Shown here: piece by piece, positions 1 to 64,000 of the stretch
How positions within the stretch are numbered: the stretch's first letter is position 1
Layout of the letters: each line of letters starts with the position of its first letter
Assembly (NCBI GenBank): GCA_030706685.1
Contig: JAUZOA010000004.1
Location: 62,001 to 126,000, forward strand
Direction of reading: 5' to 3'
Length of the DNA stretch: 64,000 nucleotides
Source of the DNA: Bacteroidota bacterium
GTDB taxonomy: Bacteria > Bacteroidota > Bacteroidia > Chitinophagales > Chitinophagaceae
Program-made: the position numbers and the translations under genes
The notes under the pieces: generated by a model
Told to the model about the DNA's origin: nothing
What the model saw: only the letters and a program-made list of their open reading frames with translations
Database searches by the model: none

Positions 1-1187
1 AATGGGTCATCTTTCGTTCCAATCGTGTGAGAAATGAGGCGATGGCCGTGAATGAAAAGTCAGGCGAAATCGTGCAGGTGACGGAAGGCGGGTATACAGG
101 CATGTTGAATGTCGCGCGCAAGTCCATGAAGTTATATTTCATGCGTTATCCCAACAGGGATACATCGCGCCGCAGGCCGGGTGATAGTACAAGGCGTCAA
201 AGCAGCGGGCCCATGCAAATCGTTGAAGTGGATCTTGCAAAATTGTTTGCAGACAGTAAAGCGGGAACATTGAAACCGGCTTCTGTATATCAACGGGTCT
301 GTGGCACCACATCGCCTGAATTGGATGCAGGGGGTGATATGGCTCTTGACGGAGCAGAAGACTGGGCTTATTTCCGTGTTGGTCGTACGGAAGCCGCTAA
401 ACATCTTGCGGCTGATACTAAAATTGAACCTGCATTTGGTCCGCGCAATATGGGTGCTGGTCCTGCTGGCATTGCCGGTATGAATATTAATACGGGTGAA
501 ATAAAATATGTTGTTTCTGTTCCTTTCCAGATCGGGCATATTCAAACAAATCCCTGGGTTCCCGGTGAAATTGTTTTTTGCTGGGAAACCGGTGGCAAGT
601 CGCCGCAGCGTACCTGGACTGTTATGGCCGATGGCACCGGATTGCGTCCCCTATATCCCGAATCGGAATATGAATGGGTAACACATGAAGCCGTTATCTC
701 ACGCGATGAAGTGGCGATTGCTATCATGGGGCATAGAAAAATTCCGGGAACAAATAATGCAGTTGTACCGGGAACCCCGGTGGAAGGAGCTAATCCCGGG
801 CAAGAAGCTGCCTGGGGACCTTCCGGCACAAGAGAGAAACCAACAGGGCTTGGCATTGTTAATCTTCGTACACGCGAGATGACTATTGTGGGACAAACTC
901 CCAGTGGCAGCGGGCTCTGGCATGTAAGCGGGTCGCCGGATGGCCGTTGGGCCGTTGGGGATGATTTTTCACGCAGCATTTATTTAATTGACCGGCATAC
1001 CAGAGAGATGATATTGCTCTCAACCGGTCACAAACCAACCGCGGCGGACCATCCCCACCCGACCATGAGCCCCGACGGAACAAAGATCGAGATTGAATCA
1101 GCGATGCTATCGGCGGATAACCGATCCATGAATATCTGTATCATTCCTGTACCGGAAGAATGGTTGAAGAGAACCTATAAAAATTGA
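1..1187 (+). CDS. Oligogalacturonide-lyase-like beta-propeller protein (PL22-like), 5' truncated
   Basis: The reading frame is open to the left edge (first full codon at position 3), so the N-terminus is missing. The protein has repeated propeller signatures such as SPDGRWAVGDD and HPHPTMSPDGTKIEIES. PL22 oligogalacturonide lyases are seven-bladed propellers that cleave unsaturated digalacturonate by beta-elimination and bind a metal through a His cluster. The HIQTNPW, THEAV and HPHPTMSPDG segments resemble that cluster, but this is from memory of the family, not an alignment. It is the first gene in a same-strand run of pectin enzymes, which fits a role in trimming oligogalacturonides. It could instead be a generic TolB/PD40-type propeller. 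Confidence 0.65.
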   Translation, partial: WVIFRSNRVRNEAMAVNEKSGEIVQVTEGGYTGMLNVARKSMKLYFMRYPNRDTSRRRPGDSTRRQSSGPMQIVEVDLAKLFADSKAGTLKPASVYQRVCGTTSPELDAGGDMALDGAEDWAYFRVGRTEAAKHLAADTKIEPAFGPRNMGAGPAGIAGMNINTGEIKYVVSVPFQIGHIQTNPWVPGEIVFCWETGGKSPQRTWTVMADGTGLRPLYPESEYEWVTHEAVISRDEVAIAIMGHRKIPGTNNAVVPGTPVEGANPGQEAAWGPSGTREKPTGLGIVNLRTREMTIVGQTPSGSGLWHVSGSPDGRWAVGDDFSRSIYLIDRHTREMILLSTGHKPTAADHPHPTMSPDGTKIEIESAMLSADNRSMNICIIPVPEEWLKRTYKN

Positions 1188-1293
1188 GATATGCTGATGA
1201 TTTTCCCATGAGTCCCTAAGAACAAGGAAGAAAACATTTTGCGGTTTTGTGGAATATACGTCAACTTATGATTTAAAAACCTGGCTAAATTAT

Positions 1294-2706
1294 ATGAAAA
1301 GAATAACCACGAGTATTACCCTATTCATCACCCTGCTGGCTGCAACTCACGCGCAAAAACTGGATTGGATCAGTAAGGTGGGCGCCAAGCAGTTCCCAGC
1401 CGGGAAGAAAGTATATAAAGTAAATGCGGTAACCGATACGTCAAAAGTGATTACGAAAGAGATACAGTCAGCTATTGATGAATGTTCTAAAAATGGCGGT
1501 GGCATTGTCACCTTTTCACCCGGCACTTATGTGATGGGCTCTATTTTCATCAAACCAGGCGTGCATCTTCAAATTGATAAGGGAGTGTTGCTGCTTGGAT
1601 CACGAAACTTTGACGACTACCCGGAAATTGATACAAGAATAGCCGGTCTTGAAATGAAATGGCCCGCTGCATTGATCAATGTGATGAATGCAACGAACGC
1701 GGCCGTAACCGGTGATGGCATCGTAAACGCCAGGGGAAAATTTTGCTGGGACAAATACTGGGCCATGCGAAAGGAATACGACCCGAAAGGTTTGCGCTGG
1801 GTAGTAGATTATGATGCCAAACGTGTAAGAACATTTCTTGTTCAGAATTCTTCGGATATAACATTAAAGGGGTTAACGTTTAAGAACGCTGGTTTCTGGA
1901 CGGTTCAATTATTATATTCCCATAACCTGACGGTTGACGGCGTTATTATAAAAAACAATGAAGATGGCAGCGGCCCGAGCACCGACGGTATTGATATAGA
2001 TTCATCCACCTGGATATTAGTTCAGAACTGTGATATTGATTGCAATGATGATAATTTTTGCCTGAAAGCCGGTCGTGACTGGGACGGGCTCCGCGTAAAT
2101 AAGCCAACGGAATATATTGTGATAAAAAAATGCCTGGCGAGAAGAGGGGCGGGGTTGGTGACATTAGGAAGTGAAACTTCGGGCGGTATCCGTCATGTAC
2201 TGGCCACGGATCTTGTAGCCAAACATACGGATAATGGGTTACGCATCAAATCTGCTACGACAAGAGGCGGTACGATAGAAGATATTTATTTCCAGAACAG
2301 CCGGTTGGATTCCGTTAAAAATGTTTTTCAATACAGCCTGAACTGGTACCCTGCTTACAGTTATTCCGAATTGCCCAAAGGATATACATATGAAACAATC
2401 CCGGCTCATTGGAAATCCCTGCTGCAGAAAGTCACTCCGCCTGAAAAAGGCATTCCTTACGCAAAGGATTTTTATATCAGCAACATAACAGCTACTCATT
2501 CAGGTAACGCGTTTGTGGCGGCGGGCCTGGAGCAATCATTGTTGACCAACTTTGTTTACAGCAATTGCAATATAGCATCGGTCAATCTCGGAACACTGGA
2601 GTTTACAAAAGACTGGAAGTTTAATAATATGGTATATACCGCGGTAAAAAAACAGCCGGCGCCACCCATAAAGGAAGGGGTAGAGAGTATTGAAAGACAA
2701 AAATAA
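1294..2706 (+). CDS. GH28 polygalacturonase / rhamnogalacturonan hydrolase family protein
   Basis: A 470-residue right-handed beta-helix glycosidase. The ATG at 1294 is chosen because it gives a clear signal peptide (MKRITTSITLF...THAQ); an upstream GTG at 1249 would bury it. Family motifs: TDGID (residues 230-234) in place of the NTD motif, the acidic pair D252-D253, and RIK (317-319). The third GH28 motif, normally G-H-G, reads G285-A286-G287, so the conserved histidine is absent. GH28 enzymes hydrolyse alpha-1,4-galacturonan or the GalA-Rha bond of rhamnogalacturonan I by inversion. The GH2 gene follows 10 bp downstream in the same operon. Exo- versus endo-action cannot be told from the sequence. 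Confidence 0.88.
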   Translation: MKRITTSITLFITLLAATHAQKLDWISKVGAKQFPAGKKVYKVNAVTDTSKVITKEIQSAIDECSKNGGGIVTFSPGTYVMGSIFIKPGVHLQIDKGVLLLGSRNFDDYPEIDTRIAGLEMKWPAALINVMNATNAAVTGDGIVNARGKFCWDKYWAMRKEYDPKGLRWVVDYDAKRVRTFLVQNSSDITLKGLTFKNAGFWTVQLLYSHNLTVDGVIIKNNEDGSGPSTDGIDIDSSTWILVQNCDIDCNDDNFCLKAGRDWDGLRVNKPTEYIVIKKCLARRGAGLVTLGSETSGGIRHVLATDLVAKHTDNGLRIKSATTRGGTIEDIYFQNSRLDSVKNVFQYSLNWYPAYSYSELPKGYTYETIPAHWKSLLQKVTPPEKGIPYAKDFYISNITATHSGNAFVAAGLEQSLLTNFVYSNCNIASVNLGTLEFTKDWKFNNMVYTAVKKQPAPPIKEGVESIERQK

Positions 2707-2716
2707 TGATAGCTTA

Positions 2717-5692
2717 ATGGGAAAATCATTAGCGTGGGCCGTCATAAGTATAGGCATGTTCCTCCATGCCGGGGCGCAACCATTTGACAGCCCAAGGATA
2801 AAATACAATTTCAACCCCGGCTGGAAGATGATGACCGGTGATGATGCCAACGCGTCAGCCGTGCAATATGATGATGCCAGGTGGAAAGATATCACCCTGC
2901 CTCATGCTTTTAATGAAGACGATGCTTTTAAAAAATCCATTGCTGAGCTTACGACCGGTATTGCCTGGTACCGGAAACATTTTATCATTCCTCTTGCCAG
3001 GAAAGGTCAAAAAGTTTTTCTTGAATTTGAAGGGATAAGACAAGCGGGGGAATTTTTCCTGAATGGCAAATCAATCGGGATCAGTGAAAATGGCGTCATG
3101 GCTTTTGGGTTTGACATAAGCAATGAGGTAAAATTCGGTGAAGACAATGTGCTCGCTGCCCGGATCGATAATTCATGGGATTATCATGAAAAAGCTACCA
3201 ATAGCCCGTTTCAATGGAATGACAGAAATTTTTACGCCAATTACGGAGGCATCAATAAAAACGTGTATCTGCATATTACGGATAAATTGTACCAGACCCT
3301 TCCTTTATATGCCGATCTGAAGACGACTGGAGTTTATATCTACGCAAAAGAATTTGATATAACGGGTAAATCGGCATTTATTACTGCTGAAACACAAGTA
3401 AGAAATGAATATGCTGTTGCCAGGGATTTTGACTATAGCGTGATTATTGAAGATGCAGTGACAGGGAAAAGGATCGAGGCAATAAATGGCGGAAAGCAGA
3501 AATTGGAAGCGGGAGAAACAAGAGTGCTAACAGCAGGTTCAAGGGTAAGCGGGCTTAATTTCTGGAGCTGGGGTTACGGTTATTTATATAATATATATAC
3601 TGTCCTGCGTGCCGGTGATAAAATAATGGATGTGATGAAAACCACGACGGGGTTTCGCAAGACTTCATTTGAAAACGGAATGTTGCACCTGAATGAGAGG
3701 GTAATGCAGGTGAAAGGTTATGGCCAGCGTACCACTAATGAATGGCCGGCCATCGGTTTATCCGTTCCTGCCTGGATGAGCGATTACAGTAATCATTTGA
3801 TGGTGGAGGGTAATGCCAGCCTTGTACGATGGATGCACGTGACGCCCTGGAAACAGGATGTCGAAAGTTGTGACCGGGTTGGTTTAATGGAGGCGATGCC
3901 GGCCGGTGATTCTGAAAAAGACCCCGATGGAAGAAGATGGGAGCAGCGAACCGAAGTAATGAGAGAGGCTATCATTTATAACCGGAATAACCCAAGTATC
4001 ATTTTTTATGAATGTGGTAATAAAGGCATCAGCGAAGAACATATGCTCGCTATGAAAAAGATAAGAGATGAATATGATCCTTATGGCGGGCGGGCGATCG
4101 GTTGCCGGGAGATGCTGGACAGCAAGACTGCTGAATACGGAGGAGAGATGTTGTATATCAATAAAAGCTCAACCAAACCGCTTTGGTCAATGGAATACAG
4201 CCGGGACGAAGGTTTGCGGAAATACTGGGATGAATATTCGCCGCCTTATCACAGAGAAGGGGACGGACCTTTATACCGGGGCGAAGATGCCAGCGCTTAT
4301 AATCATAACCAGGATGCGCAGGCTATCGAAGATGTTGTAAGATGGTATGAATACTGGCATGAAAGACCCGGAACAGGCCAGCGTGTGAATGATGGGGGTG
4401 TAAATATTATTTTTTCCGAAAGCAATACGCATTACCGCGGCGCTGAGAATTACCGTCGAAGCGGCGAAGTAGATGCTTTGCGTATTCCCAAAGATGGTTT
4501 TTATGCCAACCAGGTAATGTGGGATGGCTGGGTGGATATTGAAAAACCGCGTATTCATATTATCGGGCATTGGAATTATAAAGAAGGAGTAACAAAAAAT
4601 GTATATGTTGTTTCCAGTGCGGATAAGGTTGAGTTGTTTTTGAATGGCAAGTCGCTTGGTTTTGGGGAGCAGCGCAACCGCTTCTTGTATACTTTTAAAA
4701 ATATTGCCTGGCATCCCGGGATAATTACAGCAATGGGATACGATAATAACGGCAAAAAGATATGCGAGGCCAAACATGAAACAGCCGGCGAGCCGGCTAC
4801 TATACGCCTAACAGAGATTAAATCCCCGAAAGGATTTATGGCTGATGGAGCAGACCTGGCCCTGATTGAAGTGGAAGTGACCGATGCAAAAGGTAATCGT
4901 TGCCCGACCGCGCTCAATATGATCAATTTTGAACTGACAGGTCCGGCTGAATGGCGAGGGGGTATGGCACAGGGTCCGGGAAATTTTATTCTCTCCAAAA
5001 CTCTTCCTGTGGAATGTGGTGTGAACAGGATACTGATCCGTTCCACTACGAAAGCAGGGAATATTGTCATAAAAGCCAGTGCAGATGGTTTGAAAGGCGC
5101 GGATCTTTCCATTATTTCAAAACCTTTTATGAATAAAGACGGGTTGGCAGTACAAATGCCGGATGATAACCTCCAGCCTTATTTGCAAAGGGGGGCTGCT
5201 CCTGCCGGGCCATCGTACAAGCCATCGCGTATTGCACTGAAAGTAATCGCCGTCAAAGCAGGAGCTAATAACAATAAAGCAGCCGCCAGCTATGACGATA
5301 ATGAAACAACGGACTGGGTAAATGACGGGCAGCTTGCTACCGCATGGATCGAGTATGAATTGGAAAAGGCCGCGCCGGTAAGTGAAGTGACATTAAAGCT
5401 GAACAATTTCAGGACAAGAATCTATCCCATCAGGATTTCCGTGGATGGTAAAGAAGTTTTCAGGGATACAACAACAAGGAATCTTGGTTATTTTACTGCC
5501 AGCTTTAAACCCACCAACGGGAAAAAAATAAGAATTGAATTGTATAAGGCAAATGGCGTGAAAGAAGATAATGCAACAGAAGTGAATGGAAAGAAGCTGG
5601 ATGACGGTGTAAGCAGGAATGATGCGAATGCGAGGGGGACATTCAGTATTATTGAGGCGGAAGTATATGAGAGAGCGAATGGTGAGTGGTGA
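2717..5692 (+). CDS. Large multidomain GH2 glycoside hydrolase (beta-galactosidase-type), secreted
   Basis: The start at 2717 (MGKSLAWAVISIGMF...GAQ signal peptide) is preferred over a TTG at 2690 that overlaps the GH28 stop. Order of domains: GH2 sugar-binding jelly roll (about 25-185), Ig-like linker, TIM barrel (about 320-620), a DUF4982-like segment (KVELFLNGKSLGFG), an Ig/invasin-like domain, and a C-terminal discoidin-like domain (NDGQLATAWIEYEL). The nucleophile is probably E493 in WSMEYSR. At the acid/base site the usual NE is N435-K436, preceded by E432 (FYECGNKG), as in a divergent GH2 subgroup. Pectin operon context suggests action on galactose- or uronate-bearing side chains of rhamnogalacturonan I. 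Substrate not predictable from sequence alone. Confidence 0.82.
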   Translation: MGKSLAWAVISIGMFLHAGAQPFDSPRIKYNFNPGWKMMTGDDANASAVQYDDARWKDITLPHAFNEDDAFKKSIAELTTGIAWYRKHFIIPLARKGQKVFLEFEGIRQAGEFFLNGKSIGISENGVMAFGFDISNEVKFGEDNVLAARIDNSWDYHEKATNSPFQWNDRNFYANYGGINKNVYLHITDKLYQTLPLYADLKTTGVYIYAKEFDITGKSAFITAETQVRNEYAVARDFDYSVIIEDAVTGKRIEAINGGKQKLEAGETRVLTAGSRVSGLNFWSWGYGYLYNIYTVLRAGDKIMDVMKTTTGFRKTSFENGMLHLNERVMQVKGYGQRTTNEWPAIGLSVPAWMSDYSNHLMVEGNASLVRWMHVTPWKQDVESCDRVGLMEAMPAGDSEKDPDGRRWEQRTEVMREAIIYNRNNPSIIFYECGNKGISEEHMLAMKKIRDEYDPYGGRAIGCREMLDSKTAEYGGEMLYINKSSTKPLWSMEYSRDEGLRKYWDEYSPPYHREGDGPLYRGEDASAYNHNQDAQAIEDVVRWYEYWHERPGTGQRVNDGGVNIIFSESNTHYRGAENYRRSGEVDALRIPKDGFYANQVMWDGWVDIEKPRIHIIGHWNYKEGVTKNVYVVSSADKVELFLNGKSLGFGEQRNRFLYTFKNIAWHPGIITAMGYDNNGKKICEAKHETAGEPATIRLTEIKSPKGFMADGADLALIEVEVTDAKGNRCPTALNMINFELTGPAEWRGGMAQGPGNFILSKTLPVECGVNRILIRSTTKAGNIVIKASADGLKGADLSIISKPFMNKDGLAVQMPDDNLQPYLQRGAAPAGPSYKPSRIALKVIAVKAGANNNKAAASYDDNETTDWVNDGQLATAWIEYELEKAAPVSEVTLKLNNFRTRIYPIRISVDGKEVFRDTTTRNLGYFTASFKPTNGKKIRIELYKANGVKEDNATEVNGKKLDDGVSRNDANARGTFSIIEAEVYERANGEW

Positions 5693-5706
5693 ATGGTGAG
5701 TGATGG
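5681..5706 (+). repeat. GTGAATGGTGAGTG-type degenerate direct repeat over a stop codon
   Basis: Alternating GGTGAGT and GGTGAAT words run across the stop codon of the GH2 gene. The same wording recurs at 13622-13680, directly after another stop codon. It looks like a dispersed low-complexity intergenic repeat rather than coding sequence. Confidence 0.5.
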
Positions 5707-5783
5707 ATAAAGAACAAAAGTTGACCCCGGCTTCCTATAAAATTCCGGCGGGTGAGCCTGTAACATAATTATAAATATCAAAC

Positions 5784-6560
5784 ATGAAAACAATTAAGTT
5801 TTTATTGATCATTGCGCTGGTTAGCGTGGCTTTTACGCAAGTACAACACAAGCCGGTTTTATATATCATTGGGGATTCCACGGTCCGCAATGGCGATGGA
5901 ACCGGGAGAAACGGCCAGGTAGGCTGGGGCAGCGTCATCGGCGTTCATTTTGATAGTTCAAAGATCACTGTACTCAACCTCGCAATCGGTGGCAGGAGCA
6001 GCCGGACATTCATCACCGACGGACGATGGGATAAAATACTGGAGACATTGCAGAAAGATGATTTCGTGATCATGCAGTTTGGTCATAATGATTCGGGGAA
6101 ACTGGATGATACAGCAAGGGCAAGAGGAACGATAAAAGGCATAGGACCGGATAGCGTGGAAATCTATAACCCGATCCGTAAAATGAAAGAAGTAGTGCAT
6201 ACCTATGGCTGGTACATGCGCAAATACGCGAATGACACCAAAGCAAAGGGCGCTGTACCTATCATCTGCTCACCCATACCAAGAAATGACTGGAGAGATG
6301 GAAAAATAATCCCTACAGAATATACCGGTTGGGCAAAGCAGGTGGCCGGGGAGACCGGGACTTATTATATTGACCTGAATGAGAGGATAGCCGCGACTTA
6401 CGAACAGATGGATACGGCAAAAGTGAGAAGTTTTTTTCCGGCCGATCATACGCATACCAACAAAGAAGGCGCTATATTGAATGCGCAAAAAGTAGTGGAC
6501 GGGATAAAAGACCTGAAAAAATGTGAGTTGAAAAAGTACCTGAATCAGGGTCAGGGTTGA
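5784..6560 (+). CDS. Rhamnogalacturonan acetylesterase (SGNH hydrolase, CE12-like)
   Basis: A 258-residue secreted esterase with signal peptide MKTIKFLLIIALVSVAFTQ. The four SGNH blocks are visible: GDST (block I, nucleophile S32), the Gly of NLAIGGRSSRTF (block II), QFGHND (block III) and DHTHTN (block V, catalytic Asp-His). CE12 enzymes remove acetyl groups from GalA of the rhamnogalacturonan backbone, opening it for lyases and hydrolases. The length is normal for the family. It lies between two GH2 genes in the pectin operon, separated by 91 bp upstream and 37 bp downstream. Confidence 0.9.
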   Translation: MKTIKFLLIIALVSVAFTQVQHKPVLYIIGDSTVRNGDGTGRNGQVGWGSVIGVHFDSSKITVLNLAIGGRSSRTFITDGRWDKILETLQKDDFVIMQFGHNDSGKLDDTARARGTIKGIGPDSVEIYNPIRKMKEVVHTYGWYMRKYANDTKAKGAVPIICSPIPRNDWRDGKIIPTEYTGWAKQVAGETGTYYIDLNERIAATYEQMDTAKVRSFFPADHTHTNKEGAILNAQKVVDGIKDLKKCELKKYLNQGQG

Positions 6561-6597
6561 ATGAATCATTTATCTTGCCCCGGGTTCAATAAGGCTA

Positions 6598-9516
6598 ATG
6601 GAAATATTAAAATCACTATATGTTCACAGGGGCAAAGTTTTTTTCTTCTTCCTGTTTGCTGCATTCGCTTTAACCGCTCCTGCGCAAACCATCCCGCTTG
6701 CCGGTAAGTGGTTATTTAAAATTGACAGGACAGATGCGGGTATAAAGGAACAATGGTTTAATAAAAAATTGGACGATGAAATACTATTACCCGGCTCCAT
6801 GCTGCAAAATGGAAAGGGAGATGAAGTGACATTGCAAACGCCATGGACAGGAAGTATTTACGACAGCAGTTGGTTTTTTAATCCGCGGTTCGCGAAATAC
6901 CGCCAACCCGGCAACCTGAAGTTTCCCTTCTGGCTTACGCCTTCCAAATATTATGTGGGAGCGGCCTGGTATCAAAAGGAAGTTGTTATTCCATCTTCCT
7001 GGAAAGGACAGCATATTAATTTGTTTTTGGAAAGATGCCATACGGAAACCATGGTATGGGTGGATGGCGAAAAAACGGGTATGCAAAACAGTATGGTCGC
7101 GCCACATGAGTATGACTTGTCTTCTTTGTTACTGCCGGGTAAACATGTTATCACGATAAGGGTTGACAACAGGATAAAAGAGATTAATGTAGGACCGGAT
7201 AGTCATAGCCTGACGGATCATACACAGGGCAACTGGAATGGTATTGTTGGCAGAATGGAACTGGTTGCCACTTCGCCGGTTTATATTGATAATATCCAGG
7301 TTTACCCGGATATAAAGAACAAAGCGGCTACTGTTAAATTGGTAATAAAAGGTAAGATCACCGGAATCTCCCGGATGAAGCTGACCGCCAGGAGTTTTAA
7401 TTCTGCCCGGCGTCATGTTGTTAAGCCTGTTACTGTCTTCCTGGCGCCTCAGCAAAGAGATACCATTGAATTGCCTTTGCCAATGGGCAACCCGGTATTG
7501 CTATGGGATGAGTTTGACCCTGCTTTATACAGGCTAACTGTGACTTTTGAAACTGCTGACGGAAAAAAGAGTGAAAGGACTGTTCAGTTCGGGATGAGGG
7601 AGTTTACCATCAACCGGACTCAATTTGCAGTGAATGGAAGAACTATTTCACTGCGGGGAACTTTGAATTGCTGCGAATTTCCTCTTACCGGTTACGCGCC
7701 TATGGATGTCGATTCATGGGTAAAAATTTTCAAAGCGGCAAAAGACCATGGGTTGAATCATATGCGTTTTCATTCATGGTGCCCTCCTGAAGCGGCTTTT
7801 ATTGCCGCGGATATAGTGGGATTCTATTTGCAACCTGAAGGACCGACATGGCCCAATCATGGGGTTTCTCTAGGAGATAATAAGCCCATTGATCAATTCA
7901 TCTATGATGAAACGAACCGCATGGAAAGGTTTTATGGCAATTATGCATCTTATTGCATGCTGGCTGCCGGTAATGAGCCTGCCGGAAAGAACCAGGCTGT
8001 TTACCTGGCTTCATTTGTTAAGTACTGGCAATCGAAAGATAGTCGTCGCGTTTACACAGGTGCATCCGTTGCCATGAGTTGGCCATTGGTTCCCGAAAAT
8101 GAATACATGGTAAAGTCAGGGTCAAGAGGTTTGAACTGGAAAGATGTGCCACCGGAAAGTGAATCGGATTATCGTGCTGCTATTGAAAAATTCAACCTGC
8201 CTTACGTAACGCATGAAATGGGCCAGTGGTGCGCATTCCCTGACTTTGAAGAAATAAAAAAATATACAGGTGTTTACAAAGCCAGGAATTTTGAATTGTT
8301 CCAGGAAGATCTTAACGACCGGGGCATGGGCGACGAGGCCGGGAAATTTCATCTTGCGTCGGGACGCCTGCAGGTGCTGTGTTATAAAAACGAAATAGAA
8401 AAGTCATTAAGGACAGAAGGGCTTGCCGGGTTTCAATTACTGGGCTTGCAGGATTTTCCCGGCCAGGGTACGGCCTTAGTGGGAACCATGAATGATTTCT
8501 GGGAGAATAAGCAGTATATCACAACAAAAGAATTCAACAGCTTTTGCAATGCAACGGTTCCCCTGCTAAGAACAGGCAAATTTATTTATACTAATGCTGA
8601 ATCCTTTAGTGGCGCTATTGAAATATATCATTATGGAAAAACTTCTTTGAATGATGCGACAATATCCTGGAGGATAAAAGACCCGGATGGAAATATTATT
8701 AGTGAAGGGTTACTCGGCCCCATGAATATTATTACCGGCAAAAATACCTTCGCCGGTAATATCCGGTTTGATCTTTCCCCTGTTACGCATGCGTCGCAAT
8801 TGACCATTGAAGCAGGTATTCAAAACACGGGGTTTATCAACCACTGGAATATCTGGGTGTATCCCGCGAAACCTCCTGTTCTTACCAATGATATTTATTA
8901 TACTACTGAGCTGGATGAAAAAACTGAAGACGTTTTAAGCAGGGGCGGTAAGGTTTTTTTAAATATCGCCGGCAAAGTGGTAAAAGGAAAAGAAGTCAGT
9001 CAAACTTTCCTGCCGGTATTCTGGAATACATCCTGGTTCAAGATGCGCCCTCCTCATACACTCGGGATCGTATTAAATGAGAAGCATCCTGCTTTTGCCA
9101 ATTTCCCCACTTCCTATCATAGTGACCTGCAATGGTGGGAGATCGTCAACAAATCGCAGGTCATGCACCTGGAAGATTTCCCCGGCAATTTCCGTCCACT
9201 GGTTCAACCGATAGATACATGGTTTATGAACAGGAGGCTGGCATTATTATTTGAAGCAAAAGCCGGTAATGGAAAAATCATCGTCAGCAGCGCTGATCTT
9301 TCCGATACTACCGGCAAAGGGCCGGCCGCGAGACAATTGTTTTACAGCTTAAAGAATTATATGCAGAGCGATAATTTTAATCCTTCAACAGCGATTGATA
9401 TCTCATTAATAAAAGACCTTTTGCAAACGCCCTCCCGGTTTGTTTTTGATGCTTATACAAAAGACAGCCCGGATGAACTCAAGCCCAAAACGAACACTGC
9501 TAATCCCAGACAATGA
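6598..9516 (+). CDS. GH2-family glycoside hydrolase, secreted
   Basis: A 972-residue protein with an N-terminal signal segment (FFFFLFAAFALTAPAQ). It has a GH2 sugar-binding domain (about 30-220), an Ig-like domain (about 230-330) and a catalytic TIM barrel (about 340-620). Acid/base E460 (AAGNEPAG) and nucleophile E540 (VTHEMGQW) are both present, unlike the other GH2 in this operon. The C-terminal 350 residues hold further beta-rich domains and a glutamine-amidotransferase-like region of unclear role. The family acts on beta-galactosides, beta-glucuronides, beta-galacturonides or related bonds; the pectin context fits rhamnogalacturonan side chains. The stop overlaps the next start by 4 bp, implying translational coupling. 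Confidence 0.8.
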   Translation: MEILKSLYVHRGKVFFFFLFAAFALTAPAQTIPLAGKWLFKIDRTDAGIKEQWFNKKLDDEILLPGSMLQNGKGDEVTLQTPWTGSIYDSSWFFNPRFAKYRQPGNLKFPFWLTPSKYYVGAAWYQKEVVIPSSWKGQHINLFLERCHTETMVWVDGEKTGMQNSMVAPHEYDLSSLLLPGKHVITIRVDNRIKEINVGPDSHSLTDHTQGNWNGIVGRMELVATSPVYIDNIQVYPDIKNKAATVKLVIKGKITGISRMKLTARSFNSARRHVVKPVTVFLAPQQRDTIELPLPMGNPVLLWDEFDPALYRLTVTFETADGKKSERTVQFGMREFTINRTQFAVNGRTISLRGTLNCCEFPLTGYAPMDVDSWVKIFKAAKDHGLNHMRFHSWCPPEAAFIAADIVGFYLQPEGPTWPNHGVSLGDNKPIDQFIYDETNRMERFYGNYASYCMLAAGNEPAGKNQAVYLASFVKYWQSKDSRRVYTGASVAMSWPLVPENEYMVKSGSRGLNWKDVPPESESDYRAAIEKFNLPYVTHEMGQWCAFPDFEEIKKYTGVYKARNFELFQEDLNDRGMGDEAGKFHLASGRLQVLCYKNEIEKSLRTEGLAGFQLLGLQDFPGQGTALVGTMNDFWENKQYITTKEFNSFCNATVPLLRTGKFIYTNAESFSGAIEIYHYGKTSLNDATISWRIKDPDGNIISEGLLGPMNIITGKNTFAGNIRFDLSPVTHASQLTIEAGIQNTGFINHWNIWVYPAKPPVLTNDIYYTTELDEKTEDVLSRGGKVFLNIAGKVVKGKEVSQTFLPVFWNTSWFKMRPPHTLGIVLNEKHPAFANFPTSYHSDLQWWEIVNKSQVMHLEDFPGNFRPLVQPIDTWFMNRRLALLFEAKAGNGKIIVSSADLSDTTGKGPAARQLFYSLKNYMQSDNFNPSTAIDISLIKDLLQTPSRFVFDAYTKDSPDELKPKTNTANPRQ

Positions 9517-11651
9517 AACGCTTCTTAGCACAATATAGCTGCTTGTTTAGCCTGTTGCCGGCATTTCAAATAGTGATGGCGCAACCCATAAACAGGAAAC
9601 AATTAGTAGAGAGACATACAATCATCAACACTAAATTTGATTCCTTGTCTTCACTTTCTGTCGGTAATGGCCGGTTTGCTTTTACGGCGGATGCTACCGG
9701 GCTGCAATCTTTCCCGGATTTTTATGCCAAAGGAGTTCCTTTGGGTACGGAAAGCGAATGGGGCTGGCATAGCTTTGTGAACAGGAATAATTACTCTTTT
9801 AATGAAACATTAAAGAATTTTAAATTGAACGGAAGGGATGTCAGTTATTCCGTTCAATTAAAAGAACCGGATAGAAATAAAAATGCGGTGAACTGGTTCA
9901 GGCAAAACCCTCATCGTCTTCAGCTTGGGAATATTGGGTTCGAGATAATAAAGAAAGACGGGGCTTTGGCAGGTGTTGGTGATATTCAAGATGTCTACCA
10001 GGCCCTGGATATGTGGACGGGTGAAATTCATTCAAAGTTTACGATAGAGGGTATTCCTGTTGATGTAATTACCTATTGCCACCAGCAGCAGGATGCCATC
10101 GCGGTCTCCGTTTCTTCCCCGCTGATCAGGGAAGGCAGGTTGCAGATTCGTTTACGGTTCCCTTACCCGACCGGCGATTGGAGAGATATTGGTAATAATT
10201 GGAATAATGAAAACAATCACCATTCATCTGTTATTTTCACGAAAAAGAACGAAGCTGTTCTGCAACATAATTTGGATACGACTACCTATTATGCCGCTTT
10301 GCAATGGAGCGGGAGCGCGGTATTGAAGGAAAAGGCCAAACATTATTTTATTCTTCTTCCTGCAGGGGCCGGTCAATTTGAATTTACTTGCCGGTTTACT
10401 GAAAACAAAAACGTTGATTTAATACCCTCTTTTGCGCAGACCAGGAGCAATAGCCAATCCAACTGGATGAAATTCTGGCAAAAGGGAGGCGCTGTTGATT
10501 TTTCCGGGAGTACGGACAAAAGAGCTTTTGAATTGGAAAGAAGAGTTGTTCTATCCCAATATTTAACCAGGATACAATGCGCAGGAGATTATCCTCCGCA
10601 AGAAACGGGATTAACCTATAATAGCTGGTATGGCAAGCCGCACCTCGAAATGCACTGGTGGCATGCTATTCATTTTGCATTATGGGGAAGAACAGAATTA
10701 CTCGAAAAGAGTTTAACATGGTATGCAAAAGTCTACGACCAGGCAAAGATGATTGCAAAACGCCAGGGTTATGATGGCGTGCGGTGGCAAAAGATGACAG
10801 ATAATAAAGGGGAGGAGAGCCCTTCGTCGGTAGGGGCTTTTCTTGTATGGCAACAACCTCATTTTATTTATTACGCCGAATTGTGTTATCGTGCGCATAA
10901 AGATGAAAAGACATTGCAGCGATACAAAGACCTGGTCTTTGCTACAGCAGACTTTATGGCGTCGTATACCTGGTACGATTCTGTTAAGCAGGAGTATATT
11001 TTGGGGAAAGGTGTGATTCCTGCGCAGGAAAGATTTAAAGCTGAAGAAACGTTTAATCCCACCTATGAATTAGTGTACTGGCATTGGGCGCTGACTATTG
11101 CCCAGCAATGGAGAGACCGGCTTCATTTATCCCGCGATAAAAAATGGGAGGAGGTGCTGGCCAAACTTTCCGCGTTGCCCCGGCAAAATGAAAGGTATTT
11201 ATTTACAGAAAGCGCGACGGATTCTTATACTAACCCTGAATATAAGACAGATCATCCGTCGGTATTGGGGGCATTCGGTATGATGCCCGGTACTTTGATG
11301 CTTGATACTTTGGTGATGAAAAATACCTTTGACTGGATCTGGAACAACTGGTCATGGAAGGATACCTGGGGCTGGGATTTTCCGATGACCGCGATGACGG
11401 CGACACGCCTGGGATTGCCGGGCAAAGCCATTGACGCATTGCTGATGCCTGTGCGAACCAATACTTATTTAAATAACGGACATAATTACCAGGATGAACG
11501 ACTTACGATCTACCTGCCCGGAAACGGGGGATTGTTATCTGCTATTGCCATGATGTGCGCGGGATATGATGGTAATACAACCATTAATCCCGGCATACCA
11601 AAAGATGGTGAATGGAAAGTGAGATGGGAAGGATTAAGGAAAATGTTTTAG
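9513..11651 (+). CDS. Secreted (alpha/alpha)6-barrel glycosidase, family uncertain (GH65/GH95-like fold)
   Basis: A 712-residue protein with a signal peptide (MKRFLAQYSCLFSLLPAFQIVMAQ). The N-terminal half looks like the beta-sandwich of clan GH-L/GH-Q enzymes. The C-terminal half is rich in aromatic helices, with segments such as GKPHLEMHWWHAIHFALWG and ETFNPTYELVYWHWAL that resemble the catalytic toroid of GH65/GH95-type proteins. I cannot assign a CAZy family. The glutamate of LEMHWW or of EETFNPTYE would be the obvious catalytic candidates. The gene overlaps the preceding GH2 by 4 bp, so it is a co-translated member of the pectin operon, perhaps removing an alpha-linked side-chain sugar. 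Confidence 0.6.
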   Translation: MKRFLAQYSCLFSLLPAFQIVMAQPINRKQLVERHTIINTKFDSLSSLSVGNGRFAFTADATGLQSFPDFYAKGVPLGTESEWGWHSFVNRNNYSFNETLKNFKLNGRDVSYSVQLKEPDRNKNAVNWFRQNPHRLQLGNIGFEIIKKDGALAGVGDIQDVYQALDMWTGEIHSKFTIEGIPVDVITYCHQQQDAIAVSVSSPLIREGRLQIRLRFPYPTGDWRDIGNNWNNENNHHSSVIFTKKNEAVLQHNLDTTTYYAALQWSGSAVLKEKAKHYFILLPAGAGQFEFTCRFTENKNVDLIPSFAQTRSNSQSNWMKFWQKGGAVDFSGSTDKRAFELERRVVLSQYLTRIQCAGDYPPQETGLTYNSWYGKPHLEMHWWHAIHFALWGRTELLEKSLTWYAKVYDQAKMIAKRQGYDGVRWQKMTDNKGEESPSSVGAFLVWQQPHFIYYAELCYRAHKDEKTLQRYKDLVFATADFMASYTWYDSVKQEYILGKGVIPAQERFKAEETFNPTYELVYWHWALTIAQQWRDRLHLSRDKKWEEVLAKLSALPRQNERYLFTESATDSYTNPEYKTDHPSVLGAFGMMPGTLMLDTLVMKNTFDWIWNNWSWKDTWGWDFPMTAMTATRLGLPGKAIDALLMPVRTNTYLNNGHNYQDERLTIYLPGNGGLLSAIAMMCAGYDGNTTINPGIPKDGEWKVRWEGLRKMF

Positions 11652-11733
11652 TTCGAATTCATTGGCCGGACCGGGATGGGTTTTACAGATGGGTACCGTG
11701 TACGTCAATTATTTATTATTAATAATATCTGCT

Positions 11734-12882
11734 ATGAAAAAAATCAGGATAATTTCCACCTTCATCTTTCTATTAGTTATTGCCGGTTGTTCTTCTGCAA
11801 AGAAAACACAAACAATAACAGGCGGTAATGAAGTATTACGGGTAATGAGACTGACGAATAAATATTTCATGGACAAATGGCCGGATGCCGGCAAGCCCAT
11901 TGTTACCAACCAGGAGAGGCCGAGTAATATCTGGACAAGGTCCGTGTATTACGAAGGGCTCATGGCATTATACAGTATTGACAAAAAGAAAGAATACTAT
12001 GAATATGCTTTGCAATGGGGTGAAAAGCACGGCTGGGGACTTCGTGGAGGCGCCAATACAAGGAATGCCGACAACCAAAGCTGTGGTCAAACCTATATTG
12101 ATATGTATTTGCTGGGCGACAAACAACATCCCGAATGGGTAAAAGATATAAAAGCGTCGGTCGACCTTATGATGGCCACTAATAAAGTGGATGACTGGAA
12201 CTGGATTGATGCCATACAGATGGCTATGCCCGTATTTGTCAAACTGGGCAACCTCTACCAGGATACAAGTTATTTCGGGAGAATGTACGGGATGTATGCT
12301 TTTACAAAGTATAAGCACGGGGGAAACGGCTTATACAACCCGGTTGATAAACTCTGGTGGCGCGACAAGGATTTTGTTCCTCCTTACAAAGAACCTAATG
12401 GTAAAAATTGCTATTGGAGCCGGGGTAATGGATGGGTAGTAGCGGCTTTGTCAAGAATATTATCGGCCTTACCCAAAACGGATCCTCATTATAGCGAGTA
12501 TTTGCAGGATTATAAAGATATGCTGTCAGCATTGTTGCCGCTACAGCGTGAAGACGGGTATTGGAATGTCAGCTTGCATGACCCGGATCATTTTGGAGGA
12601 AAGGAGCTTTCGGGAACATCCTTATTTGTATATGGAATGGCCTGGGGGATCAATAATAATGTTATTGATAAGAAAATTTATTTACCCGTTGTTCAAAAAG
12701 CATGGAATGCATTAGCAAGGGAATGTGTTCGTTCCGACGGATCTCTTGGCTATGTGCAGGGCACAGGGAAGGAGCCGAAGGACGGGCAACCTGTTTCTTA
12801 TGACCATATACCCGATTTCGAAGATTATGGTTTGGGGTGTTTTTTATTGGCGGGGAGCGAAGTATTTAAGTTAAAAAACTGA
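11734..12882 (+). CDS. Unsaturated rhamnogalacturonyl hydrolase (GH105, YteR/YesR-like), lipoprotein
   Basis: The ATG at 11734 gives a lipoprotein signal (VIAGC, Cys19); an earlier ATG at 11662 adds a non-conserved tail. A 382-residue (alpha/alpha)6 barrel with family signatures: RNADNQSCGQTY (D113), WNWIDAIQMAMPVF (D159), LWWRD and YWSRGNGWVV. GH105 enzymes hydrate and release the unsaturated uronic acid left at the non-reducing end after lyase action on rhamnogalacturonan or homogalacturonan. This is the last gene of the pectin operon, and its lipid anchor places it in the periplasm or outer membrane. Confidence 0.92.
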   Translation: MKKIRIISTFIFLLVIAGCSSAKKTQTITGGNEVLRVMRLTNKYFMDKWPDAGKPIVTNQERPSNIWTRSVYYEGLMALYSIDKKKEYYEYALQWGEKHGWGLRGGANTRNADNQSCGQTYIDMYLLGDKQHPEWVKDIKASVDLMMATNKVDDWNWIDAIQMAMPVFVKLGNLYQDTSYFGRMYGMYAFTKYKHGGNGLYNPVDKLWWRDKDFVPPYKEPNGKNCYWSRGNGWVVAALSRILSALPKTDPHYSEYLQDYKDMLSALLPLQREDGYWNVSLHDPDHFGGKELSGTSLFVYGMAWGINNNVIDKKIYLPVVQKAWNALARECVRSDGSLGYVQGTGKEPKDGQPVSYDHIPDFEDYGLGCFLLAGSEVFKLKN

Positions 12883-12899
12883 AGTCTTTAACCACTGAA

Positions 12900-12911
12900 T
12901 GATAATAATCA
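12900..12911. promoter_or_regulatory. Candidate CRP/FNR-type palindrome TGATAATAATCA
   Basis: A perfect match to TGAY-N4-RTCA in the gap between the GH105 gene and the lipoprotein gene, 78 bp before the chosen start. No convincing TAnnTTTG box occurs at the distances seen in the other promoters, so this copy is weaker than the rest. Confidence 0.4.
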
Positions 12912-12989
12912 TAGCCAAGAATAATCCATATCACTGTTTAATCTCCTTTATTGCCGGAACTTGCTTTTTCACCCGTAATAAAAAAGGCA

Positions 12990-13622
12990 ATGAGATCAAT
13001 CCTCCTTTTTTTATGCATCTTAATTGCTTCCGGATGCCGGTCACCCCGTATTACGACAGCCTGGAAGGCAGATCACGCTGCCCCTTTAAAATACAGTAAG
13101 ATTGTTGTAGTGGGGATAACTAAAGGGGGAGATGATTCGCTGAGAGTGCAGGTGGAGAGATACTTTGCCCTTGCTCTTAACAACCTCGGCTATAAAGCGG
13201 TTTCCGCAGTCGTTGAATTTGGCCCGAAAGGATTAGCCAATCTTGGGGAAGTGGATACTTACAGGAAACTTTGTAACGATGGAATTGATGTGGTAATGAC
13301 TTTCGCGTTGATTGACGGGAATAAGGAACCCCGGCAAAAATATCGTAAGATTTATGGCTATCCCAGCAATTATTATTACAACCGTATCTGGAACTATAAG
13401 AACATACTGGCCGACATGACCGGGGATAATAACACCGGCGACCGCTATTTCTGGGAAAGCATCTTATTTAACCTGAACACGCTGGAAGCTGAGTGTACCA
13501 TACAAACAAGATCATTCAAGGATATCAGGCTGGCGAAAAGGACACATGAATTTCAAATGCAGGTCATACAAAAAATGATCAGGGAAAAGGTATTGGAAAA
13601 ACAACCACCTAAACCATTCTAG
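12990..13622 (+). CDS. Conserved lipoprotein of unknown function (DUF4136-like appearance)
   Basis: The ATG at 12990 gives a classical lipoprotein signal, MRSILLFLCILIASGC; the earlier ATG at 12951 would place a charged segment ahead of it. The mature part begins with TTAWKADHA and continues with KIVVVGITKGGDDSLRVQVERYFALALNNLG, a pattern also seen in small Bacteroidota envelope lipoproteins. The function is unknown. It is the first gene after the pectin operon and a TGAY-N4-RTCA palindrome lies upstream, so it may be the left edge of the stress island. Confidence 0.7.
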   Translation: MRSILLFLCILIASGCRSPRITTAWKADHAAPLKYSKIVVVGITKGGDDSLRVQVERYFALALNNLGYKAVSAVVEFGPKGLANLGEVDTYRKLCNDGIDVVMTFALIDGNKEPRQKYRKIYGYPSNYYYNRIWNYKNILADMTGDNNTGDRYFWESILFNLNTLEAECTIQTRSFKDIRLAKRTHEFQMQVIQKMIREKVLEKQPPKPF

Positions 13623-13703
13623 TAGTGAGTAGTGAGTGGTGAGTGGTCAGTGGTCAGTGGTGAATGGTGAGTAGCTGTTCCCACTTATTTACTCACCACT
13701 CAC
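13622..13703 (+). repeat. Low-complexity GTGAGTGGTGA repeat with inverted copy
   Basis: Tandem variants of GTGAGTGG/GTCAGTGG/GTGAATGG run from the stop codon of the lipoprotein gene to about 13673. A perfect 13-bp inverted match, GTGAGTGGTGAGT (13632-13644) with ACTCACCACTCAC (13691-13703), could fold into a long-loop hairpin. No T-run follows, so it is not a typical terminator. Related wording occurs at 5681-5706. Confidence 0.6.
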
Positions 13704-13713
13704 ATCACCCGTC

Positions 13714-13757
13714 TGACCAATATCATAAGACTTCCTGCCCCTTGTCAGTTTAGTTTG
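13714..13757 (+). promoter_or_regulatory. CRP/FNR-type site plus -7 box for the first Usp gene
   Basis: Palindrome TGACCAATATCA at 13714-13725 and a -7-like box TTAGTTTG at 13750-13757 (5 of 6 fixed positions of TAnnTTTG). Site centre to box start is 30.5 bp, the class II-like spacing repeated across this island. Confidence 0.65.
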
Positions 13758-13797
13758 CTATTAAGAGGAATAGCTTAGCAGTGTAAAAAACACGTAT

Positions 13798-14622
13798 ATG
13801 AAAAAGATACTTCTCGCGTTTGACGGAAGTCATTTTTCAGAAGGAGCCATTGAATTTGCCAATCGGCTGAATAAGATCAACCCCGTCTTACTTACAGGCG
13901 CATTTCTTCCGCAAACGGATCTTGCCAATTTATGGAGTTATTCCGGGGGTGGCCTGGTGGGACATGAGTTTATTCCCCTGGTAGAACCGGGCGACGCGGA
14001 CATAGTTCAGAAAAATATCAAACGTTTTGAGTCCTATTGCGCCAGTAACGAAATTGAATTCAGGGTGCATAAAGACTATTTTGATTTTGCCCTTCCGGAA
14101 CTAAAAAAGGAAACCAGGTTTGCAGACCTGATGATCATCAGCAGCGAAACCTTCTATAAAAGTGCCGGTACCGATGAGCCCAATGATTATCTTAAGGAAG
14201 CGTTGCACGGTGTAGAATGCCCGGTAATAGTAGTTCCTGAAAAATTTGAATACCCGGTAAATAATATCCTCGCTTATGATGGCAGCGAATCATCCGTATA
14301 TGCTATCAAGCAGTTTGCTTACCTGTTGCCGGAGCTGACAGGTAATGAAACGACATTAGTATATATAAAAGAAAGTGAAGAAGGATTGCCGGATGAATCG
14401 AATATCGAGGAACTGGCGGCAAGGCATTACAGCCATTTGACCATCTTCCGCTTTGACGCCGATCGTAAAAGATATTTCAATAATTGGCTGCTGGAGAAAA
14501 AAGGAGCTATCCTGGTAAGCGGAGCTTTTGGCCGGTCGGGATTTTCAAGATTATTTCATAAAAGCTTTGCAGCAAATGTGATCAGGGACCACCAGGTGCC
14601 GGTCTTTATTGCGCATAAATGA
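13798..14622 (+). CDS. Universal stress protein, tandem UspA domains
   Basis: A 274-residue protein made of two Usp domains (about 1-145 and 150-274); the first starts MKKILLAFDGSHFSEGAIEFA. The second domain ends with SGAFGRSGFSRLFHKS, a degenerate form of the G-2x-G-9x-G(S/T) ATP motif in which the third glycine is replaced. Usp proteins act in the cytoplasm in growth arrest, redox and starvation survival. It has its own CRP/FNR-like promoter and a terminator directly downstream, so it is probably monocistronic. Three further paralogues lie in the next 6 kb. Confidence 0.92.
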   Translation: MKKILLAFDGSHFSEGAIEFANRLNKINPVLLTGAFLPQTDLANLWSYSGGGLVGHEFIPLVEPGDADIVQKNIKRFESYCASNEIEFRVHKDYFDFALPELKKETRFADLMIISSETFYKSAGTDEPNDYLKEALHGVECPVIVVPEKFEYPVNNILAYDGSESSVYAIKQFAYLLPELTGNETTLVYIKESEEGLPDESNIEELAARHYSHLTIFRFDADRKRYFNNWLLEKKGAILVSGAFGRSGFSRLFHKSFAANVIRDHQVPVFIAHK

Positions 14623-14642
14623 TTTCATGTATATGGGAGCTT

Positions 14643-14668
14643 AAAAAGCTGGCTTTGGCCGGCTTTTT
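14643..14668 (+). terminator. Rho-independent terminator after the first Usp gene
   Basis: Stem AAAAAGCTGGC (14643-14653) pairs with GCCGGCTTTTT (14658-14668) with one G-U pair and a 4-nt loop, and ends in a T-rich tract. It starts 20 bp after the stop codon. Confidence 0.85.
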
Positions 14669-14672
14669 TATT

Positions 14673-14738
14673 TGATAATGATCATTGGAACCGCTAACTG
14701 TCATCATTGAAAAACGACAACCGGGGGTGATAGCTTTG
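14673..14738 (+). promoter_or_regulatory. Tandem CRP/FNR-type sites and -7 box for the Usp2 operon
   Basis: Perfect palindrome TGATAATGATCA at 14673-14684, 52.5 bp (centre to box start) upstream of an exact -7 box TAGCTTTG at 14731-14738. A one-mismatch copy, TAACTGTCATCA (14695-14706), sits at the 30.5-bp position. Start codon at 14752, giving a short leader. Confidence 0.75.
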
Positions 14739-14751
14739 ATAAAACTTTTTT

Positions 14752-15591
14752 ATGGAAAAGATATTACTGGCTATTGACGGGATGAACCTCGATATCCCGG
14801 CATTGGATTTCGCCTGCTATCTCGGAAAATTGACTAATTCAAAGGTTACGGGTGTATTCCTGGAAAACCTTGTAACCGAAGAGCGGCCTATCCTGAAGAG
14901 TGCGCAGGGTGTAAAATACATTGATTGGGCATTAGATGAAAATTCTGAAGAATACCTGGTAAAGAAAAAAACGATAGAGCAAAATATTACCTTATTCAAA
15001 GATGCCTGTGAAACAAGATCGACCGGGTATGCCCTGCATCGTGACCGTGGCGTGCCGGCCAGGGAAATCATCAGGGAGAGCCGTTTTGCAGATGTATTGG
15101 TTATTGACGCAGCTACTTCTTTCAATAAAAGATATGAAGGATCGCCTACTGAGTTTGTAAAAGATATACTGAAAGATGCAGAATGCCCTGTGATTATCGC
15201 TCCTGAAAGTTTTGACAGTATTGATGAAATTGTTTTTGCGTATAACGGGAGCCAATCATCTGTGTTTGCTGTTAAGCAGTTCACTTACCTTTTCCCCCGG
15301 CTGAACAATAAAAAAGTTACCATCATCCAGGTAAACGAGAAGGGGGAGTGGAACGATGAGGATAAATACAATTTTAAAGAGTGGTTGAAAGATCATTATA
15401 CATCCATCAATTTCGAAGTGTTGAAAGGTGACACGGATTCGGAAATGCTGGCCTACCTGCTCAAGAGGAAAAATGTTTTCGTAGTCATGGGAGCTTATGG
15501 CAGGTCGGCTGTATCGAAATTCTTTAAGCATAGCCGGGCGGATGTTCTCATTAAAACTATTTCTCAACCCATATTTATTTCTCATTATTAA
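14752..15591 (+). CDS. Universal stress protein, tandem UspA domains (second paralogue)
   Basis: A 279-residue two-domain Usp (MEKILLAIDGMNLDIPALDFA at the start; second domain from about residue 150, FAYNGSQSSVFAVKQFTYLFP). The C-terminal GAYGRSAVSKFFKHS keeps the first two glycines of the nucleotide motif but not the third. It heads an apparent operon with Usp3, DUF1003 and DUF457 genes (gaps of 32, 1 and 12 bp). Likely regulated by the tandem CRP/FNR-type sites just upstream. Confidence 0.92.
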   Translation: MEKILLAIDGMNLDIPALDFACYLGKLTNSKVTGVFLENLVTEERPILKSAQGVKYIDWALDENSEEYLVKKKTIEQNITLFKDACETRSTGYALHRDRGVPAREIIRESRFADVLVIDAATSFNKRYEGSPTEFVKDILKDAECPVIIAPESFDSIDEIVFAYNGSQSSVFAVKQFTYLFPRLNNKKVTIIQVNEKGEWNDEDKYNFKEWLKDHYTSINFEVLKGDTDSEMLAYLLKRKNVFVVMGAYGRSAVSKFFKHSRADVLIKTISQPIFISHY

Positions 15592-15623
15592 TCCCGGTTG
15601 CAACTGGATAAAAAATATGTTTT

Positions 15624-16466
15624 ATGAAAAAGGTAATAGCAGCTTTTGACGGACTTAAGTTTTCTGAAAGCGCGAAAGAATATGCCATCCAGGTCGCCAA
15701 ACAAGGTAAGGTACATCTCGTTGGTGTTTTTTTGGATGATTTTACTTACCATAGTTACAAAGTGTATGATCTTATCAGGGAAGAAGGAGAGCATTTCGAG
15801 CCTAAACAAAAACGGTTGGAGAAAAAAGACGCGGAAACCAGGGCCCTGGCTGTTAAAAGCTTTGAAACCGCCTGCCAGGAGGCCGGCATAGAGTATACGG
15901 TGCATCACGACCCGAGCATCGCCATCCAGGAATTGCTGCACGAAAGTATTTATGCGGATATTTTGATCATTGACAGTACCGAAACGCTCACACATTATAC
16001 GGAAAAAGTGCCTACGCGTTTTATCCGCGACCTGCTTTCCAATGTGCAATGCCCCGTCCTGGTAGTACCGCATCTATACAAACCTATCAGCAAACTTATC
16101 CTGTTGTATGATGGGGAGCCCTCGTCAGTTTATGCCGTTAAGATGTTCAGTTATACACTCTCTTCTTTTAAAGAGCATCCTGCAGAAGTGGTATCTGTAA
16201 AGCCTGTCAAAGAGTCCCTGCATCTCCCGGATAATAAGTTGATGAAGGAATTCATGAAAAGACATTTCCCTAAAGCTACCTTTACGGTGTTAAAAGGACT
16301 GGCGGAAACTGAAATTGAGGATTACCTGGAAAAGCAAACGGACAGTCCGCTGGTAGTGCTGGGTGCTTACCAGCGGGGAATGGTCTCCCGCTGGTTCCGG
16401 GCAAGTATGGCCGATGTATTGATGAAAGATCTGAAGCTTCCGCTGTTCATCGCCCATAATAAGTAA
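15624..16466 (+). CDS. Universal stress protein, tandem UspA domains (third paralogue)
   Basis: A 280-residue two-domain Usp. Each half keeps the Usp core (KKVIAAFDGLKFSESAKEYA; LLYDGEPSSVYAVKMFSYTL), but the C-terminal motif reads GAYQRGMVSRWFRAS, losing the second glycine. It may therefore be a non-ATP-binding type. It lies 32 bp after Usp2 with no promoter of its own visible, and 1 bp before the DUF1003 gene. Confidence 0.92.
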   Translation: MKKVIAAFDGLKFSESAKEYAIQVAKQGKVHLVGVFLDDFTYHSYKVYDLIREEGEHFEPKQKRLEKKDAETRALAVKSFETACQEAGIEYTVHHDPSIAIQELLHESIYADILIIDSTETLTHYTEKVPTRFIRDLLSNVQCPVLVVPHLYKPISKLILLYDGEPSSVYAVKMFSYTLSSFKEHPAEVVSVKPVKESLHLPDNKLMKEFMKRHFPKATFTVLKGLAETEIEDYLEKQTDSPLVVLGAYQRGMVSRWFRASMADVLMKDLKLPLFIAHNK

Positions 16467-16467
16467 A

Positions 16468-17010
16468 ATGGAAAGAGAAAAATTACAACAACTTCTTGCT
16501 ACTGAAAACGAACAATTACAGAAGCTGAATGAGATCGTTGTCAAAGCAGTAGAGGAGCAAAAACTATTATCCCAAAAACTCTATGATTTTGAAGACAAGA
16601 ATCCACCTTTCAGCAGCAAGGTGGCGGATAATGTTGCCTCTTTTGGCGGAAGCTGGAAATTTATCGTTGCCTTCGCTTTTTTTATGATGCTGTGGATGGT
16701 GATCAATGTGTATCTTTTACAAAAACCATTTGATCCTTTTCCCTTTATACTGCTTAATTTGTTATTGTCGGCGTTGGCGGCGGTACAGGCTCCCATTATC
16801 ATGATGAGCCAGAACCGAAAAGAAGAAAAAGACCGGCAACGCGCTATCAATGATTATCTTGTAAACCTGAAAGCCGAGATCGAAGTCCGTAATCTCCACC
16901 AGAAAATAGACCTCCTGATGTCGGAACAGATGCAAACACTTTTTGAAATACAGAAAGAACAGGTGGAACTGATGGAAGAAATAAAGCTGTTTATGAAAAA
17001 CCGTCAATAA
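16468..17010 (+). CDS. DUF1003 inner-membrane protein
   Basis: A 180-residue protein. An N-terminal amphipathic segment is followed by two closely spaced membrane helices (WKFIVAFAFFMMLWMVINVYL and PFILLNLLLSALAAVQAPIIM), then the highly charged QNRKEEKDRQRAINDYLVN and a coiled-coil tail. This layout is the DUF1003 signature. The family's role is not established; members are often linked with stress or ion-homeostasis genes. It begins 1 bp after the Usp3 stop, so it is probably translationally coupled. Confidence 0.9.
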   Translation: MEREKLQQLLATENEQLQKLNEIVVKAVEEQKLLSQKLYDFEDKNPPFSSKVADNVASFGGSWKFIVAFAFFMMLWMVINVYLLQKPFDPFPFILLNLLLSALAAVQAPIIMMSQNRKEEKDRQRAINDYLVNLKAEIEVRNLHQKIDLLMSEQMQTLFEIQKEQVELMEEIKLFMKNRQ

Positions 17011-17022
17011 TAGTAAAAGGGT

Positions 17023-18033
17023 ATGGACTCACTTACACATATAGCTCTTGGTGCCTGTGTAGGCGAGGCTTTTTTTGAACGGGGATTCGGGAAAAAAGCA
17101 TTGTTCTGGGGCGCTTTGGCACAAAGTGTTCCCGATGTGGATTTCCTGTCGGGTTTATGGATGAACACTTCCGACAACCTGCTTGCCCATCGCGGTTTTA
17201 CTCATTCGATCACTTTTACCTTACTCATTATTCCCGTGCTCGCCCTGACTGCTGAACGTATACACCGGCCTCATAATATTTCGCTGAAGACCTGGATATT
17301 GTTTTTTTCTATTGATATCTTTTTGCACATTTTTATTGATGGGTTTAATAACTATGGAGTTGGCTGGTTCGAACCTTTTAGTCACCTGCGGTTCTCCTTT
17401 AATGCCATCTATGTGGCCGATCCTTTCTTTTCGCTCTGGCCGGGCATTGCTTTTCTTATGTTGCTGGTATTGAAACAGTATCATGCCAGGCGCGGATTCT
17501 GGTGGAAATTCGGTGTGATTCTGCCGTTCCTGTATCTCGGGTACTGCACATTTAATAAAATAAACATCAACAATGATGTCAAAGAAATTTTGAAAAAGCA
17601 GCATATTGCCTATTCCAGGTATTTCACTACCCCTGCGCCTTTGCAAAACTGGCTGTGGTATGTCGTGGCCGGAAACGATAGTGGTTATTATGTCGGGTTC
17701 CGGTCGGTATTTGACAGTAAAAAAGAAATCAGCTTTCAGTATTTCCCGCGTAATGATTCCCTGCTCAAGCCGGTCAGCGATCATGAAGACCTGCAAAAAT
17801 TAATTCGTTTCTCCCGGCAATTTTATACGGTCGAAGAATGGGGCGATACGCTTGTATTCAATGACCTTCGATTTGGCCAGATTATTGGATGGGCTAATCC
17901 CAGGGAAAAATTTGTGTTCCATTATTACCTGCAACACGAAGGCGCAAACAAACTGGTTGTCCAGCGCGGGCGTTTTGCAAAATGGGACTGGGAGGTGGTG
18001 AAAGCATTGTGTAAGAGGATCAAAGGCAACTAG
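17023..18033 (+). CDS. Membrane-bound metal-dependent hydrolase, YdjM/DUF457 family
   Basis: A 336-residue protein with the family N-terminus MDSLTHIALGACVGEAFFE, then PDVDFLSG and HRGFTHS, which supply the His/Asp residues typical of YdjM-type predicted metal-dependent hydrolases. About four to five membrane helices fill residues 65-185; the C-terminal 150 residues are soluble. It is the last gene of the Usp2-Usp3-DUF1003 operon. E. coli YdjM is under LexA control, but no LexA-type site was seen here. Substrate unknown. Confidence 0.88.
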   Translation: MDSLTHIALGACVGEAFFERGFGKKALFWGALAQSVPDVDFLSGLWMNTSDNLLAHRGFTHSITFTLLIIPVLALTAERIHRPHNISLKTWILFFSIDIFLHIFIDGFNNYGVGWFEPFSHLRFSFNAIYVADPFFSLWPGIAFLMLLVLKQYHARRGFWWKFGVILPFLYLGYCTFNKININNDVKEILKKQHIAYSRYFTTPAPLQNWLWYVVAGNDSGYYVGFRSVFDSKKEISFQYFPRNDSLLKPVSDHEDLQKLIRFSRQFYTVEEWGDTLVFNDLRFGQIIGWANPREKFVFHYYLQHEGANKLVVQRGRFAKWDWEVVKALCKRIKGN

Positions 18034-18198
18034 TGCTATTGTAATCACGGGCTAATAACCTATACGCCTGAAATTCCTGTAACCGCCGGGGCTCCACCTG
18101 AAGTATTTTCTTTTCCTGTTTAAGGATCGCGCAATGTATTAACTTGCCGAAAGCAACTACACGGGGGACTGGTGAATGACTACAATCAAAGCATACTG

Positions 18199-18241
18199 TG
18201 ACCCCTATCATGTTCTCCCGCAATGTGTATGGATATATTTG
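18199..18241 (+). promoter_or_regulatory. CRP/FNR-type site plus -7 box for the baeRF gene
   Basis: Palindrome TGACCCCTATCA (18199-18210) and an exact -7 box TATATTTG (18234-18241); centre to box start is 29.5 bp. It lies inside the N-terminal extension that a start at 18176 would require, which argues for a start at 18260. Confidence 0.75.
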
Positions 18242-18259
18242 GTATATAAACGACGGTGT

Positions 18260-19357
18260 ATGAAATCTGCATTATCTCCTGAAATACGTGAAGTGGTCGA
18301 AGCTACACATTACCGGCCTTCCATATCTGTGATTATGCCATTTGAACCGAAAATGAGCGGAAAGGCTGAGTTAGCGCAGCAACTAAAATTTGCAGTAGAT
18401 AAGGTGGATCGGGAAATACGGAAAAATTACCAGGATGATCTTGCCGGGCTGGTTATGCAGAAACTTAAAAAGATTGTTAAAAACCTTAATTACAATACGT
18501 TTAAAAAAAGCATCGCTATCTATGTATCCCCGGTGTTTGAAAAAGTATTGTACCTGGATATTCCTATGGAAGAAAAGATCATGGTTGACGGGTCTTTTGA
18601 GATCAGGGATTTGCTGTATGCTAAAAAAGAATTACATAATTACCTTGTACTCGTACTTAGCGGAAAATGGAGCAAAGTATACCTGGGGGATTATTCCACA
18701 TTCGTAAAAGTGAAATCAAATGTTCCTGACCATATTGCCGCCTTTGAAAACGATATCCCCGAAAGAGTCACCAATTTTTCAGACCCGGCTTACCGAAAAG
18801 AAGTAATGCTGGAGAAATTCCTGCGTCATACCGATGATGGTTTGAAATTTTTAGTGCAAGCCTATTCCCTGCCTGTTTTTATTATGGGAACGAAAAGAAT
18901 ACTTGGGCATTTCAAGGCACTCACCAAGAACGAAAAGAACATCATAGGGTATATCCATGGTAATTACGAAGAAGCTACGGAGACAGAACTGGGTGATGCC
19001 TTGCGGCCTTATATCAATGACTGGAAAAAAGTAAAAATGGAGGTATTGCATCACCAGCTTGAAAAGGCAGCCGATGCAGGGAAACTGGCCACCGGTATGA
19101 AAGATGTGTGGAAGCAGGCATCCCGGCGAAGGGGCCGTTTGCTGGTAGTGGAAAAAAACTTTATGTATGCCGCGGAAAAAGGAGGAAGTGACGACGTGAT
19201 TTATACATTGTCGGAACCCTACAATAAATTTTCTTATATCAAAGATGCAGTAGATGATGTGATAGAAAAGATATTGGAGCAGGGCGGGGATGTGGAATTT
19301 GTTGAAGAAGATATGCTGAAAGATTACGGACGTATCGCCCTCATTCAATATTATTGA
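18260..19357 (+). CDS. baeRF-family protein (bacterial archaeo-eukaryotic release factor-like)
   Basis: A 365-residue protein. The ATG at 18260 is used because the promoter elements lie just upstream and the sequence from MKSALSPEIREVVEATHYRP onward is the conserved part. It shows the RNase H-like N-terminal region and the SGKWSKVYLGDYSTF motif of bacterial eRF1-related (baeRF) proteins, also annotated as host-attachment proteins. The family is thought to act on ribosomes or RNA in stress, but this is not proven. The Usp4 gene follows after 21 bp, so the two are probably co-transcribed. Confidence 0.75.
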   Translation: MKSALSPEIREVVEATHYRPSISVIMPFEPKMSGKAELAQQLKFAVDKVDREIRKNYQDDLAGLVMQKLKKIVKNLNYNTFKKSIAIYVSPVFEKVLYLDIPMEEKIMVDGSFEIRDLLYAKKELHNYLVLVLSGKWSKVYLGDYSTFVKVKSNVPDHIAAFENDIPERVTNFSDPAYRKEVMLEKFLRHTDDGLKFLVQAYSLPVFIMGTKRILGHFKALTKNEKNIIGYIHGNYEEATETELGDALRPYINDWKKVKMEVLHHQLEKAADAGKLATGMKDVWKQASRRRGRLLVVEKNFMYAAEKGGSDDVIYTLSEPYNKFSYIKDAVDDVIEKILEQGGDVEFVEEDMLKDYGRIALIQYY

Positions 19358-19378
19358 ATCATTGTTAAAAATATTCAA

Positions 19379-20209
19379 ATGAAAACGATTATTGCCCCGA
19401 CCGATTTTTCACCCGTTTCATTAAACGCGGTGAATTACGCTGCTGATCTTGCTGTTGCCATGAATCTTGACCTTGCTTTACTCCATATATGCCGGTTACC
19501 TCTTGTCTTTAGTGAAATACCGGTTCCTGCAGACAGTGTCAAAGACTTGATCAAAGACGCTGAAGAAAGGTTAGTTCGTCTCCGGGAGGATATTTTAGAA
19601 AGGGTAAAGGACAGGATTAAAGTTTCTTCTGAAGTAAGAGTAGGCACTGTGGTTACTGAAATCGAAGATTTTTCTGCCACTTTATCGCCGTATGCCGTCG
19701 TCATGGGAACGCAGGGGGGTGAAGCGGTGGCAAGATTGATCTTTGGCAGCAATACCATAGATGCTATGAAAAACCTGTCATGGCCGCTTCTTGTTGTGCC
19801 GCCGGATGCAAAGTTTAAAAGCATCAGGAAAATCGGCCTCGCCTGCGATCTGAAAAAAGTAGTCGAAACAGCGCCGGTAGAAGAACTTAAAACGCTGGTA
19901 AAACAATTCGGGGCGGAATTGCATGTAATACATATAAACAGGGAGGGAGGCGACCAAGCTTATGGTCCTGAAATTATTGAAGAATCAGGGTTGCTCCAGG
20001 AAATGCTGGATGAACTGCATCCCGCCTATCATTTTCTGAATAATGTAAATATTGATGAAGGGCTCAGTGAATACGCCGGGAAGAATGATCTTGACCTGGT
20101 AGTGATCATTCCTAAAAAGCATAACCTGGTAGACAAATTGTTTCACAAGAGTCATTCAAAGGAATTGTTATTACATACACATGTGCCGGTAATGTCTGTA
20201 CATGAATAG
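19379..20209 (+). CDS. Universal stress protein, tandem UspA domains (fourth paralogue)
   Basis: A 276-residue two-domain Usp. The first domain carries an intact nucleotide motif, GTQGGEAVARLIFGS (G-2x-G-9x-G-S), the only complete one among the four paralogues here. The second domain (from about residue 150) is divergent. It follows the baeRF gene by 21 bp and is followed by the PNPOx-like gene 45 bp on; these three probably share the promoter at 18199-18241. Confidence 0.92.
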   Translation: MKTIIAPTDFSPVSLNAVNYAADLAVAMNLDLALLHICRLPLVFSEIPVPADSVKDLIKDAEERLVRLREDILERVKDRIKVSSEVRVGTVVTEIEDFSATLSPYAVVMGTQGGEAVARLIFGSNTIDAMKNLSWPLLVVPPDAKFKSIRKIGLACDLKKVVETAPVEELKTLVKQFGAELHVIHINREGGDQAYGPEIIEESGLLQEMLDELHPAYHFLNNVNIDEGLSEYAGKNDLDLVVIIPKKHNLVDKLFHKSHSKELLLHTHVPVMSVHE

Positions 20210-20254
20210 AATGTCAGTGAGAAGATACGATTGTGATCCGGCGGAATTGTAAGG

Positions 20255-20743
20255 ATGATTAGCAGGGCAAATCTATTGGGTATGATTGGCAAGCTTACAG
20301 ATGACCAGGTAACAGAAGTGCTGCAATCCAATGTCCTGGGTCGCATTGGTTGCCACGATAGCAAGCGGATATATGTTGTACCCGTGAATTATGTGTATGA
20401 TGGCAAGTATATTATTGCTCATTCTGTAGAAGGGATGAAGATACATATGATGCGCAGGAACCCTTCTGTATGCTTTGAAGTAGATGAGATGAAAAGTTTC
20501 ACCAACTGGAAAAGCGTGATCACCTGGGGTGAATACCAGGAACTCACCGAAGAAAGGGATCGTTATTACGCTATGAAATTATTTGTTGACCGGATGATGC
20601 ACTTGAAGATCAGTGAGACAGCCCGGCCCCCCGAGATATCAGAGAAGAGAGAGCATCCCAGGTCGCCGGGCAATATCAAGCCCGTTGTTTTCCGTATCGT
20701 GATCACCGAGAAGACAGGTCGTTTTGAAAACGAGAGGTTATAG
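20255..20743 (+). CDS. Pyridoxamine 5'-phosphate oxidase-family flavin/F420-binding protein
   Basis: A 162-residue split-barrel protein. The core LGRIGCHDSKRIYVVPVNYVYDGKYIIAHS, with later W-KSVITWGEYQEL, is typical of small FMN-binding PNPOx-like proteins rather than true PdxH. The alternative ATG at 20282 (MIGKLTDDQ) matches where many homologues start and may be the true start. Such proteins act as flavin reductases or sensors of redox state. It probably belongs with the baeRF-Usp4 unit. Confidence 0.82.
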   Translation: MISRANLLGMIGKLTDDQVTEVLQSNVLGRIGCHDSKRIYVVPVNYVYDGKYIIAHSVEGMKIHMMRRNPSVCFEVDEMKSFTNWKSVITWGEYQELTEERDRYYAMKLFVDRMMHLKISETARPPEISEKREHPRSPGNIKPVVFRIVITEKTGRFENERL

Positions 20744-20935
20744 TGACAAATTGCCGTCATTTTATTCAGTGACCTGTTTAGAGAGCCGCAAGCCAGCACT
20801 ATCTGGCATTAATTATGTGGCTTAAGCATGGATGGAAGAATCAACCTGTACCCCCTAGTACCAGGATATTTTGCAATGAATTTTACTGCTGCCTGATTGG
20901 GAAGACGTGGAATTAATAAAATAAAATAATTAGTT

Positions 20936-21385
20936 ATGAGGGGTATAATTAATCATATAAAAGAAACTCATTCTGTCTATCCCGGTGAATACAAACCATT
21001 ACCGTTTGATATCAGGCGGGTGAAGGCAGAAGTGGGTAAGCTGCACGAGGGAGCCAGCAGGGTGGCTGTCAATATCATTGAATGCGCGGATCATTATAAA
21101 ATTGAGATCGTGGCTCCCGGTCACAGCAAAGATGATTTTATTGTTACTGTAGATAAAGGACGGATATATGTGTTTGCTGCGGGGCGAATATCTAAAAGAA
21201 GAAAACCACCTTTCTATCTTTCCCATGCTTTTAACTATGATTATTTCGAGCATGAGATTCCCCTGCCCAAAGATATTGATACGGATTTTTTAAGAGCAGA
21301 ATATAAAGAAGGTATATTATCCGTGTGTTTCCCTAAAACGGATAAACCGGTTTTAAGTACAATTCACGATGTGGTTGTTTATTGA
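20936..21385 (+). CDS. Small heat-shock protein, Hsp20/alpha-crystallin family
   Basis: A 149-residue protein with an alpha-crystallin domain (about 40-140). The conserved AEYKEGILSV near the C-terminus matches the A-x-x-x-n-G-v-L motif. The family forms oligomeric ATP-independent holdases. The 192 bp upstream show no TGAY-N4-RTCA site at the usual spacing, so this gene may use another promoter. The glucan-phosphorylase-like gene follows after 40 bp. Confidence 0.92.
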   Translation: MRGIINHIKETHSVYPGEYKPLPFDIRRVKAEVGKLHEGASRVAVNIIECADHYKIEIVAPGHSKDDFIVTVDKGRIYVFAAGRISKRRKPPFYLSHAFNYDYFEHEIPLPKDIDTDFLRAEYKEGILSVCFPKTDKPVLSTIHDVVVY

Positions 21386-21425
21386 ATACAATATAAATGT
21401 GCTTGTTTTCTCATAATGATCCTGT

Positions 21426-23072
21426 ATGGCCTTTACATTCCACCATCCTTATACATTCGGTACGGGGTTCGAGAAAAAGGTAGCTTATTTCTGCATGGAA
21501 TATGCCATTCACCAGTCATTTAAAGTATACGCAGGAGGCCTGGGATTCCTGGCGGGTTCTCACATGAAAAGCGCTTACGAATTAAAACAAAATATAGTCG
21601 GTATTGGTATTTTATGGAAATATGGTTATTACGACCAAGTCAGGAAAAGCGACCAGACCATGGGCATATTATTCCAGGAAAAGATATATGGTTTTCTCGA
21701 AGACACCGGCATAAAATTCAGTATAAATGTATCAGGGCACGAAGTACGGGCCACGGCGTGGTACCTGCCTCCCGCGACATTTAATACGGCTCCATTGTTT
21801 TTTCTTAGTACGGATTTACCTGAAAACGATTACCTGGCGAAAACGATTTGTCATCGCTTATACGATGCAAACCCGGAGGCGAAAATGGCGGCAGCTATTT
21901 TACTTGGGGAAGGCGGGGCAAAATTGCTTGAAGCATTGAACTGGGAGCCTGCTATTTATCATTTGAATGAATCGCATGCACTGCCACTGGCCTTCTACCT
22001 GTACAACAAAAACAAAAACCTCGCTGATCTAAAAAGCAAGCTTGTTTTTACTAACCATACGCCGGAAGAAGCCGGTAACCTGAAAACAGACATTTTATTT
22101 TTGGAAAAGATGGGTTTTTTTGGTGAAATCCCATTGACAGAAGTAAAAGCTGTCATACAACTTCAAAATGCTGTATTGGATCATACATTATCAGCGCTGA
22201 GACTGTGCGGCAAGGCTAATGGCGTGTCCGCCCTTCACCAGCAGACATTATCAAAAATGTGGAGCAGTTATCCCGGTATCTCTCCGATAACTTATATTAC
22301 CAATGCGCAGAATTATAATTACTGGGCTGACAAAGAAATGTACAGGGCATTGGATTCAAAAGATGATGAATTGCTGAAAAAAAGAAAGCTCGAATGTAAA
22401 CGGCTGCTATTTGAAGAAGTAGCTGATCAGAACGGCGAAATATTCGATGAAAAGATCCTGACTATTGTTTTTGCCAAGCGTTTTACCGGGTATAAAAGAG
22501 CAGAATTGTTGCTGTATGACAGGGAGCGTTTCCACAAACTTATCTCCAATAAGGACCGGCCATTGCAGGTCATCTGGGCCGGCAAGCCTTATCCCATGGA
22601 TTATACAGCCATTGGTGTTTTTGATAAAATAGTGGATTTCTGCAAATCGTATGTTAACTGCTCCAATCTTGTAGGCTATGAAATGAAATTATCGAAAATG
22701 CTCAAAGCCGGGGCGGATGTATGGTTAAATGTGCCCCGCTTAAGACATGAAGCTTCGGGTACCAGTGGAATGACGGCCGCTATGAATGGGGCCATCAACC
22801 TCGCTTTACCTGATGGCTGGTTCCCTGAATTTGCAAAAGATAAGATCAACAGTTTTGTCATTACTCCCTGCGACACATCCCTTACCGATCACCAGCAGGA
22901 TGAAGCCGATGCAAATAGTCTCTATGACCTGCTGGAAAATGAAATAATCCCGCTTTATTATGATTATCCCCAACGATGGCTGGAAATCGTCAAGAACGGG
23001 ATGAGAGATATTATCCCCCAATTCGATAGCGACAGGATGGCGGCAGAATATTACCAAAAAATGTATCAATAG
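21426..23072 (+). CDS. Alpha-glucan phosphorylase homologue (GT35) lacking the PLP lysine
   Basis: A 548-residue GT-B protein of the short alpha-glucan phosphorylase type. Family segments: YFCMEYAIHQSFKVYAGGLGFLAGSHMKSA, HLNESHA, FTNHTPEEAG, KRFTGYKRAELLL and HEASGTSGMTAAMNGA. In active phosphorylases the last motif reads SGTSGMK or GTGNMK, where Lys forms the Schiff base with pyridoxal phosphate. Here the position is Thr450 (codon ACG at 22773-22775). Without that lysine, classical phosphorolysis of glycogen is doubtful; the protein may be a glucan-binding or altered-chemistry enzyme. It lies 40 bp after Hsp20. Confidence 0.82.
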   Translation: MAFTFHHPYTFGTGFEKKVAYFCMEYAIHQSFKVYAGGLGFLAGSHMKSAYELKQNIVGIGILWKYGYYDQVRKSDQTMGILFQEKIYGFLEDTGIKFSINVSGHEVRATAWYLPPATFNTAPLFFLSTDLPENDYLAKTICHRLYDANPEAKMAAAILLGEGGAKLLEALNWEPAIYHLNESHALPLAFYLYNKNKNLADLKSKLVFTNHTPEEAGNLKTDILFLEKMGFFGEIPLTEVKAVIQLQNAVLDHTLSALRLCGKANGVSALHQQTLSKMWSSYPGISPITYITNAQNYNYWADKEMYRALDSKDDELLKKRKLECKRLLFEEVADQNGEIFDEKILTIVFAKRFTGYKRAELLLYDRERFHKLISNKDRPLQVIWAGKPYPMDYTAIGVFDKIVDFCKSYVNCSNLVGYEMKLSKMLKAGADVWLNVPRLRHEASGTSGMTAAMNGAINLALPDGWFPEFAKDKINSFVITPCDTSLTDHQQDEADANSLYDLLENEIIPLYYDYPQRWLEIVKNGMRDIIPQFDSDRMAAEYYQKMYQ

Positions 23073-23179
23073 CAAGCCTGTGTTATAAGCCTGTTTATCG
23101 AAAACAGGAAGAGAATCAAAAAACGACAAAAAGGTCTGTTTCAAAAGCGGGTATCGCTGATTCCAATCACGCCGGTGTT

Positions 23180-23222
23180 TGATCGTAATCATTGGACAAG
23201 TCTGTAATGTGACCAACATTTG
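23180..23222 (+). promoter_or_regulatory. CRP/FNR-type site plus -7 box for the Tyr-rich lipoprotein gene
   Basis: Palindrome TGATCGTAATCA (23180-23191) and -7-like box AACATTTG (23215-23222, 5 of 6 fixed positions); spacing 29.5 bp. This implies a leader of about 80 nt before the ATG at 23311. Confidence 0.6.
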
Positions 23223-23310
23223 CCATGAAATCTGTTTAAAGGAAGCTGCTGAAAGAGAGAAAAGGAAGTGCCGAAAACCTTATTACAAAGTAGGCATTAA
23301 AGATCGGTGT

Positions 23311-23916
23311 ATGAAAGTTATTAAGAAAATAAGCATTGTAGCGGCTTTTATCTTTTCCTTGTTCGGTTTAACGGGCTGCGGTCCCGCTACTTTTACCGTT
23401 GGGGCACACTATTCAAGCCCTGGTTGGGCTCCTCCTTATGTTGAGGGAGCAAGATATTATTACTTCCCCGATATTGAAGTCTATTACGATCTGAGCGGGC
23501 AGGATTTTGTGTACCTGGACAATGGCCAATGGTTATTCTCCGCCACATTGCCCCCGATCTATAGCGGGTATGATATATACAACGGGTTTGTGATAATGCT
23601 CAATTTCGAAGTTTACCAGCCCTGGATGCATCATCAATATTATGTATCACATTATCCCCGGTATTATTATCACAATGTCTATAGAGGCATGGACTTATCG
23701 ACTATCAGGGGCTTCAGTGAACATGACCGTAAACCTATTTATTGGAAACAGGGAGAGAAGGAGCGGATAAATGAATTGCGCAGGAATGACAGGCAGGATA
23801 GAAGACCAGATATTTTTAGAGAACCGCAAAAGACCAACTACCGTGGTAGAGACATAGGCCGGCCTGTAAAAGTCAAATCGACCATGCGTGAAATCAAAAA
23901 GCATGTTCGTCGTTAA
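23311..23916 (+). CDS. Tyrosine-rich lipoprotein of unknown function
   Basis: The ATG at 23311 gives a lipoprotein signal ending FGLTGC; the reading frame is open further upstream, but that part overlaps the promoter. The mature protein (about 180 residues) is rich in Tyr and Pro (GARYYYFPDIEVYYDL, HYPRYYYHNVYRG) and ends in a very basic, Arg-rich tail. Not recognised. Composition and anchor suggest an envelope-bound protein. It stands alone between the glucan-phosphorylase homologue and the TolC operon. Confidence 0.75.
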   Translation: MKVIKKISIVAAFIFSLFGLTGCGPATFTVGAHYSSPGWAPPYVEGARYYYFPDIEVYYDLSGQDFVYLDNGQWLFSATLPPIYSGYDIYNGFVIMLNFEVYQPWMHHQYYVSHYPRYYYHNVYRGMDLSTIRGFSEHDRKPIYWKQGEKERINELRRNDRQDRRPDIFREPQKTNYRGRDIGRPVKVKSTMREIKKHVRR

Positions 23917-23956
23917 TAAATCTGCCTTAAGTGCGAAATATAAAGCACAATGCCCG

Positions 23957-23992
23957 TGTACTATGACTGTCATCAACGACAGTCATAGTACA
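23957..23992. repeat. Perfect 15-bp inverted repeat upstream of TolC
   Basis: TGTACTATGACTGTC (23957-23971) and GACAGTCATAGTACA (23978-23992) flank a 6-nt ATCAAC loop. A T-run begins only about 15 nt later, so it is not a textbook terminator. It also contains one TGAY-N4-RTCA match (TGACTGTCATCA, 23964-23975) 42 bp before the tolC-like start, but with no -7 box at the spacing used elsewhere. Either a hairpin or an operator. Confidence 0.7.
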
Positions 23993-24017
23993 GGCAGGCG
24001 GATTAAATTTTTTTCCG

Positions 24018-25367
24018 ATGAAACGGTTGATGCAATATGTGTTCCTGTTTTTTTGCGCTGCGGTTTTCAACCTGGCTCATGCACAGATCCCGGATACAAC
24101 AAAAAAATGGAAAATCGGGGATTGTTTTCAATATGCGGCAGAGCACAATATTCAAACCAGTACGCTCCGGTTAAGTGAACAATCCGTTCTGCAGGACCTA
24201 TCGGCTGCCAGGGCGGTTAAAATCCCGGGTCTTTCCGCGTCTGCGAGCAACACCTTTACTAATGCTAATAATAATGCATCCGGCGACGGCAATCTTGTCA
24301 ACCAATTAACAAGCAGCGGGACTTACTCCCTCAATTCTTCCATCGTATTGTGGAACGATCATTACATCAACAATACTATCCGCCAGCGGGAACTTCTTGC
24401 CCTGTCTGCAAAACTTTCCGTACAGCAATCCCTGAACAATATTACCCTCTCTATTACCCGGTCTTTCCTGGATATTTTATTGGCAAAAGAAAACCTGGGA
24501 TATATCAGCGATCTTGTCAGTACATCTGAAGCCAGGGTGAAACAGGGACAAATGCTTTATGATAAAGGGAGCATTGCAAAAAAAGACCTGCTGCAATTGC
24601 AGGCGCAACTCGCCAGCGATAAATACCTGTTGGTTCAAACGCAAAACGCGGTCCGGCAGAATATTCTTACGCTGAAACAAATTTTGCAGTTGCCGGCCGA
24701 TACAGCATTTGATATTGAACCGGCTCCTCTTGTTGAGGTACCGGCTGTGCTTCCTCCTCTGGCCGATGTACGGCAGAAAGCGTTGCAGGATTTTCCCGAG
24801 ATAAAAATCGGGGCAATGGGTGTAAATATTGCGGCATTGGATATTGCCAAAGCCAAAGCAGGATTCAAACCCGTGCTGGCTGCCAATGGGGCATTGGGTA
24901 CAGGTTACAATAGTGTTATTACAAATTCTGTATCTCCGAAGTCGGGCTATTTTACTCAAACGGGAAATAATTTTTACCAGCGTCTTGGCCTGACATTATC
25001 CGTCCCGATTTTTTCCAATCGTATCAATAAAACTAATGTTGAAAAAGCCAATATCGCTTATAAAGAAGCGGGCCTCAATTTGCAAAACGATCAATTGATT
25101 TTGTCACAGGCCGTCGAACAGGCTTACCTGGATGCTTTGAATGCACAGCAGGCGTACGATGCCGCGAACCAGCAATTGCTCGCCGCCACTGAAAGTTATC
25201 GTATTGTCAATGAGCAGTTCCGGCTTGGATCGGTCAATACGTACGATTTATTGCAGCAGCGTAACCAGTATGTGCAGGCAGTGCAGGCATTTACGCAGGC
25301 TAAATACAGCGCTGTTTTGCAGCAAAAAATATATGAATTCTATATGGGTAACCCTGTAACCTTATAA
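24018..25367 (+). CDS. TolC-family outer-membrane efflux protein
   Basis: A 449-residue protein with signal peptide MKRLMQYVFLFFCAAVFNLAHAQ and two outer-membrane-efflux-protein repeats (about 30-215 and 235-445) rich in coiled coil. The family forms the trimeric channel-tunnel that carries substrates across the periplasm and outer membrane. It is first in a run with a MacA-like adaptor (10 bp downstream), a MacB-type ATPase and permease, so the four make a complete tripartite exporter. Confidence 0.92.
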   Translation: MKRLMQYVFLFFCAAVFNLAHAQIPDTTKKWKIGDCFQYAAEHNIQTSTLRLSEQSVLQDLSAARAVKIPGLSASASNTFTNANNNASGDGNLVNQLTSSGTYSLNSSIVLWNDHYINNTIRQRELLALSAKLSVQQSLNNITLSITRSFLDILLAKENLGYISDLVSTSEARVKQGQMLYDKGSIAKKDLLQLQAQLASDKYLLVQTQNAVRQNILTLKQILQLPADTAFDIEPAPLVEVPAVLPPLADVRQKALQDFPEIKIGAMGVNIAALDIAKAKAGFKPVLAANGALGTGYNSVITNSVSPKSGYFTQTGNNFYQRLGLTLSVPIFSNRINKTNVEKANIAYKEAGLNLQNDQLILSQAVEQAYLDALNAQQAYDAANQQLLAATESYRIVNEQFRLGSVNTYDLLQQRNQYVQAVQAFTQAKYSAVLQQKIYEFYMGNPVTL

Positions 25368-25377
25368 AATTATTGAA

Positions 25378-26649
25378 ATGAAAAGGAGAACCATCGTATT
25401 ACTTTCTGTCCTGGTAGTTGTTGCCGCAGCTGGCGTCCTGTACTTCAGGTCCCGGACAAAAGCAGAATCAATAAGCTTTATTACAGGCAAGCCACAATAC
25501 GGGTATATTGCAAAAACGATAACCGCTACGGGAAACGTTCAACCGTTGGATACCGTTTCGGTGGGTGCACAGGTTTCGGGAGTGGTGAAATATGTTTATG
25601 TAGATTTTAATGATAATGTCAAGCAGGGCCAGTTGCTGGCAAAAGTTGATCCTTCCATCATAACAGCGCAAACGGAACAGTCAAAGGCGAACCTGATGAA
25701 TGCGAAAAGCAACCTGGAATACCAGCAAAGCAATTTCGACAGGCAAAACCAGTTATTCGATCTTGGCGCTATCAGCAAAGCGGATTACCAGGTAGCGGTG
25801 AACCAATATAACAGCGCCAAAGCCGCTGTTAACAACGCAACAGCACAATTAAATCTTGCTGAAAAAAACCTTTCCTATACGGATATTTATTCACCCATCA
25901 ATGGCGTGGTGCTGAACAGGAATGTAAGCGCGGGCCAGACCATTGCTTCCAGTTTTAATGCGCCTACCTTATTTGTCATTGCGAAGGATCTTACCAGGAT
26001 GCAGGTACGTGCGGCTGTGGATGAAGCTGATATCGGGGGTGTTTATTCGGGTCAAAATGTAACATTTACCGTTGATGCATTCCCTGATGATATGTTCGAA
26101 GGAGTTGTACAGGAAATCTTGTTGCATGCAAGCGTATCGGCGAATGTGGTGACCTATACCACTCTGATCAATGTGGATAATAAAGGGATGAAACTGAAAC
26201 CCGGAATGACGGCCAGCATCAATATATATATCGAAGAAGATACGAATGCTTTACTCATTCCGTCACGGGCTTTGAATCTGAAACCTGATTCATCCATGCT
26301 GAAGGATTATAAAATCAGGAGAGCGCAAAGGGATACCGCAGGGGCGGGTAAAACAGTTAAAGAAAAAAAGACCCATCAGCGTGATACAGCCAGTAAGCTA
26401 AACAGGGAATATGCAGAGGCAAGGAGATCCTATATATGGGTAAAGTCCGGTGATACATTGATTGAAAAGAAAATTATCACTGGCCTCAATGATGATACTT
26501 ACGTGAAGGTAATAAGAGGATTATCGCCGGATGATGAAATAATAACAAGCATTGTAACCGGGGAAAATAAGAATAGCAGCGGTAATACGCAACGCAGTCC
26601 TTTTATGCCGCAAATGCGGAGAAGAACAACCGGCAGTTCAAGGAATTGA
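25378..26649 (+). CDS. MacA-like periplasmic adaptor (HlyD/RND-MFP family)
   Basis: A 423-residue adaptor with one N-terminal membrane anchor (IVLLSVLVVVAAAGVLYF). It has a biotinyl-lipoyl-like half (GNVQPLDTVSVGAQVSGVV), a coiled-coil hairpin (about 95-165), the second lipoyl half (SPINGVVLNRNVSAGQTI), a beta-barrel domain and a basic tail (MPQMRRRTTGSSRN). An insertion rich in Lys and Asp occurs around residues 310-345. It links the MacB-type transporter with TolC. Confidence 0.92.
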   Translation: MKRRTIVLLSVLVVVAAAGVLYFRSRTKAESISFITGKPQYGYIAKTITATGNVQPLDTVSVGAQVSGVVKYVYVDFNDNVKQGQLLAKVDPSIITAQTEQSKANLMNAKSNLEYQQSNFDRQNQLFDLGAISKADYQVAVNQYNSAKAAVNNATAQLNLAEKNLSYTDIYSPINGVVLNRNVSAGQTIASSFNAPTLFVIAKDLTRMQVRAAVDEADIGGVYSGQNVTFTVDAFPDDMFEGVVQEILLHASVSANVVTYTTLINVDNKGMKLKPGMTASINIYIEEDTNALLIPSRALNLKPDSSMLKDYKIRRAQRDTAGAGKTVKEKKTHQRDTASKLNREYAEARRSYIWVKSGDTLIEKKIITGLNDDTYVKVIRGLSPDDEIITSIVTGENKNSSGNTQRSPFMPQMRRRTTGSSRN

Positions 26650-26667
26650 AGAAAAAAATAAATAGGT

Positions 26668-27432
26668 ATGAGTTCAGTGATTGTAGATATAAGGAACCTG
26701 GAACGTGAATTCAAAATGGGAGATGAAACCGTTAAGGCGCTGAACGACGTCAGTTTCACTATCAATGCCGGGGAGTTCATAACCATCATGGGCAGCAGCG
26801 GTTCAGGCAAAACAACGTTACTGAATATACTTGGCTGCCTTGACAAACCAACGAAAGGGGAATATTTTCTTGACGGAACCAATGTAAGCAAGCTTTCAAA
26901 AACAGAGCTGGCAAGATTCCGCAATAAAAAACTGGGTTTTGTTTTTCAGTCTTATAATTTATTGCCAAGAACGTCGGCTATTGAAAATGTTGAATTGCCG
27001 TTGTTGTACAATCCCGAAATTTCAGCCAAACAACGAAAAGAAAAGGCCATGAAGGCCCTGGAGGCTGTTAAGCTCACTCACCGGACCCATTATCTTCCCA
27101 GTCAATTGTCCGGGGGACAACAGCAGCGGGTAGCCATAGCAAGGGCGCTGATCAATGACCCTGTTCTGATCCTGGCAGATGAAGCCACCGGCAATCTTGA
27201 TTCGAGAACTTCTTATGAAATCATGATGTTGGTACAGGAACTGAACGATGTTCAGGGAAAAACAATTGTATTTGTAACACACGAACTGGATATTGCTTCG
27301 TTCAGCAAGCGCACTATAACGCTGAAAGATGGCAAGATCATAAAAGATAACATCAATAGTAATGTTCGCAATGCCAGGAAAGTACTGGAAGGTCTGCCGT
27401 TAATTTCTGAACCATCAATTGCAGCGAAATGA
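26668..27432 (+). CDS. MacB/LolD-type ABC transporter ATP-binding protein
   Basis: A 254-residue ATPase: Walker [11 protein letters not shown]-loop [10 protein letters not shown], signature [15 protein letters not shown], Walker [14 protein letters not shown] and switch His VTHE. It is of the MacB class that powers mechanotransmission. The permease is encoded separately, with a 4-bp ATGA overlap. Substrates of such systems include macrolides, peptides and lipoproteins; the actual one is unknown. Confidence 0.93.
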
Positions 27433-28649
27433 AACTAGTTAACCTGTTACGCATAGCCTGGAGAGCCATTAAACGTAATAAGATGAGAGCTTTTCTTACC
27501 ATGCTGGGCATTATCATTGGCGTGGCTGCTGTTATCGCCATGATTGCCATTGGCCAGGGATCCAGGCAAAGTATTCAAAGCCAGATAACGGGCATGGGAA
27601 GCAATATGATCACTATAAGACCTAGCAGTAATGTAATGGGCGGCGCCCGGCTTGATGTTACCAATGTGCAGGCACTTGCAGAACCTGATATAATCGCATT
27701 GCAGAAACAGCCGGAATACATCAACGCTGTTTCCCCCTCCGTTACGGCGAGAGGGCAGGTTATTAATGGTCCTTATAATTGGTCTACAAGTCTCCAGGGG
27801 GTAGCGCCGGAATACTTGTCCATCCGAAGCTGGCCTTTGCAGGACGGCGTGTCGTTTACCAGCCAGGATGTAAAAAGGGCCGCTAAAGTTTGCCTTGTTG
27901 GCCAAACTATCATTACTAACTTATTCCCCAATGGTGAGGATGTTTTAGGCAAAAACATCCGGTTTAAAAATATTCCCTTTAAAATAATCGGCGTACTGGG
28001 TAAAAAAGGAGAAAATACTTTCGGACAGGACCAGGATGATATAATACTTACACCTTACACAACCGTGCAGAAACGGATACTCGCCACTACTTACTATCAA
28101 ACCATTTTTGCCTCGGCTATTGATGAGAGCTCAACGGATAAAGCTGCGGCAGAGATACAGCAGGTAATGCGGGTAAGCCATAAACTGCAAAAAGGAACGG
28201 ATGATGATTTTACGGTAAGAACACAGGCCGAATTGATCAGCACCTTTACTTCAACCAGCCAGATACTGACTATACTGCTTGCGGTTATTGCAGGTATATC
28301 GCTTGTTGTGGGTGGTATCGGCATTATGAACATCATGTATGTATCTGTTACGGAACGCACCAAAGAAATCGGGTTGAGAATGTCTATTGGCGCGAGAGGA
28401 ATAGATATACTGATGCAATTTCTGATTGAAGCCATCCTCATCAGCATTACAGGAGGATTGATCGGAGTGGCTCTTGGCATTACAGCAACAAAGCTGGTGA
28501 CCTTGTTCCTGCAATGGCCCACATTAGTAACACAATCTTCTGTCATTCTTTCATTCCTGGTTTGTTTTATTACCGGCGTATTTTTCGGGTATTACCCGGC
28601 ATTAAAAGCATCAAGGCTTGACCCGATAGAAGCATTACGGTATGAATGA
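27429..28649 (+). CDS. MacB-type ABC permease (FtsX-like)
   Basis: A 406-residue protein: N-terminal membrane helix (RAFLTMLGIIIGVAAVIAMIA), large periplasmic MacB core domain (about 50-270), then three helices with the FtsX block IGIMNIMYVSVTERTKEIGLRMSIGA. It overlaps the ATPase by 4 bp. With the TolC and MacA-like genes it forms a complete MacAB-TolC-like exporter. Confidence 0.93.
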   Translation: MKLVNLLRIAWRAIKRNKMRAFLTMLGIIIGVAAVIAMIAIGQGSRQSIQSQITGMGSNMITIRPSSNVMGGARLDVTNVQALAEPDIIALQKQPEYINAVSPSVTARGQVINGPYNWSTSLQGVAPEYLSIRSWPLQDGVSFTSQDVKRAAKVCLVGQTIITNLFPNGEDVLGKNIRFKNIPFKIIGVLGKKGENTFGQDQDDIILTPYTTVQKRILATTYYQTIFASAIDESSTDKAAAEIQQVMRVSHKLQKGTDDDFTVRTQAELISTFTSTSQILTILLAVIAGISLVVGGIGIMNIMYVSVTERTKEIGLRMSIGARGIDILMQFLIEAILISITGGLIGVALGITATKLVTLFLQWPTLVTQSSVILSFLVCFITGVFFGYYPALKASRLDPIEALRYE

Positions 28650-28675
28650 ACCCAAAATAGTAAATAAATGTTCCG

Positions 28676-29479
28676 ATGGAACCGATTAGTAAACAACCTG
28701 CGAAGTACGTAATCAGCAAAAACGTAGATTCTTTTTTCAGCGAGATATACGCTATCATTAAGTTCATCGGACTTTTTTTTAAGGAAGTTTTTACTCCTCC
28801 TTATGAACCACGTGAAGTGATTAAGCAATGTTATGAAATTGGCTATCGCTCACTGGCATTGATCTCCCTCACCGGTTTTATTACCGGCCTTGTATTTACC
28901 AAACAATCACGCCCTTCCTTGTCAGAATTCGGCGCTACTTCCTGGTTACCCTCACTCGTTGGTATCGCCATTATCAGGGCGCTGGCGCCTCTTATTACGG
29001 CTTTGATTTGTGCCGGCAAAGTAGGGTCGAATATCGGCGCTGAACTGGGCTCGATGCGGGTAAGCGAGCAAATCGAAGCGATGGAAATGTCGGCTGCAGA
29101 TCCTTTTAAATTCCTGGTGGTTAGCCGGGTGGTTGCCACCACAATTATGGTTCCCCTCTTAGTCATGTACATGGGGTTGATAGGATTGCTGGGATCCTAT
29201 GTTAATGTTCACGTGAATGAGCAAACGAGTTTCACTGTTTTTTTTCATGATGCTTTGGTAAAAATCAGCTTTCTTGATTACACGGCTTCTGTTATCAAAG
29301 CCATTGTATATGGATTTACAATTGGCATTGTAGGTTGCTATAAGGGGTTTAATGCCACGAAGGGAACAGAAGGAGTGGGAAGGGCGGCCAATGTATCGGT
29401 TGTTATTTCCATGTTCCTGATTTTTATCGAAGAGATCATTATCGTTCAGATCATTAATTGGATAAGGTATGCAGGATAA
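28676..29479 (+). CDS. mlaE: MlaE-family ABC permease (MCE transport system 1)
   Basis: A 267-residue integral membrane protein with about five helices and the MlaE signature ALICAGKVGSNIGAELGSMRVSEQIEAMEMSA. MlaE is the permease of the MCE/Mla phospholipid (or lipid) transporter. It follows the MacB permease after 26 bp and overlaps the ATPase gene by 11 bp. A paralogous set lies at 43.3-45.9 kb. Confidence 0.92.
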   Translation: MEPISKQPAKYVISKNVDSFFSEIYAIIKFIGLFFKEVFTPPYEPREVIKQCYEIGYRSLALISLTGFITGLVFTKQSRPSLSEFGATSWLPSLVGIAIIRALAPLITALICAGKVGSNIGAELGSMRVSEQIEAMEMSAADPFKFLVVSRVVATTIMVPLLVMYMGLIGLLGSYVNVHVNEQTSFTVFFHDALVKISFLDYTASVIKAIVYGFTIGIVGCYKGFNATKGTEGVGRAANVSVVISMFLIFIEEIIIVQIINWIRYAG

Positions 29480-30248
29480 ACACAAAGACGGGGGGATGGG
29501 CAATGGGGAAGTTGTTATTTCTGTGCGGGGGCTTTATAAATCATTTGAAGACATCCCGGTCCTCGAAGGGGTGGACTTGGATGTGTATAACAGCGAGAAT
29601 GTGGTGGTGTTAGGACGATCGGGCTCCGGAAAATCTGTTTTGATTAAGATAATAGCCGGTTTGCTGAAACCTGATGCAGGTGTGGTGAAAGTGATGGGGG
29701 AGCAGGTAGATAAATTAAAGAAAAAAGAATTGAGGCAATTGAGGCTGAAGATTGGCTTTCTGTTCCAGGGAAGCGCTTTATATGATAGTATGACAGTAAA
29801 GGAAAACATAGAATTTTCTATGGTGCGGCATTTTAAGAATATGGCTGCAAGTGAAGTCTCCAAAGCTATAGCGGAAATATTGGACTCTCTTGGGCTGGAG
29901 CACACAGAAAATAAAATGCCTTCCGAGCTTTCGGGCGGACAGAAAAAACGGGTAGGCATTGCCCGCACGCTTATTCTTCATCCCGAAATTATGTTGTATG
30001 ATGAACCTACGGGAGGATTAGACCCTGTGACCAGCGTTGAGATTAATGAATTGATTAATGAAGTGCAAAAAAAATATAATACTACTTCCATTATTATTAC
30101 GCATGATCTCACTTGCGCCAAAACAACGGGTGACAGGGTATTGATGCTGCATGATGGAAAGTTTATACGGCAAGGCAGTTTTGAAGAAGTTTTTGACAGC
30201 AATGACGAAAGAGTCAAAAGTTTTTACGATTACAATTTTATTCAATAA
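29469..30248 (+). CDS. mlaF: MlaF-type ABC ATPase (MCE transport system 1)
   Basis: A 259-residue ATPase with Walker A GRSGSGKSVL, Q-loop FLFQGSALYDSMTV, signature LSGGQKKRVGIARTL and Walker B MLYDEPTGGLDP. The GSALYDSMTV segment is characteristic of MlaF. It is translated from an overlap with mlaE and is followed by the MCE protein after 3 bp. Confidence 0.93.
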   Translation: MQDKHKDGGMGNGEVVISVRGLYKSFEDIPVLEGVDLDVYNSENVVVLGRSGSGKSVLIKIIAGLLKPDAGVVKVMGEQVDKLKKKELRQLRLKIGFLFQGSALYDSMTVKENIEFSMVRHFKNMAASEVSKAIAEILDSLGLEHTENKMPSELSGGQKKRVGIARTLILHPEIMLYDEPTGGLDPVTSVEINELINEVQKKYNTTSIIITHDLTCAKTTGDRVLMLHDGKFIRQGSFEEVFDSNDERVKSFYDYNFIQ

Positions 30249-30251
30249 GAA

Positions 30252-31232
30252 ATGAAGTCTTCAAAAAATAAAAAGGCGGTAATTGTTGGTCTCTTTTCGA
30301 TTGTAGGGATAGCTATTTTCCTGGTAGGGGTGTTTGCACTGGGAGGACAACATAGCCTGTTTGTCACAACGATAACCGTTAAAGCATCATTCACTGATGT
30401 AAACGGCTTAACGGCCGGAAACAATGTTTGGTTTGAAGGAGTGAAAGTGGGCACTGTAAAATCAGTGTCCCTGTCGGGAAAACCCGGGGTTGAGATACAA
30501 ATGAATATCGGGAAAAAATCCTGCCAGTATATACATAACGATGCAAAAGCTAAAATAGGCTCTGATGGATTGATCGGGAACAGGATTGTTATCATCATGG
30601 GTGGCACAGCCGATTCCCCGGTAATAAAAGATGGCGATATTATTGAGGCGGAAAAAGCATTGACAACGGATGACCTGGTAAATACTTTGCAAAAGAATAA
30701 CCTTAACCTCCTTGATATCACCGGCGATTTAAAAACGATCAGCCGGCGAATCGCGAATGGCGAAGGAACAATTGGAAAATTATTAAAGGATGAATCTCTG
30801 GTTAGCAATTTACAGTCCGTGGTGGATATTGTGAAACAAGCATCTGTAAATACCCGGCAAATAACCTCGAATCTTGAAAGTTATTCCTCCAAATTGGAAG
30901 CAAAAGGAAGCTTTGCCAATGATCTTGTAACCGATACTATTATCTTTTCTAAATTAAGAGAAACGGTTATCCATATCCGGGAAATTTCAAAAACCATTGC
31001 CGTGGTGGCCGCTGATCTTCAAACCGCCGGGGAAAACATAAATGACAGCAGCAAACCTATTGGTGCCCTGATCCATGACCGGGAAGCAGCCGATAACCTG
31101 AAAACCATACTTAAAAATCTTGCATCGGGCTCCCATAAACTGGATGAAGACCTGGAAGCCCTCCAGCATAATTTTTTACTGCGGGGGTTTTTCCGAAAAA
31201 AAGAAAAAGAGGAGGCAAAAGCAAAAAAATAA
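30252..31232 (+). CDS. mlaD: MlaD-type MCE-domain protein (system 1)
   Basis: A 326-residue protein with one N-terminal anchor (VGLFSIVGIAIFLVGVFAL) and an MCE domain (about 38-115; NGLTAGNNVWFEGVKVGTV, GSDGLIGNRIVIIMGG). A long helical region with Asn/Ser-rich coiled coil follows. The extreme C-terminus LQHNFLLRGFFRK plus a Lys/Glu tail is nearly shared with the second MCE protein of the window. It forms the periplasmic lipid-binding ring of the transporter. Confidence 0.9.
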   Translation: MKSSKNKKAVIVGLFSIVGIAIFLVGVFALGGQHSLFVTTITVKASFTDVNGLTAGNNVWFEGVKVGTVKSVSLSGKPGVEIQMNIGKKSCQYIHNDAKAKIGSDGLIGNRIVIIMGGTADSPVIKDGDIIEAEKALTTDDLVNTLQKNNLNLLDITGDLKTISRRIANGEGTIGKLLKDESLVSNLQSVVDIVKQASVNTRQITSNLESYSSKLEAKGSFANDLVTDTIIFSKLRETVIHIREISKTIAVVAADLQTAGENINDSSKPIGALIHDREAADNLKTILKNLASGSHKLDEDLEALQHNFLLRGFFRKKEKEEAKAKK

Positions 31233-31316
31233 TAAAATGGACCATTCTGTCTTTCATTTTAGGAATGATTATAGTTTTAGAAGACTTTTCAGTAAATAAT
31301 AAAAATATATTTTCCT

Positions 31317-32117
31317 ATGGGGTTCATCATACAAACCGTTCAACTCAGCAAAAAATTCAGGGATTTCGTTGCACTGGATCACCTGGACATATCTGTAGAA
31401 GAAGGTGAAATATTTTCATTGCTGGGGCCAAATGGAGCAGGAAAAACAACAGCTATAAAATTACTGACGACATTGCTGACTCCATCTTCAGGGGATGCTT
31501 TTATTGACGGGATAAGTATTGTTAAACATCCTTTTAAAGTAAGAAGTTTGATCGGCTATGTGCCGCAGATGCTTTCTGCAGACGGAACGCTTACCGGCTA
31601 TGAAAACCTGATACTTTTTGCGAAACTGTATGACATACCCCCCAAAGAGGCAAAACAACGGGTAAAACAGTCGCTCGAATTTATGAACCTCGGAGAATTT
31701 GCCCATAAAGCAGTAAAAACTTATTCAGGCGGAATGATCAGGAGACTGGAAATCGCACAATCCATGCTTCACCGGCCCAAAGTTTTGTTTCTTGATGAGC
31801 CTACCACCGGACTTGACCCGATCGGTGTGAAAACCGTATGGCAGCATATTCTTGAACTGAAACAGCAATTCAATACGACTATATTATTGACCACGCATGT
31901 AATGGAAGAAGCAGACAAATTGTCTAATCATATAGCGTTTTTATCGAGGGGAAAATTGGCGGCTATCGGCACACCCACATCGCTGAAAGCAACATTGAAT
32001 AAACAAGATGTTTCATTGGAAGATGTTTTTATTTATTATACAAAAGAATCACTGGACAGTGAGAAAGGTTTTCATGATATTGTAACAAACCGTAAAACAA
32101 CCTCCCGTTTGGGATGA
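31317..32117 (+). CDS. ABC-2 transporter ATP-binding protein (DrrA/CcmA type)
   Basis: A 266-residue ATPase: Walker A GPNGAGKTT, Q-loop YVPQMLSADGTLTGYENL, signature YSGGMIRRLEIAQSM, Walker B VLFLDEPTTGLDP. The C-terminal extension (LEDVFIYYT) is typical of DrrA-like daunorubicin/lipid exporters. The cognate ABC-2 permease follows 10 bp later. There are 84 bp between it and the upstream mlaD, with no CRP/FNR-type site seen. Confidence 0.92.
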   Translation: MGFIIQTVQLSKKFRDFVALDHLDISVEEGEIFSLLGPNGAGKTTAIKLLTTLLTPSSGDAFIDGISIVKHPFKVRSLIGYVPQMLSADGTLTGYENLILFAKLYDIPPKEAKQRVKQSLEFMNLGEFAHKAVKTYSGGMIRRLEIAQSMLHRPKVLFLDEPTTGLDPIGVKTVWQHILELKQQFNTTILLTTHVMEEADKLSNHIAFLSRGKLAAIGTPTSLKATLNKQDVSLEDVFIYYTKESLDSEKGFHDIVTNRKTTSRLG

Positions 32118-32127
32118 AATAACAGCG

Positions 32128-32889
32128 ATGAAATTTTTGAAAAAAACCTTTGCGATAACTGAGATGGAAGCCATGAAGATATTCCATGATCCCACAGAAA
32201 TTTTTATGAGGGCGGTACAACCTGCTCTGTGGTTACTGATATTTGGCCAGGTGTTCCAGCGCATGCATCCCATGAACGGCAATATATCGTACATTGATTT
32301 TATGACCCCCGGCATATTGGCGCAAAGCGTATTATTTATTTCTATTTTCTACGGGATTGCTATTATCTGGGAAAGAGATCTCGGGCTCACCCATAAGTTT
32401 TTGGTTACGCCAACACCGCGGACAGCCCTGGTTCTCGGGAAAGCCCTATCTGCAGGATTACGTTCTGTTCCGGTTATGATCATAGTTTATTTGCTTGCTC
32501 TGCTGCTGAATGTCAAACTGAACCGCCATCCGCTGCAGGTAATGACCGTATTACTGCTTGTCGTACTGGGATCGGTATTGTTTTCAACTTTTTCGCTTGT
32601 CATAGCCTGCCTTGTTAAAACAAGAGAGCGGTTTATGGGAATTGGCCAGGTGTTAACTATGCCTTTATTTTTTGCCAGCAATGCTATTTACCCGATCGAT
32701 ATCATGCCCGGCTGGCTGAAAACAATTTCTCATATTAACCCGCTTACTTACATGATCGATGCGTTGCGGGCTTGTATGCTGCAGGGGCAGCCGCGCACAA
32801 ATCTTTGGCAGGACCTGTGCGTATTAATTATGGTGTCTGTGGCCCTGGTAATAACTGGCGGCATGTTATATAAAAGAGTCATTAGTTAA
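32128..32889 (+). CDS. ABC-2 type permease (DrrB-like)
   Basis: A 253-residue membrane protein with six predicted helices and the family segments YIDFMTPGILAQSVLF, LTHKFLVTPTPRTALVLGKALSAG and PLFFASNAIYPIDIMPGWLKTISHINPLTYMIDALR. It pairs with the upstream DrrA-type ATPase. Such exporters move drugs, lipids or polysaccharides; substrate unknown. pfkB follows 12 bp downstream. Confidence 0.92.
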   Translation: MKFLKKTFAITEMEAMKIFHDPTEIFMRAVQPALWLLIFGQVFQRMHPMNGNISYIDFMTPGILAQSVLFISIFYGIAIIWERDLGLTHKFLVTPTPRTALVLGKALSAGLRSVPVMIIVYLLALLLNVKLNRHPLQVMTVLLLVVLGSVLFSTFSLVIACLVKTRERFMGIGQVLTMPLFFASNAIYPIDIMPGWLKTISHINPLTYMIDALRACMLQGQPRTNLWQDLCVLIMVSVALVITGGMLYKRVIS

Positions 32890-32901
32890 AATAGAACCAC
32901 T

Positions 32902-33858
32902 ATGTCAAAAATTATTACGATTACATTCAGCCCTTGCATAGATAAGAGTACAAGTGTGCCCGTATTGATACCGGAAAAAAAATTAAAATGCACAGCGCCG
33001 AAACTGGAGCCTGGTGGCGGTGGCATCAATGTTGCACGGGCTATTAAAAAACTGGGAGGTACCGCTACGGCTATTTATGCAGCAGGGGGATATACGGGTA
33101 AATTTTTTAATAAACTGGTCGCTGATGAGGGCGTTCCGGCCGTCATCATAGAATCGGAAAATGAAACAAGGGAAAACATTATTGTATTAGAGGAGTCTAC
33201 TAACCAGCAATACCGGTTTGGAATGCCCGGAACAGAGTTGAAAGAAAAAGAATGGAACCGGTTCCTCGTTGCCATTGAAGAAATAAAAGATGTTGAGTTT
33301 ATAGTGGCCAGCGGCAGTCTGCCACCCGGAGTTCCCGCGGACATATTTGCGCGTATGGGCGCCATAGCAAAAAAAAGAAGTATAAAATTTATTGCGGATA
33401 CCTCCGGCGATGCATTGAAATATGCTGCGCATGAGGGTGCCTATTTATTGAAACCCAACCTGGGCGAATTAGGTTCGTTGGTGGGTAAAACTTATTTAGA
33501 ACCCGGTGAAGCATGCCCGGCAGCAAAAGAGATCATTGGAAAAGGAGATTGTGAAGTAGTGGTTGTTTCCATGGGAGCAAATGGGGCCATGCTAATAACC
33601 AGGGACAGGGTAATGAAATTTTTGCCGCCCGAAGTTAAAAGAAAAAGCACGGTGGGTGCGGGAGACAGTATGGTAGCAGGGATCGTATTGGAATTATCCA
33701 GGGGAAAGAGTCTTGAAGAATCCGTTCAATACGGAGTAGCCTGCGGTACAGCCGCTACGATAAATGAAGGAACAGAATTATGCAGGTTACAGGATGTTGA
33801 GAAATTGTATACCGCTATAACTGCTGAAAATATTGATTCCGTAAAGGAGAATGCCTGA
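32902..33858 (+). CDS. pfkB: 6-phosphofructokinase, PfkB family
   Basis: A 318-residue ribokinase-fold sugar kinase. N-terminal substrate motif EPGGGGINVARAIKKLGG and the C-terminal anion-hole motif TVGAGDSMVAG with catalytic D255 are intact. Overall it resembles Pfk-2/1-phosphofructokinase/tagatose-6-phosphate kinase; I prefer phosphofructokinase-2 because of the stress-regulon context. In mycobacteria pfkB belongs to the DosR regulon beside a USP and hspX. Its stop overlaps the start of the CHAD gene by one base. Confidence 0.85.
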   Translation: MSKIITITFSPCIDKSTSVPVLIPEKKLKCTAPKLEPGGGGINVARAIKKLGGTATAIYAAGGYTGKFFNKLVADEGVPAVIIESENETRENIIVLEESTNQQYRFGMPGTELKEKEWNRFLVAIEEIKDVEFIVASGSLPPGVPADIFARMGAIAKKRSIKFIADTSGDALKYAAHEGAYLLKPNLGELGSLVGKTYLEPGEACPAAKEIIGKGDCEVVVVSMGANGAMLITRDRVMKFLPPEVKRKSTVGAGDSMVAGIVLELSRGKSLEESVQYGVACGTAATINEGTELCRLQDVEKLYTAITAENIDSVKENA

Positions 33859-34679
33859 TGAAAAAAATGGAGCCGGGCCATATCATCCATTATTACTTTA
33901 AAAGGCTGGACAAGTACATGGAGAAGATGAAAAAAGACTTTAATGAAGAGTCCATTCATCTTTTTCGTGTAGAAGTTAAAAAACTCAGGGCTTTTCTGCG
34001 AATGTTAAGACCGGGAATGGAAGACCCGGGTCTGCTCAAATTTCCCCGTCCATTCAAAAAAATGTATGCAATAGCCGGGAAGATCCGCGACAGGCAGTTA
34101 TGCCTGAAGCGAATGAATGAATATGACCAGGGCAATGACAACAGGTCCATGGATACAATACAAGGTTGGGAAAAGGAAATCGAAGAATTGACCGGGAAAA
34201 AAGACGATTTTCTTTCTAAAGGAGAACTGGCAGAAGTGGAAGAAAAAATAATCAAACAGGTACCGGTAATAGTAGGAGACGCCCTGCTAAAAAACTTCTT
34301 TTCCCAAAAGTTGGGCGCTATTCGCCAAGTGATCTCCGGGGGTCGCTACAGGGATGCGGAACTGCATAGCATAAGGAAAAGCATTAAAGATATCACTTAC
34401 ATCAACGGGATATTCCGGGATGATTTCAAAACTCCGCTTCCCTTTTTACGGTGGAACAAGAGTGAAGTAAAGAAAGCGGAAGACCTTGCACATACACTTG
34501 GATTGTTCAATGATAGCTGTATCGCTTTATCTTTTCTAATGCCAGCCGATATTAAAAAAGCCAGTACCGGGAAAAAAAAATACTTGCTTTCTGTACGACA
34601 AAAATGGCTGACGGAAAAACGGAAATTGAAAAAAGAAATACTAAAGGAATTGCCTGCGATAAACCTGAATATATTCTGA
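33858..34679 (+). CDS. CHAD-domain protein
   Basis: A 273-residue all-helical protein. Conserved His/Lys/Arg positions such as HIIHYYFKRLDKYMEKMKKDF, HLFRVEVKKLRAFLRML and AGKIRDRQLCLKRM mark a CHAD domain, a family shown to bind inorganic polyphosphate. A C-terminal basic run (KWLTEKRKLKKEILKEL) adds positive charge. Start overlaps the pfkB stop (TGATG), so the two are coupled. It may link polyphosphate to the stress programme, which is an inference. Confidence 0.85.
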   Translation: MKKMEPGHIIHYYFKRLDKYMEKMKKDFNEESIHLFRVEVKKLRAFLRMLRPGMEDPGLLKFPRPFKKMYAIAGKIRDRQLCLKRMNEYDQGNDNRSMDTIQGWEKEIEELTGKKDDFLSKGELAEVEEKIIKQVPVIVGDALLKNFFSQKLGAIRQVISGGRYRDAELHSIRKSIKDITYINGIFRDDFKTPLPFLRWNKSEVKKAEDLAHTLGLFNDSCIALSFLMPADIKKASTGKKKYLLSVRQKWLTEKRKLKKEILKELPAINLNIF

Positions 34680-34741
34680 TTGAAGCCCCGCTATTTCTGC
34701 CGGTTTAGCGCTCCTTCACCAACGATAATCAGCTTACCCCT

Positions 34742-34784
34742 TGATGCCGGTCAGCATCCTTTCATGGTTCTACTGTTACATTTG
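34742..34784 (+). promoter_or_regulatory. CRP/FNR-type site plus -7 box for the LolA-like operon
   Basis: Palindrome TGATGCCGGTCA (34742-34753) and exact -7 box TACATTTG (34777-34784); spacing 29.5 bp. The start codon is at 34804. Confidence 0.75.
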
Positions 34785-34803
34785 AATTCGTCATACATGC
34801 AGG

Positions 34804-35544
34804 ATGAAAAAAGTACTTACTCTTATAATTGCCTTTTTTCCACTTTACTTATCTGCCCAGAATGCAACGGAAATAGTAAAGAAAGCGGACGAGAAAATGC
34901 GTGGCAATACCATGCAGGCTGAAATGATTATCAGGACAACCCGTCCTGCGTGGACAAGAGAAATGCAATGCAAGACCTGGACGAAGGGGACTTCGTTTGC
35001 TATGATCCTGATACAATCACCTGCAAAAGATAAGGGAATTGTTTTCCTGAAACGTAAAAAGGAAGTGTGGAACTGGATGCCGACCCTGGAAAGAAATATC
35101 AAATTACCACCTTCCATGATGAGCCAGTCATGGATGGGGACTGATTTTACCAATGATGATCTTGTAAAAGAGTCTTCCGTTGTTGAAGACTACAGCCATA
35201 CTCTTGCAGGAGATACGGTAATTGATGGCAGGGCCTGTTATATCATCAATATGATTCCTAAACCCGAAGCAGCCGTAGTCTGGAGCAAAGTGGTGCTGTG
35301 TATTGATAAAAAGGATTTCCTGGAAATGCACAGTCTTTTTTTTGATGAAGACGGCAAACTCGTTAATACGATGAACAGTTACGATATAAAAATGATGGAC
35401 GGCCGTTTGATCCCTACCCGTTTTGAGATGATCCCTGCTGATAAAAAAGGCCAAAAGACTGAAATGATCTATAAAAGCATTCAATACAACAAGCCGATAG
35501 AAGATAATTTTTTTGTTGCTGAAAAAATGAAAACACTGAGCTGA
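34804..35544 (+). CDS. LolA-like outer-membrane lipoprotein-sorting protein
   Basis: A 246-residue secreted protein (signal MKKVLTLIIAFFPLYLSAQ). The family hallmark WNWMPTLERNIKLPP, QSWMGTDFTNDDL is present, as in the LolA-like proteins found beside RND or FtsX-type exporters. It folds as an open beta-barrel that shuttles a lipid or lipoprotein across the periplasm. It opens a five-gene unit with two FtsX permeases, an ATPase and a beta-barrel protein, directly behind a CRP/FNR-type promoter. Confidence 0.88.
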   Translation: MKKVLTLIIAFFPLYLSAQNATEIVKKADEKMRGNTMQAEMIIRTTRPAWTREMQCKTWTKGTSFAMILIQSPAKDKGIVFLKRKKEVWNWMPTLERNIKLPPSMMSQSWMGTDFTNDDLVKESSVVEDYSHTLAGDTVIDGRACYIINMIPKPEAAVVWSKVVLCIDKKDFLEMHSLFFDEDGKLVNTMNSYDIKMMDGRLIPTRFEMIPADKKGQKTEMIYKSIQYNKPIEDNFFVAEKMKTLS

Positions 35545-35545
35545 T

Positions 35546-36763
35546 ATGTGGTTAATCAGGCTGGCATGGAAAAATATCTGGCGAAACAAAAGCCGGAGCC
35601 TCATCACGATGGCGGCGATTTTTTTCGCGGTCATTCTGTCTGTTGTCACCAGCAGCCTGCAGGACGGAGTTTTTGACAACCTGATAAAAAATATGGTGAG
35701 CTTCTATAGCGGGTATATGCAGGTGCATAAAAAAGGCTACTGGGATGAGCAAATACTTGACAATAGTTTTGCGGCATCACCCAAAATGGAACAGGAAACA
35801 TTATCCGGAAAGAATATCACTGCCGTAAGCCCCCGGCTGGAATCCTTTGCCCTGGCGTCTTCCGTGGATATAACAAAAGGTTGTCTTGTTGTCGGTATAT
35901 CACCGGAAGGAGAAAATAAGATAACCAGACTGAATGAAAAAATCATTGCAGGTAATTACCTGCATGAGGCGGATAATGGAGTGTTATTGTCGGATGGCCT
36001 GGCAAGAAGAATGCAATTAAAATTATATGATACGATAGTATTGATCGGCCAGGGTTATCATGGTTCTACGGCTGCCGGTAAATACCGCATACAGGGCATA
36101 TTAAAATTCGGTTCACCGGAATTAAATGATAAGGCGTTGTTCATGCCGCTGGCATTGGCGCAGGATTTTTATGGGGCTTATAACCAGCTTACCTCTTACG
36201 TAATATCATTAAATGAAAATAATTTATTGAAAACGACTGCGGAAGAATTGCGGCTGAAACTTGGTAAGGAATATGAAGTAATGACGTGGGAAGAAATGAT
36301 GCCGGAAGTGGCCCAGCATATCCGGACAGATACGGCGAGCTCAAAGATCATCGAAGCCATCCTGTACCTGCTGATCTGCTTTGGCATATTCGGAACCCTC
36401 TTAATGATGATGGTAGAAAGGAAATTTGAAATGGGAATGCTTGTGGCTATCGGTATGAAAAAGCATAAACTCGCTGCATTATTGTTGCTCGAATCAATCT
36501 TTACAGTTGTTACAGGCTGTTTGCTGGGAATTCTTGTGAGCATGCCCGTCGTCATATACCTGAACAGGCACCCGTTGCGGATGTCCGGTGATATGGCTAA
36601 CATCTATGAACGGTTTGGCTTTGAAGCTGTTTTCCCGGCATCCACCGAGGCGACGCATTTTATTACACAGGGAATAATTGTATTGCTAATTGGGTTTCTA
36701 TTATCTCTTTACCCGATGGCCCGGGTGATCAGGTTGAAACCCGTGAATGCAATGAGAAGATAA
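35546..36763 (+). CDS. FtsX/LolC-like ABC permease (first of pair)
   Basis: A 405-residue permease. N-terminal helix after LAWKNIWRNKSRSLITMAAIFFAVI, MacB-type periplasmic core (about 45-240), then three C-terminal helices with LLMMMVERKFEMGMLVAIGMKKHKLAALLLLES. The arrangement is that of LolC/LolE. It begins 1 bp after the LolA-like gene. Confidence 0.9.
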   Translation: MWLIRLAWKNIWRNKSRSLITMAAIFFAVILSVVTSSLQDGVFDNLIKNMVSFYSGYMQVHKKGYWDEQILDNSFAASPKMEQETLSGKNITAVSPRLESFALASSVDITKGCLVVGISPEGENKITRLNEKIIAGNYLHEADNGVLLSDGLARRMQLKLYDTIVLIGQGYHGSTAAGKYRIQGILKFGSPELNDKALFMPLALAQDFYGAYNQLTSYVISLNENNLLKTTAEELRLKLGKEYEVMTWEEMMPEVAQHIRTDTASSKIIEAILYLLICFGIFGTLLMMMVERKFEMGMLVAIGMKKHKLAALLLLESIFTVVTGCLLGILVSMPVVIYLNRHPLRMSGDMANIYERFGFEAVFPASTEATHFITQGIIVLLIGFLLSLYPMARVIRLKPVNAMRR

Positions 36764-36780
36764 ACAATAAAATTATTATC

Positions 36781-37995
36781 ATGATCCTGCAAATGGCATG
36801 GCGGAATATCTGGCGCAATAAAATGCGAAGCCTTGTCATCGCTTTATCCGTGGCTATCGGTTTGTTTGCGGGACTTGCGGTATTAGCCTTGCACAAAGGC
36901 ATGCTGAAAAGCCGTGTCAGGACGGTGATTGATGCCGAGGTCAGCCATATACAGCTACATCATCCTTTATTTAAGAAGGATTATGAGCCGCAATTTACTC
37001 TTACAGGTAATGAACAATGGTTGAACGATATCCGTTCATCTGCCCTGGTTAAAGCTGTCACAGCAAGATCTGTTACCCAGGCTATGCTGGCTACAACTGC
37101 CGGCAGTGCCGGCGTACAGGTAAATGGAATTATACCGGGTACAGAGAATGAAGTCTCCCGGCTGGACAAGAAAATGAAAGAGGGAACAGGTTTAAACCCT
37201 CAAAAGAAAAATGAAATAGTAGTGAGCAGGAAGCTGGCGGATAAAATGAAATTGAAAACCGGCTCCAAACTGGTGCTTACTTTCACGGATACTGCCGCCA
37301 ATATAGTATCGGCCGCTTTCCGGGTAACAGGAATTTATCAAACGGAAAATACACCATTGGATGAACGCAACGTATATGTAAAAATAAATGACCTGGATGA
37401 ATTGCTGGGTATCGGTAATGCCTTTCATGAAATAGCGGTGCTGCTGAAGAATGATGACGATTTACTGACAGTGCAAAAGGAGTTACAACAAAAATATCCC
37501 GGGGTGCTTGTTGAATCATGGAAAGAAATTTCACCTGAAACCGAGCTGATGGTAAATACGATGGATTATTATATGTATATCATTATCGGGATCATTATGC
37601 TGGCGCTTGCCTTTGGGATCATCAACACTATGCTGATGGCCATCCTTGAAAGAACAAGAGAGATAGGTATGATGGTAGCGTTGGGGATGAACCGGGTAAA
37701 ATTATTTCTTCTTGTTTTTCTTGAAACTATTTTCCTGACAATGATCGGTACCCCATTTGGTTTGCTTACGACATGGCTCGCGACGGAGTATTTTTATAAG
37801 AGAGGAATAGATACAAGTTCTTTCGCCGGCAAAACCATGAGCAGTTTCGGTTTCAGTAGTATGATCTATCCTGAATTTCCCGCGGAAGAACTGGTAACGG
37901 TCATGCTGATCGTTATACTGACGGCTGTTTTTTCCTGCATTTTCCCGGCAATAAAATCCGGGAGATTGCAACCCGTGGAAGCATTACGAAAATAA
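36781..37995 (+). CDS. FtsX/LolE-like ABC permease (second of pair)
   Basis: A 404-residue permease with the same architecture as its upstream neighbour (MAWRNIWRNKMRSLVIALSVAIGLFAG; INTMLMAILERTREIGMMVALGMNRVKLFLLV). Two different FtsX-type subunits with one ATPase match the LolCDE heterodimer plan. It is separated by 17 bp from the first permease and 10 bp from the ATPase gene. Confidence 0.9.
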   Translation: MILQMAWRNIWRNKMRSLVIALSVAIGLFAGLAVLALHKGMLKSRVRTVIDAEVSHIQLHHPLFKKDYEPQFTLTGNEQWLNDIRSSALVKAVTARSVTQAMLATTAGSAGVQVNGIIPGTENEVSRLDKKMKEGTGLNPQKKNEIVVSRKLADKMKLKTGSKLVLTFTDTAANIVSAAFRVTGIYQTENTPLDERNVYVKINDLDELLGIGNAFHEIAVLLKNDDDLLTVQKELQQKYPGVLVESWKEISPETELMVNTMDYYMYIIIGIIMLALAFGIINTMLMAILERTREIGMMVALGMNRVKLFLLVFLETIFLTMIGTPFGLLTTWLATEYFYKRGIDTSSFAGKTMSSFGFSSMIYPEFPAEELVTVMLIVILTAVFSCIFPAIKSGRLQPVEALRK

Positions 37996-38005
37996 AAAAA
38001 TCATT

Positions 38006-38728
38006 ATGCAAACTGTCATAGATGCACATAACGTAAGCAAAGTATATAACCCGAAAACAATTCCGGTATATGCTGTGAATAATGTTCACCTGCATTTGCA
38101 ACGGGGGGAATTTACAGCGCTGGTGGGTCCGTCAGGTTCCGGTAAAACAACATTGCTGAACCTGATTGGCGGCCTGGATAAGCCCGACAATGGCAGCATT
38201 ATTATTAATGGAGTGGATATCACCGGTCTTTCTGCCAACGAACTAATTGATTTTCGTTTACGCAATATTGGTTTTGTCTTTCAGTCATTCAATTTGATAC
38301 CCGTACTGACGGCAAAGGAAAATGTGGAATTCATTATGCAATTGCAAAAAACGCGCAGGCAGGAACGGGAAAACAGGATAAAGAGTTTATTCAGGCAAAT
38401 AGAGTTGGAAGATAAAATCAATGTAAGACCTTCACAGTTATCCGGCGGGCAACAGCAACGGGTGGCCGTTGCCAGGGCGCTGGCATCCCGGCCGCAATTT
38501 GTACTGGCAGATGAGCCTACTGCCAATCTTGATTCAAAATCCGCGGCAAACCTGCTGGATATAATGACAAAACTGAATAAGGAAGAAAATATCACTTTCC
38601 TGTTTTCTACACATGACCAGCGTGTCATTGAAAGAGCCCGGAGAGTTATCACATTGGTAGACGGGCAAATTGCCAATGACACTGCCAGGGTTTCTACCCT
38701 GCATGAGGTTGCGGGACAAGCAGGATAA
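38006..38728 (+). CDS. LolD-like ABC ATPase
   Basis: A 240-residue ATPase: Walker [55 protein letters not shown] and STHD. It belongs to the MacB/LolD class and lies between the two FtsX permeases and the beta-barrel gene. It is presumably the motor for the LolA-like export module. Confidence 0.93.
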   Translation: MQTVIDAHNVSKVYNPKTIPVYAVNNVHLHLQRGEFTALVGPSGSGKTTLLNLIGGLDKPDNGSIIINGVDITGLSANELIDFRLRNIGFVFQSFNLIPVLTAKENVEFIMQLQKTRRQERENRIKSLFRQIELEDKINVRPSQLSGGQQQRVAVARALASRPQFVLADEPTANLDSKSAANLLDIMTKLNKEENITFLFSTHDQRVIERARRVITLVDGQIANDTARVSTLHEVAGQAG

Positions 38729-38743
38729 ACAGGAATAGTAACC

Positions 38744-39904
38744 ATGAAAGCGGTTTATCCAATAGGACTATTATTATTGTTGCTGCATCCTTGCCATCTA
38801 ATAGCGCAGGATTCTGCCAGGAAGGAACATCCATTAACCCTCAACGGGTATATCAAAAACCTGCAAACCTTTACTTTCAGCAAGGATTTCAAAGATATCA
38901 TCACCGGCAACCTATTGCACAATCGTATCAACCTGAAATGGAAACCCAGGGGCGCGGTTACAGCCGCAGTTGAATTGCGTAACCGGTTATTCTGGGGAGA
39001 GGAATTGAAAGCTACTCCCGGCTTCAAAGACCGGCTTCGCAATGAGAATGAAGTGCTGGATCTGTCAAAGTCATGGATAAACAGTAAGGACCTGCTGCTT
39101 CATACCAATATTGAACGTCTTTGGATTGAATACCGTAAACAAAAATGGAATGTCCGGCTGGGACGGCAGCGAATCAATTGGGGCATCGCTACCATCTGGA
39201 ACCCCAATGACATGTTTAATACTTATAATTTTCTTGATTTTGATTATGAAGAAAGATCCGGGAACGACGCGTTGAAAGCCCAATATTTACTCAATGATTT
39301 TTCCAACCTGGAGATCGCCGCCAATTTATCCTTTAAAAAAAATAAAACAGCTATTGCAGCAAAATATTTTTTAAACAAATGGGGGTATGATATGCAATGG
39401 TTGGCCGGGGCATACCAGGGGAAGATCACTACAGGGATCGGGTGGGCGGGTAATATCGGGAATGCCAGTTTTAAAGGAGAAGGACAATTGTTCATAAACG
39501 GAAAGGATTCCGGTTCTTCTTTTAACGGCACTATGGAATCCGGTTATGTATTTACCAATGGCTGGTACCTCAGTGAAGCTTTCTTGTATTGTAGTGAAGG
39601 GCTGGCCGGCACGGTGAACGACTGGTCAAAAATTGATTTTTCTCCTTCACCGGTTAAACTAATGCCTACACGTTGGAATATTGTACTTACAGGCTCCAAG
39701 GAATTGACTCCCCTGCTGTCGGTAAGGACAAGCCTGGTGTATTCGCCAGGGGTCAATTTATTTATCCTGTTGCCGTCATTCAGCTACAGCCTCGCTGATA
39801 ATTTTACGGCTGATCTCGTATGGCAGTCCTTTTTCGCAAGTCTTGACAACCATTTTGAAGCGGTTAATCACCTCTGCTTCTTAAGGATAAAGTGGAATTT
39901 TTAG
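38744..39904 (+). CDS. Outer-membrane beta-barrel protein associated with the LolA-like exporter
   Basis: A 386-residue protein with signal peptide ending LIAQ. The mature part consists of alternating beta-strands with aromatic girdles and ends in aromatic-rich RIKWNF, as expected for an outer-membrane barrel. The RLGRQRINWGIATIWNPNDMFN segment is typical of DUF1302/capsule-assembly-like porins that accompany LolA-like exporters. It follows the ATPase after 15 bp and completes an inner membrane-periplasm-outer membrane set. Confidence 0.75.
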   Translation: MKAVYPIGLLLLLLHPCHLIAQDSARKEHPLTLNGYIKNLQTFTFSKDFKDIITGNLLHNRINLKWKPRGAVTAAVELRNRLFWGEELKATPGFKDRLRNENEVLDLSKSWINSKDLLLHTNIERLWIEYRKQKWNVRLGRQRINWGIATIWNPNDMFNTYNFLDFDYEERSGNDALKAQYLLNDFSNLEIAANLSFKKNKTAIAAKYFLNKWGYDMQWLAGAYQGKITTGIGWAGNIGNASFKGEGQLFINGKDSGSSFNGTMESGYVFTNGWYLSEAFLYCSEGLAGTVNDWSKIDFSPSPVKLMPTRWNIVLTGSKELTPLLSVRTSLVYSPGVNLFILLPSFSYSLADNFTADLVWQSFFASLDNHFEAVNHLCFLRIKWNF

Positions 39905-39930
39905 GTGGTGATCATAGTTATTCATTTACC

Positions 39931-39973
39931 TGATATCCGTCATAACCTGTTGCGGGTAACAATATTAACTTTT
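39931..39973 (+). promoter_or_regulatory. CRP/FNR-type site plus -7 box for the dodecin operon
   Basis: Palindrome TGATATCCGTCA (39931-39942) and -7-like box TAACTTTT (39966-39973, 5 of 6 fixed positions); spacing 29.5 bp. Confidence 0.65.
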
Positions 39974-40012
39974 CAAAAGGAATAGTATTCTTTAACCAGT
40001 AAATTAAAAGCA

Positions 40013-40240
40013 ATGTCAGTCATAAAAGTCATTGAAATAATGGCCAGCTCGGAAAAAAGCTGGGAAGACGCTGCACAAAGGGCCATTGATGAAGCCGGTA
40101 AAACGCTGGATCATATCCGCTCTATTTATGTACAGGACCACAGCGCTTTAATAAAAAATAATAAGATCGCAGAGTACAGGATCACGGGTAAGATCAGTTT
40201 TGAAATTGAAAATTCCGATAAGAAACGATCTAAAAAGTAA
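40013..40240 (+). CDS. Dodecin (flavin-storage protein)
   Basis: A 75-residue protein with the dodecin pattern VIKVIEIMASSEKSWEDAAQRAIDEAGKTLDHIRSI and a second strand YRITGKISFEIE. Dodecins form dodecamers that bind and protect flavins. A lysine-rich tail (DKKRSKK) closes it. It is first in a unit with DUF2267 and a P-type ATPase, 5 bp before the former. Confidence 0.9.
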   Translation: MSVIKVIEIMASSEKSWEDAAQRAIDEAGKTLDHIRSIYVQDHSALIKNNKIAEYRITGKISFEIENSDKKRSKK

Positions 40241-40245
40241 AGAGT

Positions 40246-40704
40246 ATGTCACTCGACTTTGAAAAATACGCGGCAAAAGGAAATAAGTTTGTTAAGTTGG
40301 TTGAAGATGAACTACAGGTGCCAAAGGATAAAGCGGGCCGTATAATCAGGGCTGTTCTTCATGCTTTGCGGAATCGTTTGAGTCATGAAGACTCTTTCCG
40401 GTTATTGGCACAGCTTCCTTTAGCCCTGAAGGGCATTTATGTTGATGGATGGAAATTTGATAAAGATTTTACCCGTATCAGCCACGGCAATGATTTCCTT
40501 GATGAAGTCAGGAAAGAAGACTGGGAACAGGCAAGCTATGATTTTGGAAATAACCGGAATGCGCAAAAAGCCATTGCAGCCGTATTTAAGGCGATGAGTT
40601 ATTTTGTGAATAAGGGAGAATTTGAGAATATAATGGCCTCTTTACCCGGGGAGATAAAACAATTTGAAAAGAGAGTTTGGAAGAGCAAAGAGACAGTATT
40701 ATAG
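40246..40704 (+). CDS. DUF2267 protein
   Basis: A 152-residue helical protein with family segments FVKLVEDELQVPKDKAGRIIRAVLHALRNRLSHEDSFRLLAQLPLALKGIYVDGW. DUF2267 proteins are soluble, often found with stress genes, and have no assigned role. Here it sits between dodecin and the P-type ATPase. Confidence 0.88.
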   Translation: MSLDFEKYAAKGNKFVKLVEDELQVPKDKAGRIIRAVLHALRNRLSHEDSFRLLAQLPLALKGIYVDGWKFDKDFTRISHGNDFLDEVRKEDWEQASYDFGNNRNAQKAIAAVFKAMSYFVNKGEFENIMASLPGEIKQFEKRVWKSKETVL

Positions 40705-40736
40705 AATTTGGCGGAACTAAATTATCCAATCATAGG

Positions 40737-43244
40737 ATGCCAGGAAAAGTAAGTGAGTTAGTCAATATCCAGGGCTTATCAGCGCAGCAAATTCCATTAC
40801 TGCAAAAGCAGTACGGGAAAAATATTTTCCATTCAGTTGCGCAACACCGGTTTTTACATATTGTATGGGATGTGGTGCGTGAACCTATGTTTGTCCTGCT
40901 GCTTATTGCTTGTTCCCTGTATTTTATTCTTGGAAATATCAGTGAAGGCATTATGATGGCTGTAGCGATGGCCGTAGTGACGGCCATCTCCCTTTACCAG
41001 GAAGTAAAAAGCTCCCGCGCACTGGAAGCTCTGAAGCAGTTTACAGAGCCAAAAGTAACAGTGATAAGAGATGGAAAAGAACAGGTGATCAGTAATGAAG
41101 AATTAGTGCCCGGGGACATTATGTTGCTGGAAGAGGGCAGGAGGATACCGGCAGATGCCATCGTATTGCAGGCAAATGACCTGAGCATTAACGAGTCTAT
41201 TATCAGCGGTGAATCATTACCGGTGGACAAACATGAAACAGAAGGGCAGAACCTGTTGTACCAGGGATCTACGATCAATAGCGGAAAATGTATCGCAAGA
41301 GTCAGCACTACCGGTGACAATACTATTCTGGGTAAGATAGGGAAAGCTATCACTGTTTACAATCCATCCAAAACATTGCTCCAGGTACAGATAAACAAAT
41401 TTGTAAGGAGGCTCGCCTTATTTGGATTGATGGGTTTTTTTATTATTCTCCTGGTCAATTACCTGCATTATCGCGAGTTTGCCACCAGTTTATTATTTGC
41501 GCTTACCCTCGCCATGTCGGCTGTACCGGAAGAGATCCCGGTTGCTTTTTCTTCTTTCATGGCCCTTGGCGCTTACAAAATGAGCAAGTTTGGGATTATT
41601 TCCCGACAACCACAGATCATCGAGAACCTTGGAGCGGTAACGGTGCTATGCCTTGACAAAACAGGAACAATCACGGAAAATAAAATGCGGTTGAAAACAA
41701 TCTATGATTACCGTGAGGATAGCCTGATGGAGGTTGATGGTAGGGTAAAACCGGAACAGGAGAATGTGTTATTGTATGGAACGCTGGCCAGCGAATCCAA
41801 CCCATTTGACCCGATGGAAAAAGCCATCCACGAGGGGTATAATTCGCATACAGATGGAAAAGCCCTTGAAAAATTTAAAATGATTTATGAATATCCTCTC
41901 GAAGGCCGGCCACCTATGATGACACATGTTTATAAGTCAAATAATACAACGATTGCGACCTGCAAAGGAGGCGCAGAAAGAATCCTGACTGTTTGCAAAC
42001 TGACCGGCAATATTAAAACGAAAATTATTCAATATGTTCATAATCTTGCCGCGAAAGGTTATCGTGTGTTAGGTGTTGCCAGCGCCGTTCATGACGGGAG
42101 AGAATTGCCTGCGGAGCAGGACGACTTTGACTGGCAATTTGAGGGGCTGCTGGCTTTATACGATCCACCCAAAAAGAATATCCCCGCTGTCTTAAAAAAA
42201 ATTTATGACGCGAAAATCGATGTGAAATTACTGACCGGTGATTACCCCGAAACTGCCATGAACATTGCCAGGCAGGTTGAAATGCTCAATCCTTTAAATT
42301 GCCGGACAGGGGAAGAAGTGATGAACATGGATGAGGCTGAATTACAAACTACCGTTAAAACCACTAATATTTTTGCCCGGATGTTCCCCGACGCGAAAGT
42401 AAAGGTCATCAGAGCTATCCAGGCCAATAATGAAATTGTTGCTATGACGGGTGACGGTGTCAATGATGGACCCGCATTGAAAATATCCGATATTGGCATT
42501 GCTATGGGAAATAAAGGCACGGAGACAGCGCGCCAGGCCGCCGATTTAATTCTTACCGACGATAATCTCGAAAAGGTAGTTACTGCCGTCAGTGAAGGAA
42601 GAAAAATATTTAATAACCTGATCAAAGCTGTCCGGTATATCATCGCTATCCATATCCCGATTATTCTTACGGCATCATTACCCGTGGTGCTGAACTGGCA
42701 TTTTCCCAACATCTTCACCCCGATCCACGTTATTTTCCTGGAACTGATTATGGCGCCTACCTGCTCCATCTTTTTTGAGAGAGAGCCGGTAGAAGAAAGC
42801 ATTATGCTGGCAGAGCCAAGAAGCCGTGCAACCGGCCTTTTCACTTTTGATGAATTTCTCATTGGGATCATTCAGGGGCTGCTGATTACTGCCGGTGTAT
42901 TGATACTTTATTATTTTTTCATGAATGCCGGGCGCAGTATCGAAGAAACCAGGGCCATTGTCTTTACCACACTGATTTTAAGTAATGTCTTTCTCACTTT
43001 TGCCAGCCGTTCATTTACTAAAACTATGTACTACACCAGTCGTTATAAAAATACCCTGGCGCCCATAGTACTTATTATTTCGGCTATTTTTCTCATTCTT
43101 TTGCATTTTGTTCCCGCGATCCGCAACCTCTTCCAGCTCGCTCCTGTTACTTCCCTTGAATTCTGGATATGCTTTTCTACAGCTTTTGTCAGCGTTATGT
43201 GGTTCGAAGTGTATAAAATGGACCTTTGGAAAAGAGGTATTTAG
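40737..43244 (+). CDS. P-type cation-transporting ATPase (P2-like)
   Basis: An 835-residue ATPase from the ATG at 40737; a TTG at 40677 would overlap the DUF2267 gene and is less likely. Motifs: N-terminal cation-ATPase domain, SGESLP (actuator), D307 in CLDKTGT, LTGDYPETAM, TGDGVNDGPALK. The M4 motif is PEEIP, and M6 reads FLELIMAPTCSIFFE. No heavy-metal domain or CPC motif, so a Ca2+-, Mg2+- or monovalent-cation-type pump is more likely than a copper or zinc pump. CtpF, a P2-type ATPase, is in the mycobacterial DosR regulon. Co-transcribed with dodecin and DUF2267. Confidence 0.9.
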   Translation: MPGKVSELVNIQGLSAQQIPLLQKQYGKNIFHSVAQHRFLHIVWDVVREPMFVLLLIACSLYFILGNISEGIMMAVAMAVVTAISLYQEVKSSRALEALKQFTEPKVTVIRDGKEQVISNEELVPGDIMLLEEGRRIPADAIVLQANDLSINESIISGESLPVDKHETEGQNLLYQGSTINSGKCIARVSTTGDNTILGKIGKAITVYNPSKTLLQVQINKFVRRLALFGLMGFFIILLVNYLHYREFATSLLFALTLAMSAVPEEIPVAFSSFMALGAYKMSKFGIISRQPQIIENLGAVTVLCLDKTGTITENKMRLKTIYDYREDSLMEVDGRVKPEQENVLLYGTLASESNPFDPMEKAIHEGYNSHTDGKALEKFKMIYEYPLEGRPPMMTHVYKSNNTTIATCKGGAERILTVCKLTGNIKTKIIQYVHNLAAKGYRVLGVASAVHDGRELPAEQDDFDWQFEGLLALYDPPKKNIPAVLKKIYDAKIDVKLLTGDYPETAMNIARQVEMLNPLNCRTGEEVMNMDEAELQTTVKTTNIFARMFPDAKVKVIRAIQANNEIVAMTGDGVNDGPALKISDIGIAMGNKGTETARQAADLILTDDNLEKVVTAVSEGRKIFNNLIKAVRYIIAIHIPIILTASLPVVLNWHFPNIFTPIHVIFLELIMAPTCSIFFEREPVEESIMLAEPRSRATGLFTFDEFLIGIIQGLLITAGVLILYYFFMNAGRSIEETRAIVFTTLILSNVFLTFASRSFTKTMYYTSRYKNTLAPIVLIISAIFLILLHFVPAIRNLFQLAPVTSLEFWICFSTAFVSVMWFEVYKMDLWKRGI

Positions 43245-43254
43245 CCATTTTTCC

Positions 43255-43319
43255 TGATAAGAATCAAGGGGACTGGTGACAGGCTTCAGCAATTATGGCA
43301 GGAATAATCGTAATATTTG
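43255..43319 (+). promoter_or_regulatory. Tandem CRP/FNR-type sites and -7 box for MCE operon 2
   Basis: TGATAAGAATCA (43255-43266; centre 51.5 bp before the box) and TGACAGGCTTCA (43277-43288; 29.5 bp before the box; one deviation) precede AATATTTG (43312-43319, 5 of 6 fixed positions). The two operators are 22 bp apart, about two helical turns. Confidence 0.7.
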
Positions 43320-43332
43320 ATTACGCTTATTA

Positions 43333-44109
43333 ATGAATATGGTACTCTCCAAAACATGGCAAAACTTTTTCCGGGAAACCGGCGAGATGTCCAGGTTTAC
43401 GTGGCGGTTTTTTGCGCATGGCTTTAAGCCCCGTTATGAGTTTGCTGAATTTTTCAGGCAATGTTTTCTTATAGGATATAAATCGCTTCCGCTGATCGGT
43501 CTTACAGGTTTTATCCTTGGCCTTGTACTTACTTTGCAACTACGACCTTCCTTAATTGATTATGGTGTAGAAAGCCAGTTGCCGGCGATGGTGGGCATTG
43601 CTATTGTTCGGGAAATCGGACCCGTCATTACAGCTTTGATCTTTGCGGGAAAGATTGGCAGCAGTATCGGAGCTGAACTGGGAAGTATGAAGGTAACGGA
43701 ACAAATTGACGCGATGGAAGTGAGCGGCACAAACCCTTTCAAATACCTGGTGGTAACAAGAGTCCTGGCCGCTACGCTGATGCTCCCGGTATTAGTGATA
43801 CTTAGCGATGGTATTTCTCTCTATGGTTCTTATTTGGGTGTAAATATCCGGGGAATAACCAGCTTTAACCTGTTCTTTAAACAAGTGTTTGATGCGCTTA
43901 GTTTCAGTGATCTATCACCCGCTTTTATCAAAACTTTTTTCTTTGGCTTTGCTGTTGGGATGATAGGGTGTTATAAAGGGTATAATTCACAAAAAGGAAC
44001 TGAGGGAGTAGGACGGTCAGCGAATTCGGCCGTAGTAGTAAGTTCATTACTGATATTTATAATTGACCTGGTGGTGGTGCAGGTAACAGATATTCTTGGG
44101 TTAAATTAA
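43333..44109 (+). CDS. mlaE: MlaE-family ABC permease (MCE transport system 2)
   Basis: A 258-residue permease, paralogue of the one at 28.7 kb: ALIFAGKIGSSIGAELGSMKVTEQIDAMEVSG and CYKGYNSQKGTEGVGRSAN. About five membrane helices. It starts a separate operon with its own tandem-site promoter and is followed by mlaF after 2 bp. Confidence 0.92.
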   Translation: MNMVLSKTWQNFFRETGEMSRFTWRFFAHGFKPRYEFAEFFRQCFLIGYKSLPLIGLTGFILGLVLTLQLRPSLIDYGVESQLPAMVGIAIVREIGPVITALIFAGKIGSSIGAELGSMKVTEQIDAMEVSGTNPFKYLVVTRVLAATLMLPVLVILSDGISLYGSYLGVNIRGITSFNLFFKQVFDALSFSDLSPAFIKTFFFGFAVGMIGCYKGYNSQKGTEGVGRSANSAVVVSSLLIFIIDLVVVQVTDILGLN

Positions 44110-44111
44110 AG

Positions 44112-44894
44112 ATGACAATGCAGGCAGAACAGGAAACGATACCATTCATACAACGTGTGACAGCACAACAACCGGTGATCTCCATTCATCATTTATATAA
44201 ATCATTCGGTACAAATGCCGTATTGATCGATCTTAATTTCCTGTTGAATAAAGGCGAGAATGTGGCGGTACTCGGGAAATCAGGTTCCGGCAAATCTGTT
44301 ATGATAAAATGTATTATTGGCTTACTGAGACCTGACAGCGGGGAAATAAATGTACTGGGTAAAGAGGTAACTACACTCAACCAGGAAGAACTGGATCGTA
44401 TCAGGGTAAGAGTGGGTTTTCTTTTTCAAAGCAACGCATTGTATGATTCGATGACCGTAAGAGAAAACCTGGAATTCCCGCTCCGGAGACATTGGATCCA
44501 GATTACACCGGCTGAATCAAACGAAAAAGTAATGGATGCACTGACCAATGTGGGATTGGCACATACCGTTGATATGATGCCCGCCGAGCTTTCCGGTGGT
44601 ATGCGAAAAAGAATCGCGCTGGCACGTACCCTGATCCTGAACCCGGATATCATGCTGTATGATGAACCGACAACGGGATTGGATCCAATAACCGGCAGGG
44701 AGATCAGCCAATTGATGGCTGAGCTTGGAGAAAAATACAATACTTCTTCTGTGATCATTTCGCATGATATGAATTGTATCCGTACTACGGCCGACAGGGT
44801 AGTGATGCTGATAGACGGCCGCTGCTATACAGAAGGCAAGTATGAAGAACTGAAGAAAAGTAATGACCCCAACGTCAAACAATTTTTTGAATAA
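44112..44894 (+). CDS. mlaF: MlaF-type ABC ATPase (MCE transport system 2)
   Basis: A 260-residue ATPase: Walker A GKSGSGKSVM, FLFQSNALYDSMTVRENLEF, LSGGMRKRIALARTL, MLYDEPTTGLDP. The N-terminal 25 residues extend beyond the first system's ATPase. It overlaps the mlaD start by one base. Confidence 0.93.
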   Translation: MTMQAEQETIPFIQRVTAQQPVISIHHLYKSFGTNAVLIDLNFLLNKGENVAVLGKSGSGKSVMIKCIIGLLRPDSGEINVLGKEVTTLNQEELDRIRVRVGFLFQSNALYDSMTVRENLEFPLRRHWIQITPAESNEKVMDALTNVGLAHTVDMMPAELSGGMRKRIALARTLILNPDIMLYDEPTTGLDPITGREISQLMAELGEKYNTSSVIISHDMNCIRTTADRVVMLIDGRCYTEGKYEELKKSNDPNVKQFFE

Positions 44895-45907
44895 TGGCAA
44901 AACGCACTTTCAACAATATTAAACTTGGCATATTTGTACTGGCAGGGCTGGTGTTATTGATCTTTGCCTTGTACATGATCGGCAGGGATGCCAACCTGTT
45001 CGGGAGCAATTTCGTACTGAAAGCGAGATTTGAAAATGTACAGGGCTTAACTGCCGGAAACAATATCCGTTATGCCGGGATACAGGTGGGCACTGTAAGA
45101 AGAGTAAAGATACTCAATGATACACTGATAGAAGTGACCCTGCTGATCGAGGAAAGGATGAAGCCATTTATTCATAAAAACGATATAGTAAGTATCGGTA
45201 CAGACGGTTTGATGGGGAATAAGCTGATTAATATTGTACCGGCTAAGGATGGATCTCCACCGGTAAAGGAAGATGATATATTGGCAACTAAAAAGACCGT
45301 CGGCACCGAAGAAATGATGGAAACATTGAATAAGACCAATCTCAATCTTGTATTGATTTCGGAGGATATTAAGAATACAATCAGGCGGATCAATAGCAGT
45401 AATGCTTTGTGGAAAATATTGGATGAACCCACATTGCCGGATAACCTGAGAACATCCATGGCAAATATCCAAAAAACCACGGCGGAGGCCAATGAAGTGG
45501 TAATAGGCCTGCATAGCATAATTAATGATGTAAAAAACGGGAAAGGTTCGCTGGGCGCGATACTCACAGATACAAGTATTGCCTCTAACCTGAACGATGC
45601 GGTAGCCAAAATACAAAGGGTGGGGGATAACGCCAACCAACTGGCCGATGAATTGACCAATTTGACCCGGCAGGTAAAACAGGATGTCAATAACGGGAAA
45701 GGAACAGTAAATGCCTTGCTGAAAGATTCATCCCTGGTGATAAAACTGAATAGCAGCCTTGTCAATATTGAACAGGGAACGGCGGGATTTAACCAGGTTA
45801 TGGAAGCGCTGAAGCACAATTTTTTATTGCGGGGCTATTTCCGCAAGCTGGAAAAAGAAAAGAAAAAAGAGGAAGCATCCATCAATAAAACGGTTTCCAT
45901 GCCATGA
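44894..45907 (+). CDS. mlaD: MlaD-type MCE-domain protein (system 2)
   Basis: A 337-residue protein: anchor LGIFVLAGLVLLIFALYMIG, MCE domain (about 38-120; QGLTAGNNIRYAGIQVGTVRR, GTDGLMGNKLINIVP) and a long helical tail. C-terminus ALKHNFLLRGYFRK followed by a Lys/Glu stretch, almost identical to that of system 1. No MlaC or MlaB homologue is adjacent, as is common outside proteobacteria. Confidence 0.9.
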   Translation: MAKRTFNNIKLGIFVLAGLVLLIFALYMIGRDANLFGSNFVLKARFENVQGLTAGNNIRYAGIQVGTVRRVKILNDTLIEVTLLIEERMKPFIHKNDIVSIGTDGLMGNKLINIVPAKDGSPPVKEDDILATKKTVGTEEMMETLNKTNLNLVLISEDIKNTIRRINSSNALWKILDEPTLPDNLRTSMANIQKTTAEANEVVIGLHSIINDVKNGKGSLGAILTDTSIASNLNDAVAKIQRVGDNANQLADELTNLTRQVKQDVNNGKGTVNALLKDSSLVIKLNSSLVNIEQGTAGFNQVMEALKHNFLLRGYFRKLEKEKKKEEASINKTVSMP

Positions 45908-45984
45908 GAAGACTTGCACGGGGAAGGCATTTTTTGGGTAAGCGTATACTTAACAACATCCGAAAGTACGATCATTATAAAACC

Positions 45985-46027
45985 TGACTGCCATCATTCC
46001 ACGATAGCAGGATTCTTGGTAGCTTGG
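45985..46027 (+). promoter_or_regulatory. CRP/FNR-type site plus -7 box for the holin-like gene
   Basis: Palindrome TGACTGCCATCA (45985-45996) and -7-like box TAGCTTGG (46020-46027, 5 of 6 fixed positions); spacing 29.5 bp. The position of the box rules out a TTG start at 46024. Confidence 0.6.
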
Positions 46028-46041
46028 ACAAATTTTATTTT

Positions 46042-46419
46042 ATGCCTGAGACTGAAAACCTGGGATCCTTTTTTAAGGAGAATAAAAAACTGGTCAGGGA
46101 ATATCTTGATACACGGCTGGAGATCTATAAATTGAAGATCATCCGTATTTTTTCCAAATCAGCAGGATATTTTATCTGGATCATCATCTCGTTATTTCTC
46201 TTGTTTCTGTTTATTATTTTTCTTGGCCTGGTGACAGGCTTTTGGCTAAGCGATCTTACCGGCAGCTATGTGAAAGGGTTCGGACTGACTACATTGTTTA
46301 TACTCGTAGTCATATTGGTATTGGCCTTTTTAAGAAAAACATTATTTGTCAACCCGATCATCCGGGCTATTATCAGCAGGGCCAGCGATAATGATGATGA
46401 GTCCGATGACGAAAAATAA
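46042..46419 (+). CDS. Small phage-holin-superfamily-like membrane protein
   Basis: A 125-residue protein starting MPETENLGSFFKENKKLVREY, with two hydrophobic helices (IWIIISLFLLFLFIIFLGLV and GLTTLFILVVILVLAFL) and an acidic tail. The layout fits the DUF1469/Hol-X type of membrane proteins found near stress genes; no lytic function is implied. The helical protein at 46444 follows after 24 bp. Confidence 0.6.
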   Translation: MPETENLGSFFKENKKLVREYLDTRLEIYKLKIIRIFSKSAGYFIWIIISLFLLFLFIIFLGLVTGFWLSDLTGSYVKGFGLTTLFILVVILVLAFLRKTLFVNPIIRAIISRASDNDDESDDEK

Positions 46420-46443
46420 AATTTTGACGCTTAAATCCTTAAA

Positions 46444-46758
46444 ATGAAAAGAGCAAAAAATATACATAACCTGGACACCCTGGAAAGAGAGATGTACCGG
46501 TTAAAGCTGGAGGCGAGGAACATAGAAGAGAAACTCGATCATAATCTTGATCACCTGCAGGAGAATTATTTTTCGATGACAATGAATTCCATTTTCAGGA
46601 ATAAGAAAGAGGGCGAAGGGAAGGCCGGATTTTTTGAGTCATTTTTTAAAAGCGAAAGTTTTAACGCGGCTGTTAATAAGATCACGGAACATATTGTTGA
46701 CAAGGCCGCAGCAGGTATTGAAAACCTGATAGATAAGATCTTCCGGAAAAAACAATAA
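46444..46758 (+). CDS. Small helical protein of unknown function
   Basis: A 104-residue, largely helical and charged protein without a signal or membrane helix (MKRAKNIHNLDTLEREMYRLKLEARNIEEKL). Not recognised. Its position directly behind the holin-like gene, on the same strand, suggests a membrane-associated partner, as with YtxH/YqjK-like pairs. It ends 3 bp from the stop of the convergent Na/Pi gene. Confidence 0.65.
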   Translation: MKRAKNIHNLDTLEREMYRLKLEARNIEEKLDHNLDHLQENYFSMTMNSIFRNKKEGEGKAGFFESFFKSESFNAAVNKITEHIVDKAAAGIENLIDKIFRKKQ

Positions 46759-46761
46759 GTC

Positions 46762-48426
46762 TCAACGAATAAAGCCCGGCAGTTCATCGAAGTAATCTGA
46801 TTCTTTTATGGTCAGCAGGTAGTCCTTCAGTGCAAAGACCATAGCCTTAAAAGCCGTGTACATTTCCCTGTTGAAATTGAAAAGGGTGGAGATCTCCGTA
46901 TGGTTTACATGTCCGGCTATACCTTCTTTATACAATTCCTGTAAACTCTGGTTATACCCCTGCTGGATATTTTTATACAAGGCCGTGATCTTTTCAAAAT
47001 TCTCCTTCGTATTTTGTTGTTGCAGGAGGTCTGATACCTCATTGCAAAATGCCACTACTTTATCCCTGGTGGCAAGATAGAAACCATATTTTGCGTCATT
47101 GGATGAATTACGCAGTTGATCAATATCGTGCAGGGCATCCCGTATGCTTTTTGCTGCATACATGCTATTGCGGATACAGGAGATCAATTGATCAAGCCTG
47201 GCCCTTTCATTTTGCAGCGAAGGCGCATTTTGTAATTTAACGGAGAACCCCTGTATTTCACCATGCAGGGTTTTTATATATTCATATTTTTCCGTTGCTT
47301 GTTTTCTTTCGAAACTCTTATTCCTGATCTCCCCGGGCACTTTGAATTCATCTCCGAAAGCATTGGCGGTAAAACTCATCACATGAAAGATAAAATGGCG
47401 TGTTTCTTTTTCCAGCGCACCGGATGCGAGCTCACTATCTGCAACCGACACTTTCCTGATGAACAGGCTTTCCTCATCTTTTCCTGTAAAACGTTTTTCG
47501 AGAAACCTGGCAAATACACCGAGAAAAGGATAGAAAAACAGGATGCCGGCGAAATTAACCAGGCTTTGGAAAAATACCAATGCGGTAAGGTTGTCGCTAA
47601 TGCCCAGGGTATCGGTAATTAACCTGTTAACAGGTAAAAGAAAAATAAGGACAATTACTGTAGTGATGCTGTTGAACAGGAAATTTCCCACGGCTACTCT
47701 TTTTTTTGCAGCTATACCTTTGAACGATGCCAATAATAACTTGATGCTGGTTCCGATTTCTGCGCCAAGAACGATAGCCGAGGCGGAAAACAGGCTGATG
47801 GCGTTTACATGCAAAACGCTTAAGACAATGGCGACAGTGGCGGAACTCGACTGGATAAGGGAAGTAATCAAAAAGCCAGCCATTAAAAAGACGATTGCAG
47901 GTTGTTCCTTTAATACAGCGAGGTCCACTTGTTGTACAGTATGTTCTATCCCCGCCTTGATATAGTTCAAACCAATAAATAAGAAACCGAACCCAAAGAT
48001 CAGTTTGCACCATTGGTACCAGCGGCTTTCTTTATTGACAAGCATGATCAATATCCCGGATACGGCAACGACGGGTAATGCAAAGTCTTCAATATTGAAG
48101 CTGAAACCTACGGTTGCAATGATCCAACTGGTAAGTGTTGCTCCCAGGTTGGCGCCGAGGATGACGGCGAGCGCAGTTTGTATTTGAATGACACCGGCCC
48201 CGACAAAGGCCAATACCATAAGGTTCACTATTGAACTGCTTTGAAGGATACCGGTAACAATAGCGCCCCCGGCAATCGCTTTGACTTTATTGGAAGTTTG
48301 TCTTTTAAGAAACAGTTTAAAAGGCCGGCCTACGAGGTGCCGCAGCCCTTCTTCCAGGAAATTCATACCCAGCAGGAAGATGGCTATTCCCGCCAAAGAT
48401 TTCCATATATCAGGAGAGATAAACAT
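46762..48426 (-). CDS. Na/Pi cotransporter family protein with PhoU-like tail
   Basis: A 554-residue protein. The N-terminal 310 residues form two inverted repeats, each with a QSSS motif (GILQSSSIVNLMVLAF and SLIQSSSATVAIVLSV), the hallmark of NptA/YjbB phosphate carriers. The C-terminal 200 residues are PhoU-like helices. YjbB exports phosphate in E. coli; direction here is unknown. A CRP/FNR-type site and -7 box lie on this strand just upstream. Confidence 0.92.
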   Translation of the reverse strand: MFISPDIWKSLAGIAIFLLGMNFLEEGLRHLVGRPFKLFLKRQTSNKVKAIAGGAIVTGILQSSSIVNLMVLAFVGAGVIQIQTALAVILGANLGATLTSWIIATVGFSFNIEDFALPVVAVSGILIMLVNKESRWYQWCKLIFGFGFLFIGLNYIKAGIEHTVQQVDLAVLKEQPAIVFLMAGFLITSLIQSSSATVAIVLSVLHVNAISLFSASAIVLGAEIGTSIKLLLASFKGIAAKKRVAVGNFLFNSITTVIVLIFLLPVNRLITDTLGISDNLTALVFFQSLVNFAGILFFYPFLGVFARFLEKRFTGKDEESLFIRKVSVADSELASGALEKETRHFIFHVMSFTANAFGDEFKVPGEIRNKSFERKQATEKYEYIKTLHGEIQGFSVKLQNAPSLQNERARLDQLISCIRNSMYAAKSIRDALHDIDQLRNSSNDAKYGFYLATRDKVVAFCNEVSDLLQQQNTKENFEKITALYKNIQQGYNQSLQELYKEGIAGHVNHTEISTLFNFNREMYTAFKAMVFALKDYLLTIKESDYFDELPGFIR

Positions 48427-48442
48427 GAATAGAGGATAGGGT

Positions 48443-48485
48443 CAAATTTCAGTTGTTTCGGGCTTAACCCTGCTGATGATAGTCA
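48443..48485 (-). promoter_or_regulatory. CRP/FNR-type site plus -7 box for the Na/Pi gene (divergent region)
   Basis: Palindrome TGATGATAGTCA (48474-48485) with a minus-strand box GAAATTTG (48450 down to 48443, 5 of 6 fixed positions); spacing 29.5 bp. On the plus strand only a weak box (GATATTTC, 48531-48538) lies at 51.5 bp, so control of the AI-2E gene from the same site is possible but less clear. Confidence 0.65.
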
Positions 48486-48555
48486 GCCGGGGTGCTTACT
48501 ACGCTCATAGATAATTGACTCAAAGATGATGATATTTCAGTGTCAAAAAATTGAT

Positions 48556-49596
48556 ATGGATAGTAATCCCAAAAAAAAGCTATCGTCCCCGGAATATTTG
48601 CCCATCGTTTTTTTTGTTGCCGCGCTGCTTTATTTCGGGAGAACCTTGTTCATTCCTATGTTTTATGGATTATTAATCGCCATAGTGCTGTATCCTATAT
48701 GCAAATGGCTGGAACGGCATAAATGGCCAAGAAGCATGGCTATCACTCTTGGTTTATCCATCGTTATTATTTTATTCGCGATGCTTGTCACATTATTGGT
48801 TTTGGAGATAAATGCTTTTCGCGGTGATCTCCCGGAACTCAGGGCCAAATTGGAACCATCCTTACAGCAATGGCAATTGTGGATCGAAAGCAATTTTAAT
48901 ATTTCAATCGACGCCCAGAACGAATGGTGGAAACGCACTACCAGCGCATTAAGTGATAATACCGGTGTCATGCTCAAAGGAACCGCCAATACCTTTTTTA
49001 TATTATTCCTGGTACCGGTGTTTACGGCTTTGTTTCTTTACAGTCGTGGTAGTTTTGTCCGCTTTTTGGAAAAAATGGCCGGCGATAAATATGGCAACCC
49101 ATTACATGCTATTCTGCAAAGCACCGTTCATACTTATTTTAATTTTATAAAAGGAATGATCATGGTGTATATTATCGTAGGCACATTAAACAGCATTGGC
49201 CTGCTTATCCTGGGTATTAAGCATGCGATATTATTCGGGTTTCTTACCGCCATCATGACGATCATTCCTTATATCGGGATTTTTGTAAGCGCTCTTCTTC
49301 CGATATCGGTGGCATGGCTCACCAAAGATTCGATTTGGTACCCGATAGGTGTTGTAGCTGTATTTGCCTTTGTTCAGTACCTGGAAGCCAATGTGATTTT
49401 CCCGAGAGTAGTGGCTTCGCAACTCCAGGTCAGTACATGGGCTACGTTAGTGGCCATTATTGTTGGTGGTATCCTGTGGGGAGTCTCCGGGATGATATTA
49501 TTCATTCCTTTTGTGGGCATACTCAAGATTGTTACGGATAATATCACGGAATGGAAACCATTGAATATCCTTCTTGACAGAGGTAACATGAAGTGA
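48556..49596 (+). CDS. AI-2E family transporter (PerM/YdiK-like)
   Basis: A 346-residue membrane protein starting MDSNPKKKLSSPEYLP; a frame-open start at 48526 only adds 10 residues. Around seven to eight helices with family segments FYGLLIAIVLYPICKWLERHKWPR, GMIMVYIIVGTLNSIGLLILG and PYIGIFVSALLPI. The family includes AI-2 and Na+/H+ exporters; substrate is not predictable. Divergent from the Na/Pi gene. Confidence 0.88.
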   Translation: MDSNPKKKLSSPEYLPIVFFVAALLYFGRTLFIPMFYGLLIAIVLYPICKWLERHKWPRSMAITLGLSIVIILFAMLVTLLVLEINAFRGDLPELRAKLEPSLQQWQLWIESNFNISIDAQNEWWKRTTSALSDNTGVMLKGTANTFFILFLVPVFTALFLYSRGSFVRFLEKMAGDKYGNPLHAILQSTVHTYFNFIKGMIMVYIIVGTLNSIGLLILGIKHAILFGFLTAIMTIIPYIGIFVSALLPISVAWLTKDSIWYPIGVVAVFAFVQYLEANVIFPRVVASQLQVSTWATLVAIIVGGILWGVSGMILFIPFVGILKIVTDNITEWKPLNILLDRGNMK

Positions 49597-49710
49597 GCCT
49601 TTCGGTTATTATCACCAGCCCTTGTTGCCAGGGATAAGCGGGCCAATAAATTAGTTTAAATTAGCTATGTCTTAAAAAGTCATGCTTCAGCGTTATGTTA
49701 TCTTTCTTGA

Positions 49711-49775
49711 TGATAACAGTCATCATCGAAGCAAGAGAATATTTCGAATTTTCAAATTAACGTCATTGAAATTTG
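49711..49775 (+). promoter_or_regulatory. CRP/FNR-type site (distal position) and -7 box for mgtA
   Basis: TGATAACAGTCA (49711-49722), inside a longer symmetric stretch TGATGATAACAGTCATCA, and a -7-like box GAAATTTG (49768-49775, 5 of 6 fixed positions). Centre to box start is 51.5 bp, the class I-like spacing. No copy is visible at the proximal position. Confidence 0.65.
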
Positions 49776-49789
49776 CTTAATCACCCGGA

Positions 49790-52366
49790 ATGCAAACTTT
49801 ACCTGTAAAAAAAACAAGCACTAAAACCCGGCTCATTGATCTGCCTTTAAAAGAAATACAATCCGGTGTGGGCTTTATAAGTGGTGGACTTACTCAGGAG
49901 GAAGCCGCGACCAGGTTAGCTAAATATGGCTTTAATGAAGTGGCAAAGGAAAAGCCTTTGTCCCCTTGGCGCCGTTTATTAATCAATCTGAAAAATCCGC
50001 TTGTCATACTCCTCGCAATACTTGGCCTTGTGTCCTACCTCACGGGTGATGTCCGGGCGACGATAGTCATATTCGTAATGGTTATATTGGGAGTGGTACT
50101 GCGCTACCTGCAGGAAATGCGTGCAGACAAAGCCGCGGAAAAGTTGCGGGCGATGGTCAGTACTCATGCCACCGTTTGCCGGGATGGCAGGGATGTTGAA
50201 CTGCCTTTGAAAATGCTCGTTCCGGGGGATATTATACGGTTGGGCTCCGGGGATATGGTGCCGGCTGATGTCCGGTTGCTTTCGGCAAAAGACCTTTTTA
50301 TAAACCAGGCTGCCCTTACCGGGGAAGCTATGCCTGTTGAAAAAAATACTGATGAGTGTTCTTCGGCAAATGGAAACGAACTGGAGTTAAGCAATATCTG
50401 TTTTCTTGGTTCCAATGTCGTAAGCGGAACGGCTACAGCTTTAGTTGTTTATACCGGAAACATGACTTTTTTCGGCTCCCTGGCCCATAGTATTTCTGTA
50501 GAAAGGGAATTGACGAGTTTTGATAAAGGTATCAACAGGTTTACCTGGCTGATGATTCGCTTCATGATGGTAATGGTTCCTGCCGTATTTATTATTAATG
50601 GGCTTAGCAAACATAATTGGCTGGAAGCATTTCTCTTTTCTCTCGCCGTTGCTGTAGGGCTTACGCCCGAAATGCTTCCCATGATTGTAACCGTTAACCT
50701 GTCAAAAGGCGCCCTGGCCATGGCCCGCAAAAAAGTGATCGTAAAGAGACTGAATTCTATACAGAATTTTGGCGCCATGGATGTGTTGTGTACCGATAAA
50801 ACCGGAACTATTACCATGGGACGGATTATCCTTGAACAACACCTGGACGCAGTAGGAAAACCCAGTCAGAAAGTTTTAGACTTCGGCTATCTGAACAGTT
50901 ATTATCATACCGGTTTGAAGAACCTGATGGATGATGCTATTCGTGATCATGAAGAACTGGAAGGCGGTTTGAAGGCCAGGGAGAAATATAAAAAAATAGA
51001 TGAAATACCTTTTGATTTTGTAAGAAAACGTATGTCTGTTGTACTGGAAGATACGACGGGTTTGAATATCTTAATTTGTAAAGGGGCCGTGGAGGGTTTA
51101 ATCGACTTGTGCAGCAAGGTAGAAATCAATGGCGGGATACTGGACCTTCATCCACAGCAGCGTTTGGAAAGCCTTAAAATAGTCAACGGGCTGAACAGCC
51201 AGGGATTCAGAGTGATCACGCTTGCCTACAAACTCTTGCCCGGAGGGCCCGATGAACCTGTTTATTCGGTAAAGGACGAATCCGATTTGATCCTGTTGGG
51301 CTTTCTTTCTTTTTTAGATCCTCCAAAAGAATCCGCTACAGAAGCATTAAAGAAACTGGCAAACCTGAAAGTTGATGTTAAAATCCTGACAGGCGATAAT
51401 GAAGTAATTACAGCATGCATTTGTAATAAAGTAGGCTTATCGTCAGAAAATTTACTGCTTGGGTCACAAATTGAAACAATGAACGATGACGAACTGGCCG
51501 AAGCAGTCAATCAGTATAGCGTATTTGCGAGACTAGTACCGGCTCACAAACAACGAATTATTAAGGCGCTGCAAAAAAAGGGGCATGTTACCGGTTTTAT
51601 GGGAGACGGGATTAATGATGCTCCTGCGTTAAAAGCGGCTGACATTGGTATCTCAGTAGATTCTGCGGTAGATATTGCAAAAGAGTCTTCTGATATTATT
51701 TTGCTCGAAAACAACTTGCTGGTCCTGGAGCAAGGAGTATTGGAAGGCCGCAAAATATTCGGCAATATTATCAAGTACATCAAAATGGCTGCCAGTTCGA
51801 ATTTTGGTAATATGTTCAGTGTAATAGGAGCCAGCGCCTTCCTGCCCTACCTTCCCATGCTTCCGATCCAGGTGCTGACCAATAACTTATTGTATGATTT
51901 TTCACAAACTACCATTCCTACAGATAATATTGACAGCGACTGGTCAATCAAACCGCGCAAATGGGCCATTAATGAACTTCAGCGATTTATTCTTTTTATT
52001 GGCCCGGTAAGCTCGATTTTCGATTACCTGACATTTTTTATTATGTGGTATGTATTTCACTGCAAGGATAATCCTGCCCTCTTTCATACCGGTTGGTTTG
52101 TTGAATCTATCTTCACACAAACATTGATCATACATGTTATCCGCACCAACAAGATACCATTCATTCAAAGTCGTGCCAGTTGGCCGCTTATCCTGACTTC
52201 TGTCATCATTGTTGTACTGGGCGCGTGGCTTACTATTTCACCTTTAGCTGAAACACTGGGATTTGTTCCGCTCCCGTCACTCTACTGGCTGTTTTTGTCC
52301 GGTATACTGGTGCTTTATATTCTATTAACCCAGTTAATCAAGAACTGGTTAATCCGAAAATCGTAA
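49790..52366 (+). CDS. mgtA: Magnesium-translocating P-type ATPase
   Basis: An 858-residue P3B-type ATPase. LTGEAMPVE (actuator), D336 in LCTDKTGTITMG, LTGDNEVIT, MGDGINDAPALK, and the diagnostic M4 region TPEMLPMIVTVNLSKGALAMARKKVIVKRL. Imports Mg2+ down its gradient at the cost of ATP. Full family length. The 193-bp gap upstream holds the CRP/FNR-type promoter; no Mg2+-sensing leader was recognised. Confidence 0.92.
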   Translation: MQTLPVKKTSTKTRLIDLPLKEIQSGVGFISGGLTQEEAATRLAKYGFNEVAKEKPLSPWRRLLINLKNPLVILLAILGLVSYLTGDVRATIVIFVMVILGVVLRYLQEMRADKAAEKLRAMVSTHATVCRDGRDVELPLKMLVPGDIIRLGSGDMVPADVRLLSAKDLFINQAALTGEAMPVEKNTDECSSANGNELELSNICFLGSNVVSGTATALVVYTGNMTFFGSLAHSISVERELTSFDKGINRFTWLMIRFMMVMVPAVFIINGLSKHNWLEAFLFSLAVAVGLTPEMLPMIVTVNLSKGALAMARKKVIVKRLNSIQNFGAMDVLCTDKTGTITMGRIILEQHLDAVGKPSQKVLDFGYLNSYYHTGLKNLMDDAIRDHEELEGGLKAREKYKKIDEIPFDFVRKRMSVVLEDTTGLNILICKGAVEGLIDLCSKVEINGGILDLHPQQRLESLKIVNGLNSQGFRVITLAYKLLPGGPDEPVYSVKDESDLILLGFLSFLDPPKESATEALKKLANLKVDVKILTGDNEVITACICNKVGLSSENLLLGSQIETMNDDELAEAVNQYSVFARLVPAHKQRIIKALQKKGHVTGFMGDGINDAPALKAADIGISVDSAVDIAKESSDIILLENNLLVLEQGVLEGRKIFGNIIKYIKMAASSNFGNMFSVIGASAFLPYLPMLPIQVLTNNLLYDFSQTTIPTDNIDSDWSIKPRKWAINELQRFILFIGPVSSIFDYLTFFIMWYVFHCKDNPALFHTGWFVESIFTQTLIIHVIRTNKIPFIQSRASWPLILTSVIIVVLGAWLTISPLAETLGFVPLPSLYWLFLSGILVLYILLTQLIKNWLIRKS

Positions 52367-52489
52367 ACCAGGGAGCTTTAAAATAAACTGCTCATCCTAT
52401 TTATTTTATTGTTCAGGAGATCCCGTTCAGCCTGATATCAGAAGGCGCCATACTGCCCGTTTTTTTAGATAAACCGGGATATATTTTTA

Positions 52490-52789
52490 TCAGCTTAAAT
52501 GCGCATTAAGTTGTTGCAATATTTCATGGGCAGTGCTCAGCCCGTTTTTTCGCCATACAATATTCCCGTCTTTAAAAATGATCAGTGTGGGAACGGATAA
52601 GATATTATACAACTGAGAATAATAAGGAGTTTTATCAATATCAATCTCAAGGATCGTCGCTCTTTCGCCCACTTGTTCTTTTACTTCATGAAGAACGGGT
52701 CCCATCAGCTTGCAGGGAGCACACCATTCCGCAGAAAAATCAACTATAACGGGCGTGTTACCTTTTATATGACTCTCAAAGTTTTTCAT
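52490..52789 (-). CDS. trxA: Thioredoxin
   Basis: A 99-residue thioredoxin fold from the ATG at 52789 (MKNFESHIKGNTPVIVDFSA). Active site W22-C-A-P-C26, with the cis-Pro region SVPTLIIFKDG. WCAPC is a common variant of WCGPC. The reading frame is open to 52972, but the upstream part has no recognisable domain and is not used. It lies 179 bp downstream of the OsmC gene and may be read with it. Confidence 0.92.
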   Translation of the reverse strand: MKNFESHIKGNTPVIVDFSAEWCAPCKLMGPVLHEVKEQVGERATILEIDIDKTPYYSQLYNILSVPTLIIFKDGNIVWRKNGLSTAHEILQQLNAHLS

Positions 52790-52968
52790 AACGTGAAGTT
52801 TTTCTGGATGAAGAATTCGTATAGTTTCATCAATAACCAGGCGATGACATACCTGCCGGTTATAAACGCCAGCATCAAAATCAGGATAAAAGAATACAGC
52901 GAGGTTAGCTTTTGTGGCTCCGGGACATTGTGAGTATGATGAACTCTCATAAAGAAAGTTTTGATGAA

Positions 52969-53454
52969 TCAATTTTGTACCGGTCGTTTTGTGATCCCCT
53001 GCGCTTCCGGATCAAGCAATATTTCACTGTGATAAAACACCTCAGCATTTATTGAATTGGTGATAAGACAATACTTATGCGTTTTCTCAAGGGCTTCAGT
53101 CGCTTTTTCCCGCAGGGTTTCGTCAGAGATATAGACTTTTGGATAGAGATTGATATGGGTAAACTTGTATTTACCTTCTGCGATTTCGATCTGGCCGATG
53201 ATATTGCATTCAAAATTTGAAATTTGAATCCCCAGTTTGCCGGCAAATGAAAGATAAGTGGTCATAAAGCAACTGCTGATCGCACTGAGGAAAAAATGTT
53301 CCGGCGTCCAGGGTTTTCCTTCTCCGCCGAATTTGGGCGGAGTTGCTACATGCAAGGTGCCGGCCGCGTCTTTCGCTCTGAGCATTCCTCTTTTAGCGGC
53401 CAGCCAGTTTAGCTGCACTTCAAAGAAAAATTGCTTTTCGGTTTTGCCCTGCAT
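52969..53454 (-). CDS. OsmC/Ohr family peroxiredoxin-like protein
   Basis: A 161-residue protein with the OsmC pattern: KFGGEGKPWTPEHFFLSAISSCFMTTYLSFAGKLGIQI containing one cysteine, and a later cysteine in HKYCLITNSI. OsmC/Ohr proteins reduce organic hydroperoxides through a Cys pair, here about 55 residues apart. It has an exact-match CRP/FNR-type promoter on its strand. The thioredoxin gene downstream could serve as reductant. Confidence 0.9.
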   Translation of the reverse strand: MQGKTEKQFFFEVQLNWLAAKRGMLRAKDAAGTLHVATPPKFGGEGKPWTPEHFFLSAISSCFMTTYLSFAGKLGIQISNFECNIIGQIEIAEGKYKFTHINLYPKVYISDETLREKATEALEKTHKYCLITNSINAEVFYHSEILLDPEAQGITKRPVQN

Positions 53455-53473
53455 AAAGCATTATTTAATGATA

Positions 53474-53516
53474 CAAATCTATATCCCGGAAGATGGCATA
53501 GCAATGACCCCTGTCA
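53474..53516 (-). promoter_or_regulatory. CRP/FNR-type site plus -7 box for osmC-like gene
   Basis: Palindrome TGACCCCTGTCA (53505-53516) and exact minus-strand -7 box TAGATTTG (53481 down to 53474); spacing 29.5 bp. Start codon at 53454. Confidence 0.75.
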
Positions 53517-53638
53517 TTATAAGGAGTGATATAATAAAATGATCATCCCGGCATCAACCGGGGATTATGATCGCAAAACAGCAGGGGCCTGTACGCTTCA
53601 GTAAAGGAGCAAAAAAGAAAATAGATGGTAGCTTCTCC

Positions 53639-53847
53639 CATACCTCTGGCATAGCTCCGGAATACTTCTGCCATACCTTTAGTATACCGCGTGTATGAAA
53701 ATGGTATGCCTCTGCCATACCTCTCCGATACGTTCCCCATACCTCGGGCATACGTCTGGAATACCTTCCCCATACCTCTGGCATACCTTTCCCATACGGG
53801 AACCATACGGAAATGATACGGAAGCCATACGGAAACCATACGGAGAC
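53639..53847. repeat. Tandem array of nineteen 11-bp units
   Basis: Nineteen consecutive units of exactly 11 bp, without a single indel. Typical units are CATACCTCTGG and CATACGGAAAC; the core ATA(C/T/G) is near-constant and the last six bases vary. Unit 1 starts at 53639, unit 19 ends at 53847. The period equals about one DNA helical turn. Because 33 bp is 11 codons, all three minus-strand frames show 11-residue pseudo-repeats such as RYARGMGKVF, which are probably not translated. The remainder of the 565-bp gap 53455-54019 holds the OsmC promoter and AT-rich DNA. Confidence 0.9.
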
Positions 53848-54019
53848 CTGATCTTTCTTTCTATATATCAATAGTTTAGATTTTTTCTCTTTTGCAAATC
53901 CTTGTATACCAATAATTAAAAAATCGAGAGAATGACCAGAATACCGGAATTCCTTCCAATATGAAGTGTCAGCAATAGAAAAAGGGGAGAATCCTTATGA
54001 TTGTATCAATTTAAGGTAT

Positions 54020-54457
54020 TTAAGCCAGCCATTTACCTTTCAACTGTAAAGAGACCAGGATGATCGCGACGCCGGTGGCAAGGTATATGAAATGAAGCCA
54101 GTTGGCTGCTCCAAGCAAAAGTAATTGTATAATGATCCAAACTGTTATTATGATGCCTCCTGCAAGCGACCAGTTGTACCTGTTTGCCCTGCGCCCCATA
54201 TTGGAGAATACCGCAAGGAAATTTGTTCCCCCCACTACCACGGCCAGGAGAATCCCTGGTACGAGGAAATCTTTGAAAGGAGTTGGTTCCAGGTAACTTA
54301 CTGGTAAATTCAATGAACTGCCATCCGGGCGACCTATCATTAATAAGCCGCTGAAAGTGGCCGTCAGCGCGATAAAAGATACCAATAAAAATAAAAGCGT
54401 TTTCATAATAAATGCTATTTGCAGACACCCATAGAGGAAAAAATCGTGAAAATCCAC
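54020..54457 (-). CDS. Small multi-pass membrane protein of unknown function
   Basis: A protein of 145 residues from 54457, or 128 from the ATG at 54406 (MKTLLFLLVSFIALTATFSG), which looks the better N-terminus; the promoter position permits both. Four hydrophobic helices, with the polar segment GRPDGSSLNLPVSYLEPTPFKDF between the first two. Not recognised. An exact-match CRP/FNR-type promoter precedes it. Confidence 0.7.
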   Translation of the reverse strand: MDFHDFFLYGCLQIAFIMKTLLFLLVSFIALTATFSGLLMIGRPDGSSLNLPVSYLEPTPFKDFLVPGILLAVVVGGTNFLAVFSNMGRRANRYNWSLAGGIIITVWIIIQLLLLGAANWLHFIYLATGVAIILVSLQLKGKWLA

Positions 54458-54478
54458 TATTTACCTGCTATCATCTTT

Positions 54479-54521
54479 CAAAGCTATTTTGTCTGCCGGT
54501 CTTCAAAAATGACGATTGTCA
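54479..54521 (-). promoter_or_regulatory. CRP/FNR-type site plus -7 box for the small membrane protein gene
   Basis: Palindrome TGACGATTGTCA (54510-54521) and exact minus-strand -7 box TAGCTTTG (54486 down to 54479); spacing 29.5 bp. Confidence 0.75.
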
Positions 54522-54543
54522 GCGGGCGGGGTGATAAAAGTTG

Positions 54544-55362
54544 TCAGGGATAATTGCTCAAATGCTCCAGCTTGTATCCCTTTTTTTGTTTTATTTTCCT
54601 GATAAACAGATCAAGCTGCAGCACATTGTTAGCGTCTATAAACATGGGATCATGGCAAAGAATAACCACATTTCCCGGCGTAAACGTTCTTTTGCCGTCA
54701 ATGAGGTTTTCTACAATTCGCATCATGGTATTGGCAGATTGAACTCTATGGCTGCTATCGGGGAAGTACGGCCATTCTACATCCCATCCAAAAACAGAAT
54801 AACCTTTTGCCGCGAGTGAGTCCGCGGCTTTTTTATCATCCGGGAGATCGCTTCGCTTCCTGCCATTTATCCGCCAGGTATTTCTTCCGGGTAGCCGGAC
54901 AATCTTATTTTTTAAGTGAAGAGTGTCTGCGTTCAATTCAATATCTCTTACCACCCCGTCAGGGTTCCTGTAATAAAGACGGTAATGTTTACTGGCGTGG
55001 GTGAAACTGTGATTCCCTGTTTCAATAAAAGGGTTGGATTGATAGGATTGAAAAAAATGCTTTACACTATCTTCTCCAAATACTTTTTCCCCGATAATGA
55101 ATACATTGATCCTGGCGCTGTCCGTTGCGGCTATCCTGTTGATATTTTCACTGCCTTCCGCCGGGCCGTCATCAAAGGTCAGGTATATCTTATAAAGCGA
55201 ATCAGTGATTGTGCCATTAACAGGAGCTATCGTATCTTTTTTTACAGAAAATGTATCTGCCAAAGTTTCTTTGTTCTTCCCCGGAATATTGCCATTACAT
55301 GCCGCTGTTGCAATCAGCAGGAAAATAATAAAAATAGCGGGAATTATTCGCATGACATTCAT
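54544..55362 (-). CDS. Polysaccharide deacetylase (NodB domain) lipoprotein
   Basis: A 272-residue protein from the ATG at 55362, giving a lipoprotein signal (MNVMRIIPAIFIIFLLIATAAC, Cys22). NodB motifs: TFDDGP (D64-D65), the His pair in NHSFTHA and the Arg in VRLPGRNTW. Family CE4 enzymes remove N-acetyl groups from peptidoglycan or other cell-surface glycans using a divalent metal. It lies 50 bp after the zinc-ribbon gene and is probably the last gene of the minus-strand operon that begins at 58105. Confidence 0.88.
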   Translation of the reverse strand: MNVMRIIPAIFIIFLLIATAACNGNIPGKNKETLADTFSVKKDTIAPVNGTITDSLYKIYLTFDDGPAEGSENINRIAATDSARINVFIIGEKVFGEDSVKHFFQSYQSNPFIETGNHSFTHASKHYRLYYRNPDGVVRDIELNADTLHLKNKIVRLPGRNTWRINGRKRSDLPDDKKAADSLAAKGYSVFGWDVEWPYFPDSSHRVQSANTMMRIVENLIDGKRTFTPGNVVILCHDPMFIDANNVLQLDLFIRKIKQKKGYKLEHLSNYP

Positions 55363-55412
55363 CCCGGAATAGTTTGAACCGGGAGCTAAAAGTAAAACAG
55401 TCTTAAAACATC

Positions 55413-55673
55413 TTACGCTTTTTGCCATCTTTTCAGGCGTGGAAGATAATCAAGCGATTGTTGTAAAAGACTGGCGGGAAGATTCATTTTCTGCATCTGG
55501 GTGGTGACAATATTCTTCATTTTGTCCAGGGTCATGCCCGGATCGGTGAAGCTTCCATGCTGGTAGCAATATTTACAATATTCGCTGCTTTTACTGCCAT
55601 CTTTTTCTGTTCCCCGGTCTTCCATATTGTCAATGGGCATTGTGCAACTCTGGCAAAAAATTTTGGGTTCCAT
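55413..55673 (-). CDS. Putative zinc-ribbon protein
   Basis: An 86-residue protein with CQSCTMPI and CKYCYQHG cysteine pairs that form a probable zinc ribbon, followed by a helical tail (MTLDKMKNIVTTQMQKM). The pattern matches the small AraC-associated/zinc-ribbon family (PF12674-like). Function unknown. Gap to the nitroreductase gene is 33 bp. Confidence 0.82.
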   Translation of the reverse strand: MEPKIFCQSCTMPIDNMEDRGTEKDGSKSSEYCKYCYQHGSFTDPGMTLDKMKNIVTTQMQKMNLPASLLQQSLDYLPRLKRWQKA

Positions 55674-55706
55674 AAAAAAGTTTTAATAGTATTCAATAGA
55701 ATTTAT

Positions 55707-56258
55707 TTATAGTACTGTCCGGGTTCGCCATTTCTCCCAGTGAATCGCATTGTCCTTGAATTTCCTGCGGGGTTTATCCTCACCTGTGGGATGACCCACC
55801 GGGATAATATTTAAAGGGATTATGGCCGGGGGAATATTGAGTAGTTGCCTCACTTCATCCATTAACTCTTTGGAAGGATATACCGCTGTCCAGACCGCTC
55901 CCAGCTCTAAAGCTTCTGCCGCGAGCAAAATATTCTCGCTGGCGCAGGCGCCATCCAGTATGGCAAACTCTTCTTTTCCCATCGCAGCCTGCCTGGGATC
56001 TACGCAAACAACTATCGCCATTCCCGCACTTACCAGCATTTTCGCGAAGGGTAATTTCTGTGACAGGAGTTCCAGCATTTTTTTGTCTGTTACAACTATG
56101 AAGATCCATGGCAACATATGCACTGCACTTGGAGCCGCCATCGCTGCCCGGAGCAGGTATTGAATATCTTTTTTACTTACCGGCTCCCCGGTAAAATGTC
56201 TTACACTTTTTCTTTCATGAATCACAGTCAGCGTATCCTTCAACATCGTTTTTTCCAT
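55707..56258 (-). CDS. Nitroreductase-family FMN oxidoreductase
   Basis: A 183-residue protein with the family N-terminus VIHERKSVRHFTGEPVSKKDIQYLLRAAMAAPSAVH and the mid-segment DGACASENILLAAEALELGAVW. Nitroreductases reduce nitro groups and quinones with NAD(P)H through bound FMN. The DosR regulon also contains nitroreductase-fold proteins (Acg family). It lies 5 bp behind the PEBP gene in the same operon. Confidence 0.9.
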   Translation of the reverse strand: MEKTMLKDTLTVIHERKSVRHFTGEPVSKKDIQYLLRAAMAAPSAVHMLPWIFIVVTDKKMLELLSQKLPFAKMLVSAGMAIVVCVDPRQAAMGKEEFAILDGACASENILLAAEALELGAVWTAVYPSKELMDEVRQLLNIPPAIIPLNIIPVGHPTGEDKPRRKFKDNAIHWEKWRTRTVL

Positions 56259-56263
56259 ACCCG

Positions 56264-56743
56264 CTAGTTTTTTCTTTTATATAACGCGATCAGTTCTCCA
56301 AAACCGGTAATATGTCCGCTCATTGCTTTCTCTAATCCTGCTTTATCCGCATTATCCGGTATGTCGAGTATTGTATCCAGCGCATAAACCTTAAAAAAAT
56401 AACGATGTGTGCCGGAAGGCGGGCAAGGTCCACCGTAATGGTGCCGCAGAAAATCATTCTTCCCTTCTTTACCCGGCACATGGTCTTCTTTGATATGATG
56501 TGTTACCGGGATATTCCACACTACCCAGTGTACCCATGTACCTACCGGCGCATCCGGGTCATCCATAATGATAGCGAGGCTTTTTGTTTCTTCAGGGATA
56601 TGATCAATCGCCAATGGCGGGTTTATATTCTTGCCATCACAGGTATAGCGGGCCGGGATAAAATCATTTTCTTTAAAGGCGGGACAACTGATAAGTAGTT
56701 TCTTAAAATCTATTACACTTGTCGCCTCGGAATGTTTTTTCAT
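56264..56743 (-). CDS. YbhB/YbcL-type phosphatidylethanolamine-binding-protein homologue
   Basis: A 159-residue PEBP-fold protein with PARYTCDGKNINPPL, the family hallmark MDDPDAPVGTWVHWVVWNIP and GPCPPSGTHRYFFKVYALD. Ligand unknown; the bacterial members are cytoplasmic or periplasmic and have been linked to lipid or kinase regulation. It lies 12 bp downstream of the erythromycin-esterase-like gene. Confidence 0.9.
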   Translation of the reverse strand: MKKHSEATSVIDFKKLLISCPAFKENDFIPARYTCDGKNINPPLAIDHIPEETKSLAIIMDDPDAPVGTWVHWVVWNIPVTHHIKEDHVPGKEGKNDFLRHHYGGPCPPSGTHRYFFKVYALDTILDIPDNADKAGLEKAMSGHITGFGELIALYKRKN

Positions 56744-56755
56744 AGTAAACTATTT

Positions 56756-58105
56756 TTATACGCCAAAAGGATATGTCTCGGGTACTTGCTGTTCATCGGG
56801 GAGGATATGCAGGGGATGCAATGCTTTTGTTTCATCCAGGTAAATAAATGCATCATAACGCAAGGGTAGAATCGTCGGTACATAATTGCCGAATTGTTCA
56901 TATTCCGGGTTGTACACAACGCCGATGGCCCGGTGGCCAAGCCGATTTTCCATAAAGACATCAATTGTAAAATCTTCCATTATCAGCAACTTATTACCAG
57001 ATCCTGCTGTATGTAAAAAGTATTCCCAGCTATTTTTCCTCGCCGGGGGTACTTCCATTACCTGCATACGGGCGCCCCAGCTCCTGCCTGCCATGACAGA
57101 GCCTTTATAAGAACCAAATCCTACCAGCACCACTTCCTGGGCAGGATATTCCACCCGTGCGAGCTCGCCAATGTTAAACATGCCCTCATTTGTCATATCT
57201 GTTGCCCGTGCATCGCCAATATGCGTATTATGCTCCCATATAATCGCTTTACTTTTTTCGCCATGTAATTTTAATAAACGTGCCAGCGTATCCGCCATGT
57301 GACGGTCGCGGACATTCCAGGAATGGGGCCCGCCCTCTACCATGGCCCGGTAATATTTTTCGGCATTGACAGTGACAAGTGCATTTTGCTCTGCACTGAA
57401 TACGTTTTCATGATCTGAATTATAAGTGGGTAATTTTTGCCTGATCTCTTTGAGCAGGCCCACTACTTCGTTCTGGCATAATTCCGGAACCAACCGGGAG
57501 GCCCTGGCATAGGAATGACCTTCATCTTTACGGAAAGGTTCAAAACAACGAAATGCTTCTTCGGCTACTTTGAGGGCATGGGGATCCGTTTTCCGCAGGT
57601 ACTCCATGATGCTTTCCATACTTTCCCATAAACTATAGACATCGAGGCCATAAAATCCTGCTCTTTTATTGGCGGGCAAGGGGCTGTTATATTTTTTCAG
57701 CCAGTCTGCCAGGGCCATGATCTCCCAATTGGCCCACATCCATGTTGGCCAGCGATTAAATGCATGCAATACATTAAAAGCACTATTACCGCTGCGGGGA
57801 TAATTCTTCACGAACCGGTTTAAACGATAACAGTCGGGCCAGTCGCCTTCCACAGCAATGAAATTGAATCCTTTTTCCTCAATCAGTCTTTTGGAGATAT
57901 GACTTCGCCAGGTATAATATTCGTGTGTGCCATGCGATGCCTCGCCCAGCATTACGATACGCGCATCGCCGATACGGTCAAATAGCGGCTGGAGGTCGGC
58001 CTTGCTTTCCAGCCCGTAAGACCACTGCTTTATGGCATTTACTGCTTCGGGTTCATAAAGAACCTCTTTGATAAAACGACGGCTCATCAGATTCTTGCTT
58101 TTCAA
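56756..58105 (-). CDS. Erythromycin-esterase-family protein
   Basis: A 449-residue protein with LGEASHGTHEYYTWR (E55, H58), AVEGDWPDCYRLNRFV and the WEHNTHIGDA block, characteristic of the Ere/EreA-like superfamily. Most chromosomal members are not macrolide resistance enzymes, and no drug-resistance role is claimed. A related domain is fused to a phosphoribosyltransferase in the DosR-regulon protein Rv2030c of M. tuberculosis. It heads a five-gene minus-strand operon controlled from the divergent region 58106-58278. Confidence 0.88.
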   Translation of the reverse strand: MKSKNLMSRRFIKEVLYEPEAVNAIKQWSYGLESKADLQPLFDRIGDARIVMLGEASHGTHEYYTWRSHISKRLIEEKGFNFIAVEGDWPDCYRLNRFVKNYPRSGNSAFNVLHAFNRWPTWMWANWEIMALADWLKKYNSPLPANKRAGFYGLDVYSLWESMESIMEYLRKTDPHALKVAEEAFRCFEPFRKDEGHSYARASRLVPELCQNEVVGLLKEIRQKLPTYNSDHENVFSAEQNALVTVNAEKYYRAMVEGGPHSWNVRDRHMADTLARLLKLHGEKSKAIIWEHNTHIGDARATDMTNEGMFNIGELARVEYPAQEVVLVGFGSYKGSVMAGRSWGARMQVMEVPPARKNSWEYFLHTAGSGNKLLIMEDFTIDVFMENRLGHRAIGVVYNPEYEQFGNYVPTILPLRYDAFIYLDETKALHPLHILPDEQQVPETYPFGV

Positions 58106-58161
58106 GTGAACATCCTCCTTTTTTGACGGGGTTGGCGGATCCGGGAACTTTACACCAACCT

Positions 58162-58259
58162 CAAAGCAACGTTAAATAGGTAGCCGTTACCTATGAGGAT
58201 GGTTAAGTTTCTGTATGATGATAATCATCGGAAATGGCTCTAACTGCCCGGTAGATTTG
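58162..58259. promoter_or_regulatory. Divergent CRP/FNR-type promoter for the Ere operon and DUF892 gene
   Basis: One palindrome TGATGATAATCA (58216-58227). Rightward, an exact box TAGATTTG (58252-58259) lies 30.5 bp from the centre, serving the DUF892 gene. Leftward, TTGCTTTG (58169 down to 58162; 5 of 6 fixed positions) lies 52.5 bp away, serving the Ere operon. One operator thus appears proximal for one gene and distal for the other. Confidence 0.7.
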
Positions 58260-58278
58260 TAATATAAAATGAAAAACT

Positions 58279-58803
58279 ATGGGAGAAATTAACCAGGTCA
58301 TTACCACTCTGCAAAACCTGCTGGATTATGACGCCCGGAAATTCAGCAGCGGTGAGATATTATTGAAGAATATTTTGCCCCGCTGGAAAGATAAAGCCAG
58401 CTCATTAAAACTAAAAGAAGTACTGCAAAAGTATTTTGAGTATGTATCGCGGCATGTTGAAAAAATAGAAGCCTTCATCGAAGCGGAAAACATATTATCC
58501 CTCAGTACAGGCAACAAAGTGATGAAAGCTTTTATTGATGAAGCGGAAGAAAAGTTAGGCAATTGTTCCGATCCGGAAGTAAGAGATGCCTGCCTGCTTG
58601 CCAGCATCCAGGGGATCAATCACTTTAAAATCAGCAGTTATGGTACAGCTGCTGCATTTTCCAGGGCACTGGGCATGGATAAACAGGTAGAACTTTTTCA
58701 TGACGCGGAAGTAAATGAAAAGCAAATTGATGACAGGCTATCGCAATTGGCGGAATTCGAAATAAATGCCAAAGCGAGGACGCCTATTTCATTACCGGGT
58801 TAA
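58279..58803 (+). CDS. DUF892 (YciE/YciF-like) ferritin-like protein
   Basis: A 174-residue helical protein: VITTLQNLLDYDARKFSSGE, HVEKIEAFIEAEN, CLLASIQGINHFKISSYGTAAAFSRALG and HDAEVNEKQIDDRLSQLA. The spacing of Glu/His residues in four helices matches the DUF892 ferritin-like family, induced by stress in enterobacteria. The alpha/beta hydrolase gene follows 10 bp later. Confidence 0.85.
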   Translation: MGEINQVITTLQNLLDYDARKFSSGEILLKNILPRWKDKASSLKLKEVLQKYFEYVSRHVEKIEAFIEAENILSLSTGNKVMKAFIDEAEEKLGNCSDPEVRDACLLASIQGINHFKISSYGTAAAFSRALGMDKQVELFHDAEVNEKQIDDRLSQLAEFEINAKARTPISLPG

Positions 58804-58813
58804 AAACTTATTT

Positions 58814-59470
58814 ATGGATATAAGGTTTCATAGCGAGGTGAGCATTCCCCTTGGCAAAATAACTGTAGAAGGTGAACTGACCATACCGCTCAAAACAGAC
58901 TCTATTGTGATTTTTTCACATGGCAGTGGAAGTAGCCGGTTTAGTAAACGTAACCAGGAGGTAGCAAAATACCTGCAGCAAAAAAATATGGGGACGTTAT
59001 TATTTGATTTATTGACCCGGGAAGAAGATCAGTATTATCATAACCGTTTTGATATTGATTTGCTCACGCGGAGACTGACGGGCGCGACCGAGTGGCTGGA
59101 AAAATTTCCGGCTGCAAAGGATTGTTCTATTGGTTATTTTGGCGCCAGCACAGGAGCTGCATCTGCGTTGAAGGCTGCTGCTTACCTGCCTTCCGTAAAA
59201 GCAGTCGTTTCGCGTGGCGGCAGACCCGATCTTGCGATGGATGTATTACATAAGGTAGAAGCGCCGACGCTACTGATTGTTGGAAGTCTCGATTATGATG
59301 TTTTAAAATTAAATCAACAGGCTTATGCAGAACTGAAATGCCCCAAGCAACTGGAAATAGTGGGAGGCGCCACTCACTTGTTTGAAGAGCAGGGAAAAAT
59401 GGAAATCGTCGCGGCATTGGCAGCAGGATGGTTTGAAAAATACCTGAAACAGGTGAATGTTCATTCTTAA
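58814..59470 (+). CDS. Dienelactone hydrolase/alpha-beta hydrolase family protein
   Basis: A 218-residue protein from the ATG at 58814; a start at 58766 would overlap the DUF892 gene. Alpha/beta hydrolase signatures: oxyanion loop SHGSGSSRFSKRN, nucleophile S112 in GYFGASTGAASAL, Asp in VGSLDYDVL and His in GGATHLFEEQG. Esterase or thioesterase activity is likely, substrate unknown. The phosphoribosyltransferase gene follows after 9 bp; in mycobacteria the two domains occur in one DosR-regulated protein (Rv0571c, from memory). Confidence 0.88.
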   Translation: MDIRFHSEVSIPLGKITVEGELTIPLKTDSIVIFSHGSGSSRFSKRNQEVAKYLQQKNMGTLLFDLLTREEDQYYHNRFDIDLLTRRLTGATEWLEKFPAAKDCSIGYFGASTGAASALKAAAYLPSVKAVVSRGGRPDLAMDVLHKVEAPTLLIVGSLDYDVLKLNQQAYAELKCPKQLEIVGGATHLFEEQGKMEIVAALAAGWFEKYLKQVNVHS

Positions 59471-59479
59471 AAACTTTTT

Positions 59480-60112
59480 ATGTACCACGACAGGCTGGAA
59501 GCGGGATTAGCGCTTGCCAAAGCATTGCGAAAATATAAAAACGATCCTGGTGTCGTGCTCGCGGTGCCACGTGGCGGAGTGCCGGTTGCCTTTGTTGTGG
59601 CCGAAGAACTTGGATTCCCCCTCGATATTTTATTGACAAAAAAAATCGGCCATCCGGCCAATCATGAATATGCTATAGGCGCTGTCAGCCTTACGGACCG
59701 TTTTATTGTTCCGCATAATGGAGTACAAGAAGAATATATTGACAGGGAAACGGAAAAGATAAGAAGACGGTTAAGAGAAATGTACCGCAAATTCATGGGG
59801 GATAAGGATCCTGAACCTTTAAAAAATAAGACCGTCATTGTCATTGATGATGGTATTGCTACCGGCAATACATTATTGAGCACCGTGAATATGCTCCGCA
59901 AAAATGAGCCCGCCAGGATTATTATCGCTGTACCGGTGGCCTCACGCAATGCTATCGAAAAATTATCGAAGGAAGTGGATGATATTGTTTGTCCGCTGGT
60001 ACCGGATGTATTTTTTGGCGTGGGCGCTTTTTATGAAAATTTTGAGCAGGTAAGCGATGAGGAAGTGATTTTCTACCTGGATAAGTTAAGGGAATTGAGA
60101 AAAGCAGGATAA
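59480..60112 (+). CDS. Phosphoribosyltransferase family protein
   Basis: A 210-residue type I phosphoribosyltransferase: VAVPRGGVPVAF near the N-terminus and the PRPP loop VIVIDDGIATGNT (119-131). It belongs to the COG1926-type predicted phosphoribosyltransferases, whose acceptor base is unknown. It is third in the DUF892-hydrolase-phosphoribosyltransferase unit and lies 111 bp before the small MFS-like gene. Confidence 0.9.
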   Translation: MYHDRLEAGLALAKALRKYKNDPGVVLAVPRGGVPVAFVVAEELGFPLDILLTKKIGHPANHEYAIGAVSLTDRFIVPHNGVQEEYIDRETEKIRRRLREMYRKFMGDKDPEPLKNKTVIVIDDGIATGNTLLSTVNMLRKNEPARIIIAVPVASRNAIEKLSKEVDDIVCPLVPDVFFGVGAFYENFEQVSDEEVIFYLDKLRELRKAG

Positions 60113-60223
60113 TTATAGTCGTTTATTTTTTTCTTACTTGGGCGGGAAGGAAATTCTGCAGTGAGATTCTTTGTATTAAATTTTTGCAATGACCTATAGA
60201 AAAGGAAAGGGAAATGTCCGTTC

Positions 60224-60769
60224 ATGAAATTTTCAAAGACCACAAAGATTCTTCTTCTCGGCGCAAACATCTGGTATTTCGGAGAAGGCATGCTTGGGCC
60301 TCTTTTCGCCGTATTTACAGAACGGATTGGAGGTGATATACTCGATATTACCTGGGCCTGGGCTACCTATTTATTGATGACGGGAGTATCCTATATCGTG
60401 GTCGGCAGACTGATCAGCGGCAAAAAATATAAGGCAAAGGTTATGGTTGCCGGGTATGGTTTAAATGCGTTGTGCACGTTTGGATACTTGTTTGTTTCAA
60501 CGCCCCTGCATTTATTTTTTGTACAGGCAGGTTTAGGCTTGGCGGAAGCAATCGGCACACCTGCCTGGGATGCTCTTTATGCGCAAAGCGTAGAAAAACA
60601 TGCCGACACTTATGCCTGGGGCCTTGCGGGAGGCCAATCCCAGATAGTTACCGCGTTTGCGATTATCTGTGGCGGGTTGATAGCGCATTACACCTCTTTC
60701 AACGTCCTGTTTATCGTTATGGGTACTGTACAGGTTTTGGCCACATTTATCCAGGCAAAAATTATATAA
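60224..60769 (+). CDS. Half-length MFS-like membrane protein
   Basis: A 181-residue protein with about five or six membrane helices, resembling one half of a major-facilitator transporter (ILLLGANIWYFGEGMLGPLFAVF; FFVQAGLGLAEAIGTPAWDALYAQSVEKH). The stop at 60769 is followed by no continuing frame with the second half, so it is either a genuine half-size protein, which must dimerise, or a decayed remnant. No CRP/FNR-type site with a good -7 box was found upstream. Confidence 0.7.
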   Translation: MKFSKTTKILLLGANIWYFGEGMLGPLFAVFTERIGGDILDITWAWATYLLMTGVSYIVVGRLISGKKYKAKVMVAGYGLNALCTFGYLFVSTPLHLFFVQAGLGLAEAIGTPAWDALYAQSVEKHADTYAWGLAGGQSQIVTAFAIICGGLIAHYTSFNVLFIVMGTVQVLATFIQAKII

Positions 60770-60839
60770 GAGCCTTTTATTCAGAAAACTGCATTTGCAT
60801 AGTTATGATGTGCCGGATAATTGCTATCAGTAAAAGAGG

Positions 60840-60883
60840 TGATAACCATCATAGGAAAAGGGTTTGATTTATAATTTCTTTTG
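60840..60883 (+). promoter_or_regulatory. CRP/FNR-type site plus -7 box for the BON-domain gene
   Basis: Palindrome TGATAACCATCA (60840-60851) and -7-like box TTCTTTTG (60876-60883, 5 of 6 fixed positions); spacing 30.5 bp. Confidence 0.6.
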
Positions 60884-60929
60884 CAAAGGAATGTAAAATT
60901 GATTTTTATTAATCTTTAAAAAAATAATT

Positions 60930-61604
60930 ATGAAAAGTGATATCCAAATCCAAAAAGACGTCATGGAGGAACTGAAGTGGGAACCTTTCCTGAATGCTTC
61001 GGAGATTGGGGTGGCTGTCAAAAATGGTATCGTCACTCTTTCAGGCCAGGTGGATGCCTATTCCAAAAAATTGACGGCTGAAAAAGCGGCCAAAAAAGTG
61101 AGTGGTGTAAAAGCTGTCGCAGAAGATATACAGGTAGGTATCTCTCCCAGCTTCCGGAAAACAGACGCTGAAATCGCGGAAGCTGTGCTTACTGCATTAA
61201 AGTGGCATACCGCAGTCCAGGAAGAGAAAATTAAAATTAAGGTAGAAGATGGTCATGTAAAGCTGGAAGGCGAAGTAGAATGGGAATACCAGCGCACCAA
61301 TGCGCAAACAGCCATTGAAAACCTGGTAGGCGTACGTTCTGTACTTAATTTAATTACGGTAAAGCCGCGGCTTAAAGCGACCGATATTGAACAAAAGATC
61401 AGCTCTGCTTTTCACAGGAGCGCTACGATTGATGCAGGAAAGATAACAGCGGAAGTTTTTGGAGGCAAGGTCATTCTTCGCGGAATGGTCCGTTCCTTTA
61501 CTGAAAAAGAAGATGCCGAAAGAGCTGCATGGTCCGCACCGGGTGTAATCAGCGTTGAAAGCAAGCTGCAAATAGAAGAACCTGAATATTCTTTTGAAGA
61601 GTAA
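60930..61604 (+). CDS. Triple BON-domain protein (OsmY-like, no signal peptide)
   Basis: A 224-residue protein built of three BON domains (about 3-70, 78-146, 152-220), each with a GxV-L-G-V pattern such as [26 protein letters not shown] and [16 protein letters not shown] domains bind membranes or phospholipids and occur in osmotic-shock proteins. No signal peptide is present, so it is probably cytoplasmic. It has its own CRP/FNR-type promoter and converges with the NUDIX gene. Confidence 0.9.
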
Positions 61605-61649
61605 GGGCAAAGATTGATTATATCCAAAAATGCGGAATTTTGTTCTATC

Positions 61650-61690
61650 AGTAAGCTGTCTTCATACTAGAGTTATGGGGGCAGCTTACT
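61650..61690. terminator. Hairpin between convergent BON and NUDIX genes
   Basis: AGTAAGCTG (61650-61658) pairs with CAGCTTACT (61682-61690), perfect 9-bp arms around a 23-nt loop, followed by ATTTTC. It may end transcription from both sides. The T-tract is poor, so it is only a candidate. Confidence 0.4.
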
Positions 61691-61720
61691 ATTTTCACGA
61701 AAGGCTCTCGTTTCGGTAAT

Positions 61721-62182
61721 TCAAACAGTAAACTTGAGCTCCAGTTCTTTTATCAGCGGCTCCTGTCCCGCAACAATCTTCTTCCTGGCTTCATTCAAAT
61801 GAAACCATGCCGCTTTATCAATTTCAGGAAATGCTTTTTTCTTTCCGGAGTGTGGCGGCCATTCTAATTCAAATGTGTTGCTTTTGATTTCTGCCACATT
61901 AAAATCGCCTTCTGCTGTCCAGGCATAAATTATCTTGCCGCTTTTTTGTTTTACAGGAGTTAATTCAATCAGCTTTCCCCGGATATGTATTCCTGTTTCT
62001 TCTTTCACTTCTCTTCGCGCGGCTTCTAAAAAATCCTCACCCGGCTCTACTTCCCCTTTGGGAATAGACCAGGCTCCCAGATCTTTTTTTGTCCAGAACG
62101 GCCCGCCCGGGTGTACGAGTAATACTTCCGGCAAATCATTTTTTATCCGGTATAAAAGTATGCCGGCGCTTTTTTTAGGCAT
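61721..62182 (-). CDS. NUDIX hydrolase
   Basis: A 153-residue protein with the NUDIX box GEVEPGEDFLEAARREVKEETGI (G-x5-E-x7-REVxEE-x-G-I). N-terminal KKSAGILLYR and GPFWTKKDLGAWSIPKG resemble the Ap4A/diadenosine-type subgroup. Hydrolyses a nucleoside-diphosphate derivative; exact substrate unknown. No CRP/FNR-type site was seen in its upstream gap (62183-62460). Confidence 0.92.
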   Translation of the reverse strand: MPKKSAGILLYRIKNDLPEVLLVHPGGPFWTKKDLGAWSIPKGEVEPGEDFLEAARREVKEETGIHIRGKLIELTPVKQKSGKIIYAWTAEGDFNVAEIKSNTFELEWPPHSGKKKAFPEIDKAAWFHLNEARKKIVAGQEPLIKELELKFTV

Positions 62183-62258
62183 TTGACAGAAAATTTATCC
62201 GGTGCAACCTGGCCACATGCTCTTCTGTTTCAGCGTTTATTACCAGCACTTACAAAAG

Positions 62259-62298
62259 TACTGTTTATCACGAAGGGCTTCTCGTTTTATGAACAGTA
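62259..62298. terminator. Imperfect hairpin downstream of the beta-barrel gene
   Basis: TACTGTT (62259-62265) pairs with AACAGTA (62292-62298), and inner ACGAAG/CTTCTCGT add a second stem with one bulge. It lies in the gap between the minus-strand beta-barrel gene and the NUDIX gene, where it could end transcription of the former. No clear T-run on the minus strand. Confidence 0.35.
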
Positions 62299-62460
62299 TC
62301 TGAGCGTGAAAATAGCCGGTAAGACAGGAAGCCGGTAAGCGTTAATTTTCAAATCATTTTCTCTTATCGTCTTCCCGACTTCCCGGCAAACTAATACACT
62401 ACCATATTATGAAAGGGTAGCGTGAATCATTCCGGTTCTGTCATTATCCGCAATAGCGGT

Positions 62461-63201
62461 TTATTTTATTTTTAGTTGGTATCCTGCAGAGACTGCCAGG
62501 GACCCGGTTTTATTTTTCCCGTCTATTTCCGGGTGTGTCTGAATATTGATCAGGCCAATAATAGCACGCCCTTCGAGGAATATACTTCCGGGGCCAAGCG
62601 GGTATTGTATTCCCAGTCCGCCCTGCACACCTGCATTTACTTTTTTTATGCTTTCATTAATACTGGTTGTACTGTTAAAAGAAAATGCCGGAAGAGGTTC
62701 ATTGTTTTCCGTCAGGGGAATAGTACCTGCTTCATCGAGGTACAATAAACTATTGCCGCTTGTTTTGGTTTTGGCTTCCAGCAAAAAAGCGATATGCGGC
62801 CCGAAGCAGGCAAAATATTTCAACTTCTGTCCCAGTACAATTTTGGCCAATATGGGAATTTCCAGGTAGTTCAGTATAGTAACGCTTTTGAAATTGGCGT
62901 ATAAATTCATGTCGGGGGGCAAACTGATTCCGCTGATCGCGTCGGAGGGCAGTTGTTGCATCCCTTTTCGCTGTCCGCCCTGCGGGGAAAAATTAATTTC
63001 AGGTTGCAGGTAAAGAAAGCGTGTTATCCGGAAATTGGCCAGCAAGCCTCCATAGCCATCCAGCCTCGAAGTATACCCTTTACTTTGTTCATTGTTCCCC
63101 TTCAGGTTGGGAATACTAATACCTCCACGGGCTCCGATATTCAGTTGCGCATTGGCAGAGAGGTAAAAAACCAGGAAAGGAACCATGCAGATAGTTCTCA
63201 T
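62461..63201 (-). CDS. PorT-like outer-membrane beta-barrel protein
   Basis: A 246-residue protein from the ATG at 63201 (signal MRTICMVPFLVFYLSANAQ). The N-terminal mature part LNIGARGGISIPNLKG and the strand YLQPEINFSPQGG are typical of Bacteroidota outer-membrane beta-barrel proteins of the porin/PorT family. The last strand ends SLAVSAGYQLKIK. Function unknown; such proteins bridge the outer membrane. A start at 63300 would overlap the upstream gene and is not used. Confidence 0.88.
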   Translation of the reverse strand: MRTICMVPFLVFYLSANAQLNIGARGGISIPNLKGNNEQSKGYTSRLDGYGGLLANFRITRFLYLQPEINFSPQGGQRKGMQQLPSDAISGISLPPDMNLYANFKSVTILNYLEIPILAKIVLGQKLKYFACFGPHIAFLLEAKTKTSGNSLLYLDEAGTIPLTENNEPLPAFSFNSTTSINESIKKVNAGVQGGLGIQYPLGPGSIFLEGRAIIGLINIQTHPEIDGKNKTGSLAVSAGYQLKIK

Positions 63202-63229
63202 ACAAACTCCTCTTTTTATGTTGATGATT

Positions 63230-63658
63230 TTATAAAAGTTTTTCAGGTTTTTCTTCACTTTCTTCAAAACCTTCTTCATAATCGGAGACAATAAACTCAT
63301 CCGAAGAATTCCGGCCTATTTCATTCAATTCTTTTAATGTAAAGTCGTCCATGCCTGTTGTTTGCTGCCAGCCTTCTTTTTCTTTCCGGAGTATTTGTAC
63401 GGAAAGACCAAAGCGTTGCTGGAATTCATTTTCTACATCAGCCACTTTATACAATGGCCGGATCTCCAGGAGCCCTGTGACATGCGTATGTTTAATGTCG
63501 CCAATGCAGATATTGGGGTCAATCTGGAAAGCCTCGTCCGAGGCTTCGTATTTTTTATGACGTTTCCTGTAAAACTCAATCTTCAGGTAAGGATAAAAAT
63601 CAGAGAATACCAACTGGATATCCCGGAGCGAAGTCTTATCATTTATTTCCAGGTGCAT
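63230..63658 (-). CDS. Conserved protein of unknown function
   Basis: A 142-residue soluble protein, starting MHLEINDKTSLRDIQLVFSDFYPYLKIEF, with an acidic C-terminus (DYEEGFEESEEKPEKLL). No signal or membrane helix. Not recognised. It is preceded by a tandem-site promoter on the minus strand and followed after 28 bp by the beta-barrel gene. Confidence 0.72.
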   Translation of the reverse strand: MHLEINDKTSLRDIQLVFSDFYPYLKIEFYRKRHKKYEASDEAFQIDPNICIGDIKHTHVTGLLEIRPLYKVADVENEFQQRFGLSVQILRKEKEGWQQTTGMDDFTLKELNEIGRNSSDEFIVSDYEEGFEESEEKPEKLL

Positions 63659-63710
63659 AATAAAATGTTTTTAAAACGTGACACAGGACAATTGTTTTGA
63701 TCCCGCTCCT

Positions 63711-63776
63711 CAAAACTATTGACAGGGTTGATCCTGTATCAATGATAACCGTTAGCCGGGGATATGATGCTGGTCA
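63711..63776 (-). promoter_or_regulatory. Tandem CRP/FNR-type sites and -7 box for the 63658 gene
   Basis: TGATGCTGGTCA (63765-63776) is 52.5 bp from an exact minus-strand box TAGTTTTG (63718 down to 63711). A one-mismatch copy, TGATAACCGTTA (63743-63754), stands at the 30.5-bp position. This is the same arrangement as at 14673-14738. Confidence 0.7.
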
Positions 63777-63901
63777 AAGGCTTCCTTACATTCCCGGGTA
63801 AATCAATATTAAACCCGGTTCCACTATCGTTTTGCCGGATAAACGTCGCCCGGCTGATACGACGGGCTATGAAAAACTTACCCGTCTCTCTTTAAAAAGG
63901 C

Positions 63902-63923
63902 GGAGCCGGAAACATCCGGCTCC
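63902..63923 (-). terminator. Rho-independent terminator on the minus strand
   Basis: GGAGCCGGA (63902-63910) and TCCGGCTCC (63915-63923) form a perfect 9-bp stem with a 4-nt loop; read on the minus strand it is followed by CCTTTTT. It probably ends a minus-strand gene that lies beyond the right edge. Of 63659-64000, only this and the promoter above can be supported. Confidence 0.75.
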
Positions 63924-64000
63924 ACGATACGGTAGTTTTTGTGTCCTCTTGTATACACTATTATCTACTTTTATCTTTCGGGGATTGGGATAACTCCTGC

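Follow-up and report, generated by a model that had tools for sequence, protein, structure and literature searches.

A 19-unit, 11-bp tandem array in a Chitinophagaceae genome: a probable solo member of a helix-phased element class tied to DUF6266 and 250-aa-family genes

The tandem array at positions 53639–53847 (plus strand) of the window, the whole 64,000-nucleotide stretch of Chitinophagaceae DNA analysed here, is most plausibly interpreted as a solo member of a class of helix-phased cis elements tied to two kinds of gene, those encoding DUF6266 proteins (PF19781) and those of a 250-aa protein family whose members start like MAKQKGIVKLEGTIADLTFYKSQDGYLAREKGG. Reading the sequence in 11-mers from 53639 confirmed the original prediction of 19 units with an exact 11-bp period and no indel, built on the core (C)ATAC, and Tandem Repeats Finder reported the array in three overlapping rows (period 11 with scores of 59 and 79, and period 33 with a score of 117). 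Unit identity at lag 3 (33 bp) is 0.61 and thus not above the 0.64 at lag 1, so a 33-bp higher-order unit is poorly supported. The original prediction also held that the core is kept while bases 6 to 11 vary freely. The first part stood, with A2 and T3 invariant (19/19 each), A4 and C5 each kept in 17 of 19 units, and C1 in 12 of 19; the second did not, since positions 6 to 11 are variable but constrained and differ between the left and right groups of units, those on the left being mostly CTCTGG/CTTCCC-like and the last five having a GG start followed mostly by purines. Unit orientation turns inside the array at an internal inverted pair, CATACC...GGTATG, which was read from the sequence at 53672–53708. 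Of the 91 chunks of 700 bp into which the window was divided, four exceeded a tandem score of 17. No other tandem in the window comes near the array in strength, and its chunk alone has period 11 (76.5); the runner-up chunk scored 36.5 with period 7.

The array class came to light through its period and its genes and not through BLAST searches with whole elements. Among 20 array loci from relatives, six hold genes of the 250-aa family and one a DUF6266 gene, and an array locus on contig C15 of the window's own genome likewise holds a 250-aa-family member. In a reverse survey, genes were chosen by protein, and the 500 bp upstream of script-chosen start codons were scored at every period from 5 to 45, with a score above 15 as the threshold. 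Among 73 Chitinophagaceae loci of the two families, several of them close paralogs, a period of 10 or 11 was found upstream in 40 (period 11 in 31, period 10 in 17, and periods 12 and 13 in none), and 33 had no array at threshold. Downstream of the same genes, the count for period 10 or 11 was 0 of 69. Broken down by origin, arrays of the 250-aa family stood at 9 of 27 tool-chosen best matches and at 14 of 18 loci hand-picked in gene-rich genomes, 17 of these 18 being in genomes with array-like patterns noticed beforehand: the own genome, G114, G134 and G132 (the last by way of the reversed control pattern). For DUF6266, the counts were 13 of 24 loci in relatives and 4 of 4 in the own genome. 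Setting aside the 18 hand-picked and the four own DUF6266 loci leaves arrays at 22 of 51. The survey scored only these 27 tool-made and 18 hand-picked loci among the matches to the 250-aa family, with nine matches of the DUF6266 search from other genomes unscored. Removed from the set were L129, L135 and L138, which had first come up via their arrays; L159, which repeats the gene of L150; L161, for which tblastn gave no hit; L290 and L292, whose genes are incomplete; and L300, whose start was misplaced. The broken gene L171 was kept.

Background windows of 500 bp held period 10 or 11 in 10 of 800 cases in the own genome (G000), 8 of 800 in G114, 1 of 800 in G024 and 0 of 800 in G010. For period 12 or 13 above 15, the background counts were 2, 3, 5 and 7 of 800. 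In the own genome, arrays precede all four DUF6266 genes (period-11 scores of 49 to 75) and all four testable genes of the 250-aa family (scores of 17 to 43), one of which, on C15, was met through its array; a fifth, at the end of contig C111, was left unscored. Period 9 outscores period 11 on C76 (49 versus 41), and period 22 does so on C170 (25 versus 17). The link was also visible between genomes: the 250-aa family is present in 15 of 18 genomes with the four-unit ATAC pattern versus 37 of 129 others (Fisher p 1.2e-5, with genomes not listed as family matches counted as negative and correct matching of the two samples assumed). Unit sequences are unlike from gene to gene, and the pitch is still 10 to 11 bp. 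The loci L143, L281, L284, L294 and L298 have 10-bp or 20-bp arrays rather than 11-bp ones.

An earlier pass over 700 bp with the 250-aa family alone gave period 11 above 17 at 16 of 45 loci upstream and 0 of 43 downstream; in one with DUF6266 alone and cruder starts, 9 loci had it upstream and 1 downstream, each out of 26. The array-gene link thins outside Chitinophagaceae. For class-wide DUF6266 loci outside the family Chitinophagaceae, two of ten scored above 17, one of the ten having a misplaced start. A close ortholog group of 80 loci from Chitinophagaceae and Flavobacterium had only short, weak arrays. In this group, period 11 exceeded 17 in 3 of 79 loci upstream, 0 of 79 downstream and 0 of 67 far upstream, and 11 was the top period in 21 of 79 upstream versus 3 of 79 downstream and 5 of 67 far upstream. 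A profile comparison found no relationship between DUF6266 and the 250-aa family (probability 0.3%), so one shared mechanism for both is a guess. We found no paper on DUF6266 in the open-access literature searched. The 250-aa-family loci L131 and L133 have exact 600-bp cores in common with Lacibacter cauensis and Limnovirga soli, both Chitinophagaceae. Phage records contained no homolog at E 1e-5, and plasmid records contained one, on Marivirga plasmid p1 (L406, 890–4178), where a DUF5675 gene comes after the 250-aa-family gene and a site-specific integrase lies about 1.6 kb upstream. The 250-aa-family gene itself is absent from the gene table of PLSDB, which is incomplete.

The original prediction that such arrays may be dispersed in related genomes was borne out, and searches found them dispersed in the own genome too. 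Four ATAC cores at 11-bp pitch were found in 22 of 195 Chitinophagaceae genomes, and the same pattern gave 58 (overlapping) matches in the own genome versus 3 for a reversed control. The array therefore has relatives and is not the one-off sequence that had been named as a refutation. Further unit types occur in the own genome: F2, with the unit ATACTGRAGTT, whose 15 loci include three at contig ends; F3, of the GGCTTAT type; F4, of the GGGTCAGG type; and a AAAGACGGATC type. Two of these occur both with and without a gene. F3 accompanies a gene on C15 and stands alone on C175 and C188, and the AAAGACGGATC type lies beside four DUF6266 genes and is solo on C1. A 400-kb sample of the own genome, drawn from large contigs chosen regardless of arrays and thus not strictly random, contained six loci with period 11 or 22; scaled up by proportion, the genome would have about 86 array loci (95% interval, 32 to 187). 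In samples of equal size, G114, with at least 18 members of the 250-aa family, had seven period-11 arrays scoring at least 20; G024, in which neither gene family was found, had no period 11 and one weak period 10; and G010, with one 250-aa-family member, had neither period. At one of the six loci in the own-genome sample, L317:11328–12093 on contig C1, three segments of period 11 or 22, each with its own unit type, lie within about 765 bp and are overlapped by a 121-aa frame. The other kind of tandem array that is common in these genomes has a 7-bp (heptad) unit, with one example at 13621–13672 of the window; near both gene families heptad arrays occur at 9 of 69 loci downstream versus 5 of 73 upstream. 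The open-access literature searched yielded nothing on 11-bp helical arrays upstream of genes in Bacteroidetes and nothing relevant on 11-bp repeats in Flavobacterium.

The window array is part of a family, F1, of which searches with the array and its flanks found seven copies on seven contigs of the own genome, the window copy included. The segment 53838–53930 matches five places in the genome at 83 to 100% identity, itself included, with three more matches at chance level; of the other two F1 copies, the one on C171 shares the right flank and the one on C172 does not. We compared four of the seven copies in six pairs and found that 8 of 8 gaps within the array are multiples of 11 (11, 22, 88 or 99 bp), with substitution between copies of 7 to 19%, whereas the flanks of the same copies have gaps of 1 to 6 bp. 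Together with class periods of 10 and 11 and not 12 or 13, this comparison agrees with the original claim that spacing is kept while content changes. Gain or loss of whole units by recombination would equally yield gaps of 11, which we count against a role for phase. As to the remaining copies, L056, a decayed fifth one, has two 1-bp indels inside the array, L057 has one 33-bp gap, and L058 is a short stretch only. The whole F1 element had no BLAST match beyond the own genome at E 0.001 in 58 relatives, with at most 12 candidates scored per genome. No gene-linked F1 copy was found, and membership of F1 in the gene-linked class therefore rests on period, length and the parallels of F3 and the solo copy on C1. 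By the parallels of F3 and the AAAGACGGATC type, F1 would descend from a gene-linked array.

The window copy is intergenic, 185 bp upstream of the start codon (53454) of an OsmC-like gene (52969–53454, minus strand; Pfam match PF02566). Beyond OsmC on the left lies a thioredoxin gene, and on the right a frame at 54020–54457 without a Pfam match. The seven frames scanned near the array comprise thioredoxin, OsmC, a polysaccharide deacetylase, a P-type ATPase and three unmatched frames, two of which overlie the array itself; no DUF6266 or 250-aa-family gene adjoins it. In two congeners with the same gene order (L307 and L308), the array is absent from the same intergenic site, and the spacer from OsmC to the next gene measures 87 and 89 bp versus 565 bp in the window (53455–54019). 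We favour a lineage-specific insertion of about 480 bp, as judged from these sequences: the segment was either gained in the window lineage or lost in the congeners, and gain is favoured because F1 copies are dispersed. The inserted element would extend approximately over 53541–54019 (plus strand), with ends that were judged by eye to within about 20 bp; when aligned globally by script, the gap fell into pieces and the insertion ends stayed unfixed. Its left flank (53541–53638, plus strand) is partly shared with other F1 copies, in an A-rich block and GGTAGCTTCTCC just before the array, and its right flank (53848–53930, plus strand) is kept in other copies. Copies of F2, a single copy of F1 and an array of a third type in the own genome (L090, L091, L097, L102, L103, L058 and L187) have in common an end motif like ATGACTATCCGTGTATATCAGCCGG, a possible element boundary. 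When 37 own-genome stretches were scanned with up to six mismatches, the motif occurred in 7, of which five are F2 copies, one is an F1 copy and one is of another kind, and we rejected it as a general boundary.

These comparisons do not support a regulatory tie to OsmC, upstream of whose promoter the original prediction had placed the array. The insert is missing from two relatives with the same gene order, so the array is no evident control site for OsmC, and arrays of the class associate with other genes. The object is real and the kind of constraint proposed for it is right, and the neighbour is the wrong one.

Considering the period, the gene association and the solo copies together, we arrive at an explanation in which our confidence is evenly balanced: a DNA-level cis element made of weak putative protein sites, one per turn, with the home array linked to a gene and the window copy a solo. 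The arrays are probably docking strips for a putative DNA-binding protein, and by analogy with phage Apl/Xis or BldC the element is most likely operator-like, with one putative protein per helical turn. Each array would be a row of weak sites on which copies of a small DNA-binding protein might sit adjacent on one face of the helix and spread cooperatively. In its home setting, the array stands upstream of a DUF6266 or 250-aa-family gene, with unit sequences that vary between genes, and when coated would control the gene behind it; the copy in the window would be a solo, lineage-specific one that was inserted between OsmC and the next gene. Because periods of 10 and 11 bracket the helical repeat and none occurs at 12 or 13, the DNA appears to be read from one face. 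Binding, cooperativity and regulation of the home gene we infer from this helical period and from the following precedents.

Recombination directionality factors are described as binding direct repeats spaced 10 to 11 bp, weakly at single sites and with high cooperativity between neighbours, and as bending the DNA (PMC7498355). Operators of these factors (phage 186 Apl, lambda Xis and P2 Cox) resemble the arrays in having direct repeats one turn apart (10 to 11 bp for Apl), several in a row, and in occurring in a promoter control region as well, although Apl is reported to have five to seven sites and the window array has 19 units (PMC7498355). The window array has direct repeats at the spacing of 10 to 11 bp that marks these operators; unlike them, it has no integrase among the seven frames scanned beside it. 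BldC of Streptomyces is described as forming head-to-tail multimers on direct repeats of loose consensus one DNA turn apart, and its operators share with the arrays a variable repeat number, multimers one turn apart and an A/T-rich loose core (PMC5859096, PMC11963761). Compared with the BldC sites described there, the arrays here are longer, their unit sequences vary from gene to gene and their solo copies are dispersed (PMC5859096, PMC11963761). Helically phased operators have so far been known singly, from phage excision factors and BldC, and here there is a natural series of many loci, with unlike units at the same 10-to-11-bp pitch before two kinds of uncharacterised gene. Such a series makes the role of the DUF6266 protein, and the sequence drift that a recognised phased array tolerates, directly testable. 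The parC centromere of plasmid R1, which contains the ParR sites, also has tandem 11-bp direct repeats around a promoter, and a ParR/parC centromere is defined by adjacent parM and parR genes. The window array differs in that neither gene was among the seven frames scanned beside it, and the arrays here are dispersed and by estimate number in the dozens.

We considered which protein might bind the arrays. A small conserved gene encoding 63 to 67 aa (MERVCIYPKDVQIVTGKSERWGR...) has a homolog within 77 of the 80 fetched loci of the ortholog group, and in aligned loci it is divergent to the main gene and close to a short array. In the loci examined, L205:2589–2777 (minus strand) and its equivalents, no more than about 20 bp separate the start codon of this gene from a short ATAC-type array. 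The protein had no Pfam match over the cut-off, and its high-confidence model is mostly helical (mean pLDDT 95) with no clear fold match, Foldseek giving none at E ≤0.001 and a second comparison a best Z of 3.6. We found no relative of the gene in the own genome, so the protein is unlikely to be a general binder, and we rejected it as a universal one. The other candidate is the product of the gene behind the array. For the 250-aa protein, the model is poor (mean pLDDT 58), its better part being a beta-sandwich in the C-terminal half. The model had no Foldseek match at E ≤0.001, and in a second fold comparison the beta-sandwich gave a Z of 8.2 with an rmsd of 3.2 over 111 residues. We treat the predicted beta-sandwich as a common, generic arrangement with nothing in it pointing to DNA binding. 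PDB sequences matched the 250-aa family at a best E of 0.63, and PHROGs had no match for three proteins.

The original prediction had also raised intrinsic curvature as a reason for constant phase. In a wedge model, 43% of shuffles were at least as curved as the window array, which does not favour curvature for this copy. Curvature exceeding shuffles was seen in another F1 copy (2%), in two DUF6266-linked arrays and L317 (0/200 each), and in L373 (1%), and was missing in F2 (99%), F3 (51%) and F4 (21%). We therefore rejected curvature as a general property of the class.

The dispersal of F1 might instead reflect a miniature mobile element, moved by an unlinked transposase, that carries a minisatellite as a passenger without a role of its own. 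As in a MITE, F1 has several dispersed copies (seven) and a site that is empty in two congeners, and an end motif is weakly common to F2, one F1 copy and the third array type. There is also a precedent in BrickBuilt of Porphyromonas gingivalis, described as a MITE with a 23-nt minisatellite (PMC4596501). Like the arrays here, BrickBuilt is reported from Bacteroidota, is intergenic and dispersed, and has a spacer-free array that changes by whole units; it differs in its 23-nt unit, as against 11 bp and many unit sequences here, and in its small inverted-repeat ends, and the available text describes no link to a gene family (PMC4596501). For F1, inspection by eye suggested short GATTTGCAAAAC-like ends as candidate terminal inverted repeats. 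A passenger without a role leaves unexplained why unlike units have period 10 or 11 and why arrays stand before particular genes, and we consider this account rather unlikely.

If the array acted as RNA (or as a cruciform), a transcribed long hairpin would have an 11-nt unit matching the A-form turn. In the window copy, folding of the GTAT strand surpasses that of its shuffles (z −4.1; over the longer stretch 53600–53935, z is −3.35 on the minus and −0.67 on the plus strand), F3 and two arrays of G134 fold very strongly (z −5.3 to −10.1), and the arrays before DUF6266 genes of the own genome contain inverted arms near the start codon. However, z was below −3 on either strand in just 9 of 45 arrays, and we rejected RNA folding as a common denominator of the class; a consistent strand-specific fold was likewise not seen, with 0 of 15 F2 copies below −3. 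The other F1 copies gave z of −1.1 to −2.8 on the GTAT strand, 10-bp periods, which occur too, better fit the phasing of B-DNA than A-form RNA, and no Rfam match reached the gathering score in the window. An RNA role is therefore improbable in our view.

To a similar degree we doubt that the protein encoded behind each array binds that array, with arrays and proteins diverging as private pairs. Unit sequence varies from gene to gene, yet the four DUF6266 paralogs of the own genome, which are identical in 168 to 196 of 206 aligned columns, have one unit type common to all, and ATACTTTATCC-like units recur among Chitinophagaceae and Flavobacterium orthologs of the 250-aa family. Shared descent alone would yield the same pattern. 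The arrays moreover stand at two families between which profile comparison found no relationship, and the 250-aa model is as weak and generic as described above. A fuller form, in which each gene and its own array form a pair whose unit drifts while phase is held, coated by the encoded or a co-diverging protein, and from which solo copies escape by the dozen, seems to us distinctly improbable; if true, Bacteroidota would have a set of DNA-coating systems in these pairs, self-addressed and orthogonal to one another.

Neutral tandem duplication, with 11 bp an accident of replication slippage and no function, is very unlikely. Unequal exchange does produce whole-unit changes, and 7-bp arrays are common in these genomes too. 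Against this stand the preference for 10 to 11 over 12 to 13, the position upstream and not downstream of genes, and the phase retained in copies that have diverged by 7 to 19%; the 500-bp background windows speak against an equal frequency upstream of random genes.

Finally, an 11-residue protein repeat is scarcely credible and in our view already refuted: two open frames on the minus strand, 98 and 105 aa long, span the array, but neither has a Pfam match, and because unit number changes among copies in 11-bp steps, which shift any reading frame, no frame is kept and the array is not coding, so that the translated domain named by the original prediction as a refutation did not materialise. 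For annotation, the two frames covering the window array are a caution that such arrays open spurious reading frames.
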